Both the position numbers and the translations under genes were made by a program. From positions 1 to 32,373 of the forward strand of contig PWHE01000029.1 in the NCBI GenBank assembly GCA_003554735.1: 32,373 nt of DNA, written 5' to 3'. Origin of the DNA: Mollicutes bacterium (lineage in GTDB: Bacteria > Bacillota_I > Bacilli_A > Izemoplasmatales > Izemoplasmataceae). Below, piece by piece: positions 1 through 32,373 of this stretch (position 1 is its first letter; each line of letters begins with the position of its first letter). The notes under the pieces were generated by a model, which was not told the origin of the DNA, did no database searches, and saw only the letters and a list, made by a program, of their open reading frames with translations.

Positions 1-49
1 ACGTCGTATCATGACATCGTTCAATGGCTTGAAACTTAAAAGTGCATAA

Positions 50-82
50 GAAAAGCACCATCATTTGAAATGACGGTGCTTA
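50..82 (-). terminator. Rho-independent-type terminator at the end of the purine cluster
   Basis: Inverted repeat AAGCACC(53-59)/GGTGCTT(75-81) with inner TCATTT/AAATGA. On the minus strand the hairpin is followed by TTTTCTTAT. Confidence 0.8.
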
Positions 83-127
83 GCGTTTCAACTTACTGAC
101 CCCTATCCTTGACAGAGAGTCTTTTGT

Positions 128-1111
128 CTATTTGTCGCCCATGGTCATCGTCATGACCGCTTTGGCGGTGTGAAGACGGTTTTCCGCTTCCTGATAAACC
201 ACCGACTGCGGCCCGTCAATGACACTGTCCTCCACTTCATTCCCCCGGTCCGCCGGCAAGGCGTGCATATAGTTGCAATCGGGCTTCGCCCGTTTCATCA
301 TCGCCTCGGTGCACTTCCAATGCCTGTTCGCTTCAAGCGCTTCATCGATCACATCATCGGATTCATTGCTGGCCCATGATCCCCAGTTTTTCGGTATGAT
401 GATGTCCGCGTCCTGGTAGGCTTCTTCCATATTGTTCGTGACCTTGAACGACCCACCGTTCGCTTCGGCGTTCTTGCGCGCTTTGTCAATCACCCATTCC
501 GGCAATTCCCAGCCCTTGGGGTGAGCGAGTACGACATCCATGCCGTAGCGCGGAAACAAAAGCGACTGCGTCAACGGCACACTGATCGGTTTTTTGTGGG
601 AAGTCGCGTACGCCCAGATGATGGATACCTTTATGTTTGAGGTGCGCCCTTTGACCTCCTGGATGGTCATCAGGTCGGCCAGCCCCTGGAAAGGGTGATA
701 AAGGTCGCACTGGAGATTCATCACCGGCACCGATGCATGGCGTTCCATTTCCCTGATGAATGCGTTCCCGCTTTTCCAAAAACAGTTGCGGCACGCAATC
801 GCATGGCCGTAGCTTGAAAGGATGATGGCGGTGTCCTTTCCGGTCTCACCGTGGGAGATTTGCATGGTTGACGTATCGAGGAAGTTTCCGTGTCCTCCAA
901 GCTGCGCGATGCCCGCTTCCATCGAGTTGCGGGTGCGGGTGGATTGTTCAAAGAACATCAGGAAGGACGTTTTGTTTTTGAGATAGTCCGTCGTCTCGTT
1001 GTTGCGGAATTTCTTTTTGAGTTGCTTGGACACTTCGAGCAAGTCGTCGATGCCTTGTCTGTCCCAGTCCTCAAGTGTCACAAAATGTTTGCCTTTATAT
1101 TTCGGTTTCAT
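128..1111 (-). CDS. ygeW: YgeW-like knotted carbamoyltransferase
   Basis: Motifs [30 protein letters not shown] and [19 protein letters not shown] are typical of the carbamoyltransferase family. ATG at 1111 (MKPKYKG) overlaps the upstream stop (ATGA). Cluster context fits YgeW. Confidence 0.85.
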
Positions 1112-2322
1112 TGTTCGCCTCCTTGCTTTTGTCTGAGATACATGCCGGGAATCGCCGCATAGAGTGCTGCCGCTTTCCAAAGGTGATGTTTTTCGGTCTT
1201 TTCGTTCGGTGCGTGGGCTTCGACTTCATGCCCCGGTCCGAAACCGATGCATGGAATGTCGTAGCGCCCCATGATCGAGACCGCATTGGTCGAAAAAGTC
1301 CATTTGTCGATCTTCGGGGTCACATTGAACAGCTTCTCATAGCTTGTCGCCAAGGTTTTGGTCGCAATATGATCTTCGGGAAGGACCCAGTAGGGAAAGT
1401 ATAAATCGGTCGGATAGACGAGTCCGGTGTACGAAGGTTTCTCATAGCGATACATGCTCACTTCCGCGTTTGCCGCCTTGACGGATGGGAGGTTGCGAAT
1501 CTCATCCAGCGCCATTTCATGGGTTTCACCATCGGTAAGACGACGGTCGATCGAAAGCGCGCACCCGTCGGCGACTGCGCAGCGCGAAGGCGACTGCGAA
1601 TAGATTTCGCTGACCGTGAGCGTGCCTTTGCCCAAAAACGGATCGTCTTTGAGCGTATGGTTCAAATCTTCGAGTTCACGCAGAATCGGACCCATTTTGA
1701 AGATGGCGTTATCCCCTCGTTCAGGCGCACTTCCGTGGCAGGATATGCCCGAGGTGGACACCTTGATCTCCATGCGGCCGCGCTGGCCTCTGTAGATATT
1801 GAGCGAGGTCGGTTCGGTGATGACGACGAACTCGGGACGGACGCCTTCTTCTTCGACGATATACTGCCAGCAAAGTCCGTCACAATCCTCCTCTTGCACG
1901 GTGCCGGTGATCAAAAGGGTATAATCGTCCTCAAGTCCGAGGTCCTTGATGATCTTGCCGGCGTACACCATCGCGGCCATGCCGCCTTCTTGGTCCGATG
2001 TGCCTCGACCGCCGACATAGGTATCGTCTTCGAAACCTTCGTATGGATCAAAGTTCCAGTTTTTCATCTCGCCCACGCCGACCGTGTCGATGTGCGCGTC
2101 CATCGCGATCAACGTTTTTCCGTTGCCGATGGTCCCATGGATATTCCCCATTTTGTCGATCCGAATCGTATCGAAGCCGACCGTTTCCATTTCCCTCTTG
2201 ATGCGGTCGATGACCTCGCCTTCCTCAGAGGATTCAGAAGGGATCCGGACCATGTCCCGTAAAAATTTGATGATGTCCTTTTCATAATGTTTCGCCTGTT
2301 TCACAATGTCGTCAAAATTCAA
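1108..2322 (-). CDS. ygeY: YgeY-like M20 family metallo-hydrolase (ArgE/DapE-like deacylase)
   Basis: [37 protein letters not shown] and [15 protein letters not shown] are M20 metal-site motifs. TTG start with upstream AAGGATG. Confidence 0.85.
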
Positions 2323-2328
2323 TGTATA

Positions 2329-3687
2329 TCATCCTTTTCTTTTTTTTGCGATTTTTTCGTTGTACACATGCACTTTGTCGTATTCAGCGTCCCAAAACGC
2401 CATGGATTTCATCGAATCAAGATACGTTCTGGAATAGCCGAATTTGAGCCAATCGTCTTCCTTTTGCTTGAACAAGCGGTCTTTTGCCGCTTGTCCGCGA
2501 GTGTCGATGATGTTGGAGGTGTCCGCCCTTCTGAAGATGTCCTTGAACCAGCGGCGCATCACAAAATCTTCCGTTTCCAAGTAACGTTCTTCAAGATTTT
2601 TCATGACGCTCGCATAGCGGTCAAAACCGTCGGTGGCCACCGTGACGACATTCTCATCGGGGCCGAGGTTGAGATGTTTCGCCATTTTGATCGCACCGAT
2701 GATGTTGAAGATGCCCGAAACACCGAACATGTCCCGCATCGATGCGAACATGTCGGGATCGATGCCATAGTCGGCGAGAACATTTGCACCGTCTCTGAAA
2801 ATTTTCAGTCCGCGGACCGCGTCATCATCAGGAATGAGCGTGATGAAGTCCGTATTCAAAACATTGTGGATGAGGGTGCACATCTTGTCTCCGATGCCTT
2901 CAACACGGTGCTGACCGCGTCCGCCGGTTGCGAGGGTCGAGCATTCATAGGGTTCCAAAGCGGCGATTTTCGCTTCGGGAAACACTTTCTTGACCTGGTC
3001 GCCTGCGGCTAACGTACCCGCTGAACCGGGCGCCGATGCGAAAAGGGCGATGCGGCTGTTTCCGACGCCTTGAACGGCTTCAATGGCGCTATAGCCTGTG
3101 ACGTGGCGGTGAAAACGATAGTTCGGCATCAGTTCAAACTGGGCCAAAGCGACATTTTCCGGTTTTTTATTCATTTCGTGGGTTTTTTCAAGGGTCAATA
3201 TGACGTCTGATTCCGTCCCCGGTGTCAGATCAAGGCTCGCGCCATACCCTTTGATGCGCTCATAGCGTTCCTGGCTCATCGTATCGGGCATGATGATGGT
3301 CGCATCGAATTTCATCAGATTGCAGATGTAGGCGACCCCGATACCGAAGTTGCCTGTGGATGGTCCTAGAATCCTGTGTTTCCCGGGGACGATGGTTCCG
3401 TCCACCGCGCCTTCGATCAGTGTCGAATAGGCGGGACCGACCTTGTGCGATCCGCTCGGAAAGTCCTTGCCGAGCAAAACCACAAGGTTTGCTTCGATCC
3501 CGGTCAGTGACTTCGGGAGTACAATACGGTTGATGGTCGCATCGTCGCGCCGCCAGGTGATATTGAAAAGATTGTAGGGGTCCAGTTCGTTATTTCTTGC
3601 GTTCAGTGCATGCTTGCGCACCGTTACATCCGCTTTCGTTGGATGCAGCATTTCTTCATAGGTTGGTCCGTATGGCATTTTATTCAT
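2329..3687 (-). CDS. Fold-type II PLP-dependent enzyme (cysteine/threonine synthase-like), substrate unknown
   Basis: PLP lysine motif KDFPSGSHKVGPA, GPSTGNFGIGVAY phosphate loop and overall tryptophan-synthase-beta-like layout. Lacks the DGNHG motif expected for YgeX. Confidence 0.7.
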   Translation of the reverse strand: MNKMPYGPTYEEMLHPTKADVTVRKHALNARNNELDPYNLFNITWRRDDATINRIVLPKSLTGIEANLVVLLGKDFPSGSHKVGPAYSTLIEGAVDGTIVPGKHRILGPSTGNFGIGVAYICNLMKFDATIIMPDTMSQERYERIKGYGASLDLTPGTESDVILTLEKTHEMNKKPENVALAQFELMPNYRFHRHVTGYSAIEAVQGVGNSRIALFASAPGSAGTLAAGDQVKKVFPEAKIAALEPYECSTLATGGRGQHRVEGIGDKMCTLIHNVLNTDFITLIPDDDAVRGLKIFRDGANVLADYGIDPDMFASMRDMFGVSGIFNIIGAIKMAKHLNLGPDENVVTVATDGFDRYASVMKNLEERYLETEDFVMRRWFKDIFRRADTSNIIDTRGQAAKDRLFKQKEDDWLKFGYSRTYLDSMKSMAFWDAEYDKVHVYNEKIAKKRKG

Positions 3688-4930
3688 GGGTTCCTCCTTT
3701 ACAATGCATCAGGTCTTTCAGTGCGTCCAAATCGTTGTTCAAGGTCGGAATCGCTTCAATGCGCGCTTTGAGCGCATCCGTATCCTTCAGGCCGTTGCCG
3801 GTATTGATGATGACGACGCTTTCGTCGCATTTTATGATGCCTTGTCTAAGGGCTTCAACGGCTCCGGCAAGCGAGGCGGCCGACGCCGGTTCGGCAAAGA
3901 CGCCTTCGGTTTTGCCGAGTCGTTCACTGGCACTGAGAATGTCACGGTCGCTGACCACCACATAATCGCCTCTTGAGGCTTGGGCGGCCCTCAGTGCCTT
4001 CACAGGATTCCTGGGGCGCGATACCGCGATGCTGTCCGCAAGCGTATCCTCATCCCATTCCCTTAATGGTCTCCCGTCTTTGAATGCTTGATAAAGCGGA
4101 GCGCAGCCTTCGCTTTGTACGCCCAGAAGCCTCGGTATCCGGTCCGTCATACCGATTGAATAAAGGTCGTAAAAGCCGTTATAAAGGGCCCCGATCGAAC
4201 ATCCGTCACCGACACTGATCACAACCCAGTCCGGCACGTTGAATCCTCGTTGTTCCGCAATTTCAAACGCTATCGTCTTTTTCCCTTCGACCATATTGGG
4301 ATTGATCGCGGCGTTACGGTTATACCAACCATAATGTTCGATGGCTTTTTTGGAAAGCGAGAACGCTTCTTTATAATCGCCTTTCACTTTGATGATGGTC
4401 GCGCCATAGGCGTGCAACTGCGTGAGTTTGCCTTTGGGAACACGTTCGGGCACGAAGATGACCGCCTTCAAACCGAGCCGCGCAGCATGTGCCGCAAGCG
4501 ATGACGCGGCGTTCCCCGTTGATGCGCAGGATATGGTGTCGTATCCCGTTTCGAGCGCCTTCATGCAGGCGACAAGCGAAGCACGGTCCTTCATAGAGCC
4601 GCTCGGATTGACGCCGTCATCCTTTATCCAAAGACTCTCAAAGCCAAGTGAAGCGCCGAGCCGGACGCTTTTATAAAGCGGCGTCATGCCGACATGCAGA
4701 GTTTTTGTGCAATCCGTTTCTTTCACGCTCATGAGTGGCCCATAGCGCCATATTGAAAGGTCAGGGTTATCTTTCAAATACTTTCTGTTCATCACCTTCC
4801 TGAGCTTTTCATAATCATAAATCGTGTCAAGAATGCCTTTTTCCTTGCACTTTTCACACGTAAGCACGTATTCATCCTTGTTGTGTATGGTACCGCAAAG
4901 TGTGCATCGATAGTGTTTGACGTATTCCAT
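3680..4930 (-). CDS. Threonine synthase-like fold-type II PLP enzyme with N-terminal zinc-ribbon-like CxxC pair
   Basis: YRCTLCGTIHNK...CEKCKEKG at the N-terminus; PLP motif VNPSGSMKDRAS; CASTGNAASSLAAHAARLGL; overlaps both neighbouring genes. Confidence 0.75.
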   Translation of the reverse strand: MEYVKHYRCTLCGTIHNKDEYVLTCEKCKEKGILDTIYDYEKLRKVMNRKYLKDNPDLSIWRYGPLMSVKETDCTKTLHVGMTPLYKSVRLGASLGFESLWIKDDGVNPSGSMKDRASLVACMKALETGYDTISCASTGNAASSLAAHAARLGLKAVIFVPERVPKGKLTQLHAYGATIIKVKGDYKEAFSLSKKAIEHYGWYNRNAAINPNMVEGKKTIAFEIAEQRGFNVPDWVVISVGDGCSIGALYNGFYDLYSIGMTDRIPRLLGVQSEGCAPLYQAFKDGRPLREWDEDTLADSIAVSRPRNPVKALRAAQASRGDYVVVSDRDILSASERLGKTEGVFAEPASAASLAGAVEALRQGIIKCDESVVIINTGNGLKDTDALKARIEAIPTLNNDLDALKDLMHCKGGTHE

Positions 4931-6648
4931 CAGGAAGACTCCTCAATCTCGACGATTTCGAATTTCTCGACATCGAAAAGGCCACGGTCGGTGATTTTCA
5001 GTGTCGGGATGACGGCCAAAGGAAGAAAGGCAAGTTGAATGAAAGGATCATCGATGGCGTTCGAAAGGCCCATAGAGCGCGTCGTCTTTTTCATCGTCTC
5101 CAATATTTCCGCAACTTGCTCCGGGTCCTGAGCGGTCATGATGCCGCTGATCTCAAGGGGGAGTGAATGAACGATTTCGCCTTCTTTGACCAGTACGATG
5201 CCACCGCCCATTTCGACGATTTTGCGCATGGCCGTTCGCATGGCCTCATCACTGTCGCCGACCATTACGAGATTGTGCGAATCGTGTGCGATGGTCATCG
5301 CGAGGGCGCCATTCTTGAGACCGAATCCCTCTACAAGCGCACTGGCGTGATTGCCGGTTTTGCCATGGCGTTCCACGACAGTGAGCTTCAGAATGTCGTC
5401 ATCGGGATTGTTGACGTACACGCCGTCCTCCACGCTTACGTTGCGAATCAGTTTTTTTGTCGTGATGTTGTTTTTGACCAAGCCGATGACTTTGACCTTG
5501 TCCGTCTTCAAGGGAATGGACAAGTCGATGGATTCAACATCGATGTGTACGGTATTGTGCACACCTTCGTCTCGAACGGTCTCCGTGGTAAAAAGCGCCT
5601 CGCCGCCAGAGGCGACATGCACGCCTTTTTTATACACGTCCCGGGCTTCGATCTTATCAAATGAACCGAATGTGAAAAAATCCGCTTGCCTTCCCGGTGC
5701 GATGGCACCGAGTCTTGAAAGTCCATAACAGTCCGCGGCATTGATGGTAGCCATCTGAATCGCCTTCATTGGCGGGACGCCAAGTCCGATCGCCAGGTTG
5801 ACGTTATGGTTGATATGTCCTTCAAGACGGATATCCTCCGGATGTTTGTCATCGGTGCAAAACAAAGCGCGTCGCATGGTGGCAACGGTGAGGCCGGGCA
5901 CAAGATCACGCACGTTCCGTGTGACCGATCCTTCCCGTAGATGGACATACATGCCTTTGTTGAGGCGGTCTTGCATTTCCTCGATGGTGCTGCATTCGTG
6001 GTCCGTCTGCACACCTGCGAGAATGTAGGCGTTCAAGTCCTTGTCCTTGAGACTCGGGGCATGCCCATCAATCGGACGGTTGTTCATCACAGCAATTTTT
6101 TCATGAATGTCCCTATCGCCGCCAAGGACGGCCGGATAGTTCATCACTTCACCAAGCCCAAGCACATGGTCGTTATCTTTCAATGCGCGGATGTCATCAA
6201 CCGAGATGGTTGCCCCTGCCGTTTCATAGTTCGTGGAGGGGACGCTCGAAGGGATCATGAAGTAGGTGTCTAGCAGATCGTTGCATGACGCCCTCAGCAT
6301 ATATTCGATGCCTTTGACGCCACTCACGTTGGCGATTTCATGAGGATCGGCGATGATGGTCGTGGTGCCCTTAGGGACGACGATACGGGGAAACTGCGCT
6401 GGCGAGACCATCGATGATTCGATGTGAACATGGCCGTCAATGAATCCCGGAGCGACAAAGCGTCCCATGAGATCAACGGTGGTTTCCCCTTCATACCCTT
6501 TACCGATGCCGATGATGATGCCGTCTTCCACTGCGATGTCCATTGTTTCCACGGATTCGTTGAACACATTGATGACTTGGCCGTTTTTGAATACGGTCTG
6601 ACATTTTTGAAGCCCGCGCGCTTTGTCCATTAAACGTTTTTTGTCCAT
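4930..6648 (-). CDS. ade: Adenine deaminase
   Basis: APGFIDGHVHIESSMVSPAQFPRIVVPKGTTTIIADPHEIANV and C-terminal IAHDSHNLVMVGDSDEAM are characteristic of the adenine deaminase (AdeC) family. Start taken at MDKKRL (6648). Confidence 0.9.
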   Translation of the reverse strand: MDKKRLMDKARGLQKCQTVFKNGQVINVFNESVETMDIAVEDGIIIGIGKGYEGETTVDLMGRFVAPGFIDGHVHIESSMVSPAQFPRIVVPKGTTTIIADPHEIANVSGVKGIEYMLRASCNDLLDTYFMIPSSVPSTNYETAGATISVDDIRALKDNDHVLGLGEVMNYPAVLGGDRDIHEKIAVMNNRPIDGHAPSLKDKDLNAYILAGVQTDHECSTIEEMQDRLNKGMYVHLREGSVTRNVRDLVPGLTVATMRRALFCTDDKHPEDIRLEGHINHNVNLAIGLGVPPMKAIQMATINAADCYGLSRLGAIAPGRQADFFTFGSFDKIEARDVYKKGVHVASGGEALFTTETVRDEGVHNTVHIDVESIDLSIPLKTDKVKVIGLVKNNITTKKLIRNVSVEDGVYVNNPDDDILKLTVVERHGKTGNHASALVEGFGLKNGALAMTIAHDSHNLVMVGDSDEAMRTAMRKIVEMGGGIVLVKEGEIVHSLPLEISGIMTAQDPEQVAEILETMKKTTRSMGLSNAIDDPFIQLAFLPLAVIPTLKITDRGLFDVEKFEIVEIEESS

Positions 6649-6652
6649 ACCT

Positions 6653-7504
6653 TCACTCCTTCGAGGCAATCTGTCTAAGAAACGCCTCAAGCAGATTCAT
6701 TGCGACTTTTTTGCGATAGGAACGGTTGCTTCGCTGATCATCGATCGGCTGGATATGCGGCTCATAGGCTTCAAGAATTTGCGGGATTTTTTCCTTTAGC
6801 TGATGGATGGATTGACCGCGTAACATGTGTTCGACGGATTTATCCTTGATGACCGTGGCGGCGACGGCACCGATCGCGATGCGGATATCTTTGATGATTC
6901 CCTTTTCATGACGGACGGCGCCTGCGAACGATGTTTTCGATATGGAGTCGGAAGCACGGCCGCCGACTTTGTTGAACACCGTGTAATCAAAAGCGTCGTC
7001 ATGAAGCTGGATTTCTTTAATCATTTCATCGCTTCTTCTGTCCGTTGTCCCAGGTCCCTTCACGTAATCATTGATGCGCACTTTTCGGACGCCTTCAGCA
7101 TTCACAAGCACGATGACACCATCCAGAAGATACGTGATCAGCAGACCATCGCCGGCCGGCGATGCATTGCCGATGTTGCCGCTCAATGTCGCCATGTTGC
7201 GGATGGCCGGCGAGGCGAAAAGGTGCAGGCATTCTTTCATGACGGAAGGAACATGCTCGTGATAGAGCAAGCTTTCAAGCGACGTGGTCGCACCTATTCT
7301 TAACACATTATTCTCACGTTTGATGTAGTCAAGCGCTTCGAGCGAACGGACATAGAGCATATTCTTCTTGAAATCAAGGCGGGTTTCGCTCCAAGCCCGG
7401 TTCTTCACCATCAGGTCCGTGCCTCCGTTGATGATCTGATAGTCGCCCTTCGCCAAATGTTCAAGCGCCTCGTCCAATGATTTGGGAATGACATTGTCTA
7501 CCAT
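6653..7504 (-). CDS. Molybdenum hydroxylase FAD-binding (medium) subunit, set A
   Basis: INGGTDLMV, ASPAIRNMATLSGNIGNASPAGD motifs of the XDH/CO dehydrogenase FAD subunit. Confidence 0.85.
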   Translation of the reverse strand: MVDNVIPKSLDEALEHLAKGDYQIINGGTDLMVKNRAWSETRLDFKKNMLYVRSLEALDYIKRENNVLRIGATTSLESLLYHEHVPSVMKECLHLFASPAIRNMATLSGNIGNASPAGDGLLITYLLDGVIVLVNAEGVRKVRINDYVKGPGTTDRRSDEMIKEIQLHDDAFDYTVFNKVGGRASDSISKTSFAGAVRHEKGIIKDIRIAIGAVAATVIKDKSVEHMLRGQSIHQLKEKIPQILEAYEPHIQPIDDQRSNRSYRKKVAMNLLEAFLRQIASKE

Positions 7505-7971
7505 AGGCCCTCACCTTCCTTGGCTGCGCGGCGGATGGCGTTGAAGATCATGTTGTAGCCCGTGCACCGGCAAAGATTGCCCGAGAGTCCGTGACGGATC
7601 TCGTCGTAGGAGGGGGCGGGATTGTTTTTAAGCAAGTATTCGGTGGCCATGACCATGCCCGGGGTACAAATGCCGCATTGTGAGGCGCCCTCTTTCAAAA
7701 AGGCCGTTTCGATGGCTTTGAACTTTTTCGTCTTTTTGTAGCCTTCGATGGTCATGACGGTTTTACCGTCGACCGATGCAAGCGGCAAAATGCAGCTTTG
7801 CACGATCTTGCCGTCGAGCAGCACACTGCACGCACCGCACTCGCCTTCGCCGCACCCTTCTTTCGCACCGGTCAAGCCGAGTTCCTTGCGCAAAACGTCA
7901 AGGAACCGGCGGTCCGCTGAAAGTTCACTGCGTATGGGTTTTCCGTTCAGAATGAAATCAATGGTCTTCAT
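7498..7971 (-). CDS. Molybdenum hydroxylase 2Fe-2S (small) subunit, set A
   Basis: GCGEGECGACSVLLDG and SQCGICTPGMVM...GNLCRCTGYNMI, two [2Fe-2S] motifs. Confidence 0.92.
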   Translation of the reverse strand: MKTIDFILNGKPIRSELSADRRFLDVLRKELGLTGAKEGCGEGECGACSVLLDGKIVQSCILPLASVDGKTVMTIEGYKKTKKFKAIETAFLKEGASQCGICTPGMVMATEYLLKNNPAPSYDEIRHGLSGNLCRCTGYNMIFNAIRRAAKEGEGLW

Positions 7972-10057
7972 GATTCATCAGCTCCATGAGGTGCTCGGGT
8001 GTGGCGGGGATTTTGTAGATGCGCCGGCCGATGGCCTGCTCAATTGCGAGCGCCACCGAAGGAGCACCGCCCACAAGCGTCAGTTCACCGGCGCCTTTCG
8101 CTCCGTACGGCCCAAGCGGGTAGGGGTTGTCAATTAACTTGTTGTGCATCCGTGGCGTGTCCGCCGCGGTCGGGATGATGTAGTCGGTAAGGTTCTTTTG
8201 AAGCAGTTTTCCGGCATTATGTTCCATTTTCTCAAGCGTCGCGTAACCTACCGCCTGAGCCTGGCCGCCATCGGCCTGCCCCAGAACGACACGTTCGTCG
8301 ATGGCTTTGCCAACATCATAGATGTTCCACATGTCTTTGACCTTCACTTCATAAGTGTTCGGGTCAACCGCCACTTCTGTCACGTTGATGCCCCAGGAGT
8401 AAGCGGGATAGGCGTCGCCTGTCATGGTGTCTTGGTCCCACTTGACATAATCGGGCTGTCGGTATGATTCCTCCACGACGAGTTCCTGTCCGCTGACCCA
8501 TTGCTCGGAGAGTTTCCGCGTCGCTCTGGCAACAAGACCGCCGACGACCATCATGGTTCGCGAAGCGACAGTGGGTCCGCTGTCGGTGACATAGCGGGTA
8601 TCGGGATTCTTGAAGTGCACGTTTTCAATCGGGATTTCCAGCAGGGATGCGACCAGTTTTCGCATCGTCGTTTTCGGACCTTGCCCCATATCGACGGCTG
8701 CGATCAGGATATGGACGTCATCCTTGTCATCCTTTTTCAAACGGATGCGGGCACGGATTTTCTCCTGTTCTCCGCTGCCTGTGAACCCACAACCGTGCAA
8801 GAACCAGCTCATGCCGATACCCTTGAAGACATCGGGATCCTGATAGGCCTTGTGTTTTTCATGATAAGCGGAATCCTCCATGATTGTCTCAAGCATCTCG
8901 TTGAGCAGAATCGGATCTCTGAAGACGCCGCCCGTGGCGGTCAAATCCCCTTGAGCGGCCATATGGCGCATTTTGTACTCAAGCGGATTCTCACCGAGGT
9001 CTTCGGCGATGTGATTGATGAACATTTCAATCGCGAAAATCATCTGTGGAGCACCGAAGCCTCTGAACGCACCGTTTGGTACGGTATTGGTCAGATAGAC
9101 GTCCCCTTTGCAGTTGACGTGATCAATCGTATAGGCGTTTGTGACTGCGAGCATGCCTCGGGAAAGCACCACTTGCGAGAGCCCCATATAGGCGCCGCCA
9201 TCGATGCCGATGTGACTGCGGATGCCCCGGATGTGCCCCGTTTCGTCAACAGCCGCTTCCATGTGTATTTTGGCCGGATGACGTTTGGTGGTCACTTCCA
9301 TGTCCTCTTCACGTTCAAAGACGAGTTTGATGGGCTTGCCGACCTTCGCCACGGCCACCGCAAGCTGACAGCCGATCAATGAGGGATATTCTTCTTTTCC
9401 ACCAAACGCGCCGCCGACAGCCGCTTGGATGACGCGGACCTTGTCATCGTCCATCCCCATGGTTGTTTTGACGGCGTTTTTTACATAATACGGACATTGA
9501 ATCGAGCCGATCAGTGTGACGCCATCGTTTTCGGGATAGCCGATGAAACCTTGCGGTTCGATGTAGGTCTGTTCCTGGTAGGATGTCTCATAGCCGTATG
9601 TGATGATCTTATGCGCCTTTTTGAAGGCGTGCTTGGGATTTCCTTTGGTAAATTCAAGCGCTTTGTGCGAGTCGCTGAGGTCAAAGACCGGGGTCTGTTC
9701 GTCATACGTGATCTTGACATCCCCGACAATGTCCTTGATGACTTCCTTGTCGGGACCCACAATCAGCATGATGGGTTCACCGATGTGATTGACCGAATTT
9801 TCTGCGAAAACGGGCCAATCCTCGTGCAGCATGTGCACGTAGTTCTCTGCGGGTATGTCGGCCGCATCCACGGTATAATACCCTTTCGGCATGGAAGGGA
9901 TGCTGATGTGTCTGATTCTCCCTTTGGCGATGGTGCTACGTATCGTCTTGGCATAAAGCATGCCTTCCATGGTGATATCCGATGTATATATGGCTTCGCC
10001 GGATATCTTTTCGCGGCCTTCGACGTTGTCGATCGATTTCGAGATATCGCGTTTCAT
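7958..10057 (-). CDS. Molybdenum hydroxylase large (molybdopterin-binding) subunit, set A; xanthine-dehydrogenase-like
   Basis: VGGAFGGKEEYPS, GAFRGFGAPQMIF, GAKGAGELTLVGG. Likely start MKRDISKSIDNVEG at 10057, not 10174 as in the ORF track. Confidence 0.88.
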   Translation of the reverse strand: MKRDISKSIDNVEGREKISGEAIYTSDITMEGMLYAKTIRSTIAKGRIRHISIPSMPKGYYTVDAADIPAENYVHMLHEDWPVFAENSVNHIGEPIMLIVGPDKEVIKDIVGDVKITYDEQTPVFDLSDSHKALEFTKGNPKHAFKKAHKIITYGYETSYQEQTYIEPQGFIGYPENDGVTLIGSIQCPYYVKNAVKTTMGMDDDKVRVIQAAVGGAFGGKEEYPSLIGCQLAVAVAKVGKPIKLVFEREEDMEVTTKRHPAKIHMEAAVDETGHIRGIRSHIGIDGGAYMGLSQVVLSRGMLAVTNAYTIDHVNCKGDVYLTNTVPNGAFRGFGAPQMIFAIEMFINHIAEDLGENPLEYKMRHMAAQGDLTATGGVFRDPILLNEMLETIMEDSAYHEKHKAYQDPDVFKGIGMSWFLHGCGFTGSGEQEKIRARIRLKKDDKDDVHILIAAVDMGQGPKTTMRKLVASLLEIPIENVHFKNPDTRYVTDSGPTVASRTMMVVGGLVARATRKLSEQWVSGQELVVEESYRQPDYVKWDQDTMTGDAYPAYSWGINVTEVAVDPNTYEVKVKDMWNIYDVGKAIDERVVLGQADGGQAQAVGYATLEKMEHNAGKLLQKNLTDYIIPTAADTPRMHNKLIDNPYPLGPYGAKGAGELTLVGGAPSVALAIEQAIGRRIYKIPATPEHLMELMNHEDH

Positions 10058-10058
10058 G

Positions 10059-11156
10059 CTATCCACCCAACCCTTTGCCGAGCATGGTGATGGCATTCGT
10101 CGGGCAAATGGAGACACAATGGCCGCATGAGAAACATTTCTCGGCGTCAAACATGATTCGTTCTTTGAATTCAATGGCGAAATACGGGCAGGTTTTTACA
10201 CAGAGCATGCATTCGATGCAGCGTTCCTTGATAAGCTCCGGCAGTTCGTCAGTGTAGGTCACGTCGTTTTGAAGATCGGTGTCGATCACTTCCTGAACTG
10301 ATGAGAAACCATATTTGTCAAGGGCGGCGGGAAGGTCGTCGATGATTTTCTTGTACAGCTGTTTGCCTTTGAGGAGTGCGCCCGATAGCATCTGCACCGC
10401 CGAGGCTCCGGCAAGCAAAAACTCGATGATGTCATCGGCGCTTTGGATGCCGCCCACGCCGATCACATTCAGGTCGGGTTCAGCTTGCTTGATCTTATAG
10501 ACCACACCAAGCGCGAGGTTCTTGATGAGCGGACCGGTGGTCCACGCAAACCCGTCCTCGGCGCCGTATTCAATGCGGCGTTGAGCGATGTTGATGTTCA
10601 ACGTCGGACCGAGCGAATTGATGGCGACGACACCGTTCGCACCAGCTTCCTTGATGGCTTTCGCAAAGCCTTCGGGGTCCGGGAGATGCGGGCTGATTTT
10701 CATGTAGACCGGCTTATCCGTATGCGCCCGGATGGTTTTCACCGTAGCGGCGATGACACTGAGGTCAGTGCCCACATAATGGGTCGACACTTCAAAGGCG
10801 TCCGCAAACGCATCCAGTGTCGGGATCAGTGTTTCCATATCCGCTTTTGAGTATCCGACGGACACGATAAGGGGTCGGTCGTTGTTCTTTTTGAAGTTGG
10901 GAAGAAACGATTCCGTCCAGTCCTCCAATGCGTGCTCACTCCAGAGTTCCGAGTTCATGACATGGTTTTTCCCGGCCTTGATGCAAGGTTTGGGGATGGT
11001 CGGCAGTTTGGTGGAGATGGTCTTGGTGACCACGGCACCGCAACCGGCGTCATCACGCATGAACAATAGTTTTTCAAGATCGCCGACAAGGGGACCGCTT
11101 GCGGGCATGAGCGGATTGGAAAGCGTCATGCCGTCGAATGGGGTTTTCAGGTTCAT
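10059..11156 (-). CDS. PreA-like dihydroorotate/dihydropyrimidine dehydrogenase with C-terminal 2x[4Fe-4S] ferredoxin domain
   Basis: DHOD-like barrel (MNLKTPFDGMTLSNPLMPASGPLVGD; GVGGIQSADDIIEFLLAGASAVQ) followed by CIECMLCVKTCP and CFSCGHCVSICPTNAI. Confidence 0.85.
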   Translation of the reverse strand: MNLKTPFDGMTLSNPLMPASGPLVGDLEKLLFMRDDAGCGAVVTKTISTKLPTIPKPCIKAGKNHVMNSELWSEHALEDWTESFLPNFKKNNDRPLIVSVGYSKADMETLIPTLDAFADAFEVSTHYVGTDLSVIAATVKTIRAHTDKPVYMKISPHLPDPEGFAKAIKEAGANGVVAINSLGPTLNINIAQRRIEYGAEDGFAWTTGPLIKNLALGVVYKIKQAEPDLNVIGVGGIQSADDIIEFLLAGASAVQMLSGALLKGKQLYKKIIDDLPAALDKYGFSSVQEVIDTDLQNDVTYTDELPELIKERCIECMLCVKTCPYFAIEFKERIMFDAEKCFSCGHCVSICPTNAITMLGKGLGG

Positions 11157-12463
11157 TTTGAATCACCGACTTCCTTTTCAATGGTATGCCAGACCGTTTC
11201 CGCGCGTGATCTTGCCTGACGATATAGCGTTTCAGCCGATCGGTCAATCGTGTAGTTGCTGACCAATTGTCGGCCGCCTATAAAGACATGAGAGGGCTTG
11301 AAGCTGCTGAATGCGCCAAAGAACAGATGACCGAGGGCGTTCGCCTTGTGAATCGGGGTGGGCGGAATATAAGGCAGCATGAGCATGTCCGCCTCATAGC
11401 CGGGTGAAAGTTTTCCAAGCCGGATGCCAAAACGATCCGATGCATACGCGTAGGTATCCTTGATGATCCGTTCAAGGTCATCAAGGCCAAAGGCTTCCGG
11501 CGTGTTTTCTTTGACGTGTTGGGTGAAGAACAGATTGAGATACTCCGTGGTGACCGATGAAGACAAACCGTCGTTGCCGATGATGACGGGGATGCCTTTC
11601 CTGCGTAAAAGCGCATAGTTCGGAACGTCAATTCCGTTGTTCATGTTGGACCCCGGATTGAGCGCGACGACGCACTGGCGTTTTTTGAGGATGTCTGCCT
11701 CGTTTTCATCAATATACAGTGCGTGGGTGATGATGCTTCCCGCATTGAGCAGCCCGTGTCTGTCAAGTCGCTCAATCACGCGTTCGCCATACTTCTCAAC
11801 ACAGTCGTCCTCATCCATTTTGTCCTCGGCGACATGAATATGGATGGGCGCATCGCCAAGGTTCGCCTTGACTTTCTTCAGTGTCTCCTCGCTCAAGGTG
11901 AGTGAGGCGTGCAAACCGAAAAGCCCTTGATGCATGGTGCTTTTCGTCTGCATAAAGGCGCGGTTCTCCGCAATGCATGCATCCACGTCGAAACGGTCGG
12001 AGGTTTCAAATGCGTAACAGCCACGGACACCGACCGTATCGGTCATCGCCTCTTTCAGTGTGGCGAGCGAATCCTTGATGGTGCCGGAGGCGTGATGGTC
12101 GATGATCGTGGTCACGCCGTTTTTCAGGTGGTCCACGGCATTGACAATGCCCGAATAAAAGATTGAATCTCTAGTGAGCCGCTTATCAAGACGCCACCAC
12201 TGTCCTTCGAGGATATCCATGAAATCGTTGTATTCGAAATCGTTCAGCCACCCACGGGCGAATGTGGAATAAACATGGGTGTGCCCCACAATCATCGATG
12301 GCATGAGCATTGTGTCCTTGCCGTCGATGATCTCATAGCCCCGGTCGATGAAATCCTCCATCGACCCTTTTTCAATGATTGTCTCATCGAAGACCACATA
12401 ACCGTGTTCGTGAAAATCGTGGTAATCATAGACAATCGCGTTAATGATCGCTTTTTTCTTCAT
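11153..12463 (-). CDS. ssnA: SsnA-like amidohydrolase (putative purine/guanine-type aminohydrolase)
   Basis: MIVGHTHVYSTFARG, TTIIDHHASG, HIHVAEDKMDEDDC, VIIGNDGLSSS, typical of the SsnA/ATZ family. Start MKKKAI at 12463 preceded by GGGGAGA. Confidence 0.85.
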   Translation of the reverse strand: MKKKAIINAIVYDYHDFHEHGYVVFDETIIEKGSMEDFIDRGYEIIDGKDTMLMPSMIVGHTHVYSTFARGWLNDFEYNDFMDILEGQWWRLDKRLTRDSIFYSGIVNAVDHLKNGVTTIIDHHASGTIKDSLATLKEAMTDTVGVRGCYAFETSDRFDVDACIAENRAFMQTKSTMHQGLFGLHASLTLSEETLKKVKANLGDAPIHIHVAEDKMDEDDCVEKYGERVIERLDRHGLLNAGSIITHALYIDENEADILKKRQCVVALNPGSNMNNGIDVPNYALLRRKGIPVIIGNDGLSSSVTTEYLNLFFTQHVKENTPEAFGLDDLERIIKDTYAYASDRFGIRLGKLSPGYEADMLMLPYIPPTPIHKANALGHLFFGAFSSFKPSHVFIGGRQLVSNYTIDRSAETLYRQARSRAETVWHTIEKEVGDSK

Positions 12464-13697
12464 TGAGCAATCTCCCCTTTCCACCCAGGAACGTGCGATC
12501 TTTCATGATGAAACGTCCCCGGGACATGGTGCATTTGACGTGGCCCTTGACGGGCTGGTTCAGATACGGGTTGTAATCGGTCGCGTTATGAAACGTATCG
12601 ATGGTGCGGTCGGTTTCCTCGTAGATGAACAGATCGGCATCATAGCCTTCCTTGATGCGGCCCTTTTTGGGAAGCCGCATCTTTTGGGCGACATTGCGCG
12701 TCATTTTGTCGATGATGGAAGGACCGAAGCGGGCATACATGATGTCAAAAGCCTGTTCGACGCCTGGGATACCAAGCGGCATGTCAATCAGTCTTTCATT
12801 GTGTTTGTCCGCTTTGTTAAAGGCACAGTGATCGGTGCCGATGGTACCGATCGAGTCTATATTTCCAATCAGGGTTGTTCGCTCTTTTTCACTCCGCAAA
12901 GGCGGTGCGAAGGTGAAATAGCGGCCTTGATCATTTTTGAGCATCTTCGTTGAAAAGGTAAAGTATTGCGGGCAACTCTCGACGTGAAAGCGACGATTCA
13001 GAATGCCTGAAAACCGCTCTTTGAGACGTTCGATCGTATGACCGCTGCTAAGATGCACCATGTAGAGCTCCCCGTGCGTACGATTGACAAGTTCAGCAAG
13101 CGCGAGCGCTTCACTGGTTTCGCTTTCGCTCGGACGCGAGCGGGGGAGATCTTGATGCGTATAGGTTTCATCCAACGTAATCATCGCGTCATTCTCGATG
13201 TGCGCAAGCAACAAAAACGGATAGTGGTTTTGAAGCCCGAGCAAAGTCTCGATGGTTTCACGGTCGCTCATCCGCCCCGATTCCGAATACGTCGTGAACA
13301 CTTTGAGCGAATCAAGCTTCAAATCGCGCATCGTCATGACATAATCCTTCAAATCGCAATCAGTCGACTTGAGTGTAGCGTGAAATTTGTGATCAAGGCA
13401 AGCATCGGAGGCTTCCTTTTTTCTTTTATCGTATGTCTCACGGAGCGACCGGGGTGAATCCGAAGGGTCGAGAAAATCAAGGAACGTGGTCACACCGCCG
13501 AATGCGGCCGCTTTCGAGCCGGTGTGAAAATCGTCACGCGAGACATATCGGCCCAGGTCGAGTGAAAAATGGACGTGCGGATCGATGATCCCCGGAATGA
13601 CAAGATTCCCTTCGGCGTCATACGTTGAGTCGCACGCTTCGATTGTCTTTTTCAAAGCGACGATGCGACCGTCACTGATGTAGACGTTAAGCGGCAC
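12441..13697 (-). CDS. Dihydropyrimidinase/hydantoinase-family amidohydrolase
   Basis: VIPGIIDPHVHFSLD, LKVFTTYSESG (carboxylated-Lys region), IGTDHCAF. The true start is probably upstream of the GTG at 13697 (see findings). Confidence 0.85.
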   Translation of the reverse strand: MPLNVYISDGRIVALKKTIEACDSTYDAEGNLVIPGIIDPHVHFSLDLGRYVSRDDFHTGSKAAAFGGVTTFLDFLDPSDSPRSLRETYDKRKKEASDACLDHKFHATLKSTDCDLKDYVMTMRDLKLDSLKVFTTYSESGRMSDRETIETLLGLQNHYPFLLLAHIENDAMITLDETYTHQDLPRSRPSESETSEALALAELVNRTHGELYMVHLSSGHTIERLKERFSGILNRRFHVESCPQYFTFSTKMLKNDQGRYFTFAPPLRSEKERTTLIGNIDSIGTIGTDHCAFNKADKHNERLIDMPLGIPGVEQAFDIMYARFGPSIIDKMTRNVAQKMRLPKKGRIKEGYDADLFIYEETDRTIDTFHNATDYNPYLNQPVKGHVKCTMSRGRFIMKDRTFLGGKGRLLNEEKSDH

Positions 13698-13756
13698 AAA
13701 GCGTCCTTCCTGATAGACGCGGCCGTTAATGATCCCTTTGTCGTAGATAATCCCAC

Positions 13757-14230
13757 CTACTCTCTCAATAGTGTGTATGTACGCACCCCGAAGGTCACTT
13801 CGAAGGCATCAAGCAAATCCTCCCTGACGACCAGCACGAGGTCGCGATTGGACTCGATCGCTCGCCGGATCAGCGGGTAGAACCCTTTCCGGTTGACTTC
13901 AAGCAATCCGACTTCATCAAAATAAAGCGGCTCGACATCCTTTTCAAGCAGCGCCTCGAACGTTTCCTCAACCCACTGCATGGCCGGTGCGCTCAGATGG
14001 TAGGGACCGATGACTTCATGAGTTTCAAAGGAGGGACCCATGTCGTCGGCATGCGTGATGAGGCAGCGGCGCTCAGCGGTCGAGAGTCGTCTCATGTGAT
14101 AGGTCGAAGGCCTACCTTTTTTCATGGTCTTTTCGCTTACGAACCCGTCGCCTTGTCGCCTTGTTTCATAATGGCGCAGAAGTCGGCTCGATTTACCGGC
14201 GTTAATCCTCCCAGTAACGATGCTTATCAT
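13757..14230 (-). CDS. P-loop NTPase resembling the THEP1 nucleoside-triphosphatase family
   Basis: Walker A-like VTGRINAGKSS and Walker B-like LYFDEVGLLEVNRKG; small size. Confidence 0.6.
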   Translation of the reverse strand: MISIVTGRINAGKSSRLLRHYETRRQGDGFVSEKTMKKGRPSTYHMRRLSTAERRCLITHADDMGPSFETHEVIGPYHLSAPAMQWVEETFEALLEKDVEPLYFDEVGLLEVNRKGFYPLIRRAIESNRDLVLVVREDLLDAFEVTFGVRTYTLLRE

Positions 14231-15053
14231 CGGCGGTCTCCCTCATGTGCTTATGGCCGGTTTTGCCGTGGGATACGGCGAGCATTTCAGACGCGATTGA
14301 AATTGCGATCTCCTCTGGTGATCCGCCGCCGATGTCAAGACCGATCGGCGAATAGAAGTTGGAAAGGTCGATCTCGCGGCCGAAGGTCTCATATGTCCTG
14401 TCAATGTATTCCCTCAGTTTCTTGAGTGAACAGAGCATGCCCATGTATTTCGGTTTGAGGGAACGTTCGAGGACTTTGTTGATGACGTGATAATCGTATT
14501 TGTGACTCGGCGTGCAGACGACAATGAAACTGTCGTCACGAATCGGTTCATTGTCAATGAACGTCGCGAACGATTCGAGCACCTTCCTGTCGGCGCCGTC
14601 GAATTTTTCAAGCACCACCTCGCGCTCATCGATGACCGTGAGATGAAAATCCATGGTCTTAAGTACTTTCGCCAGAGCCTGTGATACGTGACCGGCCCCG
14701 AAGAGATAGACATACTCCTTGGCACCGATGAACTCATAAAAGAGTGTCACGACACCACCGCATACCATAGGCAGCGTCTTCGCCTCAGGTACGACCTCGC
14801 CTTTGTTGAGGAGATATTTCTCCAATACATTTTGGCGGCTTTTAAACAGTGTCCCGGCTTTGTCAACCGCATGGTATTCAAGGTTTCCACCGCCTACTGT
14901 CCCAATCATGGTCCCGTCTTCGCCGACCAACAGTTTCTTTCCGACTTCAACAGGACCTTCCCCCGTTTTATCGACGGCTGTGATCAAGACGCAGTCTTTG
15001 CCTTCTTTTTTATAATGCATTATGTGTTCATAAATGTCGGTCATGAATGCCAT
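14202..15053 (-). CDS. XdhC/CoxI-family molybdenum hydroxylase maturation factor
   Basis: GTVGGGNLEYHAVDKA, PMVCGGVVTLFYEFI, LFGAGHVSQALAKVLKTMDFHLTVIDER, SPIGLDIGGGSPEEIAISIASEML. Confidence 0.9.
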   Translation of the reverse strand: MAFMTDIYEHIMHYKKEGKDCVLITAVDKTGEGPVEVGKKLLVGEDGTMIGTVGGGNLEYHAVDKAGTLFKSRQNVLEKYLLNKGEVVPEAKTLPMVCGGVVTLFYEFIGAKEYVYLFGAGHVSQALAKVLKTMDFHLTVIDEREVVLEKFDGADRKVLESFATFIDNEPIRDDSFIVVCTPSHKYDYHVINKVLERSLKPKYMGMLCSLKKLREYIDRTYETFGREIDLSNFYSPIGLDIGGGSPEEIAISIASEMLAVSHGKTGHKHMRETADDKHRYWED

Positions 15054-15068
15054 CCTTTGCAGAGTAAT

Positions 15069-15704
15069 TTAGATGAAATATGAAACAACCAGCGCCAACG
15101 TCAAAGCAAGTGGCGCCAAGGAAGGGTGTAAACGCATTTCGCGCAACGACGGTGCGGCGATTTTGTTGATCAATATGAAAATCAATACACCCACCACGGC
15201 GCTGATCAGCCCCTCAATGAGCGTGAACGTAGCGAATGCTTGCATGGTTGCAAGGTGTGGGCTGAAAAATTCGATGGGCGAGGCGATGAGAGCCTGATGC
15301 CAAAGCATATATGCCGCTCGCCAACCGATGGACGCGAGTACAAAACCGCCTGCAAGCGAGGGGAGCGTCTTTTTGTTCAGCATGCCAACGGCTCCGATGA
15401 CGACAAGACTTTGCAGAATGATGGAGGCCATCGGGTTGGTGACGCTGAACGTCGGTACGGGTGTCAATAGATTCACCGACTTGATGGCGGCAGCGATGAT
15501 GGCGACCATCAGCATGGCACGTCGGCTCGGAAGCCGGCGATACGATGTCACTAGAACGGCAGCGCCGATCGGGAACATGACGCTCCCTGCGATGAACGGA
15601 ACTGGAATCAAGTGAAGCGCGAAACCAAGCGTCGCTTCCAGGATGCCCCAGAGTGCTCCGAAAAATATAACATGGCTCAGAAATTTCATGGTTTTGATAT
15701 TCAT
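15069..15704 (-). CDS. Uncharacterised polytopic membrane protein
   Basis: Several long hydrophobic segments. Its start overlaps the stop of the upstream Mo subunit (ATGA). No family recognised. Confidence 0.7.
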   Translation of the reverse strand: MNIKTMKFLSHVIFFGALWGILEATLGFALHLIPVPFIAGSVMFPIGAAVLVTSYRRLPSRRAMLMVAIIAAAIKSVNLLTPVPTFSVTNPMASIILQSLVVIGAVGMLNKKTLPSLAGGFVLASIGWRAAYMLWHQALIASPIEFFSPHLATMQAFATFTLIEGLISAVVGVLIFILINKIAAPSLREMRLHPSLAPLALTLALVVSYFI

Positions 15705-18025
15705 TGTCTATCCTTCTCCTTTTGTTTGATCCCCATCAGGATTTTCTCAGGGGTGATTGGTAAGGTGGTGATGCGAACGCCCGTTGCGTTATAAATCGCA
15801 TTTGCCAAAGCCGCGGGCGGGGGGTCGATGCCGATTTCACCGGCGGATTTTGCGCCATAGGGGCCGCTGTCTTCGTAACTGTCCGCGAATTCCGTCCGCA
15901 GACGGTTGATCTCTTTTTGGGAAGGAATCTTGTAATTCAGAAAATCGCCGGTGATGTTCTTCCCTTTTTTCGACATGTGGTATTCCTCATAGGTGGCCAT
16001 GCCGATGCCTTGGACAATGCCGCCTTCAATCTGACCTTGCGCAAGCTTCGGATTGATGGTCGTGCCGACATCGACGACGCTTGTGTAATCAAGGATGTCG
16101 AACTCGCCGGTTTCCCTGTCGACCATCACTTCCACAAAACCGGCCATGAATGGCGGTGGCGACTTGTGTCCGACGTATGAATGCGTGGCGGTCAGCTGTT
16201 GTTGTTCGTCATTGTAAGTTAAGGTGTTTGAAAGTTTGGACAAGGTGACACTCGACCCGCTTGAATCGGTGAACGTACGACCGTCGAAATCGATCGATTC
16301 GACGTCACATTTGAGCATGCGGGCGGCTTCGCGGATCATCATATCCCGGAGTTTGGAAGCCGCTTTGTAAACAGCGTTTCCACTGACGTATGTCGTGCTT
16401 GAGGCATACGCACCGGTGTCAAAGGGCGTGAGGTCGGTATCCGAGGAATAGACGACCACGTGTTTCAGTTCACACCCGAGCGCTTCGGCAGCGATTTGCG
16501 CCAGTACGGTATCGCTTCCCTGTCCGATTTCGGTGGCGCCGATGGTAAGATTGTAAAAGCCGTCATCGTTGAGTTTGATGGTCGCCGCCCCCATATCGAT
16601 GAAGGGTATGCCGCTTCCTTGCATCGCGATGGCCATGCCGACGCTCCGGACTTTCGAATCTTCTACTTTTTTGGGGTGCTTCCCTCTCCAGTCGGTCAAC
16701 TCAAGCCCACGTTTGAGACAATATTCGAGCTTACAGGACTCCATGTCCATCGCCGTGCCTTCGGTCCCTTCCCCCATGACTTCAAAGATTTTCGAGGTTT
16801 CGCCCTCTTTGATCATGTTTTTCTCTCTGAGTTCCACCGGGTCCATGCCGAGTTTCTCCGCAAGCATGTCGATGATGCTTTCAAGCGCGAAGTTGCCTTG
16901 AACGGCCCCATAGCCTCTGAAGGCGCCGGCGGGCATCCGGTTGGTATAGACGATATCGCCGTGGAAACGAACTGCGTCCACCTTGTTGTAAAGCGGAAGC
17001 ACTTTGGAGCCGGTGACCATATAGACGGTGAGCGCATGCTCCCCATACGCTCCGGTGTCCGATAACCCATAGACATCGAGGGCGGTTATTTTCCCGTCTT
17101 TGGTGGCGCCGATTTTAAAATCGAGACGCATACGATGGCGGGAATACGTCGACTCGAACACTTCCTTGCGCGTATAGACCATCTTGGACGCTTTGCCGGT
17201 GCGCAGCGTCACCGCCGCACAGAGCATCTCGCCATGCAGTGCCTGCTTTCCTCCGAATCCGCCACCGACCCTGGGTTTGATGACGCGGATTTTATGAATC
17301 GGAACCTCAAGGGTCTGCGAGAGAATCCTTCGGACATGAAACGGTGTCTGCGTAGAAGAAAACATGAGCAAACGATCGTTATAGTCGATCTCCGCATGCA
17401 CCGCATGCGGTTCCATCATGGCGTGTGCCTGCGGGGTTGTGTGAAAGGATTCTTCCACAACGACATCGCTATCGTCAAGGGTTTTGCCGACGTCTCCGAT
17501 TTCCATGTGGTAGGCGGCTGCGAGGTTGCGTTTCGGATCGAAACCGATCGGAAACATCTCATGGATGTCGTCTTCCGGGTGGACACGCACCTTGTGGTCC
17601 TTGGCGCCTTCAAAATCGAGTACGGGATCATAGACCTCGAAGTCGACCTTGATCGCGTCCAAAGCTTTCAGAGCGGTCGCTTCATCCACCGCTGCCACCG
17701 CACAGACCTCATCACCGACGTGACGTACATACTCATCAAGCACAAACTTGTCGTGTGGGGAAGGCTCCGGATAACCCTGCCCTGCCCGTGTGTAGGCGTT
17801 GCGTTTGAAATCTTTGTGGGTAAGCACGATTTCAACACCCGGGAGTTTTTTCGCTTCGCTTACGTCAATGTGAGTGATTTTCGCGAACGCGTGCGGCGAA
17901 CGCATCACTTTGATGATCAGCGCATCCTTCGGCGCAAAGTCCTCTGTGAATGCTTTTCGTCCCATCATGATGCCTTTTCCGTCTATGGATGGATTGAATG
18001 TGTTCACGACATTCGTCTTTTTCAT
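15701..18025 (-). CDS. Molybdenum hydroxylase large (molybdopterin-binding) subunit, set B
   Basis: VGGGFGGKQALHGE, GAFRGYGAVQGNFALES, GPYGAKSAGEIGIDPPPAALANAI. Start at MKKTNVV (18025), ATGA overlap. Confidence 0.88.
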   Translation of the reverse strand: MKKTNVVNTFNPSIDGKGIMMGRKAFTEDFAPKDALIIKVMRSPHAFAKITHIDVSEAKKLPGVEIVLTHKDFKRNAYTRAGQGYPEPSPHDKFVLDEYVRHVGDEVCAVAAVDEATALKALDAIKVDFEVYDPVLDFEGAKDHKVRVHPEDDIHEMFPIGFDPKRNLAAAYHMEIGDVGKTLDDSDVVVEESFHTTPQAHAMMEPHAVHAEIDYNDRLLMFSSTQTPFHVRRILSQTLEVPIHKIRVIKPRVGGGFGGKQALHGEMLCAAVTLRTGKASKMVYTRKEVFESTYSRHRMRLDFKIGATKDGKITALDVYGLSDTGAYGEHALTVYMVTGSKVLPLYNKVDAVRFHGDIVYTNRMPAGAFRGYGAVQGNFALESIIDMLAEKLGMDPVELREKNMIKEGETSKIFEVMGEGTEGTAMDMESCKLEYCLKRGLELTDWRGKHPKKVEDSKVRSVGMAIAMQGSGIPFIDMGAATIKLNDDGFYNLTIGATEIGQGSDTVLAQIAAEALGCELKHVVVYSSDTDLTPFDTGAYASSTTYVSGNAVYKAASKLRDMMIREAARMLKCDVESIDFDGRTFTDSSGSSVTLSKLSNTLTYNDEQQQLTATHSYVGHKSPPPFMAGFVEVMVDRETGEFDILDYTSVVDVGTTINPKLAQGQIEGGIVQGIGMATYEEYHMSKKGKNITGDFLNYKIPSQKEINRLRTEFADSYEDSGPYGAKSAGEIGIDPPPAALANAIYNATGVRITTLPITPEKILMGIKQKEKDRQ

Positions 18026-18474
18026 TTCAATCCCTCCAGATACTTTTTGACGGCCTGAACCTGTGAATGGTAGCCGGTGCACCGGCAAAGATGACCGGTG
18101 AGGTAGTGACGTATGGTATCTTCATCCGCATCCGGCGCTTCGTTTGAAAGGGCATAGACGCTCAACGCGATGCCGGGATTGCAAAATCCGCACTGATCCG
18201 CGCCTTCACCACCAAAGAATCCGGCCAATCTTGCCGCATGGTCCTGGACGCCTTCGACTGTTGTGATGGTTTTTCCCTCGGCGCGTGCACTCAAGTATGT
18301 GCACGATGGGACGGGTTTGCCTTCAACCAGTATCGTGCACACCCCGCAACTCGTTGAATCGCATCCGCGGCGCACACTTATGAAATCATGGTCTCTCAGG
18401 GTGTCGAGCAGCACGTCGCCCGGTTGAATCTCCAACACCCTTTTTCTCCCGTTGATCGTGGCATGAAGTTTCAT
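18022..18474 (-). CDS. Molybdenum hydroxylase 2Fe-2S (small) subunit, set B
   Basis: GCDSTSCGVCTILVEG and DQCGFCNPGIALSV...GHLCRCTGYHSQ. Confidence 0.92.
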   Translation of the reverse strand: MKLHATINGRKRVLEIQPGDVLLDTLRDHDFISVRRGCDSTSCGVCTILVEGKPVPSCTYLSARAEGKTITTVEGVQDHAARLAGFFGGEGADQCGFCNPGIALSVYALSNEAPDADEDTIRHYLTGHLCRCTGYHSQVQAVKKYLEGLK

Positions 18475-19274
18475 GTTCTCCCCTCCTCGAGCATAAAAAG
18501 ACCGCGCCGAACATACACGTATGCAAGGTGCTTGCGATACGCTTCGCTGGCGCGGTGATTATCACCGAATCTGACCGCTTCTGCGGCCTTTTCGGCGGCT
18601 TTTTCTATGGTGGTTTCATCATTGTCAACAGACCCGTTCAAAACAGCCATGGCATCCATGGCAAGGACGGCACGCGCGGGACGCGAACCTAAAGCGATTC
18701 GGGTTTGTCCGTCAGTCTTGGTGATCGTGATGTTGAGCACAGCAAAATCGAGCGCGGTCTTACGGACTTTCTTGAAATATCCGCAACCGGCTTTTGAAGG
18801 GATGTTCACTGAAACGAGGATGTCGTCGGTCCGACCCTTCCGCTCGAGAAATTCGGCTAGGGAAACTTCGCCTTCCTTGAAAAATTCCAGACGGGCGTCC
18901 ATACAAAGCAAAGGACCGAGTAAATCGGAAAATCCGTATTTACCGACGACGCTTCCGCCGATGGTGGCGATGTTCCTGAGTCCGACACCGACAATCTGTG
19001 CGGCGGCGTGAGGCAAGATTCCATTGAAGATGCGCTTCAGGACATCGCTGGTTTCGATGTCGCGAAGGGGGGTCATGCTGCCGATGGCAACGACACCGTC
19101 GCGTTCGTCAATGGCATCCAGCCCAAGACCGCTCAGGTCGATGGCCTCCTCGAGTGTCCTGGATGAGAACTTCATCCATGCGCCGCCACCGATGATGGCC
19201 GCGTCCGAGGAACGCTCCAGACGTTCATAAGCGTCTGCGAGCGATGATGCCTTATGAAAGTTTTGGATCTTCAT
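18471..19274 (-). CDS. Molybdenum hydroxylase FAD-binding subunit, set B
   Basis: IIGGGAWMKF, LRNIATIGGSVVGKYGFSD motifs, located directly before the 2Fe-2S subunit. Confidence 0.85.
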   Translation of the reverse strand: MKIQNFHKASSLADAYERLERSSDAAIIGGGAWMKFSSRTLEEAIDLSGLGLDAIDERDGVVAIGSMTPLRDIETSDVLKRIFNGILPHAAAQIVGVGLRNIATIGGSVVGKYGFSDLLGPLLCMDARLEFFKEGEVSLAEFLERKGRTDDILVSVNIPSKAGCGYFKKVRKTALDFAVLNITITKTDGQTRIALGSRPARAVLAMDAMAVLNGSVDNDETTIEKAAEKAAEAVRFGDNHRASEAYRKHLAYVYVRRGLFMLEEGRT

Positions 19275-19287
19275 TCCTGGCTCCTCT

Positions 19288-19845
19288 CTACTGATGATCG
19301 AGATTGTTATAGTCTTTCAGGGTATCTATGTCTATCAACACGCCCTTGTCGTCGACAGGGACGGTTGTGAACCCGACTGAATCACGAAATCTCTTGAGGT
19401 TGGATGCATCACTTTCATTGAGCAAATCGTTGATGAGGTTGTGGCGAATGTATATGGGGTGCCCGCGGCGGCCTTCGTAAGCGGGCACCGCCATGAGCGA
19501 ATCGGCATGGTCAAGAAGCGCTAGGTAAGTGGAGGGTTTGACAAGCGGCATGTCGCCCGGAATCAAAAACACATCGTCATCCACGACCTGAAGCCCGGCT
19601 TTTACGGAACTGAACATGCCCTTTGGGTATTCAGGGTTATGAATGACGCGGACATCCGGAAATGTCTGTAACACGTCCGCGATTGCATCATGGTAGCGAC
19701 CGCTCACCACAATGATCGAGTCGACAAAAGGCCTCATGGTCTCAATGCAGTGTGCGATGAGTGGTTTCCCTCCATGATCAAGGACCATCTTGTTTCGTCC
19801 CATGCGACGTGAATAGCCGCCGGCAAGAATAACTCCTACTGCCAT
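19288..19845 (-). CDS. MocA-like molybdenum cofactor nucleotidyltransferase
   Basis: VILAGGYSRRMGRNKMVLDHGGKPLIAH and LIPGDMPLVKPSTY; GGAGG RBS before ATG at 19845. Confidence 0.82.
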   Translation of the reverse strand: MAVGVILAGGYSRRMGRNKMVLDHGGKPLIAHCIETMRPFVDSIIVVSGRYHDAIADVLQTFPDVRVIHNPEYPKGMFSSVKAGLQVVDDDVFLIPGDMPLVKPSTYLALLDHADSLMAVPAYEGRRGHPIYIRHNLINDLLNESDASNLKRFRDSVGFTTVPVDDKGVLIDIDTLKDYNNLDHQ

Positions 19846-19885
19846 GATGACCTCCAGCAAAGCGTTTTTAAGGATGATTATTGAT

Positions 19886-19896
19886 ATCATTATAAC
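19886..19896 (-). promoter_or_regulatory. Candidate extended -10 promoter of the purine cluster (TGTTATAAT)
   Basis: Minus strand CATGTTATAATG; TATAAT at 19889-19894, about 44 nt upstream of the mocA-like start. No good -35 box. Confidence 0.5.
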
Positions 19897-19897
19897 A

Positions 19898-19928
19898 TGA
19901 AAACGCTAACCCTTTTCTTAACGTTTCA
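19898..19928. promoter_or_regulatory. cre-like operator and imperfect inverted repeat upstream of the cluster
   Basis: TGAAAACGCTAACC (19898-19911) matches 13 of 14 positions of the CcpA cre consensus TGWAANCGNTNWCA. TTAACGTTTCA (19918-19928) forms the opposite arm. Confidence 0.4.
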
Positions 19929-20050
19929 TTTTATCATAAATAATGGTCTTTGAGAATGGGGCATTTCACACAATAAGAGGGGTTTGAGCTCTTGTTGCCT
20001 GAATGTTACGTTTATGACGTTTAATAAATAAAGATTTCAAACAAGAAAAC

Positions 20051-20074
20051 AAAAAGCCCCCGGGCGGAGGCTTT
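20051..20074 (-). terminator. Terminator of the cardiolipin synthase gene
   Basis: Minus strand AAAGCCTCCGCCCGGGGGCTTTTT, GC-rich hairpin followed by a T-run. Confidence 0.75.
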
Positions 20075-20076
20075 GA

Positions 20077-21558
20077 TCACATAAGACCGGCAAACATGCG
20101 AAAAAACAGCTGAAAAAAGCGGTAGTGAAGAGAGCGACGCTCTTTAAGACCGACCGCTTCGCTCATCTCACGCACAATGTCGACATATTCACCCATGCGA
20201 GCGATTGCGCTCGAATGCTCGAGGTAGACACTGTTTTCAAAATGGAGATAAAGACTCCGATAGTCCAGATTGGCTGAACCGATCAACGCTTTCTTGCCGT
20301 CGACAACCATCATCTTCGCATGCATGAAGCCCGGCGTGAAACGATAGACCTCCACGCCCGAACGAAGCAACGCAGGCAGATGGGATTCGGTAACCATGTA
20401 GACGATCTTCTTGTCGGGAATCTTGGGGATGACGATTTCGACACGAACGCCGCTTTTGGCCGCATAACGCAGCGCGTTTTTGAATTCCGGATCGATGATA
20501 AGATACGGTGTGGTGATCTGAATGGATTGTTCGGCGGAGGCGATCAGGCTCAAATAGATGTTTTTGGTGATTTCCTCCTTGTCAAGCGGTGTATCCGCGA
20601 AAGGGATCATTTTGCCGTCGGAAGGCCTTTTCTCGTCCATCCGGTATCGGTCGTAATCGACATAGTTGTTTTTTATGAAAGAAAGCACATCCAAAAACGC
20701 CACGGTGAGCGACCAGACGGCTTCACCTTCCAGGCGGATGCCGGTATCGGCCCATTGGCCGAGCGGCTTTTTGAGTCCGATGTATTCGTCGGAGATGTTG
20801 CTGCCGGTGGAATAACCGATGTGGCCGTCCACCACAACGATTTTGCGGTGGTTCCGGTAGTTTCCGCTGAAGTTGAGTCGCAGCTTGATCGGATTGAAGA
20901 TGTGTGTTTCGATTCCTTCTTCCGTCAACTTCTGAGGATAGTTCCTGGCGAATGTCGCCGAACCGAAGTCGTCATAGATGATTTTTATGTCGACGCCCTC
21001 TTTTTGCTTTTTCCGCAGACGTTCAAGGAGCGTATCCCACATTTCACCTTTGCGGATGATGAAAAACTCAATGAAAATATACGATTGCGCGTGGTCGATG
21101 TCTTCAAGCAACCGATCGAAAAAGGTTTGTCCGGAATCGAGGAATTCCGTCTTTGTATTCTCATAACTCGCCCAACCGTGATTTTGAAGATATCTGGCTT
21201 CCCGGTTCGTCAGGGCCGCCTCACGGTCTTTCATGTAATAACGGCGGTTTCGTTCAATCTCAAAATGTCGTTCGAGATCCTTTTTGGGAAGATTCCGTTT
21301 CCGGTACAAAAGATAAAACGCCCCGCCGAACACAGGAAAAATTACAATCGGTATGATCCAGCGCATCCGATAATACGGATTTTCTTCCTGGACGATGAGA
21401 AAAAACACAATGATGACCGACAGGCTGATGAACACAAGGTTCCACTGCCAATAGGATGAGACAAAATATACAAGTGCTAAGAAAAGCACGATCTGCAGCA
21501 TCAGAAATGTCAGCAGAAAGGTAAGGCGATTGATTAGGCGTTTATACAGGCGTTTCAT
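20077..21558 (-). CDS. cls: Cardiolipin synthase (phospholipase D family)
   Basis: Two HKD motifs: NHRKIVVVDGHIGYSTGSN and MHAKMMVVDGKKALIGSANLDYRS; N-terminal TM segments. Start MKRLYKR at 21558. Confidence 0.9.
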   Translation of the reverse strand: MKRLYKRLINRLTFLLTFLMLQIVLFLALVYFVSSYWQWNLVFISLSVIIVFFLIVQEENPYYRMRWIIPIVIFPVFGGAFYLLYRKRNLPKKDLERHFEIERNRRYYMKDREAALTNREARYLQNHGWASYENTKTEFLDSGQTFFDRLLEDIDHAQSYIFIEFFIIRKGEMWDTLLERLRKKQKEGVDIKIIYDDFGSATFARNYPQKLTEEGIETHIFNPIKLRLNFSGNYRNHRKIVVVDGHIGYSTGSNISDEYIGLKKPLGQWADTGIRLEGEAVWSLTVAFLDVLSFIKNNYVDYDRYRMDEKRPSDGKMIPFADTPLDKEEITKNIYLSLIASAEQSIQITTPYLIIDPEFKNALRYAAKSGVRVEIVIPKIPDKKIVYMVTESHLPALLRSGVEVYRFTPGFMHAKMMVVDGKKALIGSANLDYRSLYLHFENSVYLEHSSAIARMGEYVDIVREMSEAVGLKERRSLHYRFFQLFFRMFAGLM

Positions 21559-21674
21559 GCAAATCACTTCCGTTCCCTGGTCCACGGGCAATCCCTTAAA
21601 GAAATATTGGCGATGGTATGTGCGGAATCGATGCCCAGTGTGGCTGGCAAAGTCAACCATGCATCTCCATTATA

Positions 21675-21701
21675 AAATAAAGGACTATCGAATGATAGTC
21701 C
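21675..21701 (-). terminator. Terminator downstream of tRNA-Ser
   Basis: GGACTATC(21682-21689)/GATAGTCC(21694-21701); minus strand hairpin followed by TTTATTTTAT. Confidence 0.7.
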
Positions 21702-21715
21702 AAAAAGGTATATTA

Positions 21716-21806
21716 TGGCGGAGGGGAGGGGATTCGAACCCCCGCATCGCGCGAACGATCTACTAGCTTTCCAAGCCAGCCCCTTCAGCCACTTGGGTAC
21801 CCCTCC
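21716..21806 (-). tRNA. tRNA-Ser (anticodon GGA), CCA encoded
   Basis: Minus strand GGAGGGG acceptor, CTTGGAAAG anticodon loop, long variable arm, GGGGGTTCGAATCCCCT T-arm, CCCCTCC-G-CCA 3' end. Confidence 0.93.
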
Positions 21807-21822
21807 GCAAAAGTGACCTTCT

Positions 21823-23310
21823 CTATTTTAACATTTTTATCGTATCTGGCAAGTGTTTTATCAAATCCGTCGGCAAAAAGCTCTCCTCCGGATAGATGCG
21901 CTTGCATTCCCGGGCGGTCAGACCTTGCAGAATGCATCCTGTCTGGGCGGCCTCAAAACGGTTCATATGCGGCATGAACGCTCCGATAAGACCACTTAGG
22001 ACATCGCCGCTGCCGGCTTTTGCGAGGGCGGCATTAGGGTAGTTGTGGAAGACACGGCGATGTTTCTCCGCGACGATGGTGCATGGTCCTTTGAGAACGA
22101 CGGCGAGGCCCTTGTCGCATAGTTCATCGAGTGCTGCGAAAGGGTCGCGTTTGATCTCCTGAGTCTTTTTGGAAAGGAGTCTGGCGCATTCGCCGAGATG
22201 CGGCGTAATCAGCACGTTCGAGAAATCAAGTGGTTCTTCAAGCAACGCTTTCAGATAGTGCAGGCCGTCCGCATCGACAAGGATCGGAAGGCTCTCCTTG
22301 ATCAGCATTCTCAAAACATCGGCATACTCGGGTGTGTTTCGGCCCAAGCCCATGCCGAAAACTATGGCATCCTTGCGCGCAAGATGCGATTTGATCTCAG
22401 AAACGTCATGCATCGTCAAAGAGAGCACTTCAAGCGGCACGGGTTTATGAACGGAAGCCGTAGGGTCGAAGAGCACGGTCGCCATGCCCGCACCGGCGCG
22501 CATGGCGCCTGAGGCGCTCAGTATCGGTGCGCCCTCCATGCCGTGGGCACCGCCGATGAAAAGAAGCGACCCATGATTGTACTTGTGCGTGTTCAACTTC
22601 CGCTTCGGAAGGTCCGGACGAACCGGGCCAAGTCGTCTGGTCTGTTCGAAATCGAGGGTCTTGATGCCGGCGTCGACGATGTGGATCGTGCCGTGATAAT
22701 CCGGTGCGTCGTTGATCAGATTTCCGGTCTTGTATGTCTGAATGACCAGCGTGTGGTCCGCCTTGAAGGCATCATTGAGGGCGATTCCGTTGTAAGCGTT
22801 GATGCCCGAGGGGACATCGATCGACAGGATTGGCTTCTTGGTCGTGTTGACCATGTTGACCGCTAGCTTGAAAAGGCCTTTCAACGGTTTGGTGAGACCG
22901 GTCCCGAACAGCGCGTCAATGAAAAGCGTATGGTCCTTGAAGATCTCTTTGAGCTGTTTCAAGGTCGTCTCATCGGTGATTTCATGATACGTCGCCGCGG
23001 CACGGTAATCCTCAATCGCCTGATTGAGCGCACTCGATCGTTTGAACGGCTCACCGAGCAGATACAGCGTGACGTCATAGCCATCCCTGCGTAGTGATTC
23101 GGCCATGACGACACCGTCACCGGCGTTGTTTCCAAGCCCGGCGATGACGGCGATGTTGTCGTTTTTTTGAATCAATTCCGCGTTGATGGCATAGTGGTAC
23201 GCACTCGTCGCTGCGCGACGCATGAGTGCGTAACCGGTGATGTTCTCCTCTTTGATGGTCGCATTGTCGCAACTTGTCATCTCGCTTGGAAAAAGAATGC
23301 GTGCAGTCAT
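21823..23310 (-). CDS. nnrDE: Bifunctional NAD(P)H-hydrate epimerase/dehydratase
   Basis: N-terminal AGLGNNAGDGVVMAESL (epimerase) and C-terminal GSLLFIGGAHGMEGAPILSASGAMRAGAGMATV, NAALAKAGSGDVLSGLIGA (dehydratase). Confidence 0.9.
   Translation of the reverse strand: MTARILFPSEMTSCDNATIKEENITGYALMRRAATSAYHYAINAELIQKNDNIAVIAGLGNNAGDGVVMAESLRRDGYDVTLYLLGEPFKRSSALNQAIEDYRAAATYHEITDETTLKQLKEIFKDHTLFIDALFGTGLTKPLKGLFKLAVNMVNTTKKPILSIDVPSGINAYNGIALNDAFKADHTLVIQTYKTGNLINDAPDYHGTIHIVDAGIKTLDFEQTRRLGPVRPDLPKRKLNTHKYNHGSLLFIGGAHGMEGAPILSASGAMRAGAGMATVLFDPTASVHKPVPLEVLSLTMHDVSEIKSHLARKDAIVFGMGLGRNTPEYADVLRMLIKESLPILVDADGLHYLKALLEEPLDFSNVLITPHLGECARLLSKKTQEIKRDPFAALDELCDKGLAVVLKGPCTIVAEKHRRVFHNYPNAALAKAGSGDVLSGLIGAFMPHMNRFEAAQTGCILQGLTARECKRIYPEESFLPTDLIKHLPDTIKMLK
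21825..21852 (-). promoter_or_regulatory. Possible promoter for tRNA-Ser
   Basis: Minus strand TTGCCA (21847-21852), 16 nt spacer, TAAAAT (21825-21830), inside the 3' end of the NnrDE gene. Confidence 0.35.
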
Positions 23311-23343
23311 GCGAAACTCCCCCCTATGTTTCAGTCTGTAACG

Positions 23344-23970
23344 CTATTTGGTTCCGTAAAGCCTGTCACCGGCATCACCTAGACCCGGCGTGATGAATTT
23401 GCTATCGTTGAGGCCTTCATCGATGGCCGCCAGATAAAGGCGCATATCCGGACAATGGTCTTCTATCGCTTTGATGCCTTCGGGGGCGGCGACGATGCCG
23501 ATGAAACGGATGTCTTTCGCGCCGGCTTCTTTCAGAATTTCATACGAACGGCGCACCGATCCTCCGGTCGCGAGCATGGGGTCAAGCAACAGCACAGTGG
23601 AATTTTCAAGATCCTTGGGAAGTTTGGTATAGTACTTCTCCGGGGTGAAACTGGTCTCATCGCGATACAGTCCGATGTGGCCGATTTTCGCATGCGGGAT
23701 GAGCATATGCATGGCGTCGACCATGCCGAGACCCGCACGCATGATCGGAACGATCACGATGCCGTCGCTGAGCACTTCGCCTTGCGTTTTCGCAAGGGGA
23801 GTCTCGATGTTCATCGGAACGGTCTTGAGGTCTTTTGTGGCCTCATAGCACATGAGTCCCGCAATCTCATTGATGGTCTCTCTGAACATTTTGGAATCGG
23901 TCATGCGGTTTCTTGCCTTGGTGAGCTTGTTTTGAATCAGTGGATGGTTAATAACTGTAGTATTGTTCAT
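23344..23970 (-). CDS. upp: Uracil phosphoribosyltransferase
   Basis: PIMRAGLGMVDAMHMLIPHAKIGHIGLYRDE, LLLDPMLATGGSVRRSYEILKEAGA, GDAGDRLYGTK. Confidence 0.95.
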   Translation of the reverse strand: MNNTTVINHPLIQNKLTKARNRMTDSKMFRETINEIAGLMCYEATKDLKTVPMNIETPLAKTQGEVLSDGIVIVPIMRAGLGMVDAMHMLIPHAKIGHIGLYRDETSFTPEKYYTKLPKDLENSTVLLLDPMLATGGSVRRSYEILKEAGAKDIRFIGIVAAPEGIKAIEDHCPDMRLYLAAIDEGLNDSKFITPGLGDAGDRLYGTK

Positions 23971-24088
23971 ATAGCACCTCTCTAAGTATCAATTTTATTA
24001 TATTGGTTGTAACGTATTAACACAAGTGTTTGATGGTGAGAATCCAAGACGTCTTCACATTTTCATGCACCCTCCTGAGCATGAAAAA

Positions 24089-24116
24089 AAAGACTATTGT
24101 GACTCAAATAGTCTTT
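24089..24116 (-). terminator. Terminator overlapping the 3' end of the guanylate-kinase-like gene
   Basis: AAAGACTATT/AATAGTCTTT hairpin, followed on the minus strand by a T-run. Confidence 0.75.
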
Positions 24117-24646
24117 TTGATATGTTTGGTATATAGCGTATAAACAGTGCGTGCAAGAGACTTCAAAGAGGCCTTGTTGGTATCGAGCACGTAGTCGATA
24201 TGATCAAGGTTGGCTTTTGTGAAGCGATCACGGTCTTTTTCTATGCGACGTTGGATATCGCGAAGATGGTCGCCGCGGGTTTTCATGCGGCGCGCACGGG
24301 TATGCTCATCCGCTTCGAGATAAAAAAGCACGACGTCACTTCCGAGTTTGGCGTGAAGCACGTTGGCGCCCTTGGGGTCGACGATAAGGACTTTGTCGTC
24401 TTCGGTGTCGCTGAAGGCGGTCCCATAGAGGTTGCCGTTGTATTGTACGGTTTCTATGAATTCGCCACGTGATTGTTTGAGAAGAAAGTCGTCAAGGGTG
24501 AGGAAGTGATAATCCACACCGTCCGATTCGTCTGGACGTATGGGACGGGTCGTGTAGGTGACCATTTTCTGGAAGCGGTACGATTTGATGAGGATTTTGG
24601 CTATTTCCGTTTTACCGCTCGCCGATGCGCCGACCATCACTAGCAT
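24104..24646 (-). CDS. Guanylate kinase-like protein
   Basis: P-loop MVGASASGKTEIA, YTTRPIRPDESDGVDYHFLT, ARRMKTRGDHLRDIQRRIEKDR; good RBS AGGAAGG. Confidence 0.8.
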   Translation of the reverse strand: MLVMVGASASGKTEIAKILIKSYRFQKMVTYTTRPIRPDESDGVDYHFLTLDDFLLKQSRGEFIETVQYNGNLYGTAFSDTEDDKVLIVDPKGANVLHAKLGSDVVLFYLEADEHTRARRMKTRGDHLRDIQRRIEKDRDRFTKANLDHIDYVLDTNKASLKSLARTVYTLYTKHIKKTI

Positions 24647-24713
24647 ACAAACACCTTCCTCTCATTTTTCTTAAAAATTGTAACAAATATCGGCGCCTTT
24701 TGAAAGAGGAATT

Positions 24714-26528
24714 TCAAAGTTTATAAAGTATCACCTTGTCATCAGGGTTCAGTTCATACGGATGTTCATGCAAACCGCCATGGAACAGTTCCACGGTTCC
24801 TTCCCTGACCACGCCGATCGGCATATGTTTTTTGGCGGACGCTTCATAATGACTGATGATGAACGTCTTGGCGTTTTTGAAGGTCAGGGGAAAATCCGCA
24901 TCATAAAGTGTATCCGCGCGTTGAACATGCAAGGACTTGTCATCCGTGGTCGCATCGTTGGGACAAAGGGTAAGCAGATCGTCATAGAAGGACTCTGTTC
25001 GTGGAAAGAGCGCCAGTTTGCCAAGCAGCAAGGAGATGATTTTGTTCGAGATGATCGTGTTGTCGATGTCGAGGTCCTTGATCAGCGCATCATTCTTGGG
25101 GTCGAGCAGTTCGGCGATGATATGGACTCGGTTTTGACCGTGCTTTTTCTTGAGAAACAGAAGACTGTCAATGACCTTCCCGTCCAGCATGGTGTCTTCT
25201 TCGGTATCGTCCGACAATAGCAATACTGTGGTCATATCATCGATACTGAGAGCTTCATGGTTTTTTTTGAGCTGTTCATGCGATGTGTGTTTCAGGGTGA
25301 AGGCGCTTTTATGAAGCGTCTCATAAGCTTTGAATGTTTCTTCGATGTAACGCCGTTTGTTGTTGTGCCCGACAATGATTACCGTCTGATGGTGTTTTTC
25401 TCGCAACGGGTTCAGCTTTAAGGGAACCGTTTCGTGAATAGGGCTTTCCGCTTTTTTCTTCACATGTGAAAAGGAATCCGAAAGGGCAAAGACCATGTCC
25501 CCTTTTTGTTCAAGAGGTACGGCGTGCGTATGGGAAAAAAGGCATGTTTCAAAATCCGTCATATCAAGCGGATAGACTTCCGAACCTTCAAATGAGAAAA
25601 GCGAAAGATAAATGTCTTCAGTATGCTTTTCTATGACGGTCTGGGCCATGATTTGCCCGAGACGCTTGTCGAAACACACGGGGATCAGGGAATAGTTTTT
25701 CAAGGAGTTCACCTTGTCACGCATGGCGAGAATCTTCTCCTTCGTTTCGAAGTCTTTGACCTCGCTGACAATGTTGATTTTCTCTTTGAGTTCCATCTGA
25801 CCGAGCGTAAGCAGGATTTTTATGACATTGAGGTCGCCTGCGCTGAGCGCTGCGTCAATCTTTTCAAAGCGTTCATCGTTCATAACGATGATGGTGCCCG
25901 ATTGAAGGATTGAAGCGTCGCGTAGCTCGCTTTTGTTCAACGGATCGCCTTTTTTGATGAGCACATTGAATGTTTTGAGCTTGTCTTTGGAGACATTTTT
26001 ACTCAGCAAAGCGCTGCGTATTTTTTCTTCCACCGTGCGTTTGTCGACATCCGCAAGAATCAGGACTGTGACCTTGCGGCTTTGGACATATAGCAGATCC
26101 GCCACGAGTTCGGGGACTTTGTTGTTGTAGTTGAGAACGACGATGTGCGCTTTCAGATAGATTTTTCCCGAAGAGTTCTGTTTTTTCTCAAAATAGTCCT
26201 TGAGCGCATTGGTGATCAAGGCGATGATGGTGCCTGAAAAAAGAATGATGCCGATTAAGAGAACCGTGACAGCCAAGAAGAGAGTCTGAGGGTTTTCGAT
26301 TTCGAGGATGGCGTTCGGGGCCAAAAGCCACGTGACACTCCCCAGTGCGAGGGCTTCGAGATACGATGTGAACGTATCGTCAATGATTAAAGCGATCAAG
26401 GCCGCCACAAGCAGTATCACGATGTTTATCGCAAGCATCGTGATAATGATGAATGTTCTGGGCATCCGGTGGGTACGGACGCTCAATGCACTGCGCATAT
26501 TCGATAGTTTCTTCTTCAGTCGTTTCAT
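24714..26528 (-). CDS. CASTOR/POLLUX-like ion channel with cytoplasmic nucleotide-binding domains
   Basis: Two N-terminal TM segments, KAHIVVLNYNNKVPELVADLLY, IIVMNDE, and a second domain VIIVGHNNKRRYIEE. Confidence 0.7.
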   Translation of the reverse strand: MKRLKKKLSNMRSALSVRTHRMPRTFIIITMLAINIVILLVAALIALIIDDTFTSYLEALALGSVTWLLAPNAILEIENPQTLFLAVTVLLIGIILFSGTIIALITNALKDYFEKKQNSSGKIYLKAHIVVLNYNNKVPELVADLLYVQSRKVTVLILADVDKRTVEEKIRSALLSKNVSKDKLKTFNVLIKKGDPLNKSELRDASILQSGTIIVMNDERFEKIDAALSAGDLNVIKILLTLGQMELKEKINIVSEVKDFETKEKILAMRDKVNSLKNYSLIPVCFDKRLGQIMAQTVIEKHTEDIYLSLFSFEGSEVYPLDMTDFETCLFSHTHAVPLEQKGDMVFALSDSFSHVKKKAESPIHETVPLKLNPLREKHHQTVIIVGHNNKRRYIEETFKAYETLHKSAFTLKHTSHEQLKKNHEALSIDDMTTVLLLSDDTEEDTMLDGKVIDSLLFLKKKHGQNRVHIIAELLDPKNDALIKDLDIDNTIISNKIISLLLGKLALFPRTESFYDDLLTLCPNDATTDDKSLHVQRADTLYDADFPLTFKNAKTFIISHYEASAKKHMPIGVVREGTVELFHGGLHEHPYELNPDDKVILYKL

Positions 26529-26574
26529 GCAATCAACTCCTTACCGTCATTATACATTACTGTGACCGCTTAAA

Positions 26575-26603
26575 TTGCATGAAATTGCATTTCGTAATAT
26601 AAT
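26575..26603 (+). promoter_or_regulatory. Sigma70/SigA-type promoter for the alpha/beta hydrolase gene
   Basis: TTGCAT (26575-26580), 17 nt spacer, TATAAT (26598-26603). Confidence 0.65.
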
Positions 26604-26632
26604 GAAAGCAGACTGAAAAGAAGGTGATGCAG

Positions 26633-27538
26633 ATGGCAGAGATAAAAATGAACACGATTGAGATTGATACCGGCGAGAAACTCTTCTACCGCGAACGTGC
26701 CGGTGAAGGCACGCCGCTAGTGATGATTCATGGGAATCTTTTCTCTAGCGTCATTTTTGAGACCTTGATCGGACGCCTCGACGATTCATTGCACGTGGTC
26801 GCACCGGATATGCGCGGTTTCGGAAAGTCCACCTACAACCAAAAAGCCGACCGTGTGGAAACGTACGCCGAGGACATCAAAGCGTTCATCAACTCGATGG
26901 GGTTTGATAAAGTCCATCTTCTCGGAATGGATTTCGGCGGTTTGATCGCCATGCGTCTGGGGGTCGATGAACCGGACATGATCGAGAAAATGATTCTGCT
27001 CTCCTCGTACAGTGTCGCCGGAAGACCCATTAGAAAGCGCGCGCTCGGCGGACTGATCAAGACCAAAAGCATGATCCGGACCACAGAAGCGATGAAGGAA
27101 TACATCAAGCCTGTCGAGAAATATAAGGCGAACAGACAGCAATGGTTCATCAAACAAATGCTCAACAAGGACATTTTTACCGTTGATAAGCCTAATGACA
27201 GGGCTGAAGAGAAATTCATCGAAGCCTTCATCCAGCAACGCAATCTTGCTGAGGTCTATATCGCCATCACCTACTTCAACATTTTCAGTGACGAAAACGG
27301 TGTGGTGGACGGCGAAAATGTCGCCAAGGATTTGAACATGCCGATTCTTAATCTTCACGGGGATAAAAACGAAGCGGTCCCCGTAGGCGTCGCGAAGTTC
27401 AACGAACGCGCGATCGGAAAGAATGTCGAAACCCATATCATGAACGGCGTGTCCCACGTTCCTTTCATTGATGATGAAAAGGCGACCGGTGATTATATCA
27501 AGGTGTTTTTGGCGAAAAATCATGATAAAAGAAAGTGA
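26633..27538 (+). CDS. Alpha/beta hydrolase
   Basis: MIHGNLFSS oxyanion loop, LLGMDFGGLIAMRLG (nucleophile-elbow region, Asp in place of Ser), NLHGDKNEAVPV, NGVSHVPFID. AAGAAGG RBS before ATG 26633. Confidence 0.82.
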   Translation: MAEIKMNTIEIDTGEKLFYRERAGEGTPLVMIHGNLFSSVIFETLIGRLDDSLHVVAPDMRGFGKSTYNQKADRVETYAEDIKAFINSMGFDKVHLLGMDFGGLIAMRLGVDEPDMIEKMILLSSYSVAGRPIRKRALGGLIKTKSMIRTTEAMKEYIKPVEKYKANRQQWFIKQMLNKDIFTVDKPNDRAEEKFIEAFIQQRNLAEVYIAITYFNIFSDENGVVDGENVAKDLNMPILNLHGDKNEAVPVGVAKFNERAIGKNVETHIMNGVSHVPFIDDEKATGDYIKVFLAKNHDKRK

Positions 27539-27562
27539 GAATCCGCGGATTCTCACTTTTTT
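27535..27562 (+). terminator. Terminator of the alpha/beta hydrolase gene
   Basis: GTGAGAATCCGCGGATTCTCAC perfect palindrome followed by TTTTTTAT. Confidence 0.85.
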
Positions 27563-27732
27563 ATGTTTGTTCGACGGTGTATGGGGTCACTCAGTATCGA
27601 AGTGATGTAACCATGAAACAATTTTTGAAAAACAATCATCATCCATTGTCTTCATGGAAACACCTTGCCAATCAACCCTTTGGAATAATGATGGGCTTGA
27701 CGCCAATCAACACCTGAATGCAAGGGTTTTTC

Positions 27733-29442
27733 TTATTTCGTATCGATTACGATGTCTTCTTCTTCAATGATTTCTCTCACTTTACGGACGTCCCTGCGGT
27801 ATTGTTGCCTGCGATACGTCGATTGTAGGCTGAACAGCAGCAATATGCTCATGAAGAAGAGAACGATCGCGAAAGGCAATCCGCTGATTATGACGGCGTT
27901 TTGAAGTGACGCAAGCGCTTGTTCGCCACCAATGATCAGCAACAATGCGGCGATGAACCCCTCCATCGCGGCCCAAAAAACCCGCTGACGGGATTTCGTC
28001 TCCGTCTTTCCGCCCGAGGTGATGGCGTTGACGACCACCGAACCGGAGTCCGACGAGGTAATGAAGAAAAAGGTGACGAGCAGCGTTGCGACCACCGAGA
28101 GCAGGACAACAAAGAGGCCGCCGAAGAAGGCGAAATCGATCTCTTGGAACATGGCGAACATGCCGACGGGAAGGTCGTCGGAAACGATATTGAAGAGGCC
28201 GCCGCCCATGCGTTCATTGACCTTGAAGGCGGTTCCGCCAAATACGGAAAGCCAGAAAAAGCTCAGCAGTGAAGGGATGAGCAATACCGCGGTAATCAGT
28301 TCACGGATGCTACGCCCTTTGGAGACTCTGGCGATGAACATGCCCACAAAGGGACTCCATGAAATCCACCAGGCCCAGTAGAAAATGGTCCAGTTTCCCT
28401 GCCATTCACGACCGCCACCGGCGCTTTCATCGAATGAAAGGAACATGGTCGCGTTCATGAAATCGCCGAGATAGGCTCCGAGTGACGTCGCGAAGAGCCT
28501 TAGGATATAAAGTGTCGGCCCAAAGATGAGAACAAGAATCATGAATGTCGCGGCGATCCGCATGTTCATCTCGGATAAAATACGGACCCCTTTCTTGATT
28601 CCCGTGATGATAGAAATGCTGGCTACGGCAGTGATTGCGATAATCAAAATGACTTGCACTGTCACACTGAAAGGGATGCCGACCAGGAATTCAAGACCGC
28701 TGTTCATCTGCTGGACACCCAGGCCAAGCGAGGTGGCGAGACCGAAAAGCGTCGCAAGAACAGCCAGCAGGTCGATCACATCGCCAAGACGGCCGAACAC
28801 TCTTTCTTTGAAAAGCGGATAGAAAATCGAGCGCAGGGATAAAGGAAGTTTCTTATTGTAGGCGAAATAGGAAAGCGACAGCGCCATGATCGCATAGATG
28901 GCCCAGGGATGAAGTCCCCAGTGCAAAAATGTCGAAGCCATTGCGCTGACGGCGGTATTGTCCCCTTCGTAGATCGGAGGGAAATCCATGCTGTGTGTCA
29001 GTGGTTCACTGACGGCATAGAACATCAGACCGATCCCCATACCGGCGCTTATCAGCATTGAATACCAGGCGAAATTGCTGAATTCGGGCTTGCTTTTGAG
29101 GCCGCCGATACGCACTCTTCCGAGTTTTGAAAAAGCCAGGTACAAACCGAGGATGATAAAGAAGTTCGTTGAGAAGATGAACACCCAGTCAAAATAATCG
29201 ACAATGAAAGCGGTGCCTCGCTCAAATACCTCGAACGCGGTTGGCAGTCCGAACAGACCGATATTTGTGATAATGGTATAAATCGTCAATAAAAACACTA
29301 AAATGATCGCGATAAAGGAGACAAAAGGATTCAGATCGAAGCCCCAGCGTTTGAAATTCCGGCTGTAAAGCATCTCCTCCAGTGTTTCGCTCATGATTTG
29401 CTCTTCTTTTTTGCGTTTGCGTTCCTGTTTGTCTTTCGGCAT
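27733..29442 (-). CDS. BCCT-family (betaine/choline/carnitine) transporter
   Basis: HWGLHPWAIYAIMALSLSYFAYNKKLPLSLRS, FYWAWWISWSPFVGMFIARVSKGRSIRE, SSDSGSVVVNAITSGGK; about 12 hydrophobic segments. Confidence 0.93.
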   Translation of the reverse strand: MPKDKQERKRKKEEQIMSETLEEMLYSRNFKRWGFDLNPFVSFIAIILVFLLTIYTIITNIGLFGLPTAFEVFERGTAFIVDYFDWVFIFSTNFFIILGLYLAFSKLGRVRIGGLKSKPEFSNFAWYSMLISAGMGIGLMFYAVSEPLTHSMDFPPIYEGDNTAVSAMASTFLHWGLHPWAIYAIMALSLSYFAYNKKLPLSLRSIFYPLFKERVFGRLGDVIDLLAVLATLFGLATSLGLGVQQMNSGLEFLVGIPFSVTVQVILIIAITAVASISIITGIKKGVRILSEMNMRIAATFMILVLIFGPTLYILRLFATSLGAYLGDFMNATMFLSFDESAGGGREWQGNWTIFYWAWWISWSPFVGMFIARVSKGRSIRELITAVLLIPSLLSFFWLSVFGGTAFKVNERMGGGLFNIVSDDLPVGMFAMFQEIDFAFFGGLFVVLLSVVATLLVTFFFITSSDSGSVVVNAITSGGKTETKSRQRVFWAAMEGFIAALLLIIGGEQALASLQNAVIISGLPFAIVLFFMSILLLFSLQSTYRRQQYRRDVRKVREIIEEEDIVIDTK

Positions 29443-29517
29443 AAGTAACACTTCTTTCCTAAGGTAATTTTAGTACAAGGTATATTCTATCGTTGATTAT
29501 AAAAGATATCAAGGGTT

Positions 29518-30045
29518 TTATTTCAGCAATTTGGTCGCCTGAAACTGATGAGTGGCCCCGTGAGATTTGAGAATGCTTCGGACCAGTACGATTCGGTCGA
29601 ATGTCACTGTGATTGTTTCCGGTTCCGACGCGTCGTCTTTTTCTTTTTCATGGTCCGCTTTGTATCGTCTTGCGAGTGTGATATGCGGTTTGAACGTTCG
29701 CCGGTCGGGTTGGATGCCGATGCCGGCAATCGTGTCAACCAGGTCTTTTCTCAGTTTGATGAGATTGCTGTCGTGAAAGGCTTCAAGTGCGAGAATCTGA
29801 CCTTTTCGCACCTTGAAGACACTTGGTTTCATCGCAAGCGTAAAGGGCGTTGCGGGCAATGCGTTCACGATGTTCTTCAACGACTCGAGTTGCCCGCTTT
29901 CGATATCACCAAGAAAATTGAGGGTCAGATGCAATTGTTTGTCTTCAACAAACTTCCCCTCCGCGTTCGCTTGGTAGGCATCACGCATATGTGCAATGTT
30001 TTTGAGCGACGCCTTGTCCGGATACAGCGCGATGAATAGTCTCAT
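29518..30045 (-). CDS. thpR: RNA 2',3'-cyclic phosphodiesterase / 2'-5' RNA ligase-like protein
   Basis: Two HxT motifs: LHLTLNFLGDIE and PHITLARRYK; RBS AAAGGAGG. Confidence 0.88.
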   Translation of the reverse strand: MRLFIALYPDKASLKNIAHMRDAYQANAEGKFVEDKQLHLTLNFLGDIESGQLESLKNIVNALPATPFTLAMKPSVFKVRKGQILALEAFHDSNLIKLRKDLVDTIAGIGIQPDRRTFKPHITLARRYKADHEKEKDDASEPETITVTFDRIVLVRSILKSHGATHQFQATKLLK

Positions 30046-30072
30046 TTCTTCCAGTCCTCCTTTTTTATGGAA

Positions 30073-30097
30073 GAAGCGCCGATTGCTTCGGCGCTTC
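30073..30097 (-). terminator. Terminator of the lipoprotein gene
   Basis: GAAGCGCCGA/TCGGCGCTTC hairpin, T-rich downstream on the minus strand. Confidence 0.7.
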
Positions 30098-30109
30098 TTT
30101 CTTTATCCG

Positions 30110-32038
30110 TCAATCGGGTGTGACGGTGGCAAGGACGGTTTCTTTCAAATGATTCAAGAAGCCGACCATGTCCATAGCCTCCTCATCGACAAGTGAAAGG
30201 TAATCGTCAACGGCGCTTTCGCGAGTTTCAGGCGGTTCTGCCATCAATGCCTGGAGGATTTCAAAATCCAAAGGCTCAAAGAACAGCGGTTCGCCGTCAT
30301 AGCCTGCCATGTTCAGCGTGATGACTCTGCCATCAGACGTATCGAGTGTGACGGTGCTTGATTCCATATCGAAAAACGGCACGTCAATATTTATGGAATA
30401 CTCGTCCTGCAGCGCATTGAGGGTGTGAGTGCCGTCGGGCACCGTTTCATTTTCATGGACCTGTTTTCCGATTTCCACGCTTTGGTTGAGGATGAGGACT
30501 TGCATGACTTCTTCTGCGATTTCCACCAGATTGCGTGAGCCTTCGATCTCAACGATGGCTTCGCTTTCATGCCAATGCATGGAAAGCGCGAAGGTCGGCA
30601 ACGTCAGCTCTTCCTTGCTTTCGAGTGAGGCGATAAGATTACTGAAATCAATACCCGTTTCCATCGCTTCTAGGGTGTAGGGATTGTGGCGGATGGTGAT
30701 GACAATGTCGCCCAGGGTATCGATGAAGTCAAGTATCGCCTTGTATTCATCAGTCTCGACAGCATCTTCATAAGGTGGCGCATCCGGATCGATCAACAAG
30801 CTTACAAGCGCATGAATTTCGGGTGTAATGTCTACGAAGATGCTTTTCATCGCTTCACTGTCGAGTGTGATGGCTGTGAGGAGAACGCTTGGACCGTCCA
30901 TTTCAAGCGTGATGTCCAACCCATCGACGGCTTCGAGGTAATCGAGCGTCAAGACCCGCTGCAAAGAAACCAGTATCGAAAGCGTTTCATCCAGAGCGCC
31001 TTCTTCCAGGCCCATCTCCGCGGTGAGCATATCGATGAGAATCGGCATGATGTCATCGTTAAACTCTTCGATCAGTATTTTCGGGACAGCAAGATGGACA
31101 TAGCCGTCTTGAACATCGAACATCTCCCGAACGTCGAGCATATCCTCAATGCTTTCATCCATGACATCCAGCAGCGTATCGACATTGAGTATGAATGTGA
31201 CCATCGTCGCGGTCTCTTCCACCAGGAACATCAGATCCAGGTCGATGTCCAGGTCATCCCGGTGCAGGTGCAGATGGAACATCGTGGTCGTCACCCCGCC
31301 CAGGACGCGTTCATGGACCGACAAGGTCACATCGGTCGTCACGACGGTTTCAGGACTGTTCACCATCGTTTCGCTCATGCTCATCGCAATACGCATCGTG
31401 GATTCGTTCGCGTCGTCCATAGTGCCGAGCATAGGTTGAAGGTGGGCAAGATCATTGTCGAAGTTGGCGATGATTGTTTGGATCGCCCATTCGGCGATGG
31501 TCTGATAGACCGCCTTGATGGACATATCGGCGTCAGCCGCGAACGAAAGGGTCGATTGATCGCCAAGAACGTTTTCTGTGCTTTCATCGATCCAATGGAG
31601 GAAAATGTGGTCTGTGATGTCGTGGGCGTTCACCGTGACAGTCGTTCCCTTCGTGACGCTTCCCGTAGGAGACAGCGTGTAGGTAAACCCGGGCGTATCA
31701 CTGGAAAGCGTGATGGTCACCATGTCGTTGTCGGTGGGTATGGCCTCATAGACGGCGCGTAGCACGCGATCGGTCGATGCTGTGAAGGTATGCTCCCGGT
31801 TTTCAGAAAAAACCGTGTTGTCGGTCACATCTAACCAGTGCACAAACTGTTGGCCTTCAACTTCGGATGCGGTGATGGTCACTTCCGCACCGACTTCGAT
31901 GGCGCCTTCGGGTGTGATGCTCAAGGTTGCCTGCTCAATGTTGCTTTCGAGTTCAACGGAAACCGTTCGGGCACGCCCGCATGCAGTGAGAGTGAATATT
32001 ACGAGAAGAATCATCATGAAGCCAAACAACTTCTTCAT
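30110..32038 (-). CDS. Secreted lipoprotein with two N-terminal InlB B-repeat-like domains
   Basis: Signal peptide and lipobox (MMILLVIFTLTAC); two repeats ending FVHWLD...LRAVYE and FLHWID...IKAVYQ; strong RBS AAAAGGAG. Confidence 0.75.
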   Translation of the reverse strand: MKKLFGFMMILLVIFTLTACGRARTVSVELESNIEQATLSITPEGAIEVGAEVTITASEVEGQQFVHWLDVTDNTVFSENREHTFTASTDRVLRAVYEAIPTDNDMVTITLSSDTPGFTYTLSPTGSVTKGTTVTVNAHDITDHIFLHWIDESTENVLGDQSTLSFAADADMSIKAVYQTIAEWAIQTIIANFDNDLAHLQPMLGTMDDANESTMRIAMSMSETMVNSPETVVTTDVTLSVHERVLGGVTTTMFHLHLHRDDLDIDLDLMFLVEETATMVTFILNVDTLLDVMDESIEDMLDVREMFDVQDGYVHLAVPKILIEEFNDDIMPILIDMLTAEMGLEEGALDETLSILVSLQRVLTLDYLEAVDGLDITLEMDGPSVLLTAITLDSEAMKSIFVDITPEIHALVSLLIDPDAPPYEDAVETDEYKAILDFIDTLGDIVITIRHNPYTLEAMETGIDFSNLIASLESKEELTLPTFALSMHWHESEAIVEIEGSRNLVEIAEEVMQVLILNQSVEIGKQVHENETVPDGTHTLNALQDEYSINIDVPFFDMESSTVTLDTSDGRVITLNMAGYDGEPLFFEPLDFEILQALMAEPPETRESAVDDYLSLVDEEAMDMVGFLNHLKETVLATVTPD

Positions 32039-32103
32039 TCACAGCACTCCTTTTATCCATGAACTTCCCCGCCCCTTCTCAGGGGGCGGAGAGATTGGAT
32101 CGC

Positions 32104-32373
32104 TTAAAGGTCGTCGCCGTATTCGTCAAGGAAGTCGAGGATCGGCTGTTCTCTTAAGAACGTGTCGCGGTCGTCCTCTTCATAATCGGTCTCATCGAAG
32201 TAATCTTCAGGCTCCACTAGTGGGACCTCGTTTTCTATGAATGTTTCAATCTGGTCGGTCAGGACGTTGCGGACGATCATGGATTCGATCACGGTTTCTT
32301 GTTCGGATTCGCTCAGGTTGTTGATCGCTTCAAGATCGAAATCGACATTGGTGAAATCGCCGCTGCCGGTTTG
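32104..32373 (-). CDS. C-terminus of an acidic protein of unknown function, truncated by the window edge
   Basis: The reading frame stays open from 32373 (QTGSGDFTNVDFDLEAINNLSESEQETVIESMIVRN...DEYGDDL); the GTG 'start' at 32292 is internal. Confidence 0.6.
   Translation of the reverse strand, partial: QTGSGDFTNVDFDLEAINNLSESEQETVIESMIVRNVLTDQIETFIENEVPLVEPEDYFDETDYEEDDRDTFLREQPILDFLDEYGDDL

Follow-up and report, generated by a model that had tools for sequence, protein, structure and literature searches.

The locus and its gene content

The window, meaning the whole stretch of DNA that was analysed, is a contig of 32,373 nucleotides from a 1.29 Mb Izemoplasmataceae assembly that is 82% complete. 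It carries a minus-strand cluster in which two adjacent genes, plpB (2329..3687) and plpA (3680..4930), encode fold-type II PLP enzymes. PlpA, 416 aa long, is a zinc-ribbon, threonine-synthase-like protein (PF00291, 276 bits), and PlpB, 452 aa long, is cysteine-synthase-like (PF00291, 74 bits). The genes share 8 nt, ATGAATAA, and a strong Shine-Dalgarno sequence, AAAGGAGG, lies ahead of the plpB start. They are flanked by adenine deaminase (4930..6690; TIGR01178, 594 bits, cut-off 472) and by YgeY, the M20 hydrolase that acts in reductive uric acid degradation (1108..2322; TIGR03526, 682 bits, cut-off 321). An earlier note on this DNA had described the two overlapping PLP genes between these neighbors; the coordinates and curated scores agree with it, PF00291 matches both proteins, and the motifs it named were found, SGSMKDR in PlpA and SGSHKVG in PlpB.

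Read 5' to 3' on the minus strand, the cluster starts with a MocA-like gene and a three-subunit molybdenum hydroxylase (15701..19274). The latter is the second of two xanthine-dehydrogenase-like enzymes in contig numbering, with Mo/Fe-S/FAD subunits, and was recognised from gene order and from its Mo subunit, which scores 629 bits with NF043082, below the cut-off. There follow YqeB-like and ATPase-like genes, a HyuA-like D-hydantoinase (12441..13697; TIGR02033, 215 bits, under the cut-off of 393), an SsnA-like aminohydrolase (11153..12484; NF005540, 352 bits, under the cut-off of 444) and a UacX-like dihydroorotate-dehydrogenase/4Fe-4S reductase (10059..11156; TIGR01037, 155 bits, below cut-off, with a ferredoxin domain). 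The other molybdenum hydroxylase (6653..10174; FAD/Fe-S/Mo subunits), assigned from the resemblance of its translations and conserved as a block in relatives, then leads into adenine deaminase, PlpA, PlpB, YgeY and a carbamoyltransferase (128..1111). A conserved small membrane protein, possibly a transporter component, is encoded between the YqeB-like gene and the upstream hydroxylase (15069-15704) and recurs in one relative (G056).

In the reductive pathway uric acid is reduced to yanthine, whose rings are opened to give 2,3-diureidopropionate; this is trimmed to 2,3-diaminopropionate (DAP), which YgeX then cleaves (PMC12507026). As judged from sequence, the gene content of the window is that of this pathway in its UacX form (Li et al. 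2025, PMC12507026): XDH, yanthine reductase, SsnA, HyuA, YgeY and carbamoyltransferase are all present together, some of them below curated cut-offs. By analogy with Clostridioides difficile UacX (PMC12507026), the UacX-like reductase would reduce yanthine. The assumption in the earlier note that the cluster includes YgeW did not hold by the curated models. The carbamoyltransferase in the YgeW position is OTC-like, unlike the knotted YgeW, and scores 182 and 194 bits against YgeW cut-offs of 500 and 453 (TIGR03316 and NF005538); with the ornithine carbamoyltransferase model it reaches 255 bits (cut-off 281). One relative (G031) has YgfK where UacX is expected and a true YgeW (765 bits) where the OTC-like enzyme is expected, and the type of reductase and the type of carbamoyltransferase may change in step.

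Expression of such clusters has been recorded in cultured relatives. Izemoplasma zrk13 co-induces a cluster with genes for "threonine synthase", "cysteine synthase", OTC, adenine deaminase and XDH (PMC8397711), and an XDH cluster of Hujiaoplasma zrk29 is up-regulated with DNA and RNA (PMC10470597). Matched by gene names, both are taken to be clusters of the PlpA/PlpB type. Izemoplasmatales have been found to degrade DNA in sediments and have XDH loci beside purine deaminases (PMC8289736).

Sequence and structure of PlpA and PlpB

The AlphaFold2 model of PlpA (pLDDT 91.9) has threonine synthases as its nearest solved folds, and the protein is 34-38% identical to solved ThrCs. It has a zinc ribbon (C9/C12/C25/C28) and a PLP lysine, K114, and its PLP apparatus (K114, T377 and the STGN loop) is intact. 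The NSVNPxR motif is present in all four closest solved threonine synthases. In the 127 PlpA sequences compared, the position of its Arg (213) is occupied by Leu, Met, Thr or Cys and never by Arg, and the position of its Ser is mostly Ala. In the Thermus thermophilus enzyme this Arg and Ser contact the substrate phosphate. D242 and K217 are invariant in the same 127 sequences, at positions where ThrC has Asn and Gln. PlpA scores above the TIGR00260 thrC cut-off (224.6 against 167.1) and below that of NF006050 (292 against 303). Homoserine dehydrogenase had no match in the host genome (82% complete assembly) or in two relatives assembled as one contig each (G040, G044), and among the 61 genomes described below it is found in just 8 of the 41 that have PlpA. 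In the Bacillota_A sample PlpA orthologs score 508-623 bits, and other matches to the PlpA profile in the same genomes reach at most 360 bits.

The nearest folds to the PlpB model (pLDDT 93.7) are cysteine and cyanoalanine synthases, to which PlpB adds ~60 N-terminal and ~90 C-terminal residues. Its PLP apparatus (K82, S324 and the STGN loop) is also intact; K82, within SGSHKVG, was found in 160 of 161 sequences, the remaining one being gapped. With the cysK models it scores 126 bits (cut-off 351). The other PALP enzymes of the host are a bona fide CysK above cut-off, TrpB and a D-cysteine-desulfhydrase-like protein; trpB adjoins the gene for the last of these on host contig C1 (51408-53869).

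PlpB occurs in two ancient types of ~450 and ~490 aa that are interchangeable beside a conserved PlpA. Two genomes (G031, 12601-14112; G016, 1421-2905) keep PlpA and have a PlpB of the divergent type, with ~35% identity. The closest PlpB genes in named relatives belong to Candidatus Izimaplasma, Acholeplasmataceae, Mycoplasmatota MAGs and strain zrk2, whose genome is complete; accordingly the host is most likely a wall-less bacterium resembling Izemoplasmatales. In Bosea and Rhizobium, distant homologues (35-36%; L039, 11596-13401, and L040, 11899-13398) are carried by conjugative plasmids, close to TauE/SafE exporters, and on the Bosea plasmid RidA, an enamine deaminase, and pyruvate carboxylase are also close by, a context that is at most suggestive. 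At two loci an arylmalonate-decarboxylase/hydantoin-racemase-like protein, a PreA-like reductase and DUF6282 come after PlpB, which stands without PlpA in one (L102, 9995-17017) and with it in the other (L121, 8691-14141); these gene sets possibly belong to a related, uncharacterised N-heterocycle pathway. The neighborhoods with PlpB only in several other genomes, and most of those in L249 and L256, had no pathway in common.

Distribution of the pair and of ygeX

The central claim of the earlier note, that the pair sits in the place of YgeX, is supported by the distribution of the genes. In the whole host assembly (82% complete) the best TIGR01747 score is 28 bits against a ygeX cut-off of 274, and the DGNHG motif is absent from PlpA and PlpB, which have STGN instead. 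An order-level sample was made of the host and 60 relatives, from the same genus to the same order. PlpB is present in 42 of these 61 genomes, every one of which has YgeY, and YgeY is in none of the other 19; PlpA is present in 41, the three mismatches between PlpA and YgeY involving genes at contig ends; ygeX is found in none of the 61. The order AdeC-PlpA-PlpB-YgeY-carbamoyltransferase recurs in nearly all relatives' loci examined. As the AdeC-PlpA-PlpB-YgeY order and the pairing are kept in ~40 related genomes, the arrangement is not a matter of chance. The earlier note had held that a ygeX elsewhere in the genome, together with threonine or cysteine synthesis by the pair, would speak against its proposal; what was found is no ygeX, no match to homoserine dehydrogenase, a separate CysK and a PlpA without the ThrC Arg/Ser motif.

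A second sample was taken from Bacillota_A, where 399 evenly drawn genomes gave 88 with YgeY, the strongest 80 of which were analysed. Both Plp genes are present in 66 of these and neither in 10, nine of which have ygeX. The ygeX gene occurs in 25 of the 80, the pair is found in 52 of the 55 that lack it, and a single genome is without all of plpA, plpB and ygeX. Across the 80 genomes the pair and ygeX are anti-associated (p=8e-5) and PlpA and PlpB are associated (p=2.5e-9). Two genomes (G342 and G424) have PlpA and lack both PlpB and ygeX. The gene adjoining PlpA there could have hinted at the role of PlpB, but on translation it resembles a regulator of the LuxR type that carries a membrane domain.

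Among GTDB genomes a scan gave at least 579 relatives of PlpB, and PlpA with PlpB was found in purine-degradation clusters of Chloroflexota, Acidobacteria, Bacteroidota, LCP-89, Calditrichia, Tissierellia, Moorella and Clostridia. Only 4 of 50 named PlpB genomes have ygeX. Six genomes (L099, G113, G251, G475, G322 and G364) hold ygeX and the pair in one cluster; thus the replacement is not strict and the pair may do something that YgeX does not. In four Chloroflexota (L140, L123, L126 and L131) the purine clusters contain carbamoyltransferase, carbamate kinase, PlpA, a glycosyltransferase-family gene and PlpB, and in L140 a second carbamoyltransferase-like match was present and no YgeY was seen. 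A small helix-turn-helix/cupin protein, a possible pathway regulator, adjoins PlpA or PlpB in ~30 loci (for example L267, 4109-4666).

The arrangement of the two genes also bears on whether they form one enzyme. With type-1 PlpB the usual order is PlpA then PlpB (53 adjacent loci), and with type-2 PlpB it is mostly PlpB then PlpA (15 adjacent loci), many pairs being separated. The correlation of pairwise distances between PlpA and PlpB (r=0.48) was the lowest of six comparisons, against r=0.82 for YgeY and carbamoyltransferase. These opposite orders and the weak coevolution disfavor an obligate PlpA-PlpB heteromer, and the heteromeric enzyme suggested in the earlier note loses ground accordingly. 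From the same two observations the pairing seems to have had two or more origins, and this supports a functional link between PlpA and PlpB but not a dedicated complex.

Candidate reactions and known enzymes

Enzymes of serine metabolism recur in the clusters. L-serine ammonia-lyase and/or SHMT are found in 15 of 73 pair loci with no ygeX in the locus, where a rough genome-size estimate predicts ~0.95 of 73 (P ~1e-13 under that estimate). Neither enzyme was present in the five ygeX loci examined, a small control, or is listed in the E. coli cluster region. In five Bacillota_A clusters (G215, G181, G188, G148 and G180) sdaB-sdaA lies after PlpB, and in thirteen Bacillota_A loci SHMT is inside the cluster; one of the five (G180) has the order PlpA-SHMT-PlpB-SdaB-SdaA-GntR-YgeY-carbamoyltransferase. 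A window-type cluster from Bacilli (L105) runs PlpA-PlpB-YgeY-carbamoyltransferase-SdaA, this L-serine ammonia-lyase scoring 351 bits (cut-off 345). The simplest reading of these enzymes is that the pair yields L-serine, and the two-step or beta-replacement route raised in the earlier note fits this context. Two points count on the other side. First, only about one-fifth of loci have serine enzymes close to the pair. Second, C. acidurici uses SHMT and L-serine dehydratase to run from glycine through serine to pyruvate (PMC3519856); the clue is thus not specific to DAP and could mark a glycine route.

The role of PlpA and PlpB as an alternative terminal module is well supported. It is probable that this module consumes DAP at the end of reductive uric acid and purine degradation, in hosts that usually lack YgeX. 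With slightly less than an even chance, the two enzymes have a new specificity, DAP to L-serine, and make up an end of anaerobic purine degradation that forms serine and had not been recognised before. Taken whole, the explanation in which a terminal module consumes DAP and makes L-serine is evenly poised. The substrate, the product and the assignment of steps to PlpA or PlpB are what we infer from gene context. HyuA, YgeY and carbamoyltransferase would leave DAP, and PlpA and PlpB would consume it. Water would take the place of the 3-amino group by way of a PLP-bound aminoacrylate, much as it is added by threonine synthase, one Plp enzyme inverting or activating and the other substituting. 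Two enzymes would be needed because D-configured intermediates are expected, and the serine that L-serine ammonia-lyase and SHMT act on is the L form. HyuA is D-stereospecific, E. coli YgeX is reported to be equally active on D- and L-DAP (PMC12507026), and the ureido intermediates have been proposed to be R-configured (PMC12990295). The serine formed would give pyruvate, or glycine and a C1 unit.

The acceptance of both isomers by E. coli YgeX, set beside the stereospecificity of HyuA, also suggests a split of the YgeX reaction itself (DAP to pyruvate and 2 NH3) into two enantiomer-specific lyases, or a lyase and a racemase. This rather doubtful reading agrees with the pair's place in the ygeX slot, its anti-association with ygeX and the RidA gene near the distant PlpB homologue on the Bosea plasmid; it leaves unexplained the L-serine ammonia-lyase and SHMT genes and the clusters with both ygeX and the pair. 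Those mixed clusters would be accommodated if the pair acted on another intermediate, such as albizziin or some other ureido amino acid, or a product of other purines, with an unrecognised enzyme cleaving DAP in YgeX-less genomes. The pair of Moorella-like genomes, found with XDH and HyuA, often with carbamoyltransferase and in most examined loci with no SsnA or YgfK, points the same way, as does PlpB alone beside the racemase-like protein, PreA-like reductase and DUF6282 (L102). It is nevertheless unlikely, the pair being present in nearly all YgeX-less YgeY+ genomes and no other shared candidate having been seen at the loci.

The cysteine-synthase fold of PlpB and the induction by thiosulfate of the cluster of similar content in Izemoplasma zrk13 (PMC8397711) could indicate that DAP is turned into a sulfur amino acid, for example cysteine, by PlpB or PlpA, with beta-replacement of ammonia by sulfide or thiosulfate. 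The ordinary CysK of the host, the induction of the corresponding XDH cluster by added DNA or RNA in another cultured relative (PMC10470597) and the serine-related cluster context make this improbable. That PlpA and PlpB are ordinary biosynthetic threonine and cysteine synthases, in the cluster by chance, draws on the TIGR00260 score of PlpA and is largely refuted by the scarcity of homoserine dehydrogenase, the loss of the ThrC motif, the wide bit-score gap between PlpA orthologs and other matches, the low cysK score of PlpB and the separate CysK, leaving it a very slim chance.

In the published pathway YgeX is the last enzyme, yet about two-thirds of the sampled YgeY+ Bacillota_A genomes are ygeX-less and nearly all of those have the pair, which is commoner than YgeX in this sample and spans many anaerobes of several phyla. 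A published neighborhood survey (PMC12507026) used the broad family PF00291 to count YgeX; since PF00291 also covers PlpA and PlpB, that survey cannot separate YgeX from the pair. If PlpA and PlpB make serine from DAP, carbon from uric acid and DNA purines would enter pyruvate, glycine and one-carbon metabolism. Predictions of energy yield and products would then change for gut bacteria that degrade uric acid and for sediment Izemoplasmatales that feed on DNA, and genes now annotated as threonine synthase or cysteine synthase would be corrected.

Compared with YgeX (TIGR01747; PMC12507026), the pair is likewise of fold-type II, adjoins YgeY in a reductive uric acid cluster and plausibly shares DAP as substrate. 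However, two unrelated subfamilies take the place of one enzyme, are often near serine enzymes and can coexist with YgeX. PlpB has the fold, the S-x-K and STGN motifs and the catalytic-core order of CysK, beta-cyanoalanine synthase and SbnA, but it is far below all NCBIfam cut-offs, carries terminal extensions and conserved GSHKVG and GxHxxxGIGDK motifs, and is accompanied by a separate CysK in the genome. PlpA shares with ThrC (TIGR00260; 2zsj, 6nmx, 1uim) the fold, zinc ribbon, PLP lysine and STGN loop; it differs in the absence of the NSVNPxR Arg, in having Asp242 for Asn and Lys217 for Gln, and in its location among purine-catabolism genes. ThrC-like folds have been recruited to other reactions before. 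In OrtB (2-amino-4-oxopentanoate thiolase; 66 bits for PlpA, cut-off 550) the fold serves a thiolytic reaction, and in cysteate synthase (9k3c), a zinc-ribbon ThrC-like enzyme with 22% identity to PlpA, it likewise serves another reaction at the beta-carbon.
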